From Phaeocystidibacter marisrubri (GTDB taxonomy: Bacteria > Bacteroidota > Bacteroidia > Flavobacteriales > Schleiferiaceae): a DNA stretch of 64,000 bases. Below, one piece after another: positions 1 to 64,000 of the stretch. The DNA is taken from assembly GCF_008933165.1 (NCBI RefSeq), contig NZ_WBVQ01000001.1:62001-126000 (forward strand), written 5' to 3'. The first letter of the stretch is position 1. Every line of letters starts with the position of its first letter. A program made the position numbers and the translations under genes. The notes under the pieces are model-generated. The model was not told where the DNA came from. It ran no database searches and was given only the letters and a program-made list of their open reading frames with translations.

Positions 1-232
1 CGAGTTCAGGAATCTTGCGGATAACGTCACAGGTTTCAATGCCGTCCATTCCTGGCATCATTACATCTAATAAGATGAGGTGTGGACGATGTTTTTTGGC
101 TTTTTCAACAGCTTCTTCACCGTTGTTAGCCGTCTTTACTTTGAATCCTTCTTTTTCAAGGTTGTAGCCTACGAACTCTAGGATATCCGGTTCGTCATCC
201 ACTAAAAGGATCTTCATTTCACTTGTCTCCAT
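1..232 (-). CDS. Response regulator, PhoB/OmpR-like, receiver domain (3' end outside window)
   Basis: Only the N-terminal ~75 residues are present; the rest lies left of the window. The reading contains KILLVDDEPDILEF (acidic pocket DDE), LILLDVMMPGMDG (phosphoacceptor Asp) and the start of helix 4, so it is a CheY-like receiver domain. The output domain is not visible. The PhoB/OmpR assignment is inferred from the close match of the receiver to flavobacterial PhoB-type regulators and from the 11-bp repeats in the divergent promoter. Three in-frame ATG codons (256, 232, 217) are possible. The one at 232 (METSEMKILL) is chosen because homologues usually carry a few residues before KILLVDDEP; 217 is almost as likely. 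It diverges from the lipoprotein and TonB receptor genes, which it may control. Confidence 0.85.
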   Translation of the reverse strand, partial: METSEMKILLVDDEPDILEFVGYNLEKEGFKVKTANNGEEAVEKAKKHRPHLILLDVMMPGMDGIETCDVIRKIPEL

Positions 233-283
233 AGTGTCTATGGTATCGGTAATCATACGAGCAAAATGCTCTATTAGACGGGT

Positions 284-291
284 CAAAAATA
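284..291 (-). promoter_or_regulatory. Candidate -7 element for the response regulator gene
   Basis: On the minus strand this reads TATTTTTG, an exact match to the Bacteroidota -7 consensus TAnnTTTG. It lies 52 nt before the ATG at 232 and 28 nt before the ATG at 256. No TTTG-like -33 element is visible in the GC-rich stretch at 301-312, so activation may be needed. Confidence 0.45.
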
Positions 292-316
292 CTCATAAAT
301 CGGCCCGCCCCCTCGG

Positions 317-345
317 CTTAACAATTACATAACCAAAGGTTACAA
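317..345 (+). promoter_or_regulatory. Upstream cluster of 11-bp-phased Pho-box-like repeats
   Basis: CTTAACA at 317-323 is followed exactly 11 bp later by CATAACC (328-334), and 11 bp after that by the weaker GTTACAA (339-345). The spacing and core resemble PhoB/PhoP operators, which are direct repeats with 11-bp periodicity (TTAACA-like in Bacillus PhoP boxes). It lies between the divergent response regulator and lipoprotein genes and could serve either one. Confidence 0.45.
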
Positions 346-400
346 TAACTTCAAAAATACGCACAGTTCTTCACAATTAAGCTGTTTATCGCTACATAAC

Positions 401-446
401 CTTCAACCTGACTTAACAGGGGCTTAACCTTGCCGCTCAACCTTTG
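401..446 (+). promoter_or_regulatory. Pho-box-like triple repeat with adjoining -7 element
   Basis: Three copies sit in exact 11-bp register: CTTCAAC (401-407), CTTAACA (412-418) and CTTAACC (423-429). Nine bases downstream is AACCTTTG (439-446), matching TAnnTTTG at 7 of 8 positions. Direct repeats replacing the upstream promoter element, about 10 bp before the -7/-10 box, is the classic arrangement of a PhoB-activated promoter. It would drive the gene starting at 479 with a leader of about 25 nt. Confidence 0.55.
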
Positions 447-478
447 CACCGTTCGAAACACACAAACAATTCTAAGAA

Positions 479-1750
479 ATGGACACTCTTAAAAAATTTA
501 GCAAAATCGCCCTTGCAGCTGTTGTAGCTGTTGGTATGGCTTCTTGTACTGAAGAAAAAGGTGGTGATGGCGGATCAAAACCAACCTCTAACGTAATCGT
601 TTCTGGTTTGATCAGCTCTAACACGACTTGGTCTTCTGATAACATCTACCAATTGGCTGGTCGCGTTGTAGTTGACGAGAATGTTACTCTAACTATCGAG
701 CCAGGTACAATCATTAAAGGTCAAACTGAAACTGGATCACTTGCATCTGTATTGATCATCTCACGTGGTGGTAAGATTGATGCGGAAGGTACTGCAGCTA
801 ATCCAATCATCTTCACTTCTTTGGATGACAACATCGAAAAAGGTCAGAGAGTGGGTACAAACCTTTCTCGCACTCAAAACGAGCTTTGGGGTGGTTTGAT
901 CATCTTGGGTAAAGCTCCGATCTCTGCTGAGAACGGTGACACTGAAACTAACATCGAAGGTCTTCCAGCTAACGAACCTTACGGTCTTTACGGTGGTACA
1001 GACGTAAATGACAACTCAGGTACTCTTAAGTATGTATCTGTTCGTCACGGTGGTACTACTATCGGTGAAGGAAACGAAATCAACGGTATCACTTTCGGTG
1101 GTGTTGGTGCAGGTACTGTAGTTGATCAGGTTGAAGTTTACGCTACACTTGACGATGGTATCGAATGTTTCGGTGGTTCTGTAAACATCAACAATGCTCT
1201 TATCTACTTCCAAGGTGATGATGGTGTTGACTTGGATATGAACTACTCTGGTACTTTCACAAACTTCGCTGTAATTCATGGTGATGGAATCGGTACGGAT
1301 GAAGGTTTGGAAATTGACGGTCCTGAGAACTCAACGTATACTAACGGTATGTTCTCTTTGGTAAACGGTACAGTTACAGCACTTGGTAACGACGGATCAC
1401 CTGCTGACCTTAAGTCTAAAGCTCAAGGTACAATCACAAACGTGAAGTTCTCTTACCCTGACGGTGCTACTTTGAAAGTACGCGCTTCTTACCAAAACGA
1501 TTGTGCAGATTCTAAGACTGACGCATTCACTCACTTGACTGACGCAACTCCAACTTTGGTAATTGCTGGTTCTGAGTTTGACGGTGGAGTATCTGTATAC
1601 ACAGGTTCTACTGATAACAACGACGTAGACTGTACAGTTCCTGCTGTTGACCAAACTGCTGCTGAAGCTGTAGTGGTTTCAACTACTGCAACAGGTGCTG
1701 ATATGTCAGTATGGTCTTGGACTTGTGCTTCTGAAAGAGGTGAGCTTTAA
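479..1750 (+). CDS. Surface lipoprotein with predicted right-handed beta-helix
   Basis: The N-terminus has a basic start, a hydrophobic stretch and a lipobox (GMASC, Cys at about 23), so it is probably a lipoprotein; an acidic/Gly-rich linker follows. The remaining ~390 residues are Gly-, Asn- and Thr-rich with regularly spaced hydrophobics (for example the LTIEPGTIIKG and GGLIILGKAP motifs), as in the Bacteroidota family of parallel beta-helix secreted proteins that are often misnamed multidrug transporters. No catalytic residues are recognised. No T9SS tail is seen. The TonB-dependent receptor gene follows directly, and such pairs usually act together at the outer membrane, with the lipoprotein capturing or handling substrate. 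The 11-bp repeats upstream suggest induction by phosphate limitation; the substrate itself is unknown. Confidence 0.8.
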   Translation: MDTLKKFSKIALAAVVAVGMASCTEEKGGDGGSKPTSNVIVSGLISSNTTWSSDNIYQLAGRVVVDENVTLTIEPGTIIKGQTETGSLASVLIISRGGKIDAEGTAANPIIFTSLDDNIEKGQRVGTNLSRTQNELWGGLIILGKAPISAENGDTETNIEGLPANEPYGLYGGTDVNDNSGTLKYVSVRHGGTTIGEGNEINGITFGGVGAGTVVDQVEVYATLDDGIECFGGSVNINNALIYFQGDDGVDLDMNYSGTFTNFAVIHGDGIGTDEGLEIDGPENSTYTNGMFSLVNGTVTALGNDGSPADLKSKAQGTITNVKFSYPDGATLKVRASYQNDCADSKTDAFTHLTDATPTLVIAGSEFDGGVSVYTGSTDNNDVDCTVPAVDQTAAEAVVVSTTATGADMSVWSWTCASERGEL

Positions 1751-1780
1751 TCCAAAACGGATCTAGAAGAACTCAAAATA

Positions 1781-1818
1781 ACCTATCGCGGTCCACAGAA
1801 ACCGCGATAGGTCTTTTT
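1781..1818 (+). terminator. Intercistronic hairpin with T-tract (terminator or attenuator)
   Basis: A perfect 12-bp inverted repeat, ACCTATCGCGGT (1781-1792) and ACCGCGATAGGT (1801-1812), is followed by five T. It lies 31 nt after the lipoprotein stop and ends only 15 nt before the receptor start, so it probably lowers receptor expression relative to the lipoprotein. Confidence 0.8.
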
Positions 1819-1832
1819 ATAAAATGTGCGGA

Positions 1833-4643
1833 ATGAAGAAGACAATTTTCACTTCACTTTTTGTTCTTATCGGACTTGCTGCCTTTGCCCAAACGGGTCT
1901 ATTACGCGGTACTATTATCGATAAGCAATATGGAGAGCCAGCTATCAACGCCTTGATTAAGGTTGAAGGTACAAGCATCCAAGGACTCACTGATTTTGAC
2001 GGAAATTACTCCGTAACGGTTCCTGTTGGAACCTACACTGTTCGTGTTTCTTCTTTTGGTTATTCTGATTTCGTTGTAAGCGGAGTGACCATTACCGAAG
2101 GAAAAGTGACCATTCAAGATGGTGTTCTAGAACCCGCCAGCGAAGTCATCGGTGAAATCACCATTACGGCTCAAGCTTCTCGCAACAGCGAAGCGGGGAT
2201 TATGATTCAAAGAAAGAACGCGTCTAACGTAATGGATGGTCTTTCTTCTCAATCATTCCGTCGCGTGGGTGACGGTAACTTGAGTGCTGCTATTGGTCGT
2301 GTAACCGGAGTTTCGGTTCAAGATGGCAAGTATGTTTACGTTCGTGGTCTAGGTGATCGCTACACGAAAACAACGCTAAATGGAATGACTATTCCAGGTC
2401 TTGACCCTGACAAGAACGCGGTTCAAATCGACATCTTCCCTACGAAAACACTCGAGAACGTAATGATCTACAAAACGTTCTCTTCTAATTTATACGGTGA
2501 TTTTACCGGTGGTCTGGTAAACGTGGAAACCAAATCGTTCCCAGAGCACGCTACAACCCAACTTAGTGTTGGTGCTACGTATATCCCAACCATGCACTTC
2601 AACAATGACTTCATTCTTTACGATGGAGGTTCATTCGATTGGGCTGGTTTTGATGATGGTGGTCGATCTTTTCCTATGAGCAAGTTTGAGCGTGTTCCGG
2701 CTGCTCCGAACGCGACATCTACCGAACTAACACGTGGGTTTGGAAAGCAAATGGCCGCTCAATCAGCTACGGCGATTCCAAATATGAGCATCAGCTTCAA
2801 TACTGGGGATCAGATCAATTCGGAAAGTGGTCGTACTTACGGCTATAACTTTGTTGTGAATTACCAGCTTCAGAATACTTTCTACGAGGATTATGAAAGC
2901 AATACATACCTGAAGCCGATCGGGAATACCGATACGGAGCTGTTCCGCGATGAGCGCCGTGTAGGTGCTTTGGGTCAGCGTACAGCACAATGGAGTGCTT
3001 TGGGGTCAGGTGCTATGAAGTGGAACACAAACTCTCTTGAGTTGCTTGTTCTTCACTCTCAAAGCGGTGAATCTTCTGCGGCTCGTCGTACGGCACAGAA
3101 CTACAATCAAACAGGAGCAACACTTCTTGAGGACATTCTTACCTACAGTCAGCGTTCTCTCACCACCGCCATGGTTATTGGCAAGCACAAGGTGGGTGAT
3201 TGGAACTTGGAGTGGAACAATGCATTCACAAAGTCGCGCGTGTACGATCCAGATTTCCGTACAACTTCCATTTCTATTACTGGAGGTGATACCAGCTTGA
3301 GCGTAGGTAACGGAGCGGGGATCAACCGCTTCTGGAGAGATTTGAACGAATGGAACGAAAGTGCTCGTCTTGATCTTTCCAAGAACTGGGGAGAAACAGG
3401 CAAGTTGAGCTTCGGTGGAGTAGTTGTGTTGAAGAGTCGTGATTTTGAGATCTTGAACACCAACTTCCGAAGAGGAAATACTTCGGACATTGACGTGAAT
3501 CCGGATTGGTTCTTTGAGGACGAGAACATTTACTCTGCTTCTAACCCTGATGGTACATATGTACGTTACAACTACGAGGCATCGAACTCATTTACTTCGG
3601 GTCAGCAAGTGTACGCTGGTTACATCCAGAATGAGCACAATGTTCTTCTTCGCTTGAAGTTGATCTATGGATTACGTGTTGAGCAAGCAATGATGACCTA
3701 CACTGGGGAAACACAGCCAGGTCCATCTTACGAAGTATACGATAAAGCAGAAACCTTGAATGAACTCAACTTCCTTCCAAGCTTTGCTGCTATCTACGAC
3801 TTGAACGAAAGCATGAAATTGCGTGCTTCTTATGGTCGCACATTGGCCCGTCCATCCTTTAAGGAGAAATCAGCTGCACAGATCTTCGACCCAATTTCTA
3901 AGCGTACATTCATCGGTAACTTGGATTTGGAGCAAACAACAGTGAACAACTTCGACCTTCGTTACGAATGGTTCTTTGAAGGTGCAGACGTATTTGCAGT
4001 TTCAGGTTTCTACAAGAACTTCACCAACCACATTGAGATGGTGTCTTATCAAACAGCTCCAGACAACTTGAGTCCACGCAATGCTGGAAGTTCAACTGTA
4101 TTTGGTGCAGAAATAGAATTGAGCAAGTCGCTTGCATCTCTTGGTGGTTTCTTTGAGAAATTGAAAGTTGGAGGTAACTTCTCATACGTTGAATCTCGCG
4201 TAGATCTTCACAGTGTAATTGTAGACGACAATGGTACTACTGAGTACGAATTGCGTCAGCAATACTTGAGAGATGGTGAAGAATTGAAGGACTACCGCTC
4301 AATGGCAGGTCAGGCTCCTTACACATTTAACTTCAACTTGAACTACGGCGATCCTGAAACGGGAACCAACGTGAGTGTTGCTTACAACGTTCAAGGTACT
4401 TTCCTTGCGATTGTAGGTTCAGGCCGCGTGCCAGATGTATACACAGTGCCATTCAACAGTTTGAATGTGAATGCCTACAAAGACTTTGGTTCTGAAAGAC
4501 AGCACCGCATCACTTTGGGTGTTCAGAACGCATTGGACGGCGAGAGACATAATGTTTATCGCTCATTTGGTGCGCAAGACGAAACGTATTCGCGTTACAA
4601 GCCAGGGGTTGGTGTTACTGTGAAATATTCATACACCTTCTAA
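1833..4643 (+). CDS. TonB-dependent outer-membrane receptor with CarboxypepD_reg-like N-domain
   Basis: Starting at 1833 gives a clean signal peptide (MKKTIFTSLFVLIGLAAFAQ); the ATG at 1824 only adds MCG. Residues ~20-110 form a carboxypeptidase-regulatory-like beta-sandwich (GTIIDKQYGEPAINALIKVEGT). The plug domain follows (SNVMDGLSSQSF, then GRVTGVSVQDGKYVYVRGLG, typical of a plug), and then a beta-barrel of about 700 residues. The protein ends with aromatic YSYTF, as expected for an outer-membrane barrel. It imports a ligand through the outer membrane using TonB energy. It lies downstream of the beta-helix lipoprotein and after a hairpin. The substrate cannot be read from sequence; phosphate-containing compounds are an inference from the upstream Pho-like boxes only. 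Confidence 0.92.
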   Translation: MKKTIFTSLFVLIGLAAFAQTGLLRGTIIDKQYGEPAINALIKVEGTSIQGLTDFDGNYSVTVPVGTYTVRVSSFGYSDFVVSGVTITEGKVTIQDGVLEPASEVIGEITITAQASRNSEAGIMIQRKNASNVMDGLSSQSFRRVGDGNLSAAIGRVTGVSVQDGKYVYVRGLGDRYTKTTLNGMTIPGLDPDKNAVQIDIFPTKTLENVMIYKTFSSNLYGDFTGGLVNVETKSFPEHATTQLSVGATYIPTMHFNNDFILYDGGSFDWAGFDDGGRSFPMSKFERVPAAPNATSTELTRGFGKQMAAQSATAIPNMSISFNTGDQINSESGRTYGYNFVVNYQLQNTFYEDYESNTYLKPIGNTDTELFRDERRVGALGQRTAQWSALGSGAMKWNTNSLELLVLHSQSGESSAARRTAQNYNQTGATLLEDILTYSQRSLTTAMVIGKHKVGDWNLEWNNAFTKSRVYDPDFRTTSISITGGDTSLSVGNGAGINRFWRDLNEWNESARLDLSKNWGETGKLSFGGVVVLKSRDFEILNTNFRRGNTSDIDVNPDWFFEDENIYSASNPDGTYVRYNYEASNSFTSGQQVYAGYIQNEHNVLLRLKLIYGLRVEQAMMTYTGETQPGPSYEVYDKAETLNELNFLPSFAAIYDLNESMKLRASYGRTLARPSFKEKSAAQIFDPISKRTFIGNLDLEQTTVNNFDLRYEWFFEGADVFAVSGFYKNFTNHIEMVSYQTAPDNLSPRNAGSSTVFGAEIELSKSLASLGGFFEKLKVGGNFSYVESRVDLHSVIVDDNGTTEYELRQQYLRDGEELKDYRSMAGQAPYTFNFNLNYGDPETGTNVSVAYNVQGTFLAIVGSGRVPDVYTVPFNSLNVNAYKDFGSERQHRITLGVQNALDGERHNVYRSFGAQDETYSRYKPGVGVTVKYSYTF

Positions 4644-4680
4644 TAGATACAGTAGAGGTCCATTTCTATTGATAATCAGC

Positions 4681-4718
4681 AATCGCCTCGGAGAAATCCG
4701 GGGCGATTTCTTTTTTTG
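4681..4718 (+). terminator. Rho-independent terminator after the TonB receptor
   Basis: AATCGCCTCGG (4681-4691) pairs with CCGGGGCGATT (4698-4708), with one T·G wobble, and is followed by a T-rich tract to 4718. It closes the lipoprotein-receptor unit. Confidence 0.85.
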
Positions 4719-4771
4719 CATGTTTAAGATTGAGGTAACAATGCCAACGTCCGTTCAGTATATAACTTTTG

Positions 4772-4779
4772 TACATTTG
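4772..4779 (+). promoter_or_regulatory. Bacteroidota -7 element for the large T9SS gene
   Basis: TACATTTG matches TAnnTTTG exactly. It overlaps a possible GTG start at 4779, so that codon cannot lie on this transcript; this favours the ATG at 4803. The -33 region (GTTC at 4753) is only a partial match. Two weak CTTAACA-like half sites 11 bp apart (4723 and 4734) lie further up. Confidence 0.55.
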
Positions 4780-4802
4780 TGGGGCATCATAAAAACCAAC
4801 TG

Positions 4803-7800
4803 ATGAGGAAGTTAATTACTCTTTTCACGGTTTGCCTTGGCTTAACGGCTGTAGGACAAACCTCACACACCGTCAACGTGGGCGGTAGCGGAGCAAGTTT
4901 TGCTCCATCTTCACTTGTGATCAATGCAGGTGATACTGTCTATTGGGATTGTACAGGAGGAACGCATAATGTTGACGGAACATTGGCAACTTATCCTAAC
5001 AATCCGGTAGGATTTGGAAATGGGGCTGCTGCTTCATCTCCTTGGAGTTACTGGTTCGTTTTCAATACGGCTGGTACGTATAGCTACGAATGTACTCCTC
5101 ATGCAGGAGGTGGTATGACCGGAACAATTACTGTTAATTCAAACCCTCTAACTGGATTAGTTAGTCAGAGTTTTGAAGGTTCAGATTCTTGGACCTATTC
5201 GATTTCTCCAGCTACTTATAACACTAGTGGAGACGTTTGGGCAACAGTTTCTTCATTGAGCTCTATCTCTCCTTCTGCGGGATCTAGCTTCTGGGGTATT
5301 CAAGATTTGAACAACCCAAATGGTGGTGGAGCATTTGTTCACACGATGGATTTTGACGTTGTAGACATTTCAGGTATTTCAAACGTATATCTTGAATTTG
5401 ATTACAGTACCATTGGGTTTGATGGGCCAGATTCAATTGGCTACGTAATTGAAACCAATAATGGAACCACTTGGGGGCCGCTATCACAACTTGATAAGAA
5501 TACTGGAGGCTCTTGGTCTACTGTTTCTCACAAATTGCCTGCCGGTACTCAGTATGTTCGCCTTCGTATTCTTGCAGCTCAAGATGGAGGTGGCGACTAC
5601 GCAGGAATTGACAACGTACAATTGGTACAAGGCCCTGCTTATCCACTTGAAGATATTTCAGCGCTTACTCCACTAGATGCGAACAACGTTCCAACTCGTG
5701 ATGGTGATACGGTATACATTCAAGGTACTGTATTTACTATTGATTACGACGGAAACGCTGGTTACAGCTTCTACATCCATGACGGTACAGACGGAATTAA
5801 CGTTTACCGTTCTTCAGACTATGGAACGTACACGAACCCAATGATGGGTGACCAAGTTGAAGTATTGGGTCGTGTTGATTTTTACAATGGTCTGACTGAA
5901 ATTCTCGTTGACTCCATCTACCTTGTGAGTGGTGGAAACGCTATTCAAGCTCCGACCGTAGTTACAACTCTTGATGAGACTACTGAAAGTGAATTGATTC
6001 GTATGAACGGAATGACCTTGGTTAGCCCTTCTCAATGGGGTTCAGGTTCATTCAACGTTGATATCACAGACGGTACCAACACATTCACTATGCGTATTGA
6101 TAGCGATTGTGACTTGAGCGGAACTCCTGCTCCAGTGGGTACATTCGATGTAATTGGTGTTGGTAGTCAATATGACAACAGCTCGCCGTATACTTCAGGA
6201 TACCAAGTATTCCCTCGTATTATTGAAGATATCGCTTATGTAACAGCTACATTGGACACTTTGTCTGCAGTAGATGCAAATGGAGTGGCTGTTCACGATG
6301 GTGATTCTGCACTTATTTCTGGTGTTGTGTTCACTGTTGATTACGACGGCAACGCGGGTTACTCTTTCTACATTAAAGACGCAACAAGCGGAATCAATAT
6401 TTACCGTTCTTCAGATGTTTCTGGTTATCAAGTTGCTTTGGGTGACTCTATCCGAGTTTGGGGTGTAGTTGATCAATACAATGGCTTAACTGAATTTGTC
6501 CCAGATAGCATTCAATTGATGAAAACGGGTGTTGACTTTGGTGCACCAATGACGGTTACTTCTCTTGGTGAAACAGAAGAAAGTGAATTCATCCGCATCA
6601 ACAACCTTACTCTTGTAACGCCTTCTCAGTGGGTTACTTCGGGTTCATCTTTCAACGTAGATGTAACAGACGGTACCAATACATACACAATGCGTATTGA
6701 TAGCGATGTGAATATCGCAGGTACTGCTGCTCCAGTTGGATCATTTGACGTTATTGGTGTAGGTAGCCAGTTTGATAACAGCTCACCATACACTTCAGGA
6801 TACCAAATCTTACCGCGCTTCACGCAAGACATCATCGCTTCTGGTGCTGTTCGTGCTATTGAGCCAATTGCTAGTGTTGATGTTTCTGATGCAACAGGAT
6901 TCCCGACTCGTGACGGAGATACCGTTGCTATCCGTGGGGTTGTTTACTCTATCGATTTTGACGGTAACGCAGGTTACAGCTTCTACATGCAAGATGCAAC
7001 AGGCGGTATAAACGTCTACAGAAGTTCCGATCTTCCTAACTACACTTCTCCAATGAAAGGTGATAGCCTTGAGATTGTAGGTACGGTTGATTTCTTCAAT
7101 GGTTTGATTGAAGTTGCTCCAGACACAATCATCGTATTGGGAACAGGTGCAGCAGTGGCAGCTCCAACAGTTCACACAAACCTTGGAGAGTACAACGAAG
7201 GTGACTTTGTTCGCGTAAATGGATTGACTTTGGTTACACCTTCACAATGGGCGTCCTCAGGTTCATTCAACGTGGATGTAACGGACGGTACAAATACTTT
7301 CCAACTTCGTGTTGACAGTGATGCAAACTTTGGTTCATTCCCTGCGCCAACCGGTATGTTCGACGCAATTGGTGCTGTTGGTCAGTACGACAATAGCTCC
7401 CCATACCTTTCAGGTTACCAGTTGTTTCCACGTGATACAAACGACATCATTCCAGCGGTTGCAACTACACCAACAGTAAACTTTGTAAGCAACAGTGTTT
7501 CTGCCCTTGAAAGTGCAGGTACAATTGATGTGAAACTTTACATTGCTCCAACAGCATCTACTTCAGAAACAGTTGACCTTGTGTTCACAATCGGGCCAGG
7601 CGTAACACTTCCAGGTGATGGAATGATTACTCCAACTCCAAACTTGACTACAGGTGCATTGACGATGACTGTTCCTGCTAACGGTGATACCATTTCATTC
7701 GCAGTATCTATTGTTGATGATGCATTGACAGAGAACGATGAGTGGTTTGACGTTGTAATTTCAGGCGCATCTAGTGGCTTGACGGTTGGTGCTATCGACA

Positions 7801-9227
7801 GCATGCGATTTACTGTAATCGACAACGATGTTGTGATTCCTACTTACACTATTGATCAGATTGATGGTCGTGATGCAAACTGTGCGATCGACTCATCTTT
7901 GCTTTATGTGAAACTGAATGCAGTTGTAATGGGTGTTGACCTTCAAGGTGCAACGTCAAGCAACAGTGCATTTACCATTTGGGACGGTGAAGGTTTCGGT
8001 GTATTTGCTGGAGGTTTGAACTTCACAGTTACAGAAGGTGATTCAATTCGTGTGATTGGTGAACTAGACGAGTACAATGGTTTGGCTCAGATTTATGCCG
8101 ACTCAATCGTTGTGATCAAGTCAGGTTCAACTCTTCCTACTCCAATGGTGATTACTTCACTTGACGAGACAACAGAATCTGAATTGGTTCGCTTCAACAA
8201 TGCAACCTTAGTTGACCCAACCCAATGGGGTAGCGGTTCATCTGGTTTCAACGTTGATATCACCAACGGTACAGATACTATCACCATGCGTGTAGATGCT
8301 GACGTAGCTGACGTTTATGCTATGCCTGCTCCAATCGGTACGTTTGATGTGATTGGTATTGGTGGTCAGTTTGACAACAGCGCTCCACGTTGTGAAGGTT
8401 ACCAGTTGTTGCCACGTTACATGGCAGACATCATCCTTCCAGAGCCACCAACTTACGATCTTCACATTTCTGAAGTGATGGCGAACAGTAATGACGCTAA
8501 TGGTTTGAATCAAGATTGGTTTGAAATCACGAACTACTCTACTACAGAGACGTACAACCTTGCGAACTTCTCATTTGATGATAACAGCGAGATTGATGGT
8601 TTGAATGTATTCCCAAGTGTGACTATCGCACCAGGTGAGGCAATCGTAGTTTGGGAAGGTAATGCTGCAGATGAGGCTAGCTTCATCGCCAACTGGAACA
8701 TCGTAAACGGTGCTCCACAAATCATCTCTGTAGATGAATTGACCAACGGTTCATTCCCAGGCTTGAGCTCATCTAGTGATGCGGTTGTATTGTACGATAG
8801 TAGCTCGAATGTAATCGAGATTTGTAAAGTAGAATACACCAGTACCATTGCAGGTTTCGCACTTGAGTTTGACACTGCTTGTGCCTTCTCTGCCTTCGCA
8901 GTGGACGGAGTGAACGGTGCCCATACAGCAAACGGTGGTGATATCGGTTCTCCGGGTAATGTTGCTCCAGGCATCGGCTTGAGTGAGGCTAACTTGGCAA
9001 ACGTTCGTGTATTCCCTAACCCAACTGCAGGTTTGGTAAACATTGAGTTGCCGTTCGAAGGAGCGAAAGACATCCGTGTGATGGATATCCGCGGTGCTGT
9101 CCTTTCAGTTGAGTCTACTCGCGAGTCTAGACTTCAGCTTGACCTTACACAGTTTGATGCAGGTGTTTACATGCTTCAGATTTCTACAGGAGACGCTCAC
9201 CGCGTAGTTCGCGTGATTCTTCAATAA
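4803..9227 (+). CDS. Very large T9SS cargo protein: cupredoxin, OB-fold repeats, Calx-beta, lamin-tail domain
   Basis: The protein has 1474 residues from ATG 4803 (signal peptide MRKLITLFTVCLGLTAVGQ). In order: a plastocyanin-like cupredoxin domain (~20-115) with ligand-like THNVDG and YECTPHAGGGM (His, Cys, His, Met); a MAM/jelly-roll-like region (~120-275); three tandem ~200-residue OB-fold-like repeats (DGDTVYIQG, YDGNAGYSFYI, FNVDVTDGTNT; ~282-885); a Calx-beta domain (~889-1014); a fourth, more diverged OB repeat (~1015-1218); a lamin-tail domain (LHISEVMANS; ~1220-1390); and a type-A sorting domain (RVFPNPTAGLVNIELP to GVYMLQIS). It is therefore probably secreted and attached to the cell surface. 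OB-fold plus lamin-tail combinations are common in secreted nuclease-associated proteins, but no nuclease catalytic domain is visible. It has its own promoter and terminator. Confidence 0.88.
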   Translation: MRKLITLFTVCLGLTAVGQTSHTVNVGGSGASFAPSSLVINAGDTVYWDCTGGTHNVDGTLATYPNNPVGFGNGAAASSPWSYWFVFNTAGTYSYECTPHAGGGMTGTITVNSNPLTGLVSQSFEGSDSWTYSISPATYNTSGDVWATVSSLSSISPSAGSSFWGIQDLNNPNGGGAFVHTMDFDVVDISGISNVYLEFDYSTIGFDGPDSIGYVIETNNGTTWGPLSQLDKNTGGSWSTVSHKLPAGTQYVRLRILAAQDGGGDYAGIDNVQLVQGPAYPLEDISALTPLDANNVPTRDGDTVYIQGTVFTIDYDGNAGYSFYIHDGTDGINVYRSSDYGTYTNPMMGDQVEVLGRVDFYNGLTEILVDSIYLVSGGNAIQAPTVVTTLDETTESELIRMNGMTLVSPSQWGSGSFNVDITDGTNTFTMRIDSDCDLSGTPAPVGTFDVIGVGSQYDNSSPYTSGYQVFPRIIEDIAYVTATLDTLSAVDANGVAVHDGDSALISGVVFTVDYDGNAGYSFYIKDATSGINIYRSSDVSGYQVALGDSIRVWGVVDQYNGLTEFVPDSIQLMKTGVDFGAPMTVTSLGETEESEFIRINNLTLVTPSQWVTSGSSFNVDVTDGTNTYTMRIDSDVNIAGTAAPVGSFDVIGVGSQFDNSSPYTSGYQILPRFTQDIIASGAVRAIEPIASVDVSDATGFPTRDGDTVAIRGVVYSIDFDGNAGYSFYMQDATGGINVYRSSDLPNYTSPMKGDSLEIVGTVDFFNGLIEVAPDTIIVLGTGAAVAAPTVHTNLGEYNEGDFVRVNGLTLVTPSQWASSGSFNVDVTDGTNTFQLRVDSDANFGSFPAPTGMFDAIGAVGQYDNSSPYLSGYQLFPRDTNDIIPAVATTPTVNFVSNSVSALESAGTIDVKLYIAPTASTSETVDLVFTIGPGVTLPGDGMITPTPNLTTGALTMTVPANGDTISFAVSIVDDALTENDEWFDVVISGASSGLTVGAIDSMRFTVIDNDVVIPTYTIDQIDGRDANCAIDSSLLYVKLNAVVMGVDLQGATSSNSAFTIWDGEGFGVFAGGLNFTVTEGDSIRVIGELDEYNGLAQIYADSIVVIKSGSTLPTPMVITSLDETTESELVRFNNATLVDPTQWGSGSSGFNVDITNGTDTITMRVDADVADVYAMPAPIGTFDVIGIGGQFDNSAPRCEGYQLLPRYMADIILPEPPTYDLHISEVMANSNDANGLNQDWFEITNYSTTETYNLANFSFDDNSEIDGLNVFPSVTIAPGEAIVVWEGNAADEASFIANWNIVNGAPQIISVDELTNGSFPGLSSSSDAVVLYDSSSNVIEICKVEYTSTIAGFALEFDTACAFSAFAVDGVNGAHTANGGDIGSPGNVAPGIGLSEANLANVRVFPNPTAGLVNIELPFEGAKDIRVMDIRGAVLSVESTRESRLQLDLTQFDAGVYMLQISTGDAHRVVRVILQ
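5650..8440 (+). repeat. Four in-gene repeats of about 600 nt encoding OB-like modules
   Basis: Modules begin near 5650, 6240, 6850 and 7845. The first three keep near-identical nucleotide blocks such as GGTTACAGCTTCTACAT (5760 and 6973 regions), which indicates recent internal duplication. The fourth is separated from them by the Calx-beta domain and has diverged. Confidence 0.8.
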
Positions 9228-9248
9228 GTAGACATACTTTATATAGAA

Positions 9249-9286
9249 AGCCGTTCCTCGAAAGGGGAGCGGCTTTTTTTTTGCTG
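9249..9286 (+). terminator. Rho-independent terminator (copy 1 of an identical pair)
   Basis: AGCCGTTCC pairs with GGAGCGGCT around a CTCGAAAGG-type centre, followed by nine T. The 38-nt element is identical to the one at 11465-11502. Confidence 0.88.
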
Positions 9287-9756
9287 TTAACTGTTAGCCG
9301 GTGTATTGCAACTGTTGGCTAGTGGCAGCGAGTATCTATGTGTAGTTACGCTTCAGAACGGTTTCTACTTAGGTGCTTAGCGGCTGTTGATGCTCTTTGC
9401 GGCCAACTCGTGGACTTTCGCAATTGGCATGAAGTGAAGGGTTACGTGGTTTTTCTCAATTGATTTTCGGATGCAAGACTGATACGGAGTTGTGATATCG
9501 CTCCTTGTGTTTATGAATTGGGGTTGTGCAGATATTTGTCCTGACTGGGAATATTTATTTCACATAAAGTTGAATATTATTCATAAAACTATAGGAAATA
9601 ACACTGTATTTACATGTTGTCTATGGGATTAATCCTACAGAAAACGTATAACTATTTGCGTTTTAAATGGATGAGATTTATTGTCGTAAAACAGGAATAT
9701 TATAGGTTAAAGAAAAATGGATGTATAGCTTTATTTAAATTTTTAAAATCTCTCTT
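9287..9756. other. Intergenic region with AT-rich 3' half
   Basis: There is no coding signal on either strand. From about 9540 onward the sequence is strongly AT-rich and leads into the next gene. TAGCTTTA at 9726-9733 matches the -7 consensus TAnnTTTG at 7 of 8 positions, 24 nt before the start codon, and is the best promoter candidate. Confidence 0.5.
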
Positions 9757-11442
9757 ATGAAAAAATTATCAAGATTATTAACAGCGTTAGCCTTAGTATT
9801 GGGGATGCAGGGCTATTCTGCTATTACGGACACTTACGGAGATAACTTTGCCGTAGTAAGAACTACTACTTCTACTACAGGTAGCATAAGTTCTCTAACG
9901 AGGTATCAACTCTCAGGTCTTGCATCTGGTTGGTATACCGTAAAGGCTGTTGAGTCTGGGCCGTACATGAGTAATGCTAGAATTACTGATAGCCAGTATA
10001 TCTATGGTCAAGATGGACAAATGTTTATTTCGGGAAACAAGTCCATTGGTATCCGATTTGACTACGATCTTCCATCTTGGAATTGCATTAATTCTACGAT
10101 CACGATTGAAATTCGCAATTATTTGGGAACTCTGGTTGTGTCAAAGAATATCAATGTTGTAGTGACATTGAAGCGAGATTGTGCATGGTTTAATGAGGAG
10201 ATTAATTCTAATTATGCCGTTCCAAAACCGCTTGTAAACTTCGGTGTATTGTATGATGGAAGTGACCGTACGTATTATGCGGCTCAAGATGGGTCAAGCG
10301 TGGCACTTCATTATGCTAGCTCTTCATCATTCGGTAAGTGTGTGTCTTCTAGTGGGAGCTATTTCACCTTGTCTTCAACAGGTACAAACTTCCAAATCAA
10401 CGGTTCTACCATTTACATGATTGGTAACAACAACAAAATCTACAAGGCAGATATTGATGCGGCGAATGGAACGTATACGTATAGTTTTGCCAATGGCAAT
10501 GAACTAGAAGTTAGAGCAGGTTCTGATATTCAAGTAAGTCCTGTTGGCAACATCTTTTACATTGGTACAGACAACAAGGTGCGTGTAATTACGGGACCGG
10601 CCGGTTGGCAGCATGCTCCGGTATTGCAGCAAGCTATTGATGCTCGTTCTGGATCAGACCTTGTTTTTGGTGATGGCAAACTGTTCTATGTTGGAACAGA
10701 TAACTATATCCATTACTTAACCTACAATCACACCATTAATGAGTGGTTGTCATACATCGCAAATACGTATGCAATTGCTCCAAAGGCAAATACAGAAATG
10801 GCTTATGGTGATGGTTATTTGTTCTATATCGGTACTGATAACAAAATGCATTATATCGATGGTCCAAATAGTACGGATCAAGGTGTTATGAATTCTAGTG
10901 CTCCTAACGCATATGTATCTGGTAGAATGGGGATGGAGTATTTCAATGGTCGAGTACAATACTTTACTTCTGATCGCAAGAGCTTTGGTCTAGATTGGAA
11001 CGGAAGTTCATGGTCATATGCTACTCCAGATTACTGTGTTCAAGGTCGTGTTGGGACTGACCTTAGCTTAGGTAGCGGATTGATGATATTTGTCAATGAT
11101 CACGATCGTGCCTTGGATGCTTTCAAGTGGAACAACACAGGTTGTAAAACAGACGGGAATGCACAGCGTCCAATTGGACATACTTACAAAGACCATGACC
11201 TTAATTTGGCAAGCGTAGAATTGTATCCGAACCCGACAACTAATGGGTTGGTGAACCTAACATCTGCCACATCAGGTAGCTATACTATTTCATCTGTTGA
11301 TGGAAGAGTTGTTATGGAAGGAACAGTTTCTGTAGCTGGTACTCATGAGGTTCAAGTTCAAGACCTTCAGAAAGGAGTTTATATTTTGAACTGGCAAGGA
11401 GATAATGGCGTTGCTGATGTGCAGCGTATCGTTGTCCAGTAA
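9757..11442 (+). CDS. Secreted T9SS cargo protein with propeller-like repeats
   Basis: The protein has 561 residues. The signal peptide (MKKLSRLLTALALVLGMQGY) is followed by an immunoglobulin-like region of ~120 residues. Then come at least four repeats with the core IGTDNK or VGTDNY (IFYIGTDNKVRVI, LFYVGTDNYIHYL, LFYIGTDNKMHYI), spaced ~50-60 residues apart, as in tachylectin- or fucolectin-like beta-propellers. The C-terminus is a type-A sorting domain (VELYPNPTTNGLVNL to KGVYILNW). It is probably a surface-exposed binding protein; carbohydrate binding is inferred from the repeat type only. It is a single-gene unit between two terminators, with a long AT-rich upstream region and a decayed gene downstream, which fits an accessory acquisition. 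Confidence 0.8.
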   Translation: MKKLSRLLTALALVLGMQGYSAITDTYGDNFAVVRTTTSTTGSISSLTRYQLSGLASGWYTVKAVESGPYMSNARITDSQYIYGQDGQMFISGNKSIGIRFDYDLPSWNCINSTITIEIRNYLGTLVVSKNINVVVTLKRDCAWFNEEINSNYAVPKPLVNFGVLYDGSDRTYYAAQDGSSVALHYASSSSFGKCVSSSGSYFTLSSTGTNFQINGSTIYMIGNNNKIYKADIDAANGTYTYSFANGNELEVRAGSDIQVSPVGNIFYIGTDNKVRVITGPAGWQHAPVLQQAIDARSGSDLVFGDGKLFYVGTDNYIHYLTYNHTINEWLSYIANTYAIAPKANTEMAYGDGYLFYIGTDNKMHYIDGPNSTDQGVMNSSAPNAYVSGRMGMEYFNGRVQYFTSDRKSFGLDWNGSSWSYATPDYCVQGRVGTDLSLGSGLMIFVNDHDRALDAFKWNNTGCKTDGNAQRPIGHTYKDHDLNLASVELYPNPTTNGLVNLTSATSGSYTISSVDGRVVMEGTVSVAGTHEVQVQDLQKGVYILNWQGDNGVADVQRIVVQ

Positions 11443-11464
11443 GAATACGTTCTTATAACTGCAG

Positions 11465-11502
11465 AGCCGTTCCTCGAAAGGGGAGCGGCTTTTTTTTTGC
11501 TG
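11465..11502 (+). terminator. Rho-independent terminator (copy 2 of an identical pair)
   Basis: It is base-for-base the same 38-nt hairpin and T-run as 9249-9286, while the surrounding sequence differs. Confidence 0.88.
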
Positions 11503-11559
11503 ATTGCAGACCTACGGATAAAGACTCACATGATGAGTGGTGTTTTAGGTGAACTGCTC

Positions 11560-12200
11560 ATGAGTGATGTGTTTGGATTTCTCATTTTGTTCCATTTCGT
11601 CACATTCTGTTTCCCATCGCGTTGCGCGACCGTCTGGGTATACGGTTACCTAAGGGGCAAGAGGAGTTATTGAGACTAATGATCTATCACTATAGAGGAT
11701 GATGAGGTTCCCATCGATGCGATAGAGGAGGCTCCACTTCATAAGGTGGAGGATCTTGCCAAAGAGTCGACATTTCAGATGGAAAGATCATCTCAGAAAA
11801 GATCAACTCCCATTTCAGAGGAACGAAGTACTTCGAAAACAGTAAATAGTAAGGGGAGAGAGCGGCAGAGGAGAGAACAGCGGAGAAGGCTTCCGAAGCA
11901 GATGAGGATTACAGCCACTGGAGAACCGGGTTAAGTCTGTTTTTAACTTTGGTCAGTATGTTCTTTTCAATAGCGTCGGTTATTATCCAAATAACCTGAC
12001 TATTGGGAGGGGCTCCTGCGGCCTTCTTAGCAGGCTTTGCCCTCTTGGCATTAGCCTTCGCTTATTTATTGCTGCGCTACGATCGCAAGCACGCACCTCG
12101 TGAAACGATGTTCATGAAGCTAACCTTCAGTGTGTTCTTCTTGGCTCCAGTTGCGTGCGGTATTGCTGTTCTAAGGTTGTTGGCGGACCTCAGACATCAG
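11560..12200 (+). pseudogene. Decayed small membrane-protein gene with multiple frameshifts and stops
   Basis: Pieces of one plausible protein can be joined across frames. It starts at ATG 11560 with MSDVFGFLILFHFVTF. A frame change near 11600 gives LFPIALRDRLGIRLPKGQ, and another near 11693 gives DDEVPIDAIEEAPLHKVED. A third near 11770 gives SDGKIISEKINSHFRG. Stops follow (TAG TAA at 11847-11852). The same frame then reads DYSHWRTGLSLFLTLVSM, a TGA at 11997-11999, and a second hydrophobic stretch, LAGFALLALAFAYLLL, then LTFSVFFLAPVACGIAVL. The reconstruction would be about 210 residues: an N-terminal membrane segment, an acidic cytoplasmic part and two or three C-terminal membrane segments. 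The family is not recognised. The 3' end runs into a tandem repeat. Confidence 0.55.
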
Positions 12201-12224
12201 TCACCTGTCACCCGTCACCAACCC

Positions 12225-12296
12225 CTAAAACTCCTAAAACCACTTAAACCCCTAAAACCCCTTAAACTCCTACAACTTCTCAACCTCTCAAACCAA
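12225..12296. repeat. Degenerate 9-bp tandem repeat, eight units
   Basis: The units are CTAAAACTC, CTAAAACCA, CTTAAACCC, CTAAAACCC, CTTAAACTC, CTACAACTT, CTCAACCTC and TCAAACCAA. A shorter GTCACC-type repeat precedes it (about 12200-12220). It abuts the 3' end of leuS. It is intergenic and not conserved as protein. Confidence 0.8.
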
Positions 12297-12301
12297 CTCT
12301 A

Positions 12302-15049
12302 CTACCCCACAACAATATTCACAATTCGTCCCGGTACTACAATCACCTTGCGAACCTGAACGCCTTCGAGCCATTTCTCAGAACGCTCGTCGGCCATGAC
12401 AGCTTCTTCAATGCCTTTACGGTCAAGATCTGCTGGAACGGAGATGTTGTAACGAGTCTTGCCGTTGAACTGTACAGGGTACTCAATGGAACTTTCTACC
12501 AAGTACTCTTCGTTGTGCACTGGGTAGGGCTGTTGGGTAACACTTGGGTCGTTGCCCAATACACTCCACAATTCTTCTGCGGTATGCGGCGCGAAAGGAG
12601 AGAGGAGAATGGTCAGCTCTTTCAAGATGCTGCGCTTGTTGCACTTCAAGCTCGTGAGTTCGTTTACGCAAATCATAAACGCACTAACTGAAGTGTTGAA
12701 AGAGAAGTTCTCAATGTCTTCGTTCACTTTCTTGATACAAGTGTGAAGGGCTTTCAACTCTTCAGCAGTCGGTTGTTCATCACTGATATTGTTGAACAAG
12801 CGCTCTACCTTCTTCAAGAAGTTGCTTACACCCGTAATACCCTTGGTGTCCCACGGCTTACTTTGCTCAATCGGGCCCAAGAACATTTCGTACATGCGAA
12901 GGACATCGGCACCGTGTTCCTCGACGATGAGGTCAGGGTTCACAACGTTGTACTTCGACTTCGACATTTTTTCAACCTCGCGACCTACTTTGTAAACGCC
13001 GTCTTCCAACTCGAATTCAGCATTCGCATATTCAGCATTCCAAGATTTGAACGCATCGATGTCCAATTCATCCTTGTCGTTCAACATAGAAATATCGGCG
13101 TGTAATCGGCTTACTTCGCGATTTCCAACCAATCCTTTTGAAACAAATGTGTTGCTTCCTTTCAAGCGATAAACAAAGGCACTCACACCCTGGATCATCC
13201 CTTGATTCACCAACTTTTTGAATGGCTCTTGTGTGTTCACATAGCCACGGTCGGCCAAGAACTTATGCCAGAAACGAGCGTAGAGGAGGTGACCTGTGGC
13301 ATGTTCGGAACCGCCAACGTATAAATCGACGTTCTCCCAGTAGTCCACGTTTTCTTTAGAAGCGAACTCGGTGTGGTTCCCTGCATCCATATAGCGCAGG
13401 TAGTACCAGCTAGAGCCCGCCCAACCCGGCATGGTGGTGGTTTCAAGTGGGTGGCCTTCCGGTGTTTTCCAATTGTTAGCTCGCGCCAATGGTGGTTCGC
13501 CGTCTTCCGTTGGAAGATATTTGTCTACTTCTGGAAGGGTGAGCGGAAGTTGATCATCACTCAAGGTCTTTGGAATGCCATTTTCGTAATACACCGGAAT
13601 GGGTTCCCCCCAATAGCGCTGTCTACCAAAAATGGCATCGCGTAAACGGTAATTCGTTTGGCCTTTGCCAATGCCTTTGCCTTCAATTTCAGCAATGGCT
13701 TTGGCAATGGCTTCTTTTACTTGAAGTCCATTCAGGAAGTCGCTGTTCATCAACGCACCTTCCTTAGCGTCTACCGCTGCTTCTTGCACATCACCGCCTT
13801 CTACAACCTGAACAATTGGAAGTCCGAATTCACGTGCGAAGGCGTGGTCGCGGGAGTCGTGTCCTGGAACGGCCATAACCGCACCTGTACCGTAACCCGC
13901 TAGGACGTAATCCCCAATCCATACAGGCACTTTTTCGCCAGAGAACGGGTGAACAACAAACGCACCTGTAAAGGCGCCGGTCACGCTTTTGGTATCCATC
14001 ATACGGTCGCGTTCAGAACGACGAGCCGCTTTTTCTTTATACGCTTCAACCTCTGCTTTTTGAGCATCGGTTGTAATTACATCTACCAACTCGTGCTCTG
14101 GTGCCATCACCATAAAAGTCACGCCAAAAATGGTGTCGGGACGTGTGGTAAATACTTCGATGGTTTCATCGTGGCCATCAATGGCAAAGTGAACACTCGC
14201 TCCTTTGGATTTTCCAATCCAGTTGCGCTGTGTTTCTTTCAAGGCTTCGCTCCAATCAATGGTGTCTAGTCCTTGGAGAAGGCGTTCAGCGTAAGCCGAG
14301 ATACGCATGCTCCACTGCATCATTTTCTTTTGAACAACAGGGAATCCACCACGCTCTGAAACACCGTCTTTTACTTCGTCGTTAGCAAGCACAGTGCCGA
14401 GCTCTGGACACCAGTTTACCATAGATTCTGAACGGTATGCCAAACGATAGTTGAGTAGGGTTTCGCTCTGCTGAACTTCGTCCATTGCTTTCCATTCTTC
14501 CGCAGTAAACGAAAGAGGTTCAGAGCAATGAGCGTTGATTCCCGCTGTACCCTTGCTTTCAAATGCAGAAACTAATTCCGCGATATCGCGTGCTTTATCG
14601 GCGTCCACATCGTACCATGAATGGAACAGTTGGATGAAGATCCACTGTGTCCACTTGTAGAATTTCGGATTGCTGGTTCGTACTTCACGGTTCCAGTCGA
14701 ATGAAAAACCAATGCGGTCAAGCTGCTTGCGATAACGCTGAATGTTGTTTTCAGTAGTAATGGCAGGATGCTGACCTGTTTGAATGGCGTATTGCTCTGC
14801 CGGGAGTCCAAAGGAATCGTATCCCATAGGATGCAACACATTGAATCCCTTGTGACGTTTGAAACGCGCATAGATGTCACTGGCGATGTATCCCAGTGGG
14901 TGGCCAACGTGTAACCCTGCTCCAGATGGATACGGGAACATGTCAAGTACGTAGAACTTCGGTTTATCCGAATTCTCTTCTGCCGCATACGTGTTGTTAG
15001 CGGCCCAATACTGTTGCCATTTGGCATCTATATCGCGATGGTTTTCCAT
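12302..15049 (-). CDS. leuS: Leucyl-tRNA synthetase
   Basis: Charges tRNA-Leu in the cytoplasm. From ATG 15049 it is 915 residues, normal for LeuRS. The class-I signature is seen as HVGH (after [10 protein letters not shown]) and the second as KMSKSKYN. The editing (CP1) domain lies between them (TTRPDTIFG and the [17 protein letters not shown] threonine-rich and Asp regions), and an anticodon-binding domain is C-terminal. The longer frame from 15088 adds 13 residues absent from the family, and [15 protein letters not shown] is the usual beginning. It lies head-to-tail with the ABC permease gene upstream, 61 nt away, where CGAAAATA at 15068-15075 gives a near-consensus -7 element on the minus strand. 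Confidence 0.97.
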
Positions 15050-15110
15050 GAGCTCAATTTGTGCCCGCGAAAATAACGCATTCCGCACGGAGTCTCAAGC
15101 TTTCAGGCGC

Positions 15111-15926
15111 TTATCGCAAATCTCTCTTGGTAGTCAACAGATTGTTCACAAAGAGCAAGATGACTGCCCAAACAGCACCGAGAGCCAAGGTCTGCGGGTC
15201 AACGTGATCTGGAGTGAGTTGGAAGATGTATTTCCCAAACGGTACAGGGACAACATCCCACGAAATGGTGACAGGTAAATATGTGTGCACCTCTGATTCA
15301 TTCCAAAGGTTGATTCCCCAAAATGTTGGAACCAAAACGTAGAGATAGACAAGGAATAATAAGATAGTCAGACCCACTTTCCGAAACACGTTGATGAAGA
15401 GCATCGCCAAATTGAGCTGGAGAAAAACGTGTAATGCATAACCATACACGAAATCCATATGTCCAGTTACACTGGACCAAGAGGTGTCGCTCGACAACAT
15501 GTATCCCACTGTCAATCCCATAGCAATGAGGAGTGCAGTGCTCAATAGCGTTAATGTGAGCAACAGAATTTCCTTGGAAATGAAGTATTCCGTTCTACTC
15601 ATCCCATCTATGATGTTTTGACGAATGGTTTTCTCCTCCCATTCTTGTCCCACGTTCACAATGACTATGATGGAGAGCAAGAGCGTCATGAGTTTGTAGA
15701 CATACGTCAAATTGTGCCATAAATCGGTGAAGCTAAAGATGGGTAGCATGCTCGCATCAAACCCCAAATTGGTGTACAGTTCTGCTCCTTGTTCAGCAAT
15801 CCAGGAGATGGCCTCGTTAAAGCCAAACGGAACGGCTATAAAGGCGATCAACCAAAGTCCCATCATCCACTTGAAATAGCGAGACTTGCTCAGTTTGAGC
15901 CATTCTATAGAGAATAATCGCATCAT
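15111..15926 (-). CDS. ABC-2 type transporter permease
   Basis: The protein has 271 residues with about six hydrophobic segments and a cytoplasmic N-terminus (RLFSIEWLKLSKSRYFKWM), typical of ABC-2 permeases. The conserved EWEEKTIRQNIIDGMSR segment between the first transmembrane helices is characteristic. It overlaps the upstream ATPase gene by four bases (ATGA) and so forms one exporter with it. The substrate is unknown. Confidence 0.88.
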   Translation of the reverse strand: MMRLFSIEWLKLSKSRYFKWMMGLWLIAFIAVPFGFNEAISWIAEQGAELYTNLGFDASMLPIFSFTDLWHNLTYVYKLMTLLLSIIVIVNVGQEWEEKTIRQNIIDGMSRTEYFISKEILLLTLTLLSTALLIAMGLTVGYMLSSDTSWSSVTGHMDFVYGYALHVFLQLNLAMLFINVFRKVGLTILLFLVYLYVLVPTFWGINLWNESEVHTYLPVTISWDVVPVPFGKYIFQLTPDHVDPQTLALGAVWAVILLFVNNLLTTKRDLR

Positions 15927-16816
15927 GATTGTGATTTCAAGAGTTCGAGGAACTTCTCCTCCAATGTATTTCTTCTTTCGGCCAATTGGGAGAGGATTAA
16001 CCCTTTGTCCATCATGCTTTTGTTGATCTCACTGCCTGAAATAGATGGGTCAATTTGAACGAGAAAGGCGTTATCGGTCGGTTTAATGCCCTTCACAAAA
16101 GAGGTTTCTGAAAGGGCGGCTTGTAGGGCATCTAGATCCTCTGAAGCCAATTCCCATCCGCCGTTTCCAGCGAGATCAGCAGCAACATTTCCCTTGTGGA
16201 TACACTTACCGCTTTGTAGAACAGCATATTCGCTGCATACCTTTTGAACTTCGTCTAGCAAGTGAGAGGCTAGTATGATGGTCTTGCCACTCGCCGCAAT
16301 CTCTGTGATCAGTCGGCGTATATCGTGTATCCCTTCTGGGTCCAATCCATTGGTGGGTTCATCCAAGATCAATACATCGGGATCCGCTACTAAAGCAGAT
16401 GCAATGGCCAAGCGTTGCTTCATCCCTAAACTATAGTTCTTAAATGGATCTCGACCTCTTTCGCCTAAACCTACAAATTGCAGGACTTCGTCAATTCGAT
16501 CCAGTCCTTTTTCCTTGATCTTTGCCGCAATTTTTAAGTTTTGCGCACCTGACAAATGAGGATAAAAGATGGGTTGTTCCAGAATTGCGCCTACTTTTTT
16601 ACGGGCAGAACTCCCGCTGATCCCATCAAACCAGGTGAAGTTGCCCAGTGTTGGACGAATCACGCCAAGTACCATTCCCAATGTGGTCGTTTTTCCACTA
16701 CCGTTTGGGCCGAGAAGTCCGAAGACTTCACCGGATGGAATGGAAAGGTTGAGTTCGTTTACGGCCGTAATTCGGCCGTATCTCTTGGTTAGAGATGCAG
16801 TTTCGAGTACGGTCAT
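15923..16816 (-). CDS. ABC transporter ATP-binding protein (ABC-2 exporter partner)
   Basis: The protein has 297 residues with all nucleotide-binding motifs: Walker A GLLGPNGSGKTT, signature YSLGMKQRL, Walker B DVLILDEPTNGLDPEG and the H-loop (ILASHLLDE). The ~80-residue C-terminal extension after the core is of the kind found in drug, bacitracin or copper-type ABC-2 ATPases. It is translationally coupled to the permease (ATGA overlap) and overlaps the lipoprotein gene upstream by four bases, so the three minus-strand genes form one operon. Confidence 0.93.
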   Translation of the reverse strand: MTVLETASLTKRYGRITAVNELNLSIPSGEVFGLLGPNGSGKTTTLGMVLGVIRPTLGNFTWFDGISGSSARKKVGAILEQPIFYPHLSGAQNLKIAAKIKEKGLDRIDEVLQFVGLGERGRDPFKNYSLGMKQRLAIASALVADPDVLILDEPTNGLDPEGIHDIRRLITEIAASGKTIILASHLLDEVQKVCSEYAVLQSGKCIHKGNVAADLAGNGGWELASEDLDALQAALSETSFVKGIKPTDNAFLVQIDPSISGSEINKSMMDKGLILSQLAERRNTLEEKFLELLKSQS

Positions 16817-17340
16817 TTTAGAAAGGGGATGTTGAGGTTTCCGTTCATCATTCCGAGCATCATAGCACGGGTGATGTTGGAGCGCAAGTTGTCTCCGCGA
16901 ATTTCTGTGAGTTCAATGGTTTCTGCATCGCTCTGGCGGACAATGAGTATGAGTTTGAGCTTGTTGTCAATGCTTTTTCCCAATACTCGGACAGAGCCTT
17001 CGCCCTCATAAAGTGGAGGGAGAATAGTTTCATATCCTTCTAGTGCATCCACTCGTTCTTGCAGTGCAATGGCTGAAATGCAAACGGCCGTGTCTCGAAT
17101 ACCTCGAACTGGAGAGAATTGCTTTACATCATAAATTCCATAGGCTATGGAAGCTGCTGTTCCGGAGGAGTCCATGGATGTGAATGCGCTTACGATACTT
17201 GGACTGTAGTAGCTGAAAGCGTTGCTCGGCATGCCTTCTTCATGCAATTCCTCTACAAGCCCATCAGGATAGGAAGGGCCACATGCTGTAAAAAGAAAGA
17301 GGAATGGAAGGAGCCGAATGATTCTCGAAGGGGAAATCAT
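16813..17340 (-). CDS. Putative lipoprotein, DUF4252-like
   Basis: The protein has 175 residues with signal peptide and lipobox (LFLFTACGPS). The C-terminal half (GSVRVLGKSIDNKLKLILIV, then IELTEIRGDNLRSNITR) resembles the strand-strand-helix ending of DUF4252 lipoproteins, but this is a visual match only. It is the first gene of the operon with the ABC exporter (four-base overlap), which suggests that it is co-expressed with, and may assist, that transporter. Confidence 0.65.
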   Translation of the reverse strand: MISPSRIIRLLPFLFLFTACGPSYPDGLVEELHEEGMPSNAFSYYSPSIVSAFTSMDSSGTAASIAYGIYDVKQFSPVRGIRDTAVCISAIALQERVDALEGYETILPPLYEGEGSVRVLGKSIDNKLKLILIVRQSDAETIELTEIRGDNLRSNITRAMMLGMMNGNLNIPFLK

Positions 17341-17418
17341 ATGCGGTGTAGTTTTCCGAATTAGAGTCAGGTAGCAAAATGTGTAACGAGTACATCATTC
17401 ATTTCTTATCTTCTCGCG

Positions 17419-17910
17419 ATGGAAATGAACAGCAAGCAAGATAAGCTTTTAAGACGTCTTCGAAACAAGTGGGTTTTCCGACTCTTTACACGGAAGATGG
17501 TTCCCGCAGCAGCAAGGGCAGGAGTCAGGTTTGTGGAAATGGACGGCGAGAAGTGCACGATTCTGGTTCCCAATTTGAAGCGAAACCGGAATCCATTCAG
17601 AAGTATGTATTTCGCGGTTCAAAGCATGGGGGCTGAAATGTCAACGGCCCTTCTTGCCATGTTTCACCTAGAGGCTCACCATGCTTCTATCGCGTGGATT
17701 GTGATTGATTTCAAGGCCGACTTCCCCACCAAAGCGATTTCTGATGTTACTTTCACTTGCGTGGATGGGGAAAAGGTTCGAGAGGCCATCCAACGCGCAG
17801 CTGAAGGGGAAGAGGCACAAGTGGTTGAATTGAAAACCGTGGGGACCACTTCTGATGGTACAGTGGTTTCCAATTTTCAGTTTCGTTGGTCTTTTAAGAA
17901 ACGAGGTTGA
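17419..17910 (+). CDS. DUF4442 hot-dog-fold protein (thioesterase-like)
   Basis: The protein has 163 residues and no signal peptide. The segment VPNLKRNRNPFRSMYFAVQS followed by a central helix (GAEMSTALLAMF) and a beta-rich C-terminal half matches the DUF4442 group of hot-dog-fold proteins related to acyl-CoA thioesterases. No substrate can be assigned. It is a single gene, divergent from the lipoprotein-ABC operon and convergent with the next gene. Confidence 0.8.
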   Translation: MEMNSKQDKLLRRLRNKWVFRLFTRKMVPAAARAGVRFVEMDGEKCTILVPNLKRNRNPFRSMYFAVQSMGAEMSTALLAMFHLEAHHASIAWIVIDFKADFPTKAISDVTFTCVDGEKVREAIQRAAEGEEAQVVELKTVGTTSDGTVVSNFQFRWSFKKRG

Positions 17911-17922
17911 TTTCTGTGCCGC

Positions 17923-18363
17923 TTATTCGGATTTGGAATAGTGCAAGAAGAGGTCTCCTTCTACCACCTCATTCGATATAGTGTTTCGATAAGGTTGCAC
18001 TGCGATCATTTCAGAATCAGTGAGTTCCGAAACGATGTACACAGTAGTGTCCATGTTGAGAATAACGGAGAGTTGATTTCCATCGAACACATAGTTTCCG
18101 TCTGCCGTGTAGCTTCTGCGGGCATTCGTTACCGCCAACGTTCGGTCTTCATTTAAGATCAACACAGAGTTTTGGTGTAGGTTCTTGCTATCAATCACCT
18201 GTTGACGGTGATTACCATTAGAAGATTCAACAAAGTCTACCGACGTTCCAACCCAAGTGCCAACAATAGAAACAGAGTTCTCCGAAGCTTCCGAAGATTC
18301 ATTGGACGTGCAGCTTGCCAATACGCTGGCCAGTACTACAGCTGAAAGGAGGATGCGCTTCAT
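17923..18363 (-). CDS. Small lipoprotein, lipocalin-like
   Basis: The protein has 146 residues with a signal peptide and lipobox (LASVLASCTS). After a Ser/Glu-rich linker, IVGTWVGTSVDFVE and alternating strands (LILNEDRTLAVTN, GNYVFDGNQLSVIL, VYIVSELTDSEMIAV) follow the pattern of short lipocalin-like Bacteroidota lipoproteins. Its function is unknown. Confidence 0.7.
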   Translation of the reverse strand: MKRILLSAVVLASVLASCTSNESSEASENSVSIVGTWVGTSVDFVESSNGNHRQQVIDSKNLHQNSVLILNEDRTLAVTNARRSYTADGNYVFDGNQLSVILNMDTTVYIVSELTDSEMIAVQPYRNTISNEVVEGDLFLHYSKSE

Positions 18364-18485
18364 TCTGAATGTCTTTAGCAGAATTTCTGTTGATGATACA
18401 ACGAAGATACTACAGGAAACGCTTCAGTAGAGTTCACCCCGCACTATTCCAATCGACTTTTACAGCGTAAAGAAATTCGAAGACC

Positions 18486-19532
18486 TTAGGCTTCGAGTTC
18501 GGTCTTATTTGCAAGTTGACCACAAGCTGCATCGATGTCTTGACCTCTACTCTGACGAACTTTTGCAATCACGTCTACTGCAGCGAGTGCCTTTAGGTAA
18601 GCATCAACACGATCTTGGGGAGCTTGGTTGTAATCGCCGTTGTCAATAGGGTTGTATTGGATGATATTCACCTTACAAGGAACTTTCTTCACAAAGTTCA
18701 CCAAGGCGGCAATTTCCTCATCACTGTCATTTACACCGGTCCAAACCACAAATTCAAAAGTCACCTTTCTGCCTGTCACTTTATACCAATGTTGAAGCGA
18801 GGCTAGCAAATCGTCCAAGTGATTTTTGGAAGCCAAGGGCATGATGCGCTCCCGGGTGGATTGAACTGCTGAATGAAGGGAAACAGCTAGATTGAAACGA
18901 ACTCCATCATCGGCTAATCGCTCAATCAGCTTTGGTATACCTACGGTGCTGAGAGTAATACGTCGAGCTGCCATTCCAAGGCCCTCTGGTGAGGTGACTT
19001 TATCCAAGGCTTCCAATACATTTTTGTAATTCAGGAGGGGTTCCCCCATTCCCATCATTACAATATTGGTAAGTGGTCGATTAAAGTATTCTTCCCCTTG
19101 TTTCTTGATGGCCACCACTTGATCGTAAATCTCATCTGGATTCAAGTTGCGCATTCGCTTTAAACCTGCCGTGGCACAGAAATCACAGTCTAAACTGCAT
19201 CCAACTTGAGAGGAAACGCACGCGGTGATTCGCTTTTCGGTTGGGATGAGAACACTCTCTACCACCAAACCATCATGTAGTTTAACGGCATTCTTGATCG
19301 TGCCGTCGGTAGATCGTTGCATTTGATCCACCTCTACATTGTTAATCACAAAGTTTTCATCCAGCACTTCGCGGAGGGCTTTCGACAAGTTCGACATTTC
19401 GTCAAAACTCACGTGCGACTTATTCCAAAGCCAGTCGTAGACCTGATTGGCTCGGAATGCAGGGTGGCCATTATCGGTGAACCATTGCTTGAGTTCTTCT
19501 CGTGAAAGTGCGCGGATATCTTGCTTGCTCAT
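18486..19532 (-). CDS. rlmN: Dual-specificity rRNA/tRNA adenine-C2 methyltransferase RlmN
   Basis: A radical-SAM enzyme that methylates C2 of A2503 in 23S rRNA and A37 in some tRNAs. It has 348 residues, the family length. The cluster-binding CxxxCxxC is seen as CSLDCDFC, followed by ATAGLKRMRN and the GMGEPLLNY motif. The mechanistic C-terminal cysteine is present (DIDAACGQLANK). It has its own promoter immediately upstream. Confidence 0.96.
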   Translation of the reverse strand: MSKQDIRALSREELKQWFTDNGHPAFRANQVYDWLWNKSHVSFDEMSNLSKALREVLDENFVINNVEVDQMQRSTDGTIKNAVKLHDGLVVESVLIPTEKRITACVSSQVGCSLDCDFCATAGLKRMRNLNPDEIYDQVVAIKKQGEEYFNRPLTNIVMMGMGEPLLNYKNVLEALDKVTSPEGLGMAARRITLSTVGIPKLIERLADDGVRFNLAVSLHSAVQSTRERIMPLASKNHLDDLLASLQHWYKVTGRKVTFEFVVWTGVNDSDEEIAALVNFVKKVPCKVNIIQYNPIDNGDYNQAPQDRVDAYLKALAAVDVIAKVRQSRGQDIDAACGQLANKTELEA

Positions 19533-19537
19533 CGCGA

Positions 19538-19545
19538 CAAAGGTA
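19538..19545 (-). promoter_or_regulatory. -7 element of rlmN, almost abutting the start codon
   Basis: On the minus strand TACCTTTG matches TAnnTTTG exactly and ends five bases before the ATG at 19532. A start site 5-8 nt downstream of the element would place the 5' end at or next to the initiation codon. Confidence 0.5.
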
Positions 19546-19566
19546 CAAAGCCCTTTTGCAATCGGT

Positions 19567-20019
19567 TCACTTTGTTGATGTCAAAACTCTCCATGAGTCG
19601 CATGCCATACCACACTTTGCGAAATCATACATGTACAGCGAATCTCCAAATAGTTTGATGTCTGTGTACTGAAGAGTGCTGCCGCCTCCGCTAGCCGTGA
19701 AAATGGTGCTGTCTGAATGAAGCGTGAACTCTTTTGACCAGTTCTCGCTTGGGTCGAGTTTGAGTTCAAGCTCTAGAAGCATGCAACTGTCGCACTCTCC
19801 TTTAGATACATGTATCACTCCTTCGTCATATGTGGTTTGACTGAAGGTTGTCCAACCGGTCGTTGAATCGACCCATTGCGGGTAGGTGATGTGATAATAG
19901 TAGTCACCGGTATAACTTCCAGTGAAGTTGTCACGATAATCCTCTGTTACGTCTTCTGTTTTCCGACAAGCGACGAGAATGGTGACTAAGGCTAAGAAGC
20001 TGAAGAATGCGCTTTTCAT
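19567..20019 (-). CDS. Small lipoprotein of unknown function
   Basis: From ATG 20019 the product has 150 residues and begins with a normal lipoprotein signal (MKSAFFSFLALVTILVACRK). The longer frame from 20124 would add 35 residues without a signal and run into the divergent gene's start. The mature part is rich in Tyr, Ser and Thr and contains two CxxC-like pairs (ECDSCMLLE and KCGMACDSW) that could form disulfides. No family is recognised. It diverges from the T9SS-sorted gene at 20125. Confidence 0.7.
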   Translation of the reverse strand: MKSAFFSFLALVTILVACRKTEDVTEDYRDNFTGSYTGDYYYHITYPQWVDSTTGWTTFSQTTYDEGVIHVSKGECDSCMLLELELKLDPSENWSKEFTLHSDSTIFTASGGGSTLQYTDIKLFGDSLYMYDFAKCGMACDSWRVLTSTK

Positions 20020-20124
20020 GAGAGAGGATTTATGCTTGTTAACGTGGAATGAAAGTAACAAATTTCTGTGTAATCTGTAAGGAGGAGGGTAGTAGAACGA
20101 CTGAAGGGAATAAGCCAAAAACAT

Positions 20125-21069
20125 ATGAAAGCAATCTTACTTACCCTCGCATCGTTCTTCACTTTACACGCTACCGCTCAAGTCCCTAAGGCCATCGTGG
20201 TAGAACATTTTACAAATTCGAGGTGCAGCATTTGCGCCAGTAGAAATCCAGGGCTTTACACCAACCTAGACGCCAACCCTGAGGTGATGCATATCGCATA
20301 TCACCCGAGTTCTCCGTATTCGAATTGCATCTTTAGTCAACACAACCCATCTGAGAACGACCTTCGTACTAATTTTTACGGTGTTTATGGGGCGACTCCA
20401 CGAATTGTGATTAATGGAGATGTTACCAACAAGAGCTTTACGAGTTCAGACTTGTTTGATCCCTATAAGAATGCCATGTCTGAATTTGATGTTCGATTGA
20501 CTCATCGACTCACTGTGGATAGCGTGCATATTCGATTGGTGGTGAAAGTTGTCGCTCAAGGAAGTTCTCAATTTCAACTGACCGTTGGAGTGGCAGAAGA
20601 CACGGTTTATTACAATGCACCGAACGGCGAAGGAACTCATTACGATGTTTTTAGAGAGTTTGCCGTTCACGATCAGATGTATGCAGCGGCAACAGTGGGA
20701 GATTCTACGGTTTATGAGTGGAGTTTAGCCCGAAGAAATGCATGGAACGGAAATGCACTCTATGCTTACGCCCTTCTTCAGGATAGTTCAACAGATGACC
20801 TTCTGCAAGCGGGCAGATCTGCAAAAGTTGCCAACAGCATAGGAATGGGAGAGATGCGGGCAGAGGATTTTCGCATATATCCAAATCCAGCCTCCACGGT
20901 AGTGAAGTTTGAAAAGTTTGTCCATTTCTCGCTGTTCGACATGACGGGTAGAGAGGTGCGAGAAGGTTTTGCAGATGGAATGGAGGTTCGCCAACTGCCA
21001 AGTGGTGTTTATATACTTCGGCTCAATGTAGAAGGTGAGAGCATTGTTCGTCGGCTTATTGTTGAATAG
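20125..21069 (+). CDS. Omp28-like thioredoxin-fold protein with T9SS sorting domain
   Basis: The protein has 314 residues. The signal peptide (MKAILLTLASFFTLHATAQ) is followed by VVEHFTNSRCSICASRNPG, the start of the Omp28-related thioredoxin-like fold with a CSIC pair at the redox-motif position, and later ATPRIVINGDV, equivalent to the cis-Pro segment. A beta-sandwich region follows, and then a type-A sorting domain (FRIYPNPASTVVKFEKF to SGVYILRLN). It is therefore predicted to be exported by T9SS and to reside on the cell surface. Its partner protein is unknown. A strong terminator follows the gene. Confidence 0.82.
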   Translation: MKAILLTLASFFTLHATAQVPKAIVVEHFTNSRCSICASRNPGLYTNLDANPEVMHIAYHPSSPYSNCIFSQHNPSENDLRTNFYGVYGATPRIVINGDVTNKSFTSSDLFDPYKNAMSEFDVRLTHRLTVDSVHIRLVVKVVAQGSSQFQLTVGVAEDTVYYNAPNGEGTHYDVFREFAVHDQMYAAATVGDSTVYEWSLARRNAWNGNALYAYALLQDSSTDDLLQAGRSAKVANSIGMGEMRAEDFRIYPNPASTVVKFEKFVHFSLFDMTGREVREGFADGMEVRQLPSGVYILRLNVEGESIVRRLIVE

Positions 21070-21080
21070 AGCACAAAAAG

Positions 21081-21108
21081 AAACCCCCGACGTTTGCCGG
21101 GGGTTTTT
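21081..21108. terminator. Bidirectional terminator between convergent genes
   Basis: CCCCCG (21084-21089) pairs with CGGGGG (21098-21103), flanked by A-rich and T-rich tracts on either side, so it can serve both the plus-strand gene and queA. Confidence 0.85.
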
Positions 21109-21128
21109 ATGTGTGGACTTGTGATGAA

Positions 21129-22178
21129 TTAGATCACCAAAAGCGCGTCGCCATAGCACAAGAACTTGTACCCTTCTTTAATGGCCTCGTTGTAGGCATG
21201 CATGGTCAATTCGTGACCTGCAAACGCAGAAGTCATCATGAGCAAAGTGCTCTGAGGTGGGTGGAAGTTGGTGATCAAGCAGTTCGATACTTGGAAGTCA
21301 TAAGGAGGGAAGATGAAACGGTTGGTCCAACCTTCGTATTCCTTCAATTTGCCTTCAGTTGTAACGCTTGATTCCATGGCGCGCATCACTGTAGTACCTA
21401 CAGCACAGATGCGTTTCTTGGCGTCAATCGCCTTGTTTACTTTTTCAACCGTGTGATCGTAAATCCAGAATTGCTCGCTGTCCATTTTGTGCTTGCTGAG
21501 GTCTTCTACCTCAACAGGACGGAAAGTTCCAAGACCAACGTGAAGTGTGAGTTCAGGGAATTCAATGCCCTTAATCTCCAAACGCTTCATCAATTGCTTA
21601 GAGAAGTGAAGTCCGGCTACAGGAGCAGAAACAGCGCCTTCTACACTTGCATAGATGGTTTGGAAGCGATCGGCATCCTCTGGTTTAGGCTCGCGATCAA
21701 TATATTTTGGAAGAGGAGTTTCACCTAGTTCCGTTAGCTTGTTGCGGAATTCTTCATAACTGCCATCGTAGAGGAAGCGCAGCGTTCTACCGCGGCTGGT
21801 TGTGTTGTCAATTACTTCAGCAACCAAGCTGTCATCTTCACCAAAGTAAAGCTTATTGCCAATACGGATCTTACGTGCAGGGTCAACCAACACATCCCAA
21901 AGACGACTTTCAGAATTCAATTCACGAAGAAGGAAAACTTCAATGCGTGCTCCTGTTTTTTCTTTGTTACCCCAGAGTCGAGCAGGGAAAACACGGGTGT
22001 TGTTCAACACCATAGCGTCACCATCGTCAAAGTAGTCGATGATTTCGTTGAATTGCTTGTGTTCGATTTTCCCAGAGTCCTTGTGAAGTACCATCAAGCG
22101 AGAATCGTCGCGATGGGTTGCTGGCTCTTGGGCGATGAGCTCCTTAGGGAGTTCATAATTGAAGTTGGATAACTTCAT
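21129..22178 (-). CDS. queA: S-adenosylmethionine:tRNA ribosyltransferase-isomerase
   Basis: Transfers and isomerises ribose from SAM to preQ1 in tRNA to form epoxyqueuosine. About 350 residues, standard length. Family landmarks include [14 protein letters not shown] at the N-terminus, [28 protein letters not shown] and [17 protein letters not shown] 22178 (MKLSNFN) matches the usual start; ATG 22184 would add two residues. It is the distal member of the minus-strand cluster truB-uppP-DUF3098-ftsX that recurs in Bacteroidota, though 131 nt separate it from truB. Confidence 0.96.
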
Positions 22179-22309
22179 TTTCATAAGCTTACGGGCTTTG
22201 AAAGTGATACAAAAAGAAAGACGGCAAAGATACGAAATTCCACAACCTCAACCGAAGAGATTTGACAAAACGGTAGATGCTTGAAAGAGAGGAGAGTGTG
22301 GTTAAAAGT

Positions 22310-23032
22310 CTACTCTTCTGGGAGTGGAGGGCCTGCTGCTCGAATGGATGCGCAAATGGGTTCAACTTCGAATGCACCTTCTAAAGTGCGTTCACCAATG
22401 GCGGTTCGAATAAGTCCCGTAAGGTATCCGCCCGACTGTAGGGCTGCGCCAATATCGTTTGCCAATGAACGAATGTAGGTTCCTTTGCCACAGTGGACAT
22501 CTATCACCAATTCGTCCTTTTCAAAGCGAACCACTTCGATGGAATGGATGGTAACGGGGCGAGCGGAGATTTCCACCTCCTGACCTTTTCGAGCCATCTC
22601 ATACAAGCGTTTCCCGTCTTTTTTCAGAGCTGAAAACACCGGAGGAACCTGCATGATATCACCTGTAAACTGAGGGAGAATCGCCTCAATCGCTTCCCGA
22701 GTTATGTGTTCGATTGGGAACTGCTTGTCTTCTTCGGTTTCGGTGTCGTAGCTGGGAGTAGTGGCTCCAAGTTTAATCGTAGCAGTGTATCGCTTGCTGG
22801 ATCCCATTAACTCGGGAATGGTCTTGGTAGCTCTGCCAATACATACAATTAATAACCCCGTGGCTTTGGGGTCCAAAGTACCCGCATGACCCACTTTGAA
22901 TTTCTTCATCTTGTGGGTCTTCCGAATGGCAAATTTGATCTTGTTTACAACGTCAAAAGAAGTCCAGTCTAGCGGTTTATTCACCGCCAGTACTTTCCCT
23001 TCTCTTAGGGCGTCAATCGACCAATCTTCCAT
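22310..23032 (-). CDS. truB: tRNA pseudouridine-55 synthase
   Basis: Converts U55 of tRNA to pseudouridine. It has 240 residues. The catalytic Asp is in HAGTLDPKATGLLIV; KPLDWTSFDVVNKI and GKGTYIRSLANDIG are the other conserved blocks. The protein is short because it lacks a C-terminal PUA domain, which is usual in this phylum. Its start overlaps the uppP stop by one base, so the two are co-translated. Confidence 0.96.
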   Translation of the reverse strand: MEDWSIDALREGKVLAVNKPLDWTSFDVVNKIKFAIRKTHKMKKFKVGHAGTLDPKATGLLIVCIGRATKTIPELMGSSKRYTATIKLGATTPSYDTETEEDKQFPIEHITREAIEAILPQFTGDIMQVPPVFSALKKDGKRLYEMARKGQEVEISARPVTIHSIEVVRFEKDELVIDVHCGKGTYIRSLANDIGAALQSGGYLTGLIRTAIGERTLEGAFEVEPICASIRAAGPPLPEE

Positions 23033-23838
23033 TACATGGCGTTATAGAACGTAGATCCAACGGCAATTAGACCAACGATAAAGCAATAGATAGCGAAAGA
23101 AGTCAGCTTTGCTTTTTTCACTAAGCGGATCATCAACCTACAAGCGAAGAGGCCTACTACAAAAGCAGCAATAAATCCTGCTAGAAGAGGTGCGGTTTGA
23201 GGTTGAGTAGCAACTTCACCACTGAAGATATCCTTCAAATCGAGTATCATCTTTCCTAGGATCAATGGAATCACCATTAGGAAAGAGAAACGAGCGGCTT
23301 TATCTCTATCAATTCCCAATAGGACAGAAGTTGAGATGGTTGCGCCTGATCTAGAAATACCTGGAAGGATGGCAATAGCCTGTGAAACGCCAATAACGGC
23401 TGCTTCAAAAGCACTCACTTTTTTATGCGTCTTTTTGGCACGATCGGCCAAGACCAGCAGCAAGCTCGTTACGATGAGCATGGCTCCAACCAGCGTGAGC
23501 TGCTTACTGAACAGACTTTCAATTTGATCTTCTAAAAGGATTCCAACCAGAGCAGCTGGAATCATAGAGATAACAATAAATGAAGCGAATTTGGTTTCGT
23601 CGTTCCACTTGAACTTTAGAAGTCCTTTGAAGATGTCGACGATGTCTTTGCGATAAATAACCACGGTAGCCAATGCGGTAGCCGCATGGAGTACAACCGT
23701 CATAAACATGCTTTCTTCTGGGACCGTCTTGCCATTAAAAAGCACCTTTACAATTTCAAGGTGACCACTAGAGCTAACGGGGAGAAATTCGGTGAGTCCT
23801 TGTACAATACCAAGAACAATCGCTTCAATCAGATTCAT
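23032..23838 (-). CDS. uppP: Undecaprenyl-diphosphate phosphatase
   Basis: An integral membrane enzyme that recycles the cell-wall lipid carrier by dephosphorylating undecaprenyl diphosphate. It has 268 residues and eight hydrophobic segments. Both signatures are present: GLTEFLPVSSSGHLEIV and the LPGISRSGATIST phosphatase motif with its Arg. It overlaps the DUF3098 gene upstream by four bases and touches truB downstream. Confidence 0.96.
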   Translation of the reverse strand: MNLIEAIVLGIVQGLTEFLPVSSSGHLEIVKVLFNGKTVPEESMFMTVVLHAATALATVVIYRKDIVDIFKGLLKFKWNDETKFASFIVISMIPAALVGILLEDQIESLFSKQLTLVGAMLIVTSLLLVLADRAKKTHKKVSAFEAAVIGVSQAIAILPGISRSGATISTSVLLGIDRDKAARFSFLMVIPLILGKMILDLKDIFSGEVATQPQTAPLLAGFIAAFVVGLFACRLMIRLVKKAKLTSFAIYCFIVGLIAVGSTFYNAM

Positions 23839-24086
23839 TCAAGTTCTCCTTGAGACGTATTTGACTTCGACCTCCACATGATGGCAACGATTTCAACGGC
23901 AAAGCCCAATACTAAAAGAGAAGGAGCTAGTTTGATTCGCGTGCTATTGAAAATTTCTGGGTTGAATACGTTGGGATCTTCTGATCCACCACCCATCATC
24001 AGTAGGTATCCAATTCCGATAAGTAATAGGCCCGCTACCATGAGGATGTAGTTCACCTTACTGAATAAGTACTTTTCTGTTTTCAT
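23835..24086 (-). CDS. DUF3098 small membrane protein
   Basis: From ATG 24086 it has 83 residues with two transmembrane helices (YILMVAGLLLIGIGYLLMMG and IKLAPSLLVLGFAVEIVAIM) joined by a short loop with DPNVFNPEIFNSTRI, the DUF3098 signature. A longer frame from 24230 overlaps ftsX and is not credible. Its place between ftsX and uppP is the conserved Bacteroidota order and suggests an envelope or division role. Confidence 0.88.
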   Translation of the reverse strand: MKTEKYLFSKVNYILMVAGLLLIGIGYLLMMGGGSEDPNVFNPEIFNSTRIKLAPSLLVLGFAVEIVAIMWRSKSNTSQGELE

Positions 24087-24088
24087 AA

Positions 24089-24967
24089 TCAGCGATATAA
24101 GTCGTCTGTTTTCAAATTGAGATAGCGCTTCACGGCAAAGAAGGTACAGCTCCAAGCTAAGAAAGCTCCAAAGAGTATCATTCCGCCAACAGTGATGGCC
24201 ATCATTTTCGGAGTGGCTTCCATTCCCCAAGTAGAGAAATTCGACTTTCCGAATTCGAGAATTAACATGAGCAATGCAGATGCAATGAGCCCTCCAATGA
24301 GTCCGAGTTTGACACTTTGTGCCATGAAAGGACGTTGGATAAATGGCTTCGTTGCACCTACCAACTGCATGGTTTTGATGGTGAATCGCTTCGAGTAAAT
24401 CGAGAGACGAATGCTCGAGTTAATCATGGCGATGGAGATAAAAATCAAGAGAATGGCACCGCCCAACAAGTAAGAGCCGATGCGTTTGATATTGTCGTTG
24501 ACGAGATTCAGCAAGTTCGGATCGTACGAAACATCACTTACCAATCCACTTTCGCGCAATTCTGCTTCAAAAGCTTCTACATCTCCCGAACTGACGAATT
24601 CTGAAGTCATGTGAACTTCAATGACGTCACTCAGTGGGTTGTATCCCAAGTATTCAACAAATTCCTCTCCCAATTCCGCTTCCAATTCTTCAGCGGCTTG
24701 GTCTTTCGTGATGAAATCAGTTCCCACAACTTTGTCCGATAGTTCAAGCTCTTTCTGGAACTGGCGAACATCTCCTTCTGATGAGGTGTTCTTTAAGAGA
24801 ACGGTAAAAGTGAAGTTCTCGCGAATTTGACGCGCCATGTCTTCAGCTTGCAATAACATCGTTGCAAAAGTGCCGAGCATGAAGAGCACCAAAGCGATAC
24901 TCACTACTACGGAGATATACGACGTACGGAGACGGCGTTTGTAAAATTTATCTTCTGAGTTTGCCAT
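24089..24967 (-). CDS. ftsX: Cell division protein FtsX
   Basis: Membrane subunit of the FtsEX complex, which regulates peptidoglycan hydrolases at the septum. It has 292 residues. There is one N-terminal helix, an extracytoplasmic domain of ~130 residues (VLLKNTSSEGDVRQF, FVEYLGYNPL), and then three helices with the FtsX core (TIKTMQLVGATKPFIQRPF). No ftsE lies next to it in this window. It is the first gene of the ftsX-DUF3098-uppP-truB unit and diverges from mrp. Confidence 0.93.
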   Translation of the reverse strand: MANSEDKFYKRRLRTSYISVVVSIALVLFMLGTFATMLLQAEDMARQIRENFTFTVLLKNTSSEGDVRQFQKELELSDKVVGTDFITKDQAAEELEAELGEEFVEYLGYNPLSDVIEVHMTSEFVSSGDVEAFEAELRESGLVSDVSYDPNLLNLVNDNIKRIGSYLLGGAILLIFISIAMINSSIRLSIYSKRFTIKTMQLVGATKPFIQRPFMAQSVKLGLIGGLIASALLMLILEFGKSNFSTWGMEATPKMMAITVGGMILFGAFLAWSCTFFAVKRYLNLKTDDLYR

Positions 24968-25086
24968 AGACAGGGGCTAAGGTAAGGAAAGAGATACGTT
25001 TGCTTACACCAACGAAACGTTAAGATGCAAAACTTATGAGACATTGGTTACATCTATATTGTGACATGTGATGTTCATTTGCTTTG

Positions 25087-25094
25087 TACCTTTG
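25087..25094 (+). promoter_or_regulatory. -7 element upstream of mrp
   Basis: TACCTTTG is an exact TAnnTTTG match, 24 nt before ATG 25119. It lies inside the longer frame that begins at 25068, which therefore is not the real start. Confidence 0.5.
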
Positions 25095-25118
25095 TTGACC
25101 AATCGACGAATCGATAGA

Positions 25119-26273
25119 ATGAAGTACGAGAAATCACAGATATACAGCGCATTACAAGAGGTTCAAGCAACAGTTGGAAAGGAAAATCTAATTGAAGCTG
25201 GCCACGTAAGAAATATTCAAATCTTCGGTGACGAAATTGAGTTGGATGTCATCAGCATGAATCCAACGCTTCAAGCGAAGAAAAAATTGGAAGTGAGCAT
25301 TCTAAAGGCAATTCACGATCACGCATATCCAAAGGTGAAAGTGAAGGTGAATGTGATTGTTCCAGAAGAAGCAAAGCAATTGGCTTCTGCTCAACAGCAA
25401 ATTCGCGGGGAAGCGATTCCCGGTGTAAAGAACATCATTGCCGTTGCCTCTGGTAAAGGGGGAGTGGGCAAGAGCACTGTAACGGCCAACCTCGCTGTAG
25501 CCCTCGCTAAAATGGGTTTCAAAGTGGGTTTGGTGGATGCGGATATCCACGGACCTTCTATGCCGATCATGTTTGATGTGACCAACGAAAAACCGGGTAA
25601 CATTGAAGTAGATGGTAAGCAAATGATGGATCCTGTTGAGAATTACGGTGTAAAAATGCTGTCTATTGGCTTTTTTGCAGGCGTGGATCAGGCAGTAGTT
25701 TGGAGAGGTCCTATGGCTACCAAAGCACTCACTCAGCTCATTCGCGATGCGCACTGGGGCGACCTCGACTTTATGTTGATCGACCTTCCTCCGGGAACGG
25801 GCGATATCCACTTGAGTTTGGTTCAAGCCGTTCCAGTTACGGGAGCAGTGGTGGTAAGTACGCCGCAGCAAATTGCGCTAGCCGACGCGCGTAAAGGGGT
25901 GGCTATGTTTAAGATGGATGCCATCAATGTGCCTGTACTGGGCATTGTTGAGAACATGTCCTACTTCACCCCCGATGAGTTGCCAGACAACAAATACTAC
26001 ATTTTTGGTGAGGCAGGTGCGAAGCGTCTAACTGCGGAACTTAATGTACCTTTCCTCGGAGAAATTCCACTGGTGCAAAGTGTTCGTGAAGCGGCTGATG
26101 TAGGTAGACCAGCCGTTTTGCAAGAGACTACTCCAGTTGCACAGGCCTTTGTTGAAATGGCAAGACGCGTGGTAGAAGAAGTGGTAGATAGAAATGACAA
26201 TCTTCCTCCAACCGAAGCGACGCGCATTACTACTATGGCAGGTTGTTCTCCTAAAAAAGAGAAGACATCATGA
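25119..26273 (+). CDS. Mrp/ApbC-family iron-sulfur carrier P-loop ATPase
   Basis: Carries or delivers Fe-S clusters to apoproteins in the cytosol. It has 384 residues from ATG 25119 (MKYEKSQIYSALQEV). An N-terminal DUF59/MIP18 domain (~1-90) is followed by the ParA-like ATPase: deviant Walker A ASGKGGVGKSTVTANL, switch DADIHGPSMP and LIDLPPGTGD. The C-terminal half normally bears CxxC; here VENMSYF aligns with that position without the cysteines, and the C-terminal tail carries only a single Cys (MAGCSPKK). The stop overlaps the NfuA-like gene (ATGA), consistent with joint function. Confidence 0.92.
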   Translation: MKYEKSQIYSALQEVQATVGKENLIEAGHVRNIQIFGDEIELDVISMNPTLQAKKKLEVSILKAIHDHAYPKVKVKVNVIVPEEAKQLASAQQQIRGEAIPGVKNIIAVASGKGGVGKSTVTANLAVALAKMGFKVGLVDADIHGPSMPIMFDVTNEKPGNIEVDGKQMMDPVENYGVKMLSIGFFAGVDQAVVWRGPMATKALTQLIRDAHWGDLDFMLIDLPPGTGDIHLSLVQAVPVTGAVVVSTPQQIALADARKGVAMFKMDAINVPVLGIVENMSYFTPDELPDNKYYIFGEAGAKRLTAELNVPFLGEIPLVQSVREAADVGRPAVLQETTPVAQAFVEMARRVVEEVVDRNDNLPPTEATRITTMAGCSPKKEKTS

Positions 26274-26515
26274 GTACAAAACAAGAAACCGTTGAGAAGA
26301 TTTTAGTGGCTTTAGAAGAGATTCGTCCCTTTCTAAAATCCGATGGCGGAGATATATCTTTTGTTGAATTGACGGATGAAGCCGTTGTTCGCGTTCAATT
26401 GCACGGTGCCTGCATGGGATGTTCGGTGAATCAGATGACTCTTAAATCGGGGGTTGAAATGACCATCAAAAAACATGTCCCAGAAATCACTAGAGTAGAA
26501 CAAGCTCTAAACTAA
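26270..26515 (+). CDS. NifU C-terminal-domain (NfuA-like) Fe-S scaffold
   Basis: The protein has 81 residues, a stand-alone Nfu domain. The cluster-binding pair is CMGCSVNQMTLKSGVE and the domain begins EEIRPFLKSDGGDISFVE. It binds a 4Fe-4S cluster between two monomers for transfer. It is translationally coupled to the Mrp gene, and the Fe-S/TPP enzyme genes korAB follow 24 nt later. Confidence 0.94.
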   Translation: MSTKQETVEKILVALEEIRPFLKSDGGDISFVELTDEAVVRVQLHGACMGCSVNQMTLKSGVEMTIKKHVPEITRVEQALN

Positions 26516-26539
26516 ATCAGAGAGCGCCAAACCTAAATA

Positions 26540-28393
26540 ATGACTCCACAAGAACTATCCAAGGTCACCATACTATTTTCAGGTGACTCCGGTGATGGTA
26601 TTCAGTTAACCGGATCTGAGTTTTCACATACCGCGGCATTGTATGGCAACGATTTGAGTACGTTTCCGGATTTTCCGGCAGAAATTCGTGCTCCCATCGG
26701 AACGGTAGCGGGAGTCTCGGGATTCCGACTGAATTTTGGTAGTATCGAAATCCACACTCCAGGCGGGCATGTGGATGTGTTGGTTGTTATGAATGCTGCG
26801 GCGCTCAAGAAGAACATAGAGGATTTGCGTCCCAATGGTTTGATCATCGCCAATTCTTCGGGCTTCGATAAGAGAAACTTGAAATTGGCGGGGTATGATG
26901 AAAGTGCAACTCCTCTCGATGATCTTCGTGATTCTCACCGAATCTTGGAGTTGGACGTTACCAAACTGACAAGAGAATCCCTTAAAGAGAGCAGTTTGGG
27001 GACCAAGGAGCGCGATCGCTCTAAGAACATGTTTGTCCTCGGTTTCTTGTATTGGATTTACGGTAGATCACTCGAAAGAACTACGCAATTCCTGACGGAA
27101 AAATTTGCCAAGCGACCTGAAATCGCGCAAGCTAATATTGCCGTTCTCAAAGCGGGGTACCACTATGGTGAAACCACTGAGGCGAGTTTGCCGCGCTATG
27201 TTGTGAAACCCGCTCCTCAAAAGCCAGGGGTTTATAGAAATATTTCGGGAAACCAAGCCACCGCATTGGGATTGGTGGCCGCTTCTCAAAAATCAGGGTT
27301 GGATCTATTTTACGGTTCCTACCCTATTACGCCTGCCAGTGATATTCTTCACGAGTTGGCTAAGCACAAAAACTTTGGAGTAAAGACCTTCCAAGCAGAA
27401 GATGAAATCGCTGCTATTACTGCTGCCATTGGAGCGAGCTTTGGTGGTGCGATGGGAGTAACGGCATCATCTGGCCCCGGCATTGCCCTCAAAGGCGAGG
27501 CTATCGGATTGGCGGTTATGCTTGAACTTCCTTTAGTTATTGTAAACGTTCAACGAGGAGGACCTTCTACGGGACTTCCTACCAAAACGGAACAAGCCGA
27601 CTTATTCCAAGCGATGTATGGGAGAAATGGTGAAGCACCTCTTCCTGTTTTTGCAGCTAAGAGTCCAAGTGATGCTTTTGACGCGGCTTTCGAGGCGGCC
27701 AAATACGCCATCGAATACATGACCCCTGTGATGCTATTGAGTGATGGATACATTGCCAATGGATCCGAGCCATGGATGTTCCCTACCTCAGGAGAACTCT
27801 CCGCGATTCACCCGGTGAAAGCCAACTTGAGCGAACAGCCTTATTTGCCGTACAAGCGCAATGAGCGCGGAGTCCGTTCATGGGCCATTCCGGGTCAAAA
27901 GGATGGCGAGCATCGAATTGGCGGATTGGAGAAAGAGATCGATACAGGGAATGTTTCCTACGATGCTCGGAACCATGAAGCTATGGTGAAAATCAGAGCG
28001 GAGCGAATTGAAAAACTAGCCGAAAGCTATCCACCATTAGAGATGGAAGAAGGCGAAGCCGAAGGAGATGTGCTGGTGATCGGTTGGGGATCTACCTACG
28101 GTGCTGTAAAAGTGGCAGCACGAGATTTGAACCGAGACGGATTTGCAGTGAGTCATCTCCACCTTCGACACCTATATCCATTACACCCCGAGCTAGGCCA
28201 TGTAATTAGCCGTTTTAAGAAAGTGGTGGTTCCGGAACTCAATAACGGTCAATTGGTAAAGATTCTACGTGAGAAGTATCTCGTAGATGCGATTCCTTAC
28301 AATAAGATTCAAGGGCAACCTCTCAAAGCAGATGAGGTGCATGAAGCCCTGATGAATACCATTCGTTCAATCGTTAAAAACGAGAAAGCATGA
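26540..28393 (+). CDS. korA: 2-oxoacid:ferredoxin oxidoreductase alpha subunit (2-oxoglutarate type)
   Basis: The protein has 617 residues and fuses the gamma domain (N-terminal; ILFSGDSGDGIQLTGSEF) to the alpha domain (YPITPASDILHEL, GVTASSGPGIALKGEAIGL, PLVIVNVQRGGPSTGLPTKTEQADL). With KorB it oxidatively decarboxylates 2-oxoglutarate to succinyl-CoA, passing electrons to ferredoxin. Preference for 2-oxoglutarate over pyruvate is inferred from the two-subunit gamma-alpha/beta form common in this phylum. The stop overlaps the korB start (ATGA). Confidence 0.93.
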   Translation: MTPQELSKVTILFSGDSGDGIQLTGSEFSHTAALYGNDLSTFPDFPAEIRAPIGTVAGVSGFRLNFGSIEIHTPGGHVDVLVVMNAAALKKNIEDLRPNGLIIANSSGFDKRNLKLAGYDESATPLDDLRDSHRILELDVTKLTRESLKESSLGTKERDRSKNMFVLGFLYWIYGRSLERTTQFLTEKFAKRPEIAQANIAVLKAGYHYGETTEASLPRYVVKPAPQKPGVYRNISGNQATALGLVAASQKSGLDLFYGSYPITPASDILHELAKHKNFGVKTFQAEDEIAAITAAIGASFGGAMGVTASSGPGIALKGEAIGLAVMLELPLVIVNVQRGGPSTGLPTKTEQADLFQAMYGRNGEAPLPVFAAKSPSDAFDAAFEAAKYAIEYMTPVMLLSDGYIANGSEPWMFPTSGELSAIHPVKANLSEQPYLPYKRNERGVRSWAIPGQKDGEHRIGGLEKEIDTGNVSYDARNHEAMVKIRAERIEKLAESYPPLEMEEGEAEGDVLVIGWGSTYGAVKVAARDLNRDGFAVSHLHLRHLYPLHPELGHVISRFKKVVVPELNNGQLVKILREKYLVDAIPYNKIQGQPLKADEVHEALMNTIRSIVKNEKA

Positions 28394-29397
28394 GCGAGAC
28401 ACTAACTGCAAAAGACTTCGCAACGGATCAAGATGTTCGTTGGTGTCCAGGATGTGGTGACTATGCAATTTTGAAGCAAGTCCAAACCATCATGCCTGAA
28501 TTGAATATCCCAAGAGAAGATATTGTGTTTATCAGTGGTATTGGGTGCTCTTCTCGTTTTCCGTACTATATGAACACGTATGGAATGCACAGTATTCATG
28601 GTAGAGCAACAAGCATAGCTACTGGTTTGAAATCAGCTCGACCGGAATTGAGTGTGTGGATTGTGACCGGAGATGGTGATGGATTATCCATTGGTGGAAA
28701 TCACTTGATTCACCTTTTCCGCAGAAATCCAGATGTGAACGTTCTCCTGTTCAATAACGAGATTTACGGACTCACCAAAGGTCAGTATTCACCAACATCT
28801 CACGAAGGTCAAGTGACCAAATCTAGCCCTATGGGCGCTATTGATCACCCCTTTAATCCACTAGCCTTAGCAATGGGCGCAGATGCGACTTTTGTAGCTA
28901 GAACAGCAGATAGAGATGTAAAGCATCAACGTGAAATGTTGTTGCGATCCAATCAGCATAAAGGCTCAAGCTTCTTAGAGATTTATCAGAACTGCAATGT
29001 CTTCAACGACGGTGCATTTGAGATGTTTACGGGCAAAGATGGAAAGCCTTTCCACACCCTATACGTTGAACACGGCCAGCCGCTCATATTTGCCAATGGT
29101 GAAAAGGGAATTGTACTCGATGGACATACTCCTAGAGTGGTAGACCTGAAGGATGGAATCAACCAGAGCGACTTGTGGATTCACGATGAGCACGATCCGT
29201 TTAAGGCCTATATGCTCACGCGAATGTTCGATGATCCAACTGCGGGTTTCCCACGTCCATTTGGGGTGTTGTATTCTGTAGATCGACCGCGATACGAGGA
29301 TTTGCTGGTAGGGCAAATCGAGCATGCACGATCCATTAAAGGAGAAGGTGATCTAGATTCGCTTCTGGCTGGCAAGAATACGTGGGAAGTTCGCTGA
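28390..29397 (+). CDS. korB: 2-oxoacid:ferredoxin oxidoreductase beta subunit
   Basis: The thiamine-diphosphate and 4Fe-4S subunit, 335 residues. CPGCGDYAIL and ISGIGCSSRFPYYMNTYG supply cluster cysteines, and TGDGDGLSIGGNHLIH to NVLLFNNEIYGLTKGQYSPT is the TPP-binding core. It is coupled to korA by a four-base overlap. Confidence 0.94.
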   Translation: MSETLTAKDFATDQDVRWCPGCGDYAILKQVQTIMPELNIPREDIVFISGIGCSSRFPYYMNTYGMHSIHGRATSIATGLKSARPELSVWIVTGDGDGLSIGGNHLIHLFRRNPDVNVLLFNNEIYGLTKGQYSPTSHEGQVTKSSPMGAIDHPFNPLALAMGADATFVARTADRDVKHQREMLLRSNQHKGSSFLEIYQNCNVFNDGAFEMFTGKDGKPFHTLYVEHGQPLIFANGEKGIVLDGHTPRVVDLKDGINQSDLWIHDEHDPFKAYMLTRMFDDPTAGFPRPFGVLYSVDRPRYEDLLVGQIEHARSIKGEGDLDSLLAGKNTWEVR

Positions 29398-29403
29398 GGA
29401 AAC

Positions 29404-29580
29404 TCAAAGGGCAATCATCACATAGCCATTCACAGAACCCTTTCTCCTCTCGATCAGCATTACATACTTGATTTGGTACACATACGAGCCAAGCATTGGT
29501 GGTTCGCTTGAATTTATTAACGTGCCATTCCACCGTTCTTCAGGACGATTGGTTTTGAAGTAAAGCGTTTGCAAGGCCAT
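29404..29580 (-). pseudogene. Orphan C-terminal fragment of a T9SS type-B (CHU_C) protein
   Basis: On the minus strand a 58-residue open stretch ends at 29404. It reads FKTNRPEERWNGTLIN, then GSYVYQIKYVMLIE and GSVNGYVMIAL. This matches the ending of gliding-motility/CHU_C type-B sorting domains, which follow the pattern F-x-T-N-x-P-x-x-x-W-N/D-G-T, then G-x-Y-V-Y and a final G-x-V-x-L-I. The upstream part of such a protein is missing. Beyond 29580 the coding-like reading moves to another frame (VDYPDLIEKFRHHLYRW, minus strand, about 29560-29625), so this is a truncated, frameshifted relic. Confidence 0.55.
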
Positions 29581-29677
29581 CTGTACAGATGGTGACGAAA
29601 TTTCTCGATGAGATCTGGATAGTCTACCTTCAATTGATTTTTCTTTATCACCTTAGTCGTACCAAAACACAAGACAC

Positions 29678-30925
29678 TTGAATAGAGTAAAAATTCTTTA
29701 CCGCGAACCGAGAAGAAGTCAGCCTGCCAAAATCATTTTTGGCGTGGTAGCCGCGCATCTCCTGTTTTTGATTCCGTTAATGGTTTTCTTGGATTCAGAT
29801 TTCGTTCGTGAGAACATCTATGATTCTTCTAACAGTTCCATGATTGAAGAATTGACGTCGATTCCAGCGGGCTACGCCTTTTTGCTATTGGCCGTTCTTG
29901 CTCCACTGTGGGAAGAGACGGTCTATCGATTGTGGATGAACTTGAAGGTGTGGACGATTCCGATTTTCACGACTGTTGCTGCTGTTGTGTTGTTCTTGGA
30001 TATCAGTTTGTCCTTAGCGTTAGTCTTGGGAATTATCGTTTTGATATTAACTCTCACATTTATCAACTCCATTCGCCACAGTATGGACATTCACTTCCAG
30101 TGGTGGTTTTATGGATCTTCGGTGATTTTCGGCTTATCGCACATCATGAATCACCAGTTGGAGTTGGGAGCGATTTTGTTTACCATGCCTCAAGTAGTGA
30201 TAGGGGTAGCAATTGGCTTTGTGCGACTACACTATGGCTTTTTCTCTGGAGTGTTGTTTCATGCAGGGTGGAATGGACTCATTGGCTTGATGTTGCTCGC
30301 TCCATACATTGGAAATAAACCCGTGGTACACGAAAGTGAAACGACCTATGTCTCTTGGGAAACGGGCAGTATGTGGAGGAATTCATCGAAAGCGTACTAT
30401 GGCACAGATTCCCTTTATATTGAAAATGTATCCTTGGAGAAAGTCCTTCGCAATTTGATTCAGCGCGACAATCCCGATGCGGTAGTTGAGCTGGAAGGGG
30501 CATCTCTTATTCGAGTGAATATAAAGGCTAAAGGTCCTCTACAAGAAGTCATGTCAATTCTGATGGAGGATTGGAAAGAACAATTCAGTGTTGAGGTGTC
30601 GGAATCTTCTACTGCGGAGAAAGTGTATACCCTCATTCCCATGGTGGATTGTGAACCAACATCCGTACCGGGTGAGTCGGCAATGGTAATGAACCAGCTT
30701 GGACTTTATCCAAGTCTTACTCATCCTTCCACAATTGCAAGAAGTTTGGAAAATGAATACGAAGTCAAATTCCGACCGGGAGAACTTTCAGAAGAATCCA
30801 GAAATATTCTGCTTCCTATGGAGGGGTTAGATTCCGCCTTGCATGCTTTGCGTGTATACAACTGTATTGATGTGGAGGAGTCTGAAGAAGAAATTACTCG
30901 TTATATCATTCAACTACCTAACTGA
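29678..30925 (+). CDS. CPBP-family intramembrane protease fused to an unrecognised soluble domain
   Basis: The protein has 415 residues. The first ~215 contain several transmembrane helices and the three CPBP (Abi/CAAX) motifs: APLWEETVYR (Glu-Glu), FGLSHIMNH and FHAGWNG. It is therefore likely an intramembrane glutamic endopeptidase. The last ~200 residues are soluble and contain two modules with a beta-alpha-beta look (DSLYIENVSLEKVLRNLI and a second one ending ALRVYNCIDVEESEEEI), which loosely recall STN/secretin-type subdomains; this is a weak impression. The start is TTG at 29678, since no ATG occurs before the first helix. It is a single gene between korB and a yebC-family gene. Confidence 0.72.
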   Translation: MNRVKILYREPRRSQPAKIIFGVVAAHLLFLIPLMVFLDSDFVRENIYDSSNSSMIEELTSIPAGYAFLLLAVLAPLWEETVYRLWMNLKVWTIPIFTTVAAVVLFLDISLSLALVLGIIVLILTLTFINSIRHSMDIHFQWWFYGSSVIFGLSHIMNHQLELGAILFTMPQVVIGVAIGFVRLHYGFFSGVLFHAGWNGLIGLMLLAPYIGNKPVVHESETTYVSWETGSMWRNSSKAYYGTDSLYIENVSLEKVLRNLIQRDNPDAVVELEGASLIRVNIKAKGPLQEVMSILMEDWKEQFSVEVSESSTAEKVYTLIPMVDCEPTSVPGESAMVMNQLGLYPSLTHPSTIARSLENEYEVKFRPGELSEESRNILLPMEGLDSALHALRVYNCIDVEESEEEITRYIIQLPN

Positions 30926-30970
30926 TCATGGAAGTGTGAGTTGGTGTTTCGTCAGATGAACAACTCACAT

Positions 30971-30978
30971 TATCTTTG
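30971..30978 (+). promoter_or_regulatory. -7 element of the YebC-family gene
   Basis: TATCTTTG is an exact TAnnTTTG match, 18 nt before ATG 30997, with TTTC at 30947-30950 as a partial upstream element. It rules out the longer frame beginning at 30976. Confidence 0.5.
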
Positions 30979-30996
30979 TCAAAATCTATAAAGACT

Positions 30997-31722
30997 ATGG
31001 GACGCGCGTTTGAATATCGCAAGGCAAGAAAAATGAAGCGTTGGGCATCGATGTCCAAGACGTTTACTCGTATCACTAAGGATATTATCATGGCCGTAAA
31101 AGAAGGTGGTGATAGTCCAGATGCGAATTATAGACTAAAGGCTCTCATCCAGAACGCCAAAGACGCGAACATGCCGAAGGATAACGTGGAACGCGCTATC
31201 AAAAAGGCTTCGTCTAAAGATCAAGCAGATTACAAAGAGGTGGTATACGAAGGGTATGCACCCCACGGAATTGCTGTTCTTGTTGAGACGGCTACTGATA
31301 ACAATACGCGTACGGTTGCCAATGTTCGTTCTTACTTCAACAAATGCAACGGTAGCTTGGGTACTTCAGGTTCTGTTGACTTTATGTTTGAGCGCAAGTG
31401 CCACTTCAAGATTGCAGCAGAAGGCATTGATGTTGAAGAGTTCGAATTGGAAATGATCGACTACGGCGTTGAGGAGATTTTTGCCGATCACGATGAAGAA
31501 AAAGATCTCGATATCGTGATGCTTTACGGCCCTTTTGCCGAATACGGTAACATAGCGAAGGGGTTGGACGAAAAGGGGATTGAAGTTCTTTCATCAGGTT
31601 TTGAAAGAATTCCTATGGATACAAAAACACTCACTCCTGAGCAGCAGGAAGACGTGGATAAACTCATTGAGAGAATTGAGGAAGACGATGATGTTCAAGC
31701 CGTATATACGAATATGGCGTAA
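30997..31722 (+). CDS. YebC/PmpR-family protein (TACO1-like)
   Basis: The protein has 241 residues from ATG 30997. It begins MGRAFEYRKARKMKRWASMS, instead of the common MAGHSKWxxIKHRK, and continues FTRITKDIIMAVKEGGDSPD and NMPKDNVERAIKKAS. The acidic central domain (VEEFELEMIDYGVEE) and the C-terminal ferredoxin-like domain are present. Members act as transcription regulators or as factors that relieve ribosome stalling; the phylum version (GRAFE start) is of the latter, YeeN-like, type. A terminator follows. Confidence 0.92.
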   Translation: MGRAFEYRKARKMKRWASMSKTFTRITKDIIMAVKEGGDSPDANYRLKALIQNAKDANMPKDNVERAIKKASSKDQADYKEVVYEGYAPHGIAVLVETATDNNTRTVANVRSYFNKCNGSLGTSGSVDFMFERKCHFKIAAEGIDVEEFELEMIDYGVEEIFADHDEEKDLDIVMLYGPFAEYGNIAKGLDEKGIEVLSSGFERIPMDTKTLTPEQQEDVDKLIERIEEDDDVQAVYTNMA

Positions 31723-31754
31723 GGCTTGTTTACACCACTCTTTTTGACGAAATT

Positions 31755-31781
31755 AAACATCCGCCATCGAGCGGATGTTTT
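31755..31781 (+). terminator. Rho-independent terminator
   Basis: AAACATCCGC (31755-31764) pairs perfectly with GCGGATGTTT (31771-31780) around a six-base loop and ends in a T-run. It separates the YebC-family gene from the OsmC-family gene. Confidence 0.85.
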
Positions 31782-31803
31782 CATTTATCAAAGTCACTTT
31801 CTC

Positions 31804-32226
31804 ATGAGTACCGTACAAGTTGTAGCCGATCATACCACCGGAATGTCTTTCGATGCCAACGTGGAAAACTACCACGTTATCGTGGATGCTAAGGAGGAGT
31901 TTGGAGGAGTTGGAAAAGGTCCATCGCCAAAACCCTTACTGCTCGTTGCGCTTGCTGGCTGTACGGGAATGGATGTGGTGAGTCTTCTCGAGAAAATGCG
32001 ACAAGAATACACGTCCTTTAAGATTGCTGTTACGGGAGAACAGACCGAAACTCATCCGAAGTACTACCACAAGATTCACGTTGACTATCAATTCGTGGGA
32101 AGTGATTTGGATCCTGCGAAAGTGCAAAAGGCGGTAGATATGAGCCAAGATAAATACTGCGGTGTGAGTCACATGTTGAAGGCCGCTTCGGAACTTACCT
32201 ACGACATTTCCATCAAGGCTGAATAA
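31804..32226 (+). CDS. OsmC-family peroxide-related protein
   Basis: From ATG 31804 the protein has 140 residues. The family Cys is seen in LLVALAGCTGMDVVSLLEKMR and the second in QDKYCGVSHMLKAAS, the two redox cysteines of OsmC/Ohr-type thiol peroxidases. The longer frame from 31726 passes through the terminator and is rejected. It converges with the next gene and its last 14 bases overlap that gene's 3' end. Confidence 0.9.
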   Translation: MSTVQVVADHTTGMSFDANVENYHVIVDAKEEFGGVGKGPSPKPLLLVALAGCTGMDVVSLLEKMRQEYTSFKIAVTGEQTETHPKYYHKIHVDYQFVGSDLDPAKVQKAVDMSQDKYCGVSHMLKAASELTYDISIKAE

Positions 32227-33313
32227 CCCGATTCAGTCGTTTCCATATTTCATTTTGTAGAGCGGCGGAAACAAAGGCGTTGTCGGTAGATTCTCCCATT
32301 CTTACTACAACTAGTTTCTGAGACGGGACCATGTTGAGTATTTGTCCGTTTTTGCCCAGGGCAGCATACATGTCGGACGGAGCATTAGGACACAAGCTTC
32401 CCGAGAATTGAGTTTGCGTGCTTGGAAGCATGTAGCTCGATTGACCGTTTAGCCAATAGAGATATCCGTAAGAGGGATTCAGCGTCTGCGTTGGCTGGGT
32501 CATGGTTTCAAAGTATGATCTGCTCAATAGCGTATCGCCATTCCAGATTCCCCCGGATAAATTGAGCAAGCCAAATCGGGCCATAGAACGCGCACTTGAA
32601 AAGAACACGTGGTTGTCATCCAACCAAAACCAATTTCCCCCAATGCCTATTTTGGCAAATATTTCATCTTGTAGATATTCTTCAAAAGTAACTGGAGTAG
32701 CGATCTCAATGATTCGATGTAAGAGTGTGTATGGAGCATTGTGATAGGCCCATCGCGTTCCGGGGGCGGCGAGGTAGGTGAGGCAAGCGGGGTCTGTGCA
32801 GTTTACATTTCCGCCATCATCCAAACCCGTGGTCATTTCAAGGTGATGGCGAATGGTAATGGCCGTTTCGCGATCACTACTGGTGTTGGTCCATCCGGTT
32901 CCCAAATAAGTAGAGGTAGGAGCATATAAATCGATATAGCCATCTTCTACAGCCATGCCCACCGCAAATGAGGTGAGCGATTTGCCGGCAGAAGCCCAGT
33001 ACCAATTGGAGCTAGAGGTAAACGGTTGACCATTCAATTGTTTACCGTGGTAGTGTTCGAGTACAATTCGACCATTGTACAGAACGATAAAGGCCCTGCT
33101 TCCAATACTGTCCAGATATGAATAGAGGGGACTAATCTCCGCCGTATTCCATTCTAGCTCATCAGGATCTTGAGATTCCCATCCACCCGTAAAATTTTCA
33201 GGAAAGTAGATTTCTTCTTCTACGGGTGTGACAATGGGCTTCTCTTCCACACGGTCCTTTTTGCAAGCACCAACGATGAACAGAGGTAGAACAAGTAGGT
33301 AGGAAGCTTTCAT
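32213..33313 (-). CDS. Serine hydrolase lipoprotein, class-C beta-lactamase fold
   Basis: The protein has 366 residues. The signal peptide and lipobox (LFIVGACKKD) are followed by the beta-lactamase/DD-peptidase fold: SxxK as SAGKS (in YWASAGKSLTSFAVG) and the YxN element as YHN. RLNLSGGIWNG and YGYLYWLNG are typical of the 6-aminohexanoate-hydrolase/esterase branch. It is likely an envelope-bound esterase or peptidase, not a true antibiotic beta-lactamase. It sits one base after the histidine kinase gene stop, on the same strand and upstream of it, which suggests co-transcription. Confidence 0.87.
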   Translation of the reverse strand: MKASYLLVLPLFIVGACKKDRVEEKPIVTPVEEEIYFPENFTGGWESQDPDELEWNTAEISPLYSYLDSIGSRAFIVLYNGRIVLEHYHGKQLNGQPFTSSSNWYWASAGKSLTSFAVGMAVEDGYIDLYAPTSTYLGTGWTNTSSDRETAITIRHHLEMTTGLDDGGNVNCTDPACLTYLAAPGTRWAYHNAPYTLLHRIIEIATPVTFEEYLQDEIFAKIGIGGNWFWLDDNHVFFSSARSMARFGLLNLSGGIWNGDTLLSRSYFETMTQPTQTLNPSYGYLYWLNGQSSYMLPSTQTQFSGSLCPNAPSDMYAALGKNGQILNMVPSQKLVVVRMGESTDNAFVSAALQNEIWKRLNRVIQP

Positions 33314-34696
33314 TTATCGAATTCCAATGTGCGAGGCGTGGTTCGGGAAGGCCAGAGCAAATCGAGTAGCTTCATGAGGCACACTGGAAACGGTAATGCT
33401 TCCGTTGTGAATTTTCATAATGTTCTTGCTCAAGCTCAATCCAATTCCAGTGCCATCTCTTTTTGTGGAATAGAAAGGTATGAAAATGCGTTCGAGTTTG
33501 TCCTTTTCTATTCCGCTTCCATTGTCCTTTACAAAAATGGTAATCCGCTTTTCATTGACTTCAGCAGAAACGGTAATCTTCGGATGGCTGACTTCACTCA
33601 GGGCTGCAAAACTGTTTGTCATTAGGTTAATCACTACCTGTTCAATCAGCTTTCGGTCGCAACGAATCACTAAGTTCTTATTGCTGCAGAGAAGTTCAAA
33701 TTCAATCTTTCTCTTGGTCAACTCAGATTTCATCAAGTTGTTGATGTCTTCGAACATCTCGCAAACTTTTACGATTTCAAAAGTTGGAGCTGGAATTTTG
33801 GTAAGCTTTCGGTAATCGTTCACAAACTCGAGCATACCTACAGAGCGGCGGTGAATGGTGTTCAAGGCAAGGATGATGTCTTGAACCGTTTCATCATCTA
33901 GTTCGGTGGCGTGTTTGGCTTCTCCTTCCTCGTTTTTCAAAAGGCTCCTCATCGTCTCCGTAAGAGAAGTGATAGGAGTGATGGAATTCATGATTTCATG
34001 CGTGAGAATTCGGATGAGTTTGTGCCAGGCTTCAATTTCTTTTTGTTCGATTTCATCCTTGATGTCTTGGAAGGCGATGATGTAATGAGAAGAACCCGTC
34101 AGTCGAACGGGGTTTACATCAATAGAGAGTTCTTTTAGTCCGCTTAAAGTATCGATCTGAACTAACTTCCTTCCTCCAAAACTGAGTTCATCAACCGTTG
34201 CGCAGAAATCGGGATATCTTGCTTTTAGGCGTTCCCACTGGTGTAATTGCGGGATGTCGAGTAGGGTAGAGGCCGCATCGTTAATGATGCCAATTTCACC
34301 TTGATGATTGACAGTGATGATCCCTACATTGATCTTTTCTAGAATGAGTTTGAAGAGTTGAAACTGGCTTTCCTTCTCAATCCGTGCGCTCTTGAATTTT
34401 TCGATGATTTCGTTGAAGGTCTCGTTCAAGTTGGAGAAGCTCTTTCCCAGTTTTGGGTCGCTGAAACTCACGCTGTAATCTTCGTATTTAACGGCGTATA
34501 GAAACTTGGTGAGCTCTCGATTGGTGCGATTGACAAAGTGTATGAGTTCATACCCCTGGATGAGAAGGAGGAGTAGGATGCTCACTGAAGTGAACCACAG
34601 ATCCCCCTCATCAATTAGCCAAGCGAGTAAAACTAAGCTGGCCAATAAGAGAAGGAGACGGAAGATTAAGTATAGGTTGAAGCGGTTAAATTCCAT
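33314..34696 (-). CDS. Membrane sensor histidine kinase with PAS domain
   Basis: From ATG 34696 it has 460 residues. Two N-terminal membrane helices with a very short loop suggest intramembrane or cytoplasmic sensing. A helical linker, then a PAS domain (ILEKINVGIITVNHQGEIGI), HisKA with phospho-His in ILTHEIMNSITPITSL, and HATPase_c (VINLMTNSFAAL, DNGSGIEKDKLERIF, GTGIGLSLSKNIM). The kinase layout is that of NtrB-type partners of sigma-54 activators. It overlaps the response regulator gene by 11 bases (34686-34696), so the two are translated together. Confidence 0.92.
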   Translation of the reverse strand: MEFNRFNLYLIFRLLLLLASLVLLAWLIDEGDLWFTSVSILLLLLIQGYELIHFVNRTNRELTKFLYAVKYEDYSVSFSDPKLGKSFSNLNETFNEIIEKFKSARIEKESQFQLFKLILEKINVGIITVNHQGEIGIINDAASTLLDIPQLHQWERLKARYPDFCATVDELSFGGRKLVQIDTLSGLKELSIDVNPVRLTGSSHYIIAFQDIKDEIEQKEIEAWHKLIRILTHEIMNSITPITSLTETMRSLLKNEEGEAKHATELDDETVQDIILALNTIHRRSVGMLEFVNDYRKLTKIPAPTFEIVKVCEMFEDINNLMKSELTKRKIEFELLCSNKNLVIRCDRKLIEQVVINLMTNSFAALSEVSHPKITVSAEVNEKRITIFVKDNGSGIEKDKLERIFIPFYSTKRDGTGIGLSLSKNIMKIHNGSITVSSVPHEATRFALAFPNHASHIGIR

Positions 34697-36056
34697 GTTT
34701 TTCAATTCGACGGTAAAGTGCAGCACGAGTTAATCCAAGGTCGGATGCAGCTTTGCTGATGTTGCCTTTGTGCTTCCGTATGGCCTTGTCTATCAAATGG
34801 CGCTCCATTTCATCGAGATTAAGAGTTTGAAGGGCTTCGTCTTCGGCGTGTTGCTGACGGAAGGATACGTCTTCAAGGGTGATGTGAGAAGAATCGGAAA
34901 GGATGACCATCCGCTCAACAGCGTGTTCCAGTTCTCGAATATTTCCTGGCCAATGGTAATCCATTAGCTGATGTTCAGCTTCTTTTGAAAGGGTGATTTC
35001 GGGTTTGTTGTACTTCTTCCCAAATCGAGTGAGGAAGTGATGGATGAGAATAGGAATGTCTTCCACTCTTTCTCTAAGTGGAGGGATGATAAGCTCAACC
35101 GTGTTTATTCGGTACAATAAATCCTGACGGAAATCGCCTTTGTGGACCATTTCGTGGATCGGCATGTTGGTAGCACAGACCAGTCGCACATCAAAGCTCT
35201 GTTCTTTGGTATCACCTAGTCGGGTTAACCTTCTATTCTGAAGCACGGTGAGCAGTTTGGCCTGTAGGTGAATGGGCAGGTTTCCAATTTCATCCAAGAA
35301 CAGTGTACCTGTATCTGCTAACTCAAATCGTCCGGCTCTATCTTGGTGGGCGTCGGTAAACGCACCTTTCTTGTGTCCAAAGAGTTCAGATTCAAATAGA
35401 TTCTCGTTTAATGCACCGAGGTCTACGTGAATGAACGAATCAAAAGCTCGTGTGGAAGCGCGATGAAGTGCTCTGGCAACCAGTGTTTTACCCGTTCCGT
35501 TTTCGCCCAAAATGAGCACATTTGCATCGGTGTTGCCCACTTTTTGAATGGACTTCATCAGCTCTTTCATGGCTGGACTCTCGCCGATGAATTCACCCAG
35601 TGCCAAGTCGCGATCTAGCTCCATGCTCTTGCGCGTGTCTTCCAGCTTGTTCACCTTTTTCACCGATCGTCTCAATTGCAGAGCGGTATTTAAGGTGGCC
35701 AGAAGTTTCTCGTTTTTCCATGGCTTAAGCACAAAGTCGGTTGCTCCTTTCTTAATGGCGTTCACAGCCAATTCTACATCGCCATAGGCGGTCATGAGTA
35801 CCACGGATGTATCTTCTGCAATCTCTCGAATGTGATTTAACCAATATAGCCCCTCTCTCCCGTCGTTATCTCCCTTCGTGAAGTTCATGTCCAGAAGAAT
35901 GATGTCTACATCGTGTTTGGAGAGCACGCCATTCAGTTCTCGTGGATGATCTAAAGTGTCTACCGTGGTATAGTGATGCTTCAAAAAGAGGCGGGCGGTT
36001 GTCAATACATCGGGATCATCATCTACGATGAGGATATGCGCGTGGGTCTTATTCAT
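34686..36056 (-). CDS. NtrC-family sigma-54-dependent response regulator
   Basis: The protein has 456 residues. Receiver domain: [13 protein letters not shown], phosphoacceptor [28 protein letters not shown]+ domain: Walker [22 protein letters not shown] loop ([15 protein letters not shown]) that contacts sigma-54, Walker [13 protein letters not shown]. Fis-type HTH at the C-terminus ([28 protein letters not shown] region). It activates promoters that use sigma-54. The divergent ABC-transporter operon is the most likely target, and the palindrome at 36095 its site. Confidence 0.95.
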
Positions 36057-36094
36057 GGTTGGAGCTTTTTACGAATGTACGGAAACGAACGCTC

Positions 36095-36116
36095 AAGTGT
36101 TCGCATTCGAACACTT
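36095..36116. promoter_or_regulatory. 22-bp palindrome, candidate enhancer site of the NtrC-type regulator
   Basis: AAGTGTTCG (36095-36103), spacer CATT, CGAACACTT (36108-36116): a perfect dyad of two 9-bp arms. Outer arms AACGC (36088-36092) and GCGTT (36120-36124) extend the symmetry. It is 39 bp upstream of the regulator gene and about 85 bp upstream of the sigma-54-like element, a suitable enhancer distance. Confidence 0.5.
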
Positions 36117-36199
36117 TCTGCGTTGGGGAGGATGAGGTAAAAAAGGTAAACAATTGTTTTAGAGGCGTTTGTGATTGTGGCACGCGTAGTTTGGCATTG

Positions 36200-36215
36200 C
36201 GGCACGGGCGTTGAC
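36200..36215 (+). promoter_or_regulatory. Sigma-54-like promoter
   Basis: CGGCACGGGCGTTGAC fits TGGCAC-N5-TTGC at the -24 GGCAC and the -12 TTG, with the spacing GG-N10, but has GA instead of GC at the last pair. It points rightward toward the ABC operon. A related TGGCAC lies at 36178-36183. Confidence 0.35.
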
Positions 36216-36216
36216 T

Positions 36217-36741
36217 ATACTCTGGCAACAACAAAACAAAACCGCCAATGAGATCGCCTCTTTGGCAAAAATGAAAAATTCTCTCGAAAGTGAAAATAGC
36301 GCGTCACCTTCTAAATGTCGGACAGTTTATGGCGGAATCTTTAGCAGAACTTGCTGAAGGTTCTCCAAGTTCGAATCGAGTAGATACCACGTATGATCGG
36401 ATCATTTCCAATAGTGGTTTCGCTCCTTTAAGAGGTGAGCTAATCGTTATTACGACTCGAGCGAAATGAGTTTAGGAGTCGTGATCACTAATGAGCAAAC
36501 TTAGTTTCCAAACAACCCTTGAGACTGACAAGTCAGCGTTCTTCAAGCCAAGTATAACAGTCAGTTCAAGTAGCAGAACATTAGGGTTTTGACGTTGGTT
36601 TCAACGGGTAGTTTTGGAATAGGTCACGATATAGAGAACTTCGGTACTTGTGGTTGCGTCCACCTTCAAAGTAGTCAAAGGGTATTGAGTGTTAAACGTG
36701 CTTCGAAAACCCACAGGCAATGAAAATTACAGACGCTCTTC
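36217..36741 (+). other. Unannotated transcribed-looking leader with short ORFs
   Basis: No standard gene fits here. Three short plus-strand ORFs begin with ATG: 36271-36357 (28 residues, MKNSLESENSASPSKCRTVY...), 36329-36469 (46 residues, MAESLAELAEGSPSSNRVDT...) and 36491-36592 (33 residues, MSKLSFQTTLETDKSAFFKP...). None is recognised. ACGACTC (36452-36458) and GAGTCGT (36476-36482) could form a hairpin around the stop of the second ORF. The stretch may be a non-coding RNA, peptide genes, or decayed sequence. Confidence 0.3.
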
Positions 36742-36765
36742 ACTCCACAGTGCCGGAGTTTTTTT
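36742..36765 (+). terminator. Weak Rho-independent terminator inside the leader
   Basis: ACTCC (36742-36746) pairs with GGAGT (36755-36759), followed by seven T. The stem is short but the T-run is good. It would end a transcript begun at the sigma-54-like element after about 540 nt. Confidence 0.45.
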
Positions 36766-36771
36766 GTTTAT

Positions 36772-36826
36772 CGTTTGGAGAGGTGATTAACAGGGATCTC
36801 GTTGAAAACGATCACCTTTCCAGACG
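36772..36826. repeat. Long imperfect inverted repeat before the ABC operon
   Basis: TGGAGAGGTGAT (36776-36787) pairs with ATCACCTTTCCA (36811-36822) with one wobble, and flanking CGT/ACG bases extend it. It could be an RNA stem in the operon leader or a protein-binding dyad. It lies about 70 bp before the start of the ATPase gene. Confidence 0.5.
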
Positions 36827-36898
36827 AAACAAACTAGGAACAGGGCTTTGGCAGTTGCCGTTGTCAAATTGTTATTTTCGAAGAACAGCTCTTAGCCT

Positions 36899-37582
36899 AT
36901 GATTGAGATTTCGAACCTCTCCAAGATTTACCGTTCTAAAGCCGTAGAAACAGTGGCTTTACACAAAGTTTCACTCACCATTGAACGAGGTGAGTTTGTC
37001 TCTATTATGGGACCCTCCGGTTGTGGTAAATCTACCTTACTGAATATTTTGGGCATGCTCGACACCCCAACAAATGGTCATTATTCCTTTGATGACAAAT
37101 TGGTGTTTGATCTAAAAGAATCGGAACGCGTAGCCCTCCGGAAGATGAACATTGGTTTTGTTTTTCAAAGTTTCAACTTGATTGACGAACTCACGGTTGC
37201 CGAAAATGTGGAACTACCTCTGGTGTATTTAAAGCGTCCCAAGGTTGAAAGGAAGAAGCGGGTAGCTGAAATTCTCGAGCGTATGGGAATGATGCACAGA
37301 GCGCAACACTTCCCAGGTGAACTTTCTGGTGGACAACAACAGCGAGTTGCCGTTGCACGTGCTGTTATTGCAGATCCTAAAGTGATTTTGGCTGATGAGC
37401 CAACGGGTAACTTGGATACTGTCCATGGTAACGAAGTGATGGAGTTGCTTAGCGAGTTGAACGAACGAGGAACAACAATCGTGATGGTTACCCACTCCTC
37501 TCATGATGCTAGTTATTCCAAGCGAATTGTCAGGCTTCTAGATGGGGAGGTCGTTTCAGAAAATAAACTGATGCATGTTTAA
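36899..37582 (+). CDS. ABC transporter ATP-binding protein, MacB/LolD type
   Basis: The protein has 227 residues, one nucleotide-binding domain: Walker A GPSGCGKSTLLNI, Q-loop GFVFQSFNLIDEL, signature LSGGQQQRVAVARA, Walker B VILADEPTGNLD and H-loop MVTHSSHDA. It powers the two FtsX-type permeases that follow (eight-base overlap with the first). Such systems do not move substrate across the inner membrane by a channel but drive extracytoplasmic work such as lipoprotein release or efflux of peptides and drugs from the periplasm. Confidence 0.95.
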   Translation: MIEISNLSKIYRSKAVETVALHKVSLTIERGEFVSIMGPSGCGKSTLLNILGMLDTPTNGHYSFDDKLVFDLKESERVALRKMNIGFVFQSFNLIDELTVAENVELPLVYLKRPKVERKKRVAEILERMGMMHRAQHFPGELSGGQQQRVAVARAVIADPKVILADEPTGNLDTVHGNEVMELLSELNERGTTIVMVTHSSHDASYSKRIVRLLDGEVVSENKLMHV

Positions 37583-39986
37583 TACCTCATGGCGGTTTTT
37601 TATTCGCTCGGTCATGCAGCACCGATCGTATACCCTGTTGAATGTCCTCGGACTTGCAGTGGGGTTGGCCGTTACATTGTTGGTTGTCCTCTTTCTTAGA
37701 AACGAACTCACCTACGATACGCGTCATCCCGAAAGTGATCGAATCTACAGACTTACCAGTTACTTCTATTTTGAGACCGAGAATCATCACTATGCACCTA
37801 CGGGGCTGGGATTGGCTCCACTTATGCAAGGCGAATCCGATGCTATTGAAGCTTACGTTCGTGTAGGGAACGCTGGGAAGAACGTGCTTCTCAAACACGG
37901 GCAAGATGCTTTTTACGAGGATGCCGTATTCTATGCAGACTCTACGTACTTTGATTTTTTTCCTTCCACCTTTATTTATGGAGATGCATCCGACGCACTG
38001 AGGGGGGAGAACTCACTTGTGCTCACTCAGTCGCTAGCCACTTCCATTTTTGGAGATGTAAATCCCGTTGGAGAGGTCCTTCGCACCAATAGCAATCGAT
38101 TTGTGGTAACAGGGGTGATTGAAGATCTTCCACAGAACGAGCATATCCAATTCAAAGCACTACTCCCGGCGTTTACCGAACAACTTTCGCAGGAAGATCT
38201 AGTCAGGACTCTCTGGGCTGCTTCAACCTTCACTTATATTAGATTGAAGGAAGGGGTAGGTCCTTCGGAAATTAACAGGGCGTTTCGTGAGGTTCACCAA
38301 AAGTATATGGTGGACGTAGCTTCGGTGATCAACAGCGATTATGACATTATAGTAGAGCCTTTGGAAGAGGTTCATTACGGTTCTAAAGCAGAGTTCGACT
38401 TGCCCAAGGGAAAGTTGAGCTACCTCTTTGTTTTTGGAGGGGTAGGACTGCTCATTCTAGCTCTTGCCATGATTAACTACATGAACTTGGCCACCGCTAG
38501 AGCTTCAAAACGCGCCAAGGAAATCGGTGTTCGAAAGGTGCTTGGTAGTACTCGTCGAGATTTGATTTGGCAACTCCTCATTGAATCCGTCACGCTCACG
38601 TTTGTAGGTCTATTTCTCGCCGTCATCTTAGTTGAACTTCTTCTGCAAAGTGAGGTCTTGATCGTATTGATGCAGAAGAATATTTCCATCAATGTAATCG
38701 ATCAACCCAAGTTTCTCTGGTGGGGCGTCATCACCGCTTTGGTGGTGGGAATACTGTCGGGGATTTATCCCGCGCTCTATCTCAGCCGAATTGAAGTAGC
38801 GGAATCGTTGAAGTCGGCATTTAAAGCGGGGAAATCCAGTGTTCAGATGCGAAGATTTTTAGTAGGACTCCAATTTACATTTAGCATCAGTGTGGTCGTG
38901 CTGGCTGTATTCATGACACGACAAATGAGTTACATGAGCGATCGATACTTGGGGTTTAATTCAGAGGATATCGTTTTGGTTCCCGTTCAAGATACCGCCC
39001 TCCGAGAAGTGGTGCCAGAAATGATTGAAGAACTGCGCGAACAACCTCATGTGCTTTCCGTTTCCTCGGCTAGAAACGTTCCGGGAGATATCATAGGTAG
39101 AGTGTTAATGCATGCCCTCAATCCACAAAAAGTTCAGGCCACACGAGAGGCCATGGATATCATGCACGTAGGAGAAGGCTACTTCCATACCATGGAGTTG
39201 GAGTTTCTTCAAGGTTCGTCTTACACGGCCGTAATGGATGAGGATTCCGTATTCCAAGTGGTGGTGAATGAATCCTTGGTGGAATACTTTGGCTGGGATG
39301 ATCCCATAGGGGAGCAATTAGAGTGGGGTTTGCAAGAGAATGGCAGAGCGTATTACACGGCGAGAATTATCGGCGTAGTGAACGATTTTAATACTTCCAG
39401 TTTGCACTCGCCAGTCAATCCCCTAGTGATGTTTTTGGACGAAGAGCAAAGGGGGACTCTTCACCTTCGAGTGGATTCTGAGAATATGAAATCCGCTATT
39501 GCTTCTATCGAAAAAGTTTGGAATCAACATTCCATCTCCAGACCATTCGAGTTTAGTTTTTTGGATGAAGACTTGGACATGCTTTATCGGGAAGATCAAC
39601 GCCAATCTACCCTCATTTCCATGCTCACCTTAGTCACTATTCTGATTTCGACCTTAGGACTACTCGGTTTGGCATCTTACACCATACAACAGCGCTACAA
39701 GGAAATTGGAATTCGAAAAGTGTTGGGAGCTTCCGTTCGTCAGATTGTCAATCTCTTGTTTCGAGATGTGGCGGCCATGGTTGCCCTTGCTGTATTGATC
39801 AGTATACCGATCAGCTACGCTGTGTTCCAATCTTGGGTAAGCAATTTCGCTTATGTCACTCCTGTGCAGTGGTTCGTCTTTGTGGTGATCGGTTTAATTG
39901 CCGTGATTTTCTCTTATGTGGTTGTTAGCCTTCACTCTCTTAAAGCCGCACGTACCAATCCTGTGAAGTCTTTAAAGTACGAGTGA
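37575..39986 (+). CDS. ABC transporter permease, MacB/FtsX type (first of two)
   Basis: The protein has 803 residues, with eight transmembrane helices in two FtsX-type sets. An N-terminal helix is followed by a MacB_PCD periplasmic domain (~45-245), then FtsX core 1 (AKEIGVRKVLGSTRRDLIWQL) and three helices. A second periplasmic domain precedes FtsX core 2 (YKEIGIRKVLGASVRQIVNLLF). The protein ends RTNPVKSLKYE, the standard ending of this Bacteroidota group. Its start overlaps the ATPase gene by eight bases, and the next permease begins two bases after its stop. Confidence 0.94.
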   Translation: MFNTSWRFFIRSVMQHRSYTLLNVLGLAVGLAVTLLVVLFLRNELTYDTRHPESDRIYRLTSYFYFETENHHYAPTGLGLAPLMQGESDAIEAYVRVGNAGKNVLLKHGQDAFYEDAVFYADSTYFDFFPSTFIYGDASDALRGENSLVLTQSLATSIFGDVNPVGEVLRTNSNRFVVTGVIEDLPQNEHIQFKALLPAFTEQLSQEDLVRTLWAASTFTYIRLKEGVGPSEINRAFREVHQKYMVDVASVINSDYDIIVEPLEEVHYGSKAEFDLPKGKLSYLFVFGGVGLLILALAMINYMNLATARASKRAKEIGVRKVLGSTRRDLIWQLLIESVTLTFVGLFLAVILVELLLQSEVLIVLMQKNISINVIDQPKFLWWGVITALVVGILSGIYPALYLSRIEVAESLKSAFKAGKSSVQMRRFLVGLQFTFSISVVVLAVFMTRQMSYMSDRYLGFNSEDIVLVPVQDTALREVVPEMIEELREQPHVLSVSSARNVPGDIIGRVLMHALNPQKVQATREAMDIMHVGEGYFHTMELEFLQGSSYTAVMDEDSVFQVVVNESLVEYFGWDDPIGEQLEWGLQENGRAYYTARIIGVVNDFNTSSLHSPVNPLVMFLDEEQRGTLHLRVDSENMKSAIASIEKVWNQHSISRPFEFSFLDEDLDMLYREDQRQSTLISMLTLVTILISTLGLLGLASYTIQQRYKEIGIRKVLGASVRQIVNLLFRDVAAMVALAVLISIPISYAVFQSWVSNFAYVTPVQWFVFVVIGLIAVIFSYVVVSLHSLKAARTNPVKSLKYE

Positions 39987-39987
39987 T

Positions 39988-42384
39988 ATGTGGGTTCATT
40001 ATCTAAAAATGGCTTGGCGAAATCTGACGCGCGATAGGGCCTATACGGTATTGAACATCTTTGTCCTTGTGATAGGCATGGCTTCCTTCCTTCTCATCGG
40101 ATTGTACATCAAAGATGAGTTGAGTTACGATGTGCACCACGAGAAGAGCAACCGGATTTATAGAATGTGGACTGAGCTCAGCGCGGAGGGTCCGGGTGAG
40201 CGTTCCGCTTCCATGTGCTTTCCAGCAGCCAAAACCTTAGAGCAGGATTATCCCGAGTTGGTTGAACATGGTGTTCGCTTCTTCAACATGCAGTCTCCTT
40301 TCATCACACTGGGAAACGATAGTGTTCGATACAATGAAGCACATGTTTATTTTACCGATCCCGAAGTATTTGACGTATTCACTTTTGAATTTCTAAAGGG
40401 GAACCCAACCGCTTTGTATGACACCAATGGGGTGGTGCTAACAGAGAGATTGGCTCTCAAATACTTCGGAACTACTGATGTGGTAGGAAGAGAGATCATG
40501 GCCGAAAGCAATATCCAATTGGAAGTGCGAGGGGTGATTGCGAATGTACCCAGCTCTACGCATATTCCAATCGATGCACTCATTTCTATGCGCGTTCTCA
40601 ATCGGATGTTTAATGTCGATTTGACCAATAGAAATTGGGTGTGGAATCCCTGCTGGACATATATCTTATTAAGGGAAGGAGTTCAGCCGGAAGACTTAGA
40701 ATCGCTCTTGCCTGAGTTTGTAGATGCGCACTATCCCGACATCATGCGAACTCGAATGACCGCCAATTTGATGCCCTTGGAGGATATCCATCTCAATTCC
40801 CATCTGCAGTATGAAATTGTAGCGAATGGGAATGTAGATAATGTCCGCCTTTTCAGTTTGATTGGAGTGTTCATTCTTATCCTCGCATGCATCAATTACA
40901 CCAACCTGGCAACCTCTAGAGCCACTCGAAGTGGGAGGGAAGTTGGAGTGAGCAAAATATTAGGAGCCAGTAGAAAAGAGCTCGTCTTTCGCTTTTTGGG
41001 AGAATCGGTATTAACTAGTGTGATTTCCATATTTGCCTCCCTGGTTTTGGTAGAGTTGATGTTACCCCTCTTTAATTTACTGACAGGGAAGATGTTGATG
41101 TCTACGGCCTTATTCCAGTGGGAGAACACGTTGACGATTTTCATCTTAGCCGTAGTAGTGGGGATTGCAGCCGGCTTGTATCCCGCGTGGATGTTGAGTC
41201 AGCTTCCTCCATCCGTCATTTTCAGAAAGCGATCAAAAGCGGGATTGGGAGTGGCGGTTCGAAAGGGTTTGGTCATGATTCAATTCTGTGTGGCCCTGGG
41301 GTTAATTATAGGAACGGTAGTGGTGAATCGTCAATTCGACTATCTCCAGAGTCAGGATATGGGGTTCGATGAAGAGCACTTGTTGGTCGTTCCTGTGAAG
41401 TGGGACGCCGCTATGACTTACCGGGCCATGCGAAAGGAATTGATTGCTTCGGATGCCATCGTAAATATGTCGAGGATGAACGACGTGATGGGCTTGAAGC
41501 ACAACATGCACGAGTACCATCACGCCCGGTTGGAAGCCAACGACTATATGTACTTTGCCTCGTTGGTGGTGGATGAGCATTTCGTGGAGACCATTGGACT
41601 CCAAATTGTGGCAGGGAGAAACCTAACAGAGCCTGGAGATGACACAACGGGAGTGGTGGTCAATGAAACTCTGGTTCGTCAAATGGGGTGGGGATCGCCA
41701 GAAGAGGCCTTGGGCAGAGAGTTCAGTACACCGGGTTTCAATGAACGGATTGTGGGTGTAATGAAAGACTTTCACTTTGTCTCTCTTTCAGAACAAATCC
41801 AACCCTTTGCTTTGGATGTCAAAACCGGGCCTTCCGAAGTATTCTTTACTCGATATTTCTGTATACGTGTGGTTCCAGGAATGGAGGAAGAAGCCCATCT
41901 CGATTTGTTGATGGCTTGGGATAAGTATCATCCCGGACAACCTCTTGATGCCTACTATTTGAGTGAAGCGCTGCAATCGGCTTATCGTTCACAGAACACC
42001 CTGCGCGACTTGATGGCCATTTTTAGCATTGTTGCCGTGTCCATTGCCTTGCTCGGGTTATTTGCTCTATCTGCCTTTACAGCCGAGCAGAAAACCAAGG
42101 AGTTGAGTATTCGAAAGATTATCGGTGCGTCTAATAGAGAGCTGTTTAAAGTGGTTACGCTCGATTTTGTTCGGATGGCCTTTATCGGGGTTTTGATTAC
42201 AGCGCCACTTACCTATCTCATCCTACAAAATTGGTTGTCGAAGTTTGCATACCATGTGGAACTAGATTGGTTTAGCTTCCTAGTTGTGTCTATTGTTGCA
42301 GGTGGTATTGCCCTAATAGCGGTGGTTTTTCAAGCTTGGAAGGCTTCCCGATTAAATCCGATTACCGCACTTCGATATGAATGA
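39988..42384 (+). CDS. ABC transporter permease, MacB/FtsX type (second of two)
   Basis: The protein has 798 residues with the same layout as the preceding permease: MacB_PCD domain, FtsX core (GREVGVSKILGASRKELVFRFL), second periplasmic domain, FtsX core (TKELSIRKIIGASNRELFKVV) and the ending RLNPITALRYE. It is paralogous to its neighbour but clearly diverged, so the complex is probably a heterodimeric permease with one ATPase type. Confidence 0.94.
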   Translation: MWVHYLKMAWRNLTRDRAYTVLNIFVLVIGMASFLLIGLYIKDELSYDVHHEKSNRIYRMWTELSAEGPGERSASMCFPAAKTLEQDYPELVEHGVRFFNMQSPFITLGNDSVRYNEAHVYFTDPEVFDVFTFEFLKGNPTALYDTNGVVLTERLALKYFGTTDVVGREIMAESNIQLEVRGVIANVPSSTHIPIDALISMRVLNRMFNVDLTNRNWVWNPCWTYILLREGVQPEDLESLLPEFVDAHYPDIMRTRMTANLMPLEDIHLNSHLQYEIVANGNVDNVRLFSLIGVFILILACINYTNLATSRATRSGREVGVSKILGASRKELVFRFLGESVLTSVISIFASLVLVELMLPLFNLLTGKMLMSTALFQWENTLTIFILAVVVGIAAGLYPAWMLSQLPPSVIFRKRSKAGLGVAVRKGLVMIQFCVALGLIIGTVVVNRQFDYLQSQDMGFDEEHLLVVPVKWDAAMTYRAMRKELIASDAIVNMSRMNDVMGLKHNMHEYHHARLEANDYMYFASLVVDEHFVETIGLQIVAGRNLTEPGDDTTGVVVNETLVRQMGWGSPEEALGREFSTPGFNERIVGVMKDFHFVSLSEQIQPFALDVKTGPSEVFFTRYFCIRVVPGMEEEAHLDLLMAWDKYHPGQPLDAYYLSEALQSAYRSQNTLRDLMAIFSIVAVSIALLGLFALSAFTAEQKTKELSIRKIIGASNRELFKVVTLDFVRMAFIGVLITAPLTYLILQNWLSKFAYHVELDWFSFLVVSIVAGGIALIAVVFQAWKASRLNPITALRYE

Positions 42385-42410
42385 CGAAATTGTGACCTTA
42401 AATTTATAGC

Positions 42411-45239
42411 ATGCGAAAACTCCTCTTTACACTATTCGCTATTTCATCTTTTTACTCTTGGGCGCAGTTGAGGGCTTTAGATCATTCGGATTACGACGGA
42501 TGGAATCGAATATCAACCTATACCCTTGCGAATGATGGCAAATACATGGCCGTTCAAACCAGTCCGCAAGAAGGGGATAGTCATGTTGATCTTATTAAAA
42601 CCCGAAACGGTCGAAGTACGCGCTATGAACGCGCTTCGGGTCCGAGTTTTACGGCAGATGGCAAATGGCTCTTCTTTACGGTTTCCCCGGCATATGCAGA
42701 AGTTCGTCGGCTTAAACTAAAAGACACTCCCAAGGATGAAATGCCAGAAGATCATTTGGTTCGAGTAAATGTTCGCTCGGGTAAAACGGACACAATCTTC
42801 AATGTTTCTTCTTTTGATGTTCATCAAAATCAGGGAGCCTACATCTCCATCTTCTTGGAAGACGAAAAAGAGGTGGAGGAAGAGGAAGATGCCGATAGCA
42901 CAACCACTACCACAGATTATTTCTGGGATGGAGAAGAGAAAGTAGGAAGTGGATATACCGATGAAGATGCCAAGCGATTGGTAATTTGGAACCTCGAAAC
43001 CAATGTGCGTGATACCATTGAACGCGCTTCAGAATTGAAGTGGGCTAGTAAAGTGGCGAATGCTGTTATTATACAATCTGCTGGAGATTCCACACAGCCA
43101 GCCACAGTGCTCCGTTGGTTTAACGACCAACCTTATACGGCCATTGATACCGCTTTTGAAGGCGTGAAGAAGTTGTCGATGGATGAACTGGGAGTCCACG
43201 TAGCCTACTTGGTAACCCATGATTCTGAGAATGCAGATATTCATTACTACGACTTAAAATTGTCGGAAGGTTCAGCTTGGGCTTCGGTGGTATTAGAGGC
43301 AGAATCCGATCAACTTCCAGAAGGTTGGATGTTGTCGGAGTTCAACTCATTGAATTTTTCGGAAGATGGCAGAAGTCTCTATATGGCAACTCGACCTGTT
43401 CCATTCATTCCAGAAGAGGACACAACAGTTCTAGAGAGTGAAAAGGTTAGTCTGGATATCTGGTCATGGACCGATGAGGATATTCAACCTATGCAGAAGA
43501 TCAATTCAAGAGACGACAAACACCGATCGTACGAAGGTAGATTCATCCTTGCTGAGAAGAAGTGGGTTCAGTTGGAAGATGAAACAGTGGAACACGTCCG
43601 TGTAGATCTTGAAAGCGAATTGGATTACACCGTTGGTTACATGGTGCCACATTCGGAACGAGCTTCCATGAGCTGGAATTATCCAACGCCTATGGATTTT
43701 TACATCGTCGATTTGAACACAGGAGAAAAGAAGCGAATAGTTACTGGAGTTCGCAGTTGGCCTTCCCTATCACCAGCGGGTAAATATGTCTATTGGTGGG
43801 ATGGAGCTTCTTTGCAATGGAAGGGGTATAGAGTGGAAGACGGTCAGGATCTCATTCTATCGGCCAATATTTCTACTCCAGTGTACGATGAAGAACACGA
43901 TACCCCGAATGAGCCTGGCAGTTACGGATATGCCGGATGGAGCGAAGGAGATGAGAACTTCTATATTTATGATGCCTACGATATTTGGAGTGTGATCCCC
44001 GGTGGCAGCGCAACGAATATGACAGGAGGAAAAGGTAGAAACGCCAATACGCGTTATCGCTACATTCAATTGGATAGAGATCAGCGATTTCTTTCAACTC
44101 GTGGAGATTGGATTTTAGAATCTTTTAATGAATCAGACAAGTCGAATGCCTACGTGGAATTCTCTTTGGAGAATCGCAAAATGGAGACCTTAGTAGGGGG
44201 TGACTTCATGCTGTCTGACTTGATGAAGGCCGATTCCGCTGAGGTGTATGTCTACCGCAAACAGACCTTTGTAGATTACCCAGAACTCTATGTGGTTCGT
44301 GGGGATGATTTGGCGGATGCGGAGGTGGTAACGGAGACCAATCCTCAACAGTCGGACGTGCGATGGGGAACTTCTGAGTTGGTTGAATGGACCACGCCAA
44401 CAGGGATAGAGTTGCAGGGGCTGTTGTACAAGCCACAAGATTTTGACCCTACCAAGAAGTATCCTGTGCTGGTGTATTTCTATGAGACTTATTCTGATTT
44501 ATTGCACCGACACTACTTGCCAGCGCCAAGTGCCAGTGTGATTAATTTCCCATACTTCCTGAGCAATGAATACGTGATCTTCATTCCAGATGTGGTTTAC
44601 GAAGAGGGAAGACCGGGAAAGAGTGCCGAAGATTGCATCCTTTCAGGCGCTCAGATGATTGCACAGTACCCGTGGGCAGATGCTTCCAACATGGCCATTC
44701 AAGGTCAGAGTTGGGGGGGGTATCAAGTGGCTCATCTCGTCACCAGAACCGATATGTTTAAATGTGCCATGGCAGGTGCTCCTGTGAGTAACATGACCTC
44801 GGCTTATGGCGGAATTCGCTGGGGATCGGGTATGAGTAGAGAGTTCCAGTATGAAAGAACACAGAGTAGAATTGGGGGAACCCTATGGGAGCGCACCGAT
44901 CTCTACTTGGAGAATTCTCCGGTGTTCTACGCGCATCAAGTAGAAACTCCTCTTCTCATTATGCACAATGATAACGATGGTGCAGTACCTTGGTACCAAG
45001 GAATTGAATACTTCATGGCATTGCGAAGATTACAGAAACCTGTTTGGATGCTGGTATACAATGGGGAAGAACACAACCTCATGCAGCGTCACAACAGAAA
45101 GGATTTGAGTGTTCGAATGGCTCAATTCTTTGACCATTATTTAAAAGGTGCACCGGCTCCAGAATGGATGGTGAAGGGGCGCCCTTACAACGAGAAAGAC
45201 TTCAACTCAGCAATAAATGAATACAATGAAAATGAATAA
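42411..45239 (+). CDS. Prolyl-oligopeptidase family (S9) serine peptidase, exported
   Basis: The protein has 942 residues. A signal peptide (MRKLLFTLFAISSFYSWAQL) is followed by a seven-bladed propeller region (~30-640) with an acidic insertion at ~145-165 (EEEEDADSTTTTTDY), then an alpha/beta hydrolase domain. Catalytic Ser is in GQSWGGYQ, Asp in MHNDNDGAVPW and His in NGEEHNL. Such enzymes cleave peptides in the periplasm. It lies 26 bases after the second permease and overlaps the next peptidase gene, so it belongs to the ABC operon. Confidence 0.94.
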   Translation: MRKLLFTLFAISSFYSWAQLRALDHSDYDGWNRISTYTLANDGKYMAVQTSPQEGDSHVDLIKTRNGRSTRYERASGPSFTADGKWLFFTVSPAYAEVRRLKLKDTPKDEMPEDHLVRVNVRSGKTDTIFNVSSFDVHQNQGAYISIFLEDEKEVEEEEDADSTTTTTDYFWDGEEKVGSGYTDEDAKRLVIWNLETNVRDTIERASELKWASKVANAVIIQSAGDSTQPATVLRWFNDQPYTAIDTAFEGVKKLSMDELGVHVAYLVTHDSENADIHYYDLKLSEGSAWASVVLEAESDQLPEGWMLSEFNSLNFSEDGRSLYMATRPVPFIPEEDTTVLESEKVSLDIWSWTDEDIQPMQKINSRDDKHRSYEGRFILAEKKWVQLEDETVEHVRVDLESELDYTVGYMVPHSERASMSWNYPTPMDFYIVDLNTGEKKRIVTGVRSWPSLSPAGKYVYWWDGASLQWKGYRVEDGQDLILSANISTPVYDEEHDTPNEPGSYGYAGWSEGDENFYIYDAYDIWSVIPGGSATNMTGGKGRNANTRYRYIQLDRDQRFLSTRGDWILESFNESDKSNAYVEFSLENRKMETLVGGDFMLSDLMKADSAEVYVYRKQTFVDYPELYVVRGDDLADAEVVTETNPQQSDVRWGTSELVEWTTPTGIELQGLLYKPQDFDPTKKYPVLVYFYETYSDLLHRHYLPAPSASVINFPYFLSNEYVIFIPDVVYEEGRPGKSAEDCILSGAQMIAQYPWADASNMAIQGQSWGGYQVAHLVTRTDMFKCAMAGAPVSNMTSAYGGIRWGSGMSREFQYERTQSRIGGTLWERTDLYLENSPVFYAHQVETPLLIMHNDNDGAVPWYQGIEYFMALRRLQKPVWMLVYNGEEHNLMQRHNRKDLSVRMAQFFDHYLKGAPAPEWMVKGRPYNEKDFNSAINEYNENE

Positions 45240-47136
45240 GATCCTATTGAAGATTGGGTTGGTAGCAATTGGAGTGAGCAGCTCCTTCGCTACGATGGCG
45301 CAAGACTTTGCCCCAGTACAGAGAGCAGATAGATACCAAGTGGAGGTCAATATTATAGGCCGATTGGATTCGAAGATAGATGTGACTGTGGTTCCACCCA
45401 TTATGAACACCGATGAGGTGATCTACGCGATGCCGAAAATCGTCCCTGGTACGTATGATATTTCCGATTTTGGTCAGTTTGTTCGAGGTTTGAAAGCCTT
45501 TGACAGCAGAGGGAATGAGCTTAAAACCAAGCGCCTCGACGAAAACCGCTGGTCTATATCAAACGGAAAGGCGCTCTACAAGATCACGTATGAAGCGGTT
45601 GAAACCGATGGCGACCGAAAAGCAGACATCTTCCTTCCGGGAGGAACGGCTATTGCAGAAGACGGGGTGCTGATGAACAACTTCGGCTTTGTTGGCTTTA
45701 TGGAGGGCTTTGACGCGGTTCAATACCATTATGAAGTGGTTCACGATGAAAGTCTGGTGGCTACAACCGCATTAGACATTGAGTCCGTTTCACCAAAGCG
45801 CGATGTCTTCTTTGCACGAGACTACTTTGAACTACACGATAGGCCCATCCTCTATGCCGCTGACAATGTTGCTGGAACGATGGTGGCGGGTGCCGAAGTG
45901 ACCATTGGAGTGTATTCTCCAGAAGGGACGCTAGATGCCGATGTGCTTCTTGAGGGATTGAAGCCTGTATTTGATGCCGCTTCGAACTACTTAGGTGGTT
46001 CTCTCCCCACAGATCGCTATGTGGTCTTGGTGTGGGGACTCACTCGCGAGGAAACCTTTAGTGCTGGTGGAGTAGGTGCCTTGGAGCACTTCACGAGCAC
46101 CACGGTAACCATGCCAGATGTAGACGACAGAACGTATGCGATGTTCCAAACCGGTCCCAATCCCAAGATGCAATTCTTGCGCGGTATTGTGGCTCATGAA
46201 TTCTTTCATATTGTAACACCGCTTAACATCCACAGTGAGCAGATTCACGATTATGACTTCATCAACCCACAAATGAGTAAGCACCTTTGGTTCTACGAAG
46301 GGTTGACCGAATACAACAGCTTGATTAGTCAAGTGCGTGGGGGTGTGATCACCGAAGAGCATTTTATGTCGGAAATGGTAGAAAAGATGCACGGTGCCGA
46401 TAATTTCAATGAACACATTCCAATGACTGTTCGAAGTAAGCACGCACTCGATCTTTTCGCAGATCAGTACTTGGATGTTTACCAGAAAGGTGCATTGATT
46501 GGAATGGCGTTGGACATGCAGATTCGCAAACAGACCGATGGCGAAGAGGGATTGGTTGATCTGATGATTAAACTGAAGGACATGTATGGTCCTGATACCT
46601 TCTTTGTAGATGACCAGTTCTTCGATATCCTCACCGCTAATGCACCAGAAGGAACAGAGGAATTCTTGTATGAATACATCTCAGGTACGGCTCCACTTCC
46701 TTTTGAAGAGCTCTTCCCTGAGATGGGCTATGCCTATGATGAAGAGAAGTTGAAGTACGTGGTGGAAATGCCATCATGGGGCGCGACATACTTGAGCAGT
46801 AGAGGCAAGTATTACTACATCACCGACATAGATTCTGAGAGTGAATTCACACGAGGGTTTGGATTGAAGAAGGGCGACCAACTCATTCGATGGAATGGTG
46901 AAAAAATCAAGGGCGGAGAGCTTCAAAACGTGCTAGATGAATGGCATGAAACCGCCTGTGTTGGCAGTGAAGTAGTGATTGAAGTTATCCGCACGGATGC
47001 AAATGGCGATGAAGATGAAATTGAACTCACCAGCATCACTACCTTCGCTACGGAGTCAGAACGACACATCCTTGAGAAGTCGGATAGTGCTACCCCAGAG
47101 CAGTTGGCGTTGAAAGCTGCTTGGTTAAATCTTTGA
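45226..47136 (+). CDS. M61-like metallopeptidase with PDZ domain, exported
   Basis: About 636 residues from ATG 45226 (MKMNKILLKIGLVAIG...SFATMAQ signal peptide); ATG codons at 45217 and 45232 are alternatives. An N-terminal beta domain is followed by the gluzincin core with HEFFH in GIVAHEFFHIVTPLN and the distal Glu in FYEGLTEYNS, and then a C-terminal PDZ domain (GFGLKKGDQLIRWNGEKI). The family removes N-terminal Gly/Ala residues. It overlaps the S9 gene 3' end, so translation is coupled. Confidence 0.9.
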   Translation: MKMNKILLKIGLVAIGVSSSFATMAQDFAPVQRADRYQVEVNIIGRLDSKIDVTVVPPIMNTDEVIYAMPKIVPGTYDISDFGQFVRGLKAFDSRGNELKTKRLDENRWSISNGKALYKITYEAVETDGDRKADIFLPGGTAIAEDGVLMNNFGFVGFMEGFDAVQYHYEVVHDESLVATTALDIESVSPKRDVFFARDYFELHDRPILYAADNVAGTMVAGAEVTIGVYSPEGTLDADVLLEGLKPVFDAASNYLGGSLPTDRYVVLVWGLTREETFSAGGVGALEHFTSTTVTMPDVDDRTYAMFQTGPNPKMQFLRGIVAHEFFHIVTPLNIHSEQIHDYDFINPQMSKHLWFYEGLTEYNSLISQVRGGVITEEHFMSEMVEKMHGADNFNEHIPMTVRSKHALDLFADQYLDVYQKGALIGMALDMQIRKQTDGEEGLVDLMIKLKDMYGPDTFFVDDQFFDILTANAPEGTEEFLYEYISGTAPLPFEELFPEMGYAYDEEKLKYVVEMPSWGATYLSSRGKYYYITDIDSESEFTRGFGLKKGDQLIRWNGEKIKGGELQNVLDEWHETACVGSEVVIEVIRTDANGDEDEIELTSITTFATESERHILEKSDSATPEQLALKAAWLNL

Positions 47137-47150
47137 TTAACAACTAGAAT

Positions 47151-49187
47151 ATGAAAATGAATAAACTTGTACTAGCTGGCCTTTGTGCTTCAGCTGTAGC
47201 TTGTAACCAAAAACCCGAAGTGGTTGAGGTGGACCCTAATGTGGGGTTTGAGCTTTCGTCGTTGGATAGCAGCTATGCTCCATGTGACGATTTCTTTCAC
47301 TTTTCAGCCCAAGGCTGGTTAGATAAGAATCCTATTCCAGAAGCGGAATCTTCTTGGGGTAAGTTCAGCGCACTTTCTAAGAACAATCAAATTCGCGTTC
47401 GCGAATTGTTTGATGGACTTCTCAGTTCTACAGAGACAGCGGCAAAGGGTTCAGACGCTCAGCTCGTGGGTGACTTGTACCGTTCAGGTATGGATTCACT
47501 TCGAATCGAGAAAGCTGCATTCACGCCTATTGAAGCATTGGTAAATGATTTTGCAGGTGTCCAATCCGTTCAGGAATGGTTGGATGCTGCTGTTCGCAAT
47601 GAATCAAAAGGTGTGTCTATGCCTTTTGGTGTATATGTTGGGCCAGATGATAAAAATGCAAGTATGAACGCTTTGCACGTTTATCAATCAGGTCTAGGAT
47701 TGCCAGATCAAGCCTATTACGTTCGCGAAGATTCAACCTCTCAATACATCCAAGAGAAATACGTAGCGCACATTGCGCGAATGCTCAAGATGTACGGAAT
47801 GGACAATTCAGAAGACATTGCAGCTGAGGTGTATGCATTCGAGAAAAGGTTGGCTGAACACATGATGGACCGTGTAGCACGTCGTGATCCAGCGAACACC
47901 TATAACAAAATGACCGTAGCAGAATTGGATGAAATGACGCCGAATCTGTCATTTGCCAATTACTTAGCCGCTCAAGGCATTTCTACAGAAGAGCTCATTG
48001 TTACTTCTCCAGACTACATTGAGTTTGTGGGTGAAGATATCGCCAACTGGAACCCAAGCACATTGAGTCACTACTCCATTTGGAAAGTGATTGACGGTTT
48101 TGCGAATCAATTGCATCACGAGGCCGTTCAGGCGAACTTTGACTTTTTCTCAACCGTGCTTTCTGGCGTTACTGAAATGCAACCGCGTTGGAGAAGAGTT
48201 CAGGGAGGAATGAGTGGTTTGAGCGAGCAAATCGGTCATCTTTATGTGGATGAATACTTCCCGGCTGAACACAAAGCGAAGATCGAGGCGATGGTAGAAG
48301 ACCTGCGTTCTGCTTTCCGCGTTCGCATTGAGAACTCTACTTGGATGAGTGCCGAAACTAAAGGTAAAGCCATCGAGAAGCTAGAGGCCTTCACCTATAA
48401 GATTGGGTATCCAGATACGTGGAAAGACTACAGCGACTTGGATATTCGTGCCGATGATTATGTAGGGAATTCTATTCGAATGAGCGAATACCTCACTGCG
48501 GAGAACCTTGCAAAATTGGGTAAGCCCGTAGATAAATCTGAGTGGCACATGGGAGCGCACATTGTAAACGCGTACTACAACCCAAGTAACAATGAAGTGG
48601 TATTCCCTGCGGGTATTCTTCAGCCACCGTTCTATATGCCAGAAGCAGATGCCGCATTGAACTACGGCGCAATTGGCGGAGTGATTGGTCATGAATTCAC
48701 TCATGGCTTTGACGATCAAGGGAGCAAGTACGACAAAGACGGAAACCTCGTGGATTGGTGGACGCCTGAAGATCGCGCTCGTTTTGAAGAATTGACGTCT
48801 TCTGTGGTTAATCTCTACAGTTCTTACGAAGCATTGCCAGGTGAGTTTGTGAATGGCGAACAAACCCTAGGTGAGAACATTGCCGACTTGGGTGGTTTGA
48901 CGCTTGCATATCACGCTTACTTGAAGCACATGGAAGGCAAGGAAGAACCAGCGCCAATTGGCGGCTTCACGGATGATCAACGCGTATTCTTGGGCTGGGC
49001 TCAAGTTTGGCAAGTTCATTACACCGAAGAAGCTTTGCGCTTCCGTTTGAATAACGATTATCACTCTCCAGGTGAGTTTCGCGTGATTGGTCCAATGAGC
49101 AATATGCCAGAATTCTGGGAAGCTTATGGATGTGGAAACGGAACTCCTATGCACTTGTCAGATTCAGCGCATGCTGTGATTTGGTAA
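47151..49187 (+). CDS. M13 (neprilysin-like) metallopeptidase lipoprotein
   Basis: The protein has 678 residues. The lipobox is ASAVACNQ (mature Cys at ~19), so it is membrane-anchored. The M13 N-terminal helical domain (PCDDFFHFSAQGWLDKNPIP) and catalytic region are seen: NAYYNPSNNEVVFPAGILQP, zinc HExxH in VIGHEFTHGFDDQGSKYD, third ligand GENIADLGG, and a C-terminal HYHSPGEFR-like block (NDYHSPGEFRVIGP). It degrades oligopeptides in the periplasm. Only 14 bases separate it from the M61-like gene, and its leader MKMNK is shared with that gene. Confidence 0.95.
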   Translation: MKMNKLVLAGLCASAVACNQKPEVVEVDPNVGFELSSLDSSYAPCDDFFHFSAQGWLDKNPIPEAESSWGKFSALSKNNQIRVRELFDGLLSSTETAAKGSDAQLVGDLYRSGMDSLRIEKAAFTPIEALVNDFAGVQSVQEWLDAAVRNESKGVSMPFGVYVGPDDKNASMNALHVYQSGLGLPDQAYYVREDSTSQYIQEKYVAHIARMLKMYGMDNSEDIAAEVYAFEKRLAEHMMDRVARRDPANTYNKMTVAELDEMTPNLSFANYLAAQGISTEELIVTSPDYIEFVGEDIANWNPSTLSHYSIWKVIDGFANQLHHEAVQANFDFFSTVLSGVTEMQPRWRRVQGGMSGLSEQIGHLYVDEYFPAEHKAKIEAMVEDLRSAFRVRIENSTWMSAETKGKAIEKLEAFTYKIGYPDTWKDYSDLDIRADDYVGNSIRMSEYLTAENLAKLGKPVDKSEWHMGAHIVNAYYNPSNNEVVFPAGILQPPFYMPEADAALNYGAIGGVIGHEFTHGFDDQGSKYDKDGNLVDWWTPEDRARFEELTSSVVNLYSSYEALPGEFVNGEQTLGENIADLGGLTLAYHAYLKHMEGKEEPAPIGGFTDDQRVFLGWAQVWQVHYTEEALRFRLNNDYHSPGEFRVIGPMSNMPEFWEAYGCGNGTPMHLSDSAHAVIW

Positions 49188-49211
49188 GTTGCCAAGGATA
49201 GCACATACAGA

Positions 49212-49239
49212 AGGGACGCCAATAGGTGTCCCTTTTTTT
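49212..49239 (+). terminator. Rho-independent terminator ending the ABC-peptidase operon
   Basis: AGGGACGCC (49212-49220) pairs with GGTGTCCCT (49225-49233) with one wobble, followed by a T-run to 49239. Confidence 0.85.
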
Positions 49240-49291
49240 GTGGAAGAAATGCCGAACTTTGGAAAAGGTGCACTTTGTAACGTATATCACC

Positions 49292-49320
49292 TTTCGCACG
49301 TAAGGCTGCCTCTATCTTTG
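49292..49320 (+). promoter_or_regulatory. Promoter of the rhodanese operon
   Basis: TATCTTTG at 49313-49320 is an exact TAnnTTTG -7 match, and TTTC at 49292-49295 lies 17 nt before it, a near match to the TTTG -33 element. The ATG at 49359 follows after a short leader. Confidence 0.6.
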
Positions 49321-49358
49321 TACTCTCAAATTGATAACCACACATAAACGTGAATACT

Positions 49359-49631
49359 ATGAATGAGATCATCAACGATCCAAACGCAACGATTGTAGAC
49401 GTTAGAACTCCGGGTGAATTTGCAGGAGGAAATGTTACTGGATCTATTAACATTCCATTGAATGAAGTTCCTCATCGTCTAGATGAATTCAAAAGCATGA
49501 GTAAACCTTTGGTGGTTTGCTGTTTGTCAGGCGGTCGTTCTGGTCAAGCTGTAGAGTTTTTGAAGGCGAATGGTGTTGACAATATTTACAACGGTGGCGG
49601 CTGGTCACAGGTTGCAATCCACAAAATGTAA
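49359..49631 (+). CDS. Cytoplasmic single-domain rhodanese
   Basis: The protein has 90 residues from ATG 49359, with no signal peptide. Conserved rhodanese elements are TIVDVRTPGEFAGGNVTGSI and the active loop CCLSGGRSGQAV with its catalytic Cys, and the ending NGGGWSQ is shared with the next gene. It would carry persulfide sulfur on the Cys. It is the first gene of the operon; the next rhodanese starts two bases after its stop. Confidence 0.92.
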   Translation: MNEIINDPNATIVDVRTPGEFAGGNVTGSINIPLNEVPHRLDEFKSMSKPLVVCCLSGGRSGQAVEFLKANGVDNIYNGGGWSQVAIHKM

Positions 49632-49633
49632 GC

Positions 49634-49942
49634 ATGGGATTATTCGGGAAATTGTTTAAAAACTCTACTCCAGACTACGGACAATGGTTGTCGGAAGGCG
49701 GAGTAATTGTAGATGTGAGAACACCGGCTGAATTTAAGTCGGGTCACATCAAAGGTTCAAAGAACATTCCTTTGGATCAGTTCCAACGCAGCTTGCATAA
49801 ACTGGATAAAAAGAAACCGGTGATTGTATGCTGTAGAAGTGGAATGCGAAGTGCTCAAGCGCTGGGCATCCTAAAGCAAAATGGTTTTGAACGCGCACAC
49901 AACGGTGGCGGCTGGACCAACTTGCAAAGAAAACTAGGTTAA
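49634..49942 (+). CDS. Cytoplasmic single-domain rhodanese (second copy)
   Basis: The protein has 102 residues. IVDVRTPAEFKSGHIKGSKN and the active loop CCRSGMRSAQA are intact. It is a diverged paralogue of the preceding gene, sharing the ending AHNGGGWTNL, which suggests tandem duplication. It is separated from the lipoprotein rhodanese by 68 bp. Confidence 0.92.
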   Translation: MGLFGKLFKNSTPDYGQWLSEGGVIVDVRTPAEFKSGHIKGSKNIPLDQFQRSLHKLDKKKPVIVCCRSGMRSAQALGILKQNGFERAHNGGGWTNLQRKLG

Positions 49943-50010
49943 GAACCGTAACTTTCAAACCCGAGCTAGGCAGCTTTCTGTCTTCTTGGGTTTATTAATA
50001 AAATACTCAT

Positions 50011-50451
50011 ATGAATAAGTCTATTTGGATGATGTCTGCACTAGTAGTGGGATTGACTGCTTGCGGACAAACGACATCGTCAAGTTCAACTTCTCCTTCC
50101 AATGAAACCACTGAAGAGGTCGCTCAGCAACCGTCGATTGTTTCTGTAGGCGCAGAAGAGTTTGAGAAGCGAATGGAAGAAACGCCGGGTTACTTACTCG
50201 ATGTGCGCACTCCAGCAGAATTTGCAGAGGGCCACATTGAGGGAGCCAATTTGATCAACTTCTACGATTCTGATTTTAAGGATCGCATTAGTGAATTAGA
50301 CAAGAGTGAAACCGTTTATGTTTACTGTCGCTCTGGAGGGAGAAGTGGCAATGCATCTCGTGTGATGGAAGAGCTCGGCTTTCAGAATGTAGTTGACTTG
50401 AGTGGTGGCATAACCTCTTGGAAGGCTAAGGGACATCCAACAGTACAATAA
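50011..50451 (+). CDS. Exported rhodanese lipoprotein
   Basis: The protein has 146 residues. It has a lipoprotein signal (VVGLTACGQT) and a Ser/Thr-rich linker, then a rhodanese domain (YLLDVRTPAEFAEGHIEGAN) with active loop YCRSGGRSGNAS. It therefore performs sulfur transfer or persulfide binding outside the cytoplasm, the third rhodanese in a row but in a different compartment from the first two. Confidence 0.92.
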   Translation: MNKSIWMMSALVVGLTACGQTTSSSSTSPSNETTEEVAQQPSIVSVGAEEFEKRMEETPGYLLDVRTPAEFAEGHIEGANLINFYDSDFKDRISELDKSETVYVYCRSGGRSGNASRVMEELGFQNVVDLSGGITSWKAKGHPTVQ

Positions 50452-50453
50452 CA

Positions 50454-50678
50454 ATGAACGCGTTATTTCAAAGACGCTGGCTCCTCTGGGTTGTCGGTAT
50501 TGGAGTTGGAGCAATTGGAGGATATCTGTACTATAGCCAGATCGGCTGTGAGTCGGGGTCGTGTGCCATAACTTCAGATCCAACCAACAGTACATTGTAT
50601 GGTAGTTTGATGGGGGTTTTTCTTTTTGATTCCTTCTATCGAAAGGATAAATCTTCCAGTCAGAATACGGCTGAGTAA
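50454..50678 (+). CDS. DUF6132-like small membrane protein
   Basis: The protein has 74 residues. One or two membrane helices (LLWVVGIGVGAIGGYLYYS and LYGSLMGVFLFDSF) flank a loop with two Cys, GCESGSCAITSDP, the DUF6132 signature commonly next to rhodanese genes in this phylum. It starts two bases after the rhodanese lipoprotein stop. The paired cysteines may participate in sulfur or redox transfer; this is inference. Confidence 0.82.
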   Translation: MNALFQRRWLLWVVGIGVGAIGGYLYYSQIGCESGSCAITSDPTNSTLYGSLMGVFLFDSFYRKDKSSSQNTAE

Positions 50679-50732
50679 GAGGAAAGTAGTAGCTTTAATG
50701 TGAAACTACTTTTCAATTAACCACTACCTACT

Positions 50733-51197
50733 ATGAAATCATTACGACTGTTATCCACGCTAATTGCCGTTGTCTTAGGCATTTCGAGTTATGATGCGAA
50801 TGCTCAGAACTGGAGCGAATCGCGACTTCAAGAAATGTACTTGGGATACTTAGAAGATCAAGGAATTGAAGGCTGGATAGATTCCGATGGAGACGTTCAA
50901 TTCACCTACAACGACCGAAACTATTTCGTTGAAGTGAATGAAGATGACAACGAGTTTTTCCGTGTCGTTCTTTTCAACATCTGGCCAATTGAATCTCAAA
51001 GCGAAGCCGTTCAAGTGGCTTTTGCGGTTGATGAGGTGAATAGGCAAGCTAAAGTTGCTAAGGCGTATACCCAGAACGACAACGTGTGGATTGCATGTGA
51101 ATTGTTTGTGGGGCATCCGGAAGACTTTAAACCTGTTTTCGACAGGTGTTTGACGGCAATTGACGCTGCTATAGATACTTTCGTTGCAGAGATGTAA
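50733..51197 (+). CDS. Exported YbjN-like protein
   Basis: The protein has 154 residues with signal peptide (MKSLRLLSTLIAVVLGISSYDANAQ). The mature part shows the YbjN/secretion-chaperone-like alternation: EMYLGYLEDQGIEGWIDSDG, FTYNDRNYFVEV, then a long C-terminal helix (DFKPVFDRCLTAIDAAIDTF). Its function is unknown. It lies in the middle of the sulfur/redox operon with spacings of 54 and 9 bases. Confidence 0.72.
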   Translation: MKSLRLLSTLIAVVLGISSYDANAQNWSESRLQEMYLGYLEDQGIEGWIDSDGDVQFTYNDRNYFVEVNEDDNEFFRVVLFNIWPIESQSEAVQVAFAVDEVNRQAKVAKAYTQNDNVWIACELFVGHPEDFKPVFDRCLTAIDAAIDTFVAEM

Positions 51198-51206
51198 TCC
51201 TATTTT

Positions 51207-51794
51207 ATGAAGAGCTTTCGACTGTCCATATTAGTAGCCTTCACCTTTCTTGTTGCTTGTGATGATTCGACTGATCCGGCCGAGTTAACCACTGAGCAAA
51301 TCATAGAAAGGGGAAGCGAGATCGCCGGTAAAAGTCAGTCTGCACTGGCTTCTACACTGGTGGCTCAAATCGAGAAAAGCGGCTTTGAGGGGGCAGTGAG
51401 TTTCTGTCACGTGAACGCATCTCCCATTGTGGATAGCCTGGAAGCTGCACATGATGTAAAGATCCGAAGGACCTCTTTCCGACATAGAAATCCGAATAAT
51501 GAACCGGATGAGTTGGATCGAGATGTGCTTTCCATCTTTGAGGAGAAAAGCGAGAGTGGGGAAGATCTGACTCCGGTTGTAAAAACCGACAGCGAAGCCA
51601 TTCGTTACTATCAGCCCATTATGGTAATGCCGTTGTGCACCAATTGTCACGGTATGCCAGGAGAGAGTCTCACAGCGGATTTACACGCTCTTATATTGGA
51701 TGAATATCCAGATGATGAGGCGGTAGGTTATGAGGTGGGAGATTTCAGAGGTGCTTGGGTCGTGGAATTCGCGACAAAACAAGAATCGAAATGA
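51207..51794 (+). CDS. DUF3365/Tll0287-like c-type heme lipoprotein
   Basis: The protein has 195 residues. It has a lipoprotein signal (FTFLVACDDS) and a helical bundle with FCHVNASPIVDSLEAAHD followed by IRRTSFRHRNPNNEPDELD, the Tll0287/DUF3365 fold, and a heme-binding motif CTNCHG after YYQPIMVMPL. It is predicted to be an envelope heme sensor or electron carrier. Its stop overlaps the thioredoxin start (ATGA). Confidence 0.85.
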   Translation: MKSFRLSILVAFTFLVACDDSTDPAELTTEQIIERGSEIAGKSQSALASTLVAQIEKSGFEGAVSFCHVNASPIVDSLEAAHDVKIRRTSFRHRNPNNEPDELDRDVLSIFEEKSESGEDLTPVVKTDSEAIRYYQPIMVMPLCTNCHGMPGESLTADLHALILDEYPDDEAVGYEVGDFRGAWVVEFATKQESK

Positions 51795-52090
51795 GCACAT
51801 TTGGAGAAATAATTGGAACGGGTAATGTGCTGGTTGATTTTCACGCAACGTGGTGTCAGCCGTGTAAAATGCTCGGTCCTATACTTCAAGAGCTGGCCGG
51901 TGAGTGGGGAGATCAGGTGAAAGTCATTAAGATTGATGTAGACCGAAATCCTGAGCTCGCTCAAAAGCTCGATGTAAGAGGAGTTCCTACCATGGTACTC
52001 TACGTGAATGGAAAGTCCGTTTGGCGGAAGTCGGGCGTTCTTCCCAAACATCAAATAAAGGCTGAAATAGAGCACGCTATTCGTTCATAG
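51791..52090 (+). CDS. Thioredoxin
   Basis: From ATG 51791 the protein has 99 residues. Thioredoxin fold: VLVDFHATWCQPCKMLGPIL with WCQPC in place of the usual WCGPC, VIKIDVDRNPELAQKLDVRG, and cis-Pro GVPTMVLYVNG. It is cytoplasmic. The last gene of the rhodanese operon, it could reduce the persulfides formed by the cytoplasmic rhodaneses. The longer frame from 51755 overlaps the previous gene and is not needed. Confidence 0.93.
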   Translation: MSTFGEIIGTGNVLVDFHATWCQPCKMLGPILQELAGEWGDQVKVIKIDVDRNPELAQKLDVRGVPTMVLYVNGKSVWRKSGVLPKHQIKAEIEHAIRS

Positions 52091-52104
52091 GCGTGCCCTT
52101 GAAA

Positions 52105-52134
52105 ATGAAAAACCCCGAGCTGATCCTCGGGGTT
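52105..52134. terminator. Bidirectional terminator between convergent genes
   Basis: CCCCGAG (52110-52116) pairs with CTCGGGG (52123-52129), with A-runs on the left and T-runs on the right. Confidence 0.85.
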
Positions 52135-52138
52135 TTTG

Positions 52139-52618
52139 CTATTCTATTTTTCCTGTAGATTCAGGTTCTTCTTGGACTTCTAACTGAGGTTCCACTTCTA
52201 GTGTGGCCTCCTCTTTAATAGGTCGGGACAAGGTTGGAGGTTGAATGGATGTCTCCACTATAAAAGCACCTGGGAATTCTTCTCGAATGATAAGTAGTGC
52301 GGCCTCTGCGTCATAAATGGTTTTGTAGTTGCCAACTTGAAGTTTGTAGTCGGGCGTTTCAAAAATCACCATGCTCTCTAGGTCTGGAAATTTTGAAATA
52401 AATCTTGATCTCCATTGGTTCGACTCATTTCGGTTTCCATTGTACACTTGAACCCGATAACCTTCGATTTTTCTGTTCTTATTGGCGTTCAAGTAATTGG
52501 AAAAAGTTCGGTGAAATGCCGGATCTGCATTCATTTTTACGCTAGTTGTGTTTTGCGCACTTGTCAAAGTGGGGAGTAAAAGGGACAGTATGCAGATTGT
52601 GAGGCGAATGGCTTTCAT
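52139..52618 (-). CDS. Exported SPOR-domain protein
   Basis: The protein has 159 residues with signal peptide (MKAIRLTICILSLLLPTLTSA). The SPOR repeat (~55-125) is recognised by IEGYRVQVYNGNRNES and YKLQVGNYKTIYDAEAALLI. SPOR domains bind denuded peptidoglycan. The C-terminal tail is Pro/Glu-rich (EVEPQLEVQEEPES). Single gene, convergent with the thioredoxin operon. Confidence 0.87.
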   Translation of the reverse strand: MKAIRLTICILSLLLPTLTSAQNTTSVKMNADPAFHRTFSNYLNANKNRKIEGYRVQVYNGNRNESNQWRSRFISKFPDLESMVIFETPDYKLQVGNYKTIYDAEAALLIIREEFPGAFIVETSIQPPTLSRPIKEEATLEVEPQLEVQEEPESTGKIE

Positions 52619-52725
52619 TGAATGTAAATTTCCACAAAGATACGGAACGAATAGATGTTGAAGATATGCGGCTTTAACATTTATTTAGAACGGTTATAAA
52701 TTAGACTTTGTAGGCGGTAACCGCA

Positions 52726-52754
52726 TTTCCGAGGGCTTCTATGTGTTAAATTTG
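52726..52754 (+). promoter_or_regulatory. Promoter of the actABCDEF-cox operon
   Basis: TAAATTTG at 52747-52754 matches TAnnTTTG exactly, with TTTC (52726-52729) 17 nt upstream as near -33, the same arrangement as at 49292. ATG 52793 follows after about 30 nt. Confidence 0.6.
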
Positions 52755-52792
52755 CCCCTCGAAGTACGGAATCGTATCATTTGAGGTCCCTT

Positions 52793-54064
52793 ATGAAAAA
52801 TTTATACCGATTTCACATTCGCCTTATCCCTTTGATCATTAGCGTTTTCGCTATGGGATTCGTTGCGAATGCCCAAGCACTCGAAGGAGATGCCGCAGCG
52901 GGCGAGAAATTGTTCAAAACGAATTGTGCATCCTGTCACAAGCTAGACAGCAAGCTTGTGGGTCCTGCATTATCCGGTGTAACCGAGCGTCGCTCGTTAG
53001 ATTGGCTAAAGCTGTGGATCCGCGATAATGCAGCTCTGAGAGCCTCTGGCGATGCAGATGCCATTGCCATTTACGAGGAATATGGCGGAGCAGCGATGAA
53101 CTCGTTCGCCTATCTATCCGACGAGGAGATCGTCAACATCCTCACTTATGTTGAGAATCCACCGGTAGCGGTTGCTACGACTACGGAAACTCCAGGCCCT
53201 GGCCAACCTGTGGCAGACGAAGGTCCGTCGCCAGTGTGGATGTTGGTGCTAGGAGGATTCTTCTTGCTTCTCATCATCTTGTTGGTTAAAGTTCGTAACA
53301 CACTTCGCGTTGTTAAGGGTGATGATCCTGTTGCCTTGACTACAGAAGCGGCTGCTTACATGCGCTTCTTGATGAAGAACACAGGTTTCGTAACCTTGTT
53401 CACCATCGTGATCGGAGTGGGTTTCTTGAATGAGACCTACTGGTACCTTATGGGTATTGGTGTGGAGCAGGATTATCAACCGGTTCAGCCTATTGCATTC
53501 TCTCACAAGTTGCATGCGGGCGACAATGGAATTGATTGTAATTACTGTCACAGCAGTGCTCGCCACTCAAAGACTTCTGGTATTCCATCTGCTAACGTTT
53601 GTATGAACTGTCACATGTACGTGAACGGTTCTGAAATCACAGACGAGCGCGGTAACTTGAAGTACGGTGGAGAGCGCTCACCAGAAATTGCTAAGATTTA
53701 CGCGGCAATTGGTTGGGACCCTGATAAAGGTGCTTACATCGAGGATTACGAGCAGAAGCCTATTAAGTGGGTTCGTATCCACAACTTGCCAGACTTGGCA
53801 TACTTTAACCATGCTCAGCACGTAACGGCGGGTCAAGTTGAATGTCAAACTTGTCACGGTCCGGTTGAGACCATGGAAGAAGTGTATCAATATAGCTCAT
53901 TGACGATGGGTTGGTGTGTGAACTGTCACCGCGAAACAGAGGTGAAGATCAACACGAACGGATTCTATGAGCATCAGCACGACGCACTAGTTGAGAAGTA
54001 TCACGGCGAAACGATCACGGTTGAAAAAATCGGTGGTCTGGAGTGCGGTAAGTGTCACTATTAA
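52793..54064 (+). CDS. actA: Alternative complex III multiheme cytochrome c (ActA) with extra N-terminal cytochrome domain
   Basis: From ATG 52793 it has 423 residues. The signal-like N-terminus is followed by a monoheme cytochrome c domain with CASCHK (~45-49), a Pro-rich linker and a membrane helix (VWMLVLGGFFLLLIILLV). A second helix follows, then the pentaheme part with CNYCH, CMNCH, CQTCH, CVNCH and CGKCH, six CxxCH in total. ActA collects electrons from ActB and passes them to the mobile or oxidase-bound heme. It is the first gene of the operon; a TTG start at 52781 is also possible but lies near the promoter. Confidence 0.95.
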   Translation: MKNLYRFHIRLIPLIISVFAMGFVANAQALEGDAAAGEKLFKTNCASCHKLDSKLVGPALSGVTERRSLDWLKLWIRDNAALRASGDADAIAIYEEYGGAAMNSFAYLSDEEIVNILTYVENPPVAVATTTETPGPGQPVADEGPSPVWMLVLGGFFLLLIILLVKVRNTLRVVKGDDPVALTTEAAAYMRFLMKNTGFVTLFTIVIGVGFLNETYWYLMGIGVEQDYQPVQPIAFSHKLHAGDNGIDCNYCHSSARHSKTSGIPSANVCMNCHMYVNGSEITDERGNLKYGGERSPEIAKIYAAIGWDPDKGAYIEDYEQKPIKWVRIHNLPDLAYFNHAQHVTAGQVECQTCHGPVETMEEVYQYSSLTMGWCVNCHRETEVKINTNGFYEHQHDALVEKYHGETITVEKIGGLECGKCHY

Positions 54065-54084
54065 AATAACCCCGGATCATCATA

Positions 54085-57000
54085 ATGGCTACGACAAAGA
54101 AATATTGGAAGAGCAATGACGAGCTGGCGGAAACGCCTGTGGCGCAACAGCTCGCTCAGAATGAGTTCGCAGAAGAGATTCCGGTTGAGGACTTTTTGGG
54201 TAACGAAAATGCGTTGGGCAACTCAAGCACTACGCGTCGCGACTTCCTCAAGTACCTTGGCTTCTCTACCGCTGCAGCAACACTTGCTGCATGTGAGTCT
54301 CCAGTAGTGAATTCTATCCCTTACGTGGTTAAGCCGGATTCACTCACTCCGGGTGTTCCTAACTACTACGCTTCGACGTTCTACGACGGTCACGATTTTG
54401 CGAGCATTCTTGTGAAGACTCGTGAAGGTCGTCCGATCAAAGTTGAACCGAACGATATGGCCATGTTCAATGGCGGAACCAATGCTCGTGTTCAAGCTTC
54501 TGTTTTGTCTTTGTACGATTCAGCTCGCTTGCGTCACCCAATGAAGGGTGGAGAGGAAGTAAATTGGACGGATGTCCTTGCTTCATTGCGTTCTGAACTT
54601 GAAGCGGCAAATAACTCAGGTAAGCAAGTAGTCTTGATGACTTCTTCTATCATCAGCCCATCTACTTCAAAAGTGATTGCTGATTTGGGAGCGGCTTACA
54701 CCAACTTCAAGCACGTTACTTACGATCCGGTATCGTTCTCAGCGAAGCTTGATCTTTGGAATGATTTGACTGGAATGCGCGCTATTCCTACCTACAAATT
54801 GGCAAATGCTAAATTGGTTGTAGGTGTAGGTGCTGACTTCCTATTCAACTATACAGGTCAGGATATGGCCAGCGAATATGCGGAAGCTCGTACACCGGGT
54901 GAAGGTATGATTCGCCATATTCAGATTGAAACGCAGTTGAGCCTAACGGGGGCGAACGCTGACAAGCGTCTCAAACTCAAGTCGTCTCAGCAAGGTGCGG
55001 CCCTTCTTCACCTCTACAATGTAGTGGCAGGTGGTACGGGTAATGCTACTTTGGCTGCGGCTGAACTTCCTGCTGAATTGAAGACTTCCATTCAACGAGT
55101 AGGAGAAGAGTTGTTGAAGAACCGCGGTAAGTCACTTGTACTTGCTGGTAACAACAACTACGCTCAAGAAGCTCTTGCTGCTGGAATCAACAATATGTTG
55201 GGCAACATGGGTACAACAGTTGACACGGCTACTCCGGTTTACTTGAGAAGCGGTGACGATAAAGCAGTTGCTACATTGATGTCCGATATGAAAGCTGGTA
55301 AAGTTGGTGCCCTTCTCACTTGGGGAGTGAATCCTTCTTACAGCTTGAATGGTTTTGCCGATGCATCTTCAAAAGTTGCTACCACTGCAGCATTGACAGA
55401 TCGAATGGACGAAACCGCTAGAAACTTTGGTTATGCACTTCCTGTGAACCACTACTTGGAGAGCTGGGGAGATGTAATGCCAACTTCGAAGGTGTACGGT
55501 ATGGTTCAGCCAACAATCCGTCCTCTTTTCGATTCAAAGCACGGTCAAGATATTCTATTGGCTCTTGCAGGTAAGGACGCTGACTACTACAGCTACTTGA
55601 AGAACTTCTTCATGATGAACATGCAAGTGTCTCATCCTACCTTGAGCTGGAATACCATCCTTCATGATGGTATGGTAGAAGTGTCTTCTATGGTAGAACC
55701 TGCTATGAATGCAGAAGCGATCGATATGAACGCCGCTGCATCATCTGCAAATAAAGAGGCAAAAGGTGCCGGAGAAATCGAATTGTTCTTCTACCAGAAG
55801 AATGGTTTGGGCAACGGTAACCAAGCAAATAACCCGTGGTTGCAAGAACTTCCTGATCCAATCAGCCGAGTTTCTTGGGACAACTACGCAACCATCTCAC
55901 AAGCAGATGCTGCGGAAGGTGCGTGGGATTTGGAAACTTCTACGGATAGCACGGGTGCTTACAACGGTAAGACCATCACTATTCAAGTGGGGGACAAGAC
56001 CCTTGAGAAGGTTCCTGTTTTTGTTCAACCAGGTCAAGCTCAAGGAACCATTGGTTTGGCAGTTGGCTACGGTAGAACAGATATCGGTAAAGCTGGTAGC
56101 GATGTTGGTGTGAACGCTTACGTATTGATGGGCAATGACCATTACGTAACCGACGCTAAGATTACAGCTAAGTCAGACGATCACGAGCATGGTTTTGCAT
56201 GTATTCAGCTTGCACACACCATGATGGGTCGTAGAATTGTAAACGAAACGACTCTAGATACTTTCCTAGGTTCAGACCCTTCAGAGTGGAACGAACTTCC
56301 ATTGTTCGACACTTACCAAGGTAAGATGAGAGCAGATAAGGTGAACCTTTGGGAAGATCACGATCACGAAACGGGCAACATGTGGAACATGTCCATGGAC
56401 TTGAACAAGTGTTTGGGTTGTGGTGCCTGTGTGGTTGCGTGTCACCTTGAAAACAACGTACCAGTTGTTGGTAAAGATGAAGTTCGCAAGCACCGTGATA
56501 TGCACTGGTTGCGCATCGACCGCTACTACTCTTCAGAAGACACCTTCTCGGGTGACGAAGAGAAAGTAGAAGAGATGAGTGGCTTGTTCGGAGAGAACGG
56601 ATCACTTGGTGGATTTAACAAGCTGGAAGCAGCGAACGAGAATCCACAAGTTGTATTCCAACCAGTAATGTGTCAGCATTGTAATCACGCTCCTTGTGAA
56701 ACGGTTTGTCCAGTAGGTGCAACGGCTCACTCGAAAGAGGGCTTGAACCACATGGCTTACAACCGTTGTATCGGAACACGTTACTGTGCGAACAACTGTC
56801 CATACAAAGTGCGTCGCTTTAACTGGTTCAACTATCAAGGCAACGAAAGTCGCTTTGGAGATGTGAATCCTGCATTGGATGAGTACGGTAAGATGGTACT
56901 CAACCCAGATGTGGTTGTTCGTGCACGCGGTGTGATGGAGAAGTGTTCTATGTGTATCCAACGCATCCAGTACAACAAATTGGAAGCGAAGAAAGCAGGA

Positions 57001-57195
57001 AAGCCAATTGAAGATGGTGCCTTTACTACAGCTTGTGCTCAGGCTTGTGGAACCGGTGCAATCGTCTTCGGTGACGTAAATAATCCAGAGAGTGCCATTG
57101 CCAAGGTTAAGCAAGACCCACGTGCATACCACTTGTTGGAAGAGGTAGGTACACAGCCATCTGTGTTCTACCAAACTAAAGTAAGAAACGCCTAA
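54085..57195 (+). CDS. actB: Alternative complex III molybdopterin-like plus ferredoxin subunit (ActB)
   Basis: The protein has 1036 residues. The N-terminus carries a Tat-type motif TRRDFLK (50-56) and an LAAC stretch (67-70). Residues ~75-750 form a molybdopterin-oxidoreductase-like domain that in this family lacks cofactor ligands. Residues ~770-1000 form the NrfC-like ferredoxin domain with four cysteine clusters: [12 protein letters not shown] (~775), [14 protein letters not shown] (~863), [12 protein letters not shown] and CSMCIQR. It is the fused form usual in Bacteroidota. It faces the periplasm. Confidence 0.96.
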
Positions 57196-57221
57196 TTCAA
57201 TCTGACTAAAGGAGATCGCTG

Positions 57222-58610
57222 ATGCATTACGAAGCGCCTATACGTGAGCCCCTTATTATAGGAGACAAATCGTACCACGATATTACAGTGGACGTGGCTC
57301 GCCCCATTGAAACGGCTCCTCCCCGTTCTTGGTGGATTGTATTCTCAATCTCACTTGCCATGTTCTTGTATGGTGTGGGATGTATTCTTTACACCATCGG
57401 CACCGGTATCGGTGTTTGGGGTCTGAATAAGACCGTAGGATGGGCATGGGATATCACCAACTTCGTTTGGTGGGTAGGTATCGGTCACGCCGGTACATTG
57501 ATCTCAGCCGTTCTTCTCCTCTTCAAACAGAAGTGGCGTATGTCAATCAACCGTTCTGCAGAGGCGATGACCATCTTCTCTGTAATCCAGGCGGCACTCT
57601 TCCCAGGAATTCACATGGGTCGTATTTGGTTGGCGTACTTTGTTTTCCCAATTCCAAACCAACTCGGTTCACTTTGGCCTAACTTCAACTCTCCGTTGTT
57701 GTGGGACGTGTTCGCGATTTCGACGTACTTCTCTGTATCTACAGTGTTCTGGTATGTGGGTTTGATTCCTGACTTTGCTGCGATCCGCGACCGTGCCGTT
57801 CGTCCTGTGACGAAACACGTGTACAAGATCCTTAGCTTTGGTTGGGGTGGTAAGGCCAAGCACTGGCAGCGATTCGAAGAGGTATCTCTCGTTTTGGCTG
57901 GTTTGGCTACTCCTCTTGTACTTTCGGTACACACCATCGTATCCATGGACTTCGCAACTTCTGTGATTCCAGGATGGCACACCACCATCTTCCCTCCGTA
58001 CTTCGTTGCGGGTGCGATCTTCTCAGGATTCGCCATGGTACAAACGCTTCTCATCATCATGAGAAAGCTCTTCAAATTGGAAGACTATATTACGATTCAA
58101 CACATTGAGATGATGAACATCATCATCATGGTGACGGGTTCTATTGTAGGTGTGGCTTATATCACTGAGCTCTTCATCGCATGGTACTCAGGTGTTGAAT
58201 ACGAACAATACGCATTCTTGAATCGTGCAACAGGTCCTTACAAATGGGCATACTGGAGTATGATGTTTTGTAACGTGTTCTCTCCACAGTTTATGTGGTC
58301 TAAGAAACTCCGCACTAGCATTATGTTTACCTTCTTCATTTCGATTGTGGTGAACATTGGTATGTGGTTCGAACGATTCGTAATTATTGTTACCTCACTA
58401 CACCGTGATTACCTTCCGTCTTCATGGTCAATGTTCTCACCTACCTTCGTTGATGTGGGTATTTTCTTGGGAACAATTGGTTTCTTCTTTGTCTTGTTCC
58501 TCCTTTATGCAAGAACCTTCCCGGTAATTGCTCAAGCGGAATTGAAGACTATCTTGAAGTCATCTGGTGAAAACTATAAAAAACTCCACGAGCAACATGG
58601 CGACCACTGA
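57222..58610 (+). CDS. actC: Alternative complex III NrfD-like membrane subunit (ActC)
   Basis: The protein has 462 residues with about ten transmembrane helices of the NrfD/PsrC family. The N-terminus is EPLIIGDKSYHDITVDVARP, and the first helix region (SISLAMFLYGVGCILYTIG) and FVWWVGIGHAGTLISAVLL match ActC. Predicted quinol-oxidising subunit. Its stop overlaps the actD start by 14 bases. Confidence 0.95.
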   Translation: MHYEAPIREPLIIGDKSYHDITVDVARPIETAPPRSWWIVFSISLAMFLYGVGCILYTIGTGIGVWGLNKTVGWAWDITNFVWWVGIGHAGTLISAVLLLFKQKWRMSINRSAEAMTIFSVIQAALFPGIHMGRIWLAYFVFPIPNQLGSLWPNFNSPLLWDVFAISTYFSVSTVFWYVGLIPDFAAIRDRAVRPVTKHVYKILSFGWGGKAKHWQRFEEVSLVLAGLATPLVLSVHTIVSMDFATSVIPGWHTTIFPPYFVAGAIFSGFAMVQTLLIIMRKLFKLEDYITIQHIEMMNIIIMVTGSIVGVAYITELFIAWYSGVEYEQYAFLNRATGPYKWAYWSMMFCNVFSPQFMWSKKLRTSIMFTFFISIVVNIGMWFERFVIIVTSLHRDYLPSSWSMFSPTFVDVGIFLGTIGFFFVLFLLYARTFPVIAQAELKTILKSSGENYKKLHEQHGDH

Positions 58611-59136
58611 ATCAAAACAAATCATCCGCGCTCTGTACGATGACGATGACGTGATCTTGAAGGCTGTCAAGGACACTCGTGCGAAGGGCTATCACGTAAA
58701 CGAAGTTTACTCTCCATTCCCTATTCACGGTTTGGATCACGCAATGGGTTTGAAGCCAACTCGCATCGCGATTGCCGCTTTCCTATACGGTCTAACCGGA
58801 CTCATCGTAGCCATTGTAATGACATGGGGTATGATGAATGCGGACTGGCCACAAAATATCGGTGGTAAGCCAAGTATGACTTGGATCCAGAACATGCCGG
58901 CTTTCGTGCCAATCATGTTCGAACTTACCGTGTTCTTTGCAGCTCACGCTATGGTATGGACATACTTTGCAGTGAACAAGCTTTATCCAGGTGCTGATGC
59001 TCAGAACCCGGATCCAAGAACAACTGACGACAAGTTCCTCATGGAGGTTCCTGTTAAAGGCGATCGCGATGAGCTCATTGAGTTCCTCAAAAGCTCTGGC
59101 GCGATTGAGATTAATGAAGTAACTGAAAACGCGTAA
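58597..59136 (+). CDS. actD: Alternative complex III subunit ActD (DUF3341)
   Basis: From ATG 58597 it has 179 residues. The DUF3341 layout is seen: an N-terminal beta-alpha part (IRALYDDDDVILKAVKDTRA), the conserved YSPFPIHGLDHAMGL, two membrane helices (IAIAAFLYGLTGLIVAIVM and PIMFELTVFFAAHAMVWTYF), and a cytoplasmic tail. ATG 58567 would lie deep in actC. Confidence 0.93.
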   Translation: MATTESKQIIRALYDDDDVILKAVKDTRAKGYHVNEVYSPFPIHGLDHAMGLKPTRIAIAAFLYGLTGLIVAIVMTWGMMNADWPQNIGGKPSMTWIQNMPAFVPIMFELTVFFAAHAMVWTYFAVNKLYPGADAQNPDPRTTDDKFLMEVPVKGDRDELIEFLKSSGAIEINEVTENA

Positions 59137-59146
59137 ATCCATTGCT

Positions 59147-59797
59147 ATGAAGATGACCAATGTCATCCGGACAACCCTTGCGGTTTCTGCTTTTGCTGTT
59201 GTAGCGACTTCATGTAACTACGACAAGACAACTCCGGGTTACACTTACATGGACGACATGTATGTATCTCCATCTTTGGAGACTTACCAGGCAACAGAGA
59301 TGTTTGATAACGGCATGGAAGCGCAAACTCCGGTAGAAGGAACTATCCCACGTGGATATCATCCTTATCAAGTGCCCAACACTCCAGAGGGGTATGCACT
59401 ATCTAAAACCGATGCGTCATTGACTCCTGCGAATTTCGCAGCAATGGATCCGGCTGAGGGTAAGGAATTGTACAACGTATTCTGTTCGCACTGTCACGGT
59501 ACGAAGGGTGACGGTGTAGGTATCCTCGTTGAAAATGAAAAAATTCTTGGTGTTCCAGGTTATGGAAACACACGTCTTCCTGATATCACTCCAGCATCTG
59601 CGTACCACGTGATAATGTACGGTAAGGGTATCATGGGTAGCCACGCTTCTCAGCTTACGTTTGAAGAGCGTTGGAAGATTATCCGTTACGTGTGGAAACT
59701 CCGTGCGGAGCAATCAGGAATGGACGATATCTCAGCGGAAGCACCTGCTACTGAAGAAGCAGTTGTAGAAACTGAAACAACAGAAGAACCAGCTTAA
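59147..59797 (+). CDS. actE: Alternative complex III monoheme cytochrome c lipoprotein (ActE)
   Basis: The protein has 216 residues. It has a lipoprotein signal (FAVVATSCNYD), a linker including TPVEGTIPRGYHPY, and a cytochrome c domain with CSHCHG and an axial Met probably in KGIMGSHASQLTF. It is the electron exit subunit of the complex. The C-terminal ~25 residues are Glu/Thr/Ala-rich. Confidence 0.93.
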   Translation: MKMTNVIRTTLAVSAFAVVATSCNYDKTTPGYTYMDDMYVSPSLETYQATEMFDNGMEAQTPVEGTIPRGYHPYQVPNTPEGYALSKTDASLTPANFAAMDPAEGKELYNVFCSHCHGTKGDGVGILVENEKILGVPGYGNTRLPDITPASAYHVIMYGKGIMGSHASQLTFEERWKIIRYVWKLRAEQSGMDDISAEAPATEEAVVETETTEEPA

Positions 59798-59817
59798 TTT
59801 GACCAGAAAGTAGAGCT

Positions 59818-61215
59818 ATGTTTCAATTTACTTCGAAGGCAAAAATCCTAGCATTGATCCTTATCGTTTTGGGAGCTGTATCCCTAGCGATTGGATTTAT
59901 TTCCGTGCCGGGTGGAGATCATCACGATGATGGTCATGCTACAGAAATGCATGCAGATGCTGCACACGCAGATCACGCCGATGATCACCACACAGTGGCG
60001 ACAGAGGGTCACGGCGATCACGCCACGGAAGCTCACGCTGAAGCTGGTCACCACGACACTCATGGCGAAGATCACGGTTCGGCTGAAGAACACGCTGCAC
60101 ATGCAGAACATGCTGCACACCAACAAGCCAACCGTCCATGGTCAGCATTATTCGTGAACACTTTCTTCTTCCTTGCCATTGGCTTGGGTACTGTTTTCTT
60201 CTTGATGATCCAGTACGTTGCTAAGGCGGGTTGGACCGTTGGACTTAACCGCGTATTTGAGGCTGTCGGTCTCTTCGTGATTATTCCATTGATCGGTATG
60301 TTGATTATCATCTTTGCAGGAGTTGCTGATGTTCACCACATCTGGCACTGGATGCAAGATGGAATCATGGAGAAAGGGACACCTAACTTCGATCCTATTA
60401 TTGCTGGTAAGGCTGGATACTTGAACGATACTTTCTTTATCATCCGTGCTGTCGTTTACACATTGGTTTGGTTCGGAATTATAGTATTGGTTCGTAAGCA
60501 TTCTCTTGCTGAAGACTTGGAGGGCGGCACTGCTCGCTACAAGAAGATCTTCAAGCTTGCTGCAGTCTTCACCGTATTCTTCGCAGTTACTTCATCTACT
60601 AGCGCATGGGATTGGATCATGTCTATTGACACGCACTGGTTCTCTACACTCTTTGGATGGTACACGTTTGCGGGTATGTTCGTTACAGCTCTGGCTGCAT
60701 TGAACATCTTGATTGTGTTCTTGCGCTATAACAACTACTTGCCTTGGATCAATGAGAACCATCAACACGACATGGCGAAGTTCATGTTTGCGTTCTCTGT
60801 ATTCTGGACTTACCTCTGGTTCTCTCAGTTCATGCTTATTTGGTATGCTGATATTCCGGAAGAAGTAACATACTACATGCAACGTTTTGGTCAGTACAAC
60901 ACCATGTTCTTGATCATGGTTGCACTGAACTTCGTAGCTCCTGTATTGCTTGTGATGTCTCGTGACTCTAAGCGTGTAATGGGATTGGTACTCGTAACGG
61001 CTACTATCGTATTGATTGGTCACTGGATGGATCACTTCATTATGATTATGCCAGGTTCTGTAGGTGAATTCTACGGATTTGGTTGGGCTGAAATTGGAGG
61101 TTTCCTTCTTTACGCAGGTCTATTTATTTTGGTTGTATTCCGCAACCTTGCGAAAGCACCACTCCTTCAGAAGAACCATCCAATGGTGGAGGAGAGCAAA
61201 CACTTTTCACTCTAA
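59818..61215 (+). CDS. actF: Alternative complex III NrfD-like membrane subunit (ActF) with a His-rich loop
   Basis: The protein has 465 residues. After the first helix (ILALILIVLGAVSLAIGFI) comes a low-complexity loop at ~32-103 with 19 histidines among Asp, Glu, Ala and Gly, then NRPWSALFVNTFFFLAIG and about nine further helices. TSSTSAWDWIMSIDTHWFST and FMLIWYADIPEEVTYYM are recognisable ActF blocks. It is the second quinol-interacting membrane subunit. The loop probably lies in the periplasm. Confidence 0.93.
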   Translation: MFQFTSKAKILALILIVLGAVSLAIGFISVPGGDHHDDGHATEMHADAAHADHADDHHTVATEGHGDHATEAHAEAGHHDTHGEDHGSAEEHAAHAEHAAHQQANRPWSALFVNTFFFLAIGLGTVFFLMIQYVAKAGWTVGLNRVFEAVGLFVIIPLIGMLIIIFAGVADVHHIWHWMQDGIMEKGTPNFDPIIAGKAGYLNDTFFIIRAVVYTLVWFGIIVLVRKHSLAEDLEGGTARYKKIFKLAAVFTVFFAVTSSTSAWDWIMSIDTHWFSTLFGWYTFAGMFVTALAALNILIVFLRYNNYLPWINENHQHDMAKFMFAFSVFWTYLWFSQFMLIWYADIPEEVTYYMQRFGQYNTMFLIMVALNFVAPVLLVMSRDSKRVMGLVLVTATIVLIGHWMDHFIMIMPGSVGEFYGFGWAEIGGFLLYAGLFILVVFRNLAKAPLLQKNHPMVEESKHFSL

Positions 61216-61235
61216 TCGCTTAATCGAAGGATAAG

Positions 61236-62267
61236 ATGGTAGGGATTATCACGGCTTTAGTCATTGTTTTAGCGATCATCGCCCTCACGCAGGTGGTCAA
61301 AGTTTACGAGACCTCTTCAGCGTTGGAAGAGAATCGCAATAATGATGTTAGCCACAAAGACAACAATACTCAAGGTCGCCTATTCTTGGCTTTTGGTATT
61401 CTATTCATGGCCTCGTTTGTAGCGATGATTTGGGCTTGGGGTGACTTAACCTTGGGTACTCCAGGTTCTGAACACGGCGCAGATTACGATTTCTTGTGGG
61501 ACTTGTCCATGGGAACCATCATACTCGTATTTGTTCTCGTTCAACCTATTTTGTTCTACTTCGCTTATAAGTACAGAGGTGTAAAAGGTCGCACAGCTAC
61601 TTATTATGAGCACAATAACACACTCGAATTCATCTGGACCATTATTCCAGCTGTTGCCTTGGCAGTATTGATCACTTTTGGTCTTTACACTTGGTCGAAT
61701 GTGATGACACCAGATAATTCAGAACAAGAACCAATTGTTGTTGAAGTATTTGCAGAGCAGTTCAAATGGACCGCACGTTACTCTGGAGAAGATAACCAAT
61801 TGGGGTATGCCAACGTTCGTTTCATCGAAGGGGCTAACTCTTTGGGGATTGATAAGTCAGATGATAAAGGTTTCGATGATATTGTCGTTCGCGATGGGTT
61901 GGTACTTCCTAAAGGACGTCCTGTTCTTTTCAAGTTCCGCTCTAAGGATATCATTCACTCAGCATTCATGCCTCACTTCCGTGCACAGATGAACTGTGTA
62001 CCGGGGATGTCTACTCAGTTCCAATTCACTCCTTCATTGACCACTGCTGAAATGCGTCAAGACGCTGGCATCATTGAGAAGGTGAATCGCATCAACGCAA
62101 TTCGCGCTGAAGCTGGAAAAGACGCCTACGAATTCGACTACGTATTGTTGTGTAATAAGATCTGTGGAGCTTCACACTACAACATGCGTTTCCCGATTAC
62201 TGTAGTTACTCCTGAGGAGTACGACGAATGGATTTCAGAACAAACGACTTTCGCTGAAGCTCAATAA
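61236..62267 (+). CDS. coxB: Cytochrome c oxidase subunit II
   Basis: The protein has 343 residues with an N-terminal extra helix, then the two subunit-II helices (FDLSMGTIILVFVLVQ-like region and FIWTIIPAVALAVLITFGLY). The periplasmic cupredoxin domain has CuA ligands: His in KDIIHSAFMPHF and Cys-Cys-His-Met in CNKICGASHYNMRFP. There is no fused cytochrome c domain, so electrons must come from Act cytochromes. It lies 20 bases after actF, in the same operon. Confidence 0.95.
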   Translation: MVGIITALVIVLAIIALTQVVKVYETSSALEENRNNDVSHKDNNTQGRLFLAFGILFMASFVAMIWAWGDLTLGTPGSEHGADYDFLWDLSMGTIILVFVLVQPILFYFAYKYRGVKGRTATYYEHNNTLEFIWTIIPAVALAVLITFGLYTWSNVMTPDNSEQEPIVVEVFAEQFKWTARYSGEDNQLGYANVRFIEGANSLGIDKSDDKGFDDIVVRDGLVLPKGRPVLFKFRSKDIIHSAFMPHFRAQMNCVPGMSTQFQFTPSLTTAEMRQDAGIIEKVNRINAIRAEAGKDAYEFDYVLLCNKICGASHYNMRFPITVVTPEEYDEWISEQTTFAEAQ

Positions 62268-62301
62268 GCTTCTCGATTAAGAATATTTAATGCGTAATAC
62301 T

Positions 62302-64000
62302 ATGTCGGCAGAAGCACACGCACACGACGAACACCACGAGCATCATCAGACCTTCTTTACGAAGTACGTGTTCAGCACGGACCATAAGATGATTGCGAAG
62401 CAATTCTTGATCACGGGTATGATCATGGGTATTATTGGTGTTGCCATGTCCCTTCTTTTCCGTCTTCAACTAGCTTGGCCAGGTGAACCAATGCCTATCC
62501 TCAATACTCTATTGGGCGATAAGTTTGCTCCAGGTGGAGTTATGGATCCAAACATCTACTTAGCCCTTGTAACGATTCACGGTACCATTATGGTGTTCTT
62601 CGTGTTGACTGCAGGCTTGAGTGGAACGTTCTCGAACCTCCTTATTCCATTGCAGATTGGTGCACGTGATATGGCGTCTGGATTCCTCAACATGCTTTCA
62701 TATTGGTTCTTCTTTGCGTCGAGTGTGGTCATGTTGGCTTCTCTCTTTGTTGAAGCTGGGCCAGCCTCTGCAGGTTGGACTATTTATCCACCATTGAGTG
62801 CGCTAGAAACAGCGATCCCTGGTTCCGGTATGGGTATGACACTTTGGTTGGTGTCTATGACACTCTTCATCGTTTCATCTTTGATGGGTTCATTGAACTA
62901 TATCGTTACGATTTTGAACTTGCGTACAAAGGGTATGAGCATGACTCGTCTTCCTTTGACAATCTGGGCCTTCTTTGTAACAGCAATTCTTGGTGTTCTT
63001 TCCTTCCCTGTTTTGTTGAGTGCAGCCCTTTTGCTTGTATTCGACCGTAGCTTTGGAACTAGCTTCTACCTTTCTGACATCATGTTGGGTAGTGAGTTAT
63101 TGACAAACCAAGGTGGTAGCCCTGTACTTTTCGAACACTTGTTCTGGTTCTTGGGTCACCCTGAAGTTTACATCATCCTTCTTCCTGCGTTGGGTATCAC
63201 TTCAGAAGTAATTTCTACTAACGCTCGTAAGCCAATCTTCGGTTACCGCGCGATGGTAGGTTCGATCTTGGCCATTGCATTCCTTTCGTTTATCGTTTGG
63301 GGTCACCATATGTTCGTGACAGGTATGAGTCCTTTCTTGGGTTCTGTCTTTACCTTCACCACATTGTTGATTGCGATTCCGTCGGCTGTAAAAGCATTTA
63401 ACTACATCACTACCTTGTGGAAAGGTAACTTGCAGTTTACACCTGCGATGTTGTTCTCGGTTGGTTTGGTATCCACATTCGTTGCCGGTGGTCTTACAGG
63501 TATTATTCTTGGTGACTCTGCATTGGATATCGCCGTTCACGATACATACTTCGTAGTGGGGCACTTCCACATTGTAATGGGACTATCTGCTATCTTCGGT
63601 ATGTTCGCCGGTGTTTACCACTGGTTCCCTAAGATGTTCGGCAGAAGAATGAATAAGATGTTGGGTTATATCCACTTCTGGGTGACGTTTGTGTGTGCCT
63701 ATGGAGTATTCTTCCCAATGCACTTTACAGGTATGGCTGGTTTACCACGTCGTTACTTTGAGAACACTAACTTCCCAATGTTTGATGACCTTCAAGACAT
63801 CAACATCTTGATTACTGTCTTTGCTATCATTGGTGGTTTGGCACAGGTGTTCTTCATCTTCAACTTCTTCTACAGTGCACTTCGTGGTCCAAAGAGTTCT
63901 CAAAACCCTTGGAGAGCGAATACTTTGGAATGGACAACTCCGGTTGAGCATATCCACGGTAACTGGCCAGGAGAAATTCCAGAAGTTCACCGTTGGGCTT
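62302..64000 (+). CDS. coxA: Cytochrome c oxidase subunit I (3' end outside window)
   Basis: The window holds 566 codons, almost the whole subunit. The start is ATG 62302 (MSAEAHAHDEHHEHHQTFF); ATG 62290 would add MRNT. The metal ligands are present: VTIHGTIMVFF (heme a His), FWFLGHPEVYI (CuB His and cross-linked Tyr), VWGHHMFVTG (CuB His pair) and VGHFHIVMG (heme a3 and heme a His). This is an aa3-type heme-copper oxidase. It follows coxB by 34 bases and continues beyond the right edge. Confidence 0.97.
   Translation, partial: MSAEAHAHDEHHEHHQTFFTKYVFSTDHKMIAKQFLITGMIMGIIGVAMSLLFRLQLAWPGEPMPILNTLLGDKFAPGGVMDPNIYLALVTIHGTIMVFFVLTAGLSGTFSNLLIPLQIGARDMASGFLNMLSYWFFFASSVVMLASLFVEAGPASAGWTIYPPLSALETAIPGSGMGMTLWLVSMTLFIVSSLMGSLNYIVTILNLRTKGMSMTRLPLTIWAFFVTAILGVLSFPVLLSAALLLVFDRSFGTSFYLSDIMLGSELLTNQGGSPVLFEHLFWFLGHPEVYIILLPALGITSEVISTNARKPIFGYRAMVGSILAIAFLSFIVWGHHMFVTGMSPFLGSVFTFTTLLIAIPSAVKAFNYITTLWKGNLQFTPAMLFSVGLVSTFVAGGLTGIILGDSALDIAVHDTYFVVGHFHIVMGLSAIFGMFAGVYHWFPKMFGRRMNKMLGYIHFWVTFVCAYGVFFPMHFTGMAGLPRRYFENTNFPMFDDLQDINILITVFAIIGGLAQVFFIFNFFYSALRGPKSSQNPWRANTLEWTTPVEHIHGNWPGEIPEVHRWA

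Follow-up and report, generated by a model that had tools for sequence, protein, structure and literature searches.

Gene content of the locus

The window analysed here is a stretch of 64,000 nucleotides (G000:C1:62001-126000) from the Phaeocystidibacter marisrubri genome, which comprises 3.35 Mb in 22 contigs. Close to its left edge a phoB-like regulator gene and a lipoprotein gene are transcribed away from each other, with a TonB-dependent receptor (TBDT) gene behind the latter and a phoR-like kinase gene adjoining the former (Table 1). Completed beyond the window edge, the regulator gene becomes a 246-aa ORF, with its more likely start at METSEMK (window position 232), and encodes a receiver domain (PF00072) followed by an OmpR-type winged helix (Trans_reg_C, PF00486). 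The top two of its 101 NCBIfam matches are PhoB models, scoring 225.4 (cut-off 296.2) and 223.7 (cut-off 270), and the third is MtrA with 204.7 bits; all three scores are below the curated cut-offs, and because this holds for the PhoB equivalogs we call the regulator PhoB-like. For the kinase the best models are PnpS (266.7 bits) and phoR_proteo (242.3 bits), with WalK (236.5 bits) close behind the PhoR model, again all below cut-off. These assignments bear out a preliminary description of this DNA, which had recognised a PhoB-like receiver gene and had looked to an OmpR-type output domain and an adjacent phoR to secure it; the regulator is of OmpR type, with PhoB models best, rather than of another family. 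Two further Trans_reg_C matches, indicative of OmpR-type regulators, are found elsewhere in the same genome. Beyond the kinase, and convergent with phoR, is a glycosyltransferase gene (L010:9401-10528) with Glyco_trans_1_3 and PF04101 matches, possibly concerned with lipid remodelling.

The lipoprotein matches no Pfam or NCBIfam model. Its AlphaFold model (pLDDT 79.8) finds a pectin methylesterase (5c1e; E 8.6e-4, TM 0.30) as its best Foldseek match and the sole one under 0.001, and a search of the sequences of solved structures with the alignment of the lipoprotein gave nothing at E 1. As a query it is matched in 76 of 99 genomes, its own included, some of the matches being partial or weak. 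The divergent phoB-lipoprotein arrangement is found in relatives, usually with a TBDT downstream where the retrieved stretch extends that far. In two relatives (L036 and L037) the lipoprotein sequence is doubled inside a single ORF of about 780 aa. On the 3′ side of the receptor, window positions 4779-9227 encode a T9SS-sorted protein of 1482 aa, in which a plastocyanin-like domain is accompanied by repeated DUF5689 and by lamin-tail domains.

Table 1. Features of the locus and the PiT gene. Positions are those of the window unless a contig or locus is named.
Feature	Position	Strand	Remarks
phoR-like kinase gene	G000:C1:60493-61539		adjoins phoB-like gene; HisKA/HATPase domains
phoB-like regulator gene, 5′ part	1..232	-	continues left to G000:C1:61546
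-7-like element, phoB promoter	284..291	-	CAAAAATA on +, TATTTTTG on -
Cluster 1	317..345	+	317 CTTAACA, 328 CATAACC, 339 GTTACAA; 11-bp repeats
Cluster 2, putative Pho box of lipoprotein promoter	401..428	+	401 CTTCAAC, 412 CTTAACA, 423 CTTAACC; triple 11-bp repeat
-7-like element, lipoprotein promoter	439..446	+	AACCTTTG; TTTG begins 14 bp past last repeat
Lipoprotein gene	479..1750	+	423 aa; predicted beta-rich fold; divergent from phoB
TBDT gene	1824..4643	+	CarboxypepD_reg, plug, barrel
PiT transporter gene	L106:1501-3744 (G000:C1 from 157789)		747 aa; fused C-terminal domain, predicted PhoU fold

Repeats and promoter elements

The preliminary description had placed two clusters of heptamers, in exact 11-bp register, between the PhoB-like gene and the lipoprotein-receptor pair. 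The gene coordinates confirm this placement, and the repeats have the positions and letters then given, GTTACAA at 339 being a weak copy. Promoters of the Bacteroidota carry a -7 element of the form TAnnTTTG, and elements resembling it are present toward both ends of the intergenic region. The distance from cluster 2 to the -7 box, previously put at about 9 bp, is a gap of 10 bases (428 to 439). Cluster 1 is located upstream of the -7 element of phoB, with its repeats pointing toward the lipoprotein gene.

Taken as a single sequence, the region shows the repeats weakly, and it is the comparison across relatives that settles that they exceed chance. CTTAAC-N5-CTTAAC with ≤2 mismatches occurs 4 times in the window, compared with 4.39 expected. 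Three of these 4 matches are inside the 246-bp intergenic region. When that region was shuffled 2000 times, 0 of the shuffles had ≥3, a test that is post hoc because the motif was taken from the same sequence. A motif-free measure of self-similarity was not significant for the intergenic region, the observed value being reached by 85 of 1000 shuffles.

Conservation among relatives

The first set of lipoprotein loci consisted of 36 kept from 50, each with a divergent phoB (>55% identity and >150 bits) and sufficient upstream sequence; at locus L064 phoB is about 0.9 kb away from the lipoprotein. Here and below, loci counted over relatives are kin and not independent samples. The CTTAAC-N5-CTTAAC dimer (≤2 mismatches) is present at 28 of the 36, the P. 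marisrubri locus included, and absent from 8, whereas 300 dinucleotide shuffles have it at 0.63 loci on average and never at more than 4. At the remaining periods between 6 and 21 there are 1 to 10 dimers, and at the harmonic period 22 there are 15; with similar sequences removed, 21 of the 28 loci that are left have the dimer. In 23 of the 28 dimer-bearing loci it ends exactly 14 bp before TTTG, in agreement with the PhoB/PhoP activation geometry that had been suggested for the putative box. An alignment of 17 phoB-linked loci has, in most rows, TTnAA-N5-nTTAA-N5-CTTAAC-A followed by cTTTGc, with varying spacers. It is because the 11-bp pitch and the fixed 14-bp distance to TTTG recur across relatives that we regard the arrangement as more than chance.

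Cluster 1 is likewise a conserved block in most of the 17 aligned loci. A TTAAC block is found in 29 of the 36, and in 22 of the 36 it stands 26-27 bp from the -7 element of phoB, both counts being without a shuffle control; the same applies to the relaxed CAAAnnTA-like pattern (TAnnTTTG on the other strand) found on the phoB side in 34 of 36 loci.

For a second set the best 80 were kept out of at least 570 relatives, titled mostly Flavobacteriia, Cytophagia, Saprospiria and Bacteroidales, with one from Verrucomicrobia; 65 were used, 14 having no clear lipobox start and 1 a short upstream region. For all 256 tetramers, pairs at 11 bp were set against the mean at 8-10 and 12-14 bp. In these 65 of the best 80, TTAA gave 49 pairs compared with 3.7, and TAAC 42 compared with 1.7, with peaks again at 22 and 33 bp. 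The 65 loci cannot be taken as independent of the first relatives, since 4 of them overlap or nearly match; the 61 non-overlapping loci from the same best 80 gave 45 compared with 3.7 for TTAA and 37 compared with 1.7 for TAAC, and the 49 left after clustering gave 37 compared with 2.3 and 26 compared with 1.2. TTAA and TAAC were the top two tetramers in all three of these selections from the best 80.

As controls, 47 promoters were taken in a first set, in which 10 matched: 7 of moxR-like genes divergent from phoX, 2 of porin-like genes beside PiT (one of them, when checked, PF07396) and 1 of pstS. Because this reading of the 10, made on inspection, is post hoc, a second control set was assembled from the promoters of 67 neighbouring genes. 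It yielded 1 TTAA pair and 0 TAAC pairs at 11 bp, with no peak, and the dimer (≤2 mismatches) in 2 of the 67.

Recurrence at phosphate genes

The repeat recurs at phosphate genes. All 30 PiT loci were used, together with 13 of the 26 PhoX loci, the weaker half being left out; both sets include the P. marisrubri genes, and in both the excess of dimers peaks at period 11. The dimer (≤2 mismatches) occurs in 12 of 30 PiT promoters (shuffle mean 0.23, maximum 2; 18 have none) and in 8 of 13 PhoX promoters (mean 0.29, maximum 3; 5 have none), and with similar sequences removed in 10 of 26 and 8 of 13. The 14-bp spacing to TTTG, with 160 bp upstream taken, is seen in 4 of 6 dimer-bearing PhoX promoters and in only 2 of 12 dimer-bearing PiT promoters; neither the PiT nor the PhoX site of P. 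marisrubri has it. Dimers on the opposite strand, found in 5 of the 13 PhoX regions, are in keeping with a divergent moxR; the moxR gene of P. marisrubri (L136:3270-4268), divergent from phoX, has TTTAAC-N5-TTTAAC upstream, as have those of several relatives. For pstS-type genes, defined by PF12849, a family that also covers paralogues, 37 of 38 loci were usable (one had no start), most of them belonging to other families within the class. Their upstream regions gave 16 TTAA pairs at 11 bp compared with 1.3, and 5 TAAC pairs compared with 0.3, these again being the top two tetramers.

Raw genome-wide counts show no such enrichment, and positional tests were therefore used instead. With ≤1 mismatch the P. 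marisrubri genome has 9 motif sites compared with 59 for the reversed string: two are the clusters described above, one precedes PiT (PF01384) by 65 bp, one precedes the PhoX phosphatase gene (PF05787), 2 are intragenic and 3 have no evident link. Exact TTAAC-N6-TTAAC occurs at 7 sites in this genome, of which 2 belong to the lipoprotein and moxR genes and 5 have no clear phosphate link. Across 60 genomes exact CTTAAC-N5-CTTAAC is not enriched (25 sites compared with 60 for the reversed string). We judged 8 of the 25 to be phosphate-linked from their gene context: four at lipoprotein/phoB loci, two at a Na/Pi cotransporter gene (PF02690) and a nearby porin-like gene that has a pstS-type gene within about 6 kb, one on the divergent side of pstS, and one that precedes a similar gene some 3.4 kb away from pstS. 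Thus the scan that had been proposed for CTTAAC-N5-CTTAAC at phosphate genes found sites before the PiT and phoX genes of P. marisrubri but no genome-wide enrichment, and it is in the promoters of relatives that the 11-bp repeat is enriched at such genes.

Some exact sites have other neighbours, five more of the 25 being at genes that resemble TonB receptors. In relatives they stand before TonB-dependent receptor or SusC-like genes at L105, L088, L092, L103 and L094 (the receptors of L088, L103 and L094 recognised by inspection only), and these five receptor-like genes are candidates for further phosphorus uptake systems. The genes at L096 and L097 were considered as PiT-like and dropped; the L097 protein has no Pfam match. 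In P. marisrubri itself, an exact TTAAC-N6-TTAAC at G000:C2:538699-538714 (L272) falls between DUF1573-like and sensor-kinase-like genes, so named by inspection, near a second OmpR-type regulator.

Comparison with known Pho boxes and loci

Among the published boxes compared, the closest in sequence is the cyanobacterial SphR box CTTAACCT, which consists of 8 bp and a 3-bp linker in at least three tandem copies and precedes pst, phoA, sphX and nucH (PMC1906773); the likeness previously drawn to the TTAACA box of Gram-positive PhoP is corrected accordingly. The cyanobacterial box belongs to another phylum, however, and in the present case the unit often runs on as CTTAACA(T), is separated by 14 bp from the TTTG of the lipoprotein promoter and has a lipoprotein-TBDT pair behind it. 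With the E. coli PhoB box the repeats share direct repeat units of 11 nt and a position 10 bp before the -10 element (PMC1906773, PMC4415409), but the unit sequence is different and the E. coli element is a sigma-70 -10 rather than the -7 element of Bacteroidota.

The view that Pho boxes are poorly defined in Bacteroidota needs qualification, for a motif has already been published for a PhoP of the same order, Flavobacteriales. In Riemerella anatipestifer, DAP-seq of PhoP gave a motif in which TTTAACA is most conserved, and EMSA was reported for its own promoter, moxR and a TonB-receptor promoter; moxR is listed among the genes directly upregulated, and the authors report that PhoP regulates moxR-bat and influences survival of H2O2 (PMC9603813). 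We liken this PhoP to the present PhoB by its description. The motif is presented there as ArcA-like, the term 'direct repeat' is absent from the main text, and the account as available describes no pst or phoX box (PMC9603813). Searches of open-licence PMC papers turned up no Bacteroidota Pho-box consensus besides this one. For Bacteroides fragilis PhoB, EMSA has shown binding to the pstC promoter, the box sequence not being given in the text available (PMC3547664), and putative Pho boxes are marked, without sequence, in the plcP clusters of marine isolates (PMC4796936). Given the TTTAACA and CTTAACCT motifs, the repeat therefore has precedents in sequence; to these the present analysis adds how the repeat is placed in the promoter, its link with phosphate genes and how widely it is spread in Bacteroidota.

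By gene content the locus resembles the PhoBR cluster (PUSIV) of F. johnsoniae, where a pf04101 glycosyltransferase, PhoR, PhoB, a TBDT and the lipoprotein FII are likewise found together (PMC8115612). The encoding of a lipoprotein beside phoBR and a TBDT, a trait of the FII type, is found here too. For another such trait, a pectin-lyase-like beta-helix, the lone pectin methylesterase match of the present lipoprotein (TM 0.30) leaves the resemblance doubtful. Low phosphate in F. johnsoniae induced PhoB, the TBDT and FII with log2 fold changes of 3.06, 8.02 and 9.91 (PMC8115612). The arrangement differs in that, by locus tag, the F. johnsoniae TBDT is between phoB and the lipoprotein, and it carries pf14905; the word 'promoter' is absent from the main text of that paper (PMC8115612).

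Interpretation

We conclude that the repeats are, with high probability, Pho boxes of the PhoB-type regulator in a Bacteroidota phoBR-lipoprotein-TBDT locus. This reading draws on what the sequences show of the genes present, the pitch and conservation of the repeats, their geometry in the promoter and their return at phosphate genes: the elements are 11-bp direct repeats, they keep a fixed distance to the promoter (except at most PiT genes), and they are present at phosphate-uptake genes. The earlier proposal of a Pho regulon is thus largely supported, both by the identity of regulator and kinase and by recurrence at phosphate genes. From sequence we infer PhoB binding, the response to phosphate, the direction of regulation and the substrate as follows. 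Under low phosphate the PhoR-like kinase would phosphorylate PhoB, whose subunits could then sit head to tail on the 11-bp CTTAAC repeats of cluster 2. PhoB so bound would bring RNA polymerase to the -7 element and thereby turn on expression of the lipoprotein and of the TonB-dependent receptor, a pair that probably captures some phosphorus compound on the cell surface. Cluster 1 is probably a PhoB site at the phoB promoter, serving autoregulation; its repeats face the lipoprotein, so that the effect on phoB may be of either sign.

Could another OmpR-family regulator, and not the adjacent PhoB, bind these repeats? Direct repeats of the TTAAC type at 11 bp can suit several members of this family, two more Trans_reg_C proteins are predicted in the genome, one of them with TTAAC-N6-TTAAC nearby and beside a kinase-like gene, and the Riemerella PhoP motif has been compared to that of ArcA (PMC9603813). 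The recurrence of the repeat at PiT, PhoX and pstS-type genes, however, and its conserved linkage to phoB argue for PhoB itself, and we think a different regulator unlikely. The same recurrence bears on the idea that PhoB does bind, but governs a regulon mainly of envelope or redox stress in which phosphate genes are a subset. Such a regulon would account for the repeat at moxR and for the moxR-bat and H2O2 effects reported for Riemerella PhoP (PMC9603813), but it accords poorly with the repeats in PiT, PhoX and pstS-type promoters, and in F. johnsoniae the low-phosphate-induced loci of unknown function are reported to be repressed under N and Fe limitation (PMC8115612); we regard it as very improbable.

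A chance arrangement, or a general feature of AT-rich promoters, would be in keeping with the self-similarity value for this one region (reached by 85 of 1000 shuffles). It is contradicted by the comparative counts, which peak at period 11, by the fixed spacing to the promoter and by controls that stay flat, and we give it scarcely any credence.

If the repeats are indeed Pho boxes, they would provide a definition that can be used in Bacteroidota: nTTAACA-like units in tandem with a pitch of 11 bp, which at the promoter with the best conservation stand 14 bp ahead of TTTG. Such a definition would allow the Pho regulon to be predicted from sequence across this large phylum, and the motif would single out lipoprotein-TonB receptor pairs, so far uncharacterised, as probable systems for acquiring phosphorus.

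Phosphate sensing

How does PhoR sense phosphate in this family, given its apparent lack of Pst? A family search of the P. marisrubri genome found no PstS (PF12849), and a search of this one genome with the single model PF01895 found no separate PhoU. Over the class, 141 of 198 genomes have PstS-type proteins that score above the cut-off; for the family the figure is 0 of 37 genomes, 6 of which have weak matches below it.

The PiT transporter, with its fused C-terminal domain, may be relevant here. For this part of about 233 aa the structure prediction has a pLDDT of 89, and among the 16 best Foldseek rows the title is PhoU or PhoU-like in 15 and hypothetical protein in 1 (1sum); those under E 0.001 are 4q25 (2.2e-4) and 2i0m (5.4e-4), with TM 0.73 and 0.81. 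The Pfam PhoU model matches 2 of 22 PiT members (best 4.9e-5), and the sequence evidence for PhoU is weak because a Resolvase model scores equally well (also 2 members, 4.8e-5). As an explanation of sensing throughout the family the fusion is weakened by 5 of the 30 PiT genes, which have no extension; reading of ORF starts recognised no PhoU-like neighbour beside these five. We suggest, tentatively and as a somewhat doubtful possibility, that this lineage retains PhoBR and its CTTAAC boxes without PstSCAB-PhoU, and that a Pho-boxed PiT with a fused PhoU domain signals to PhoR.
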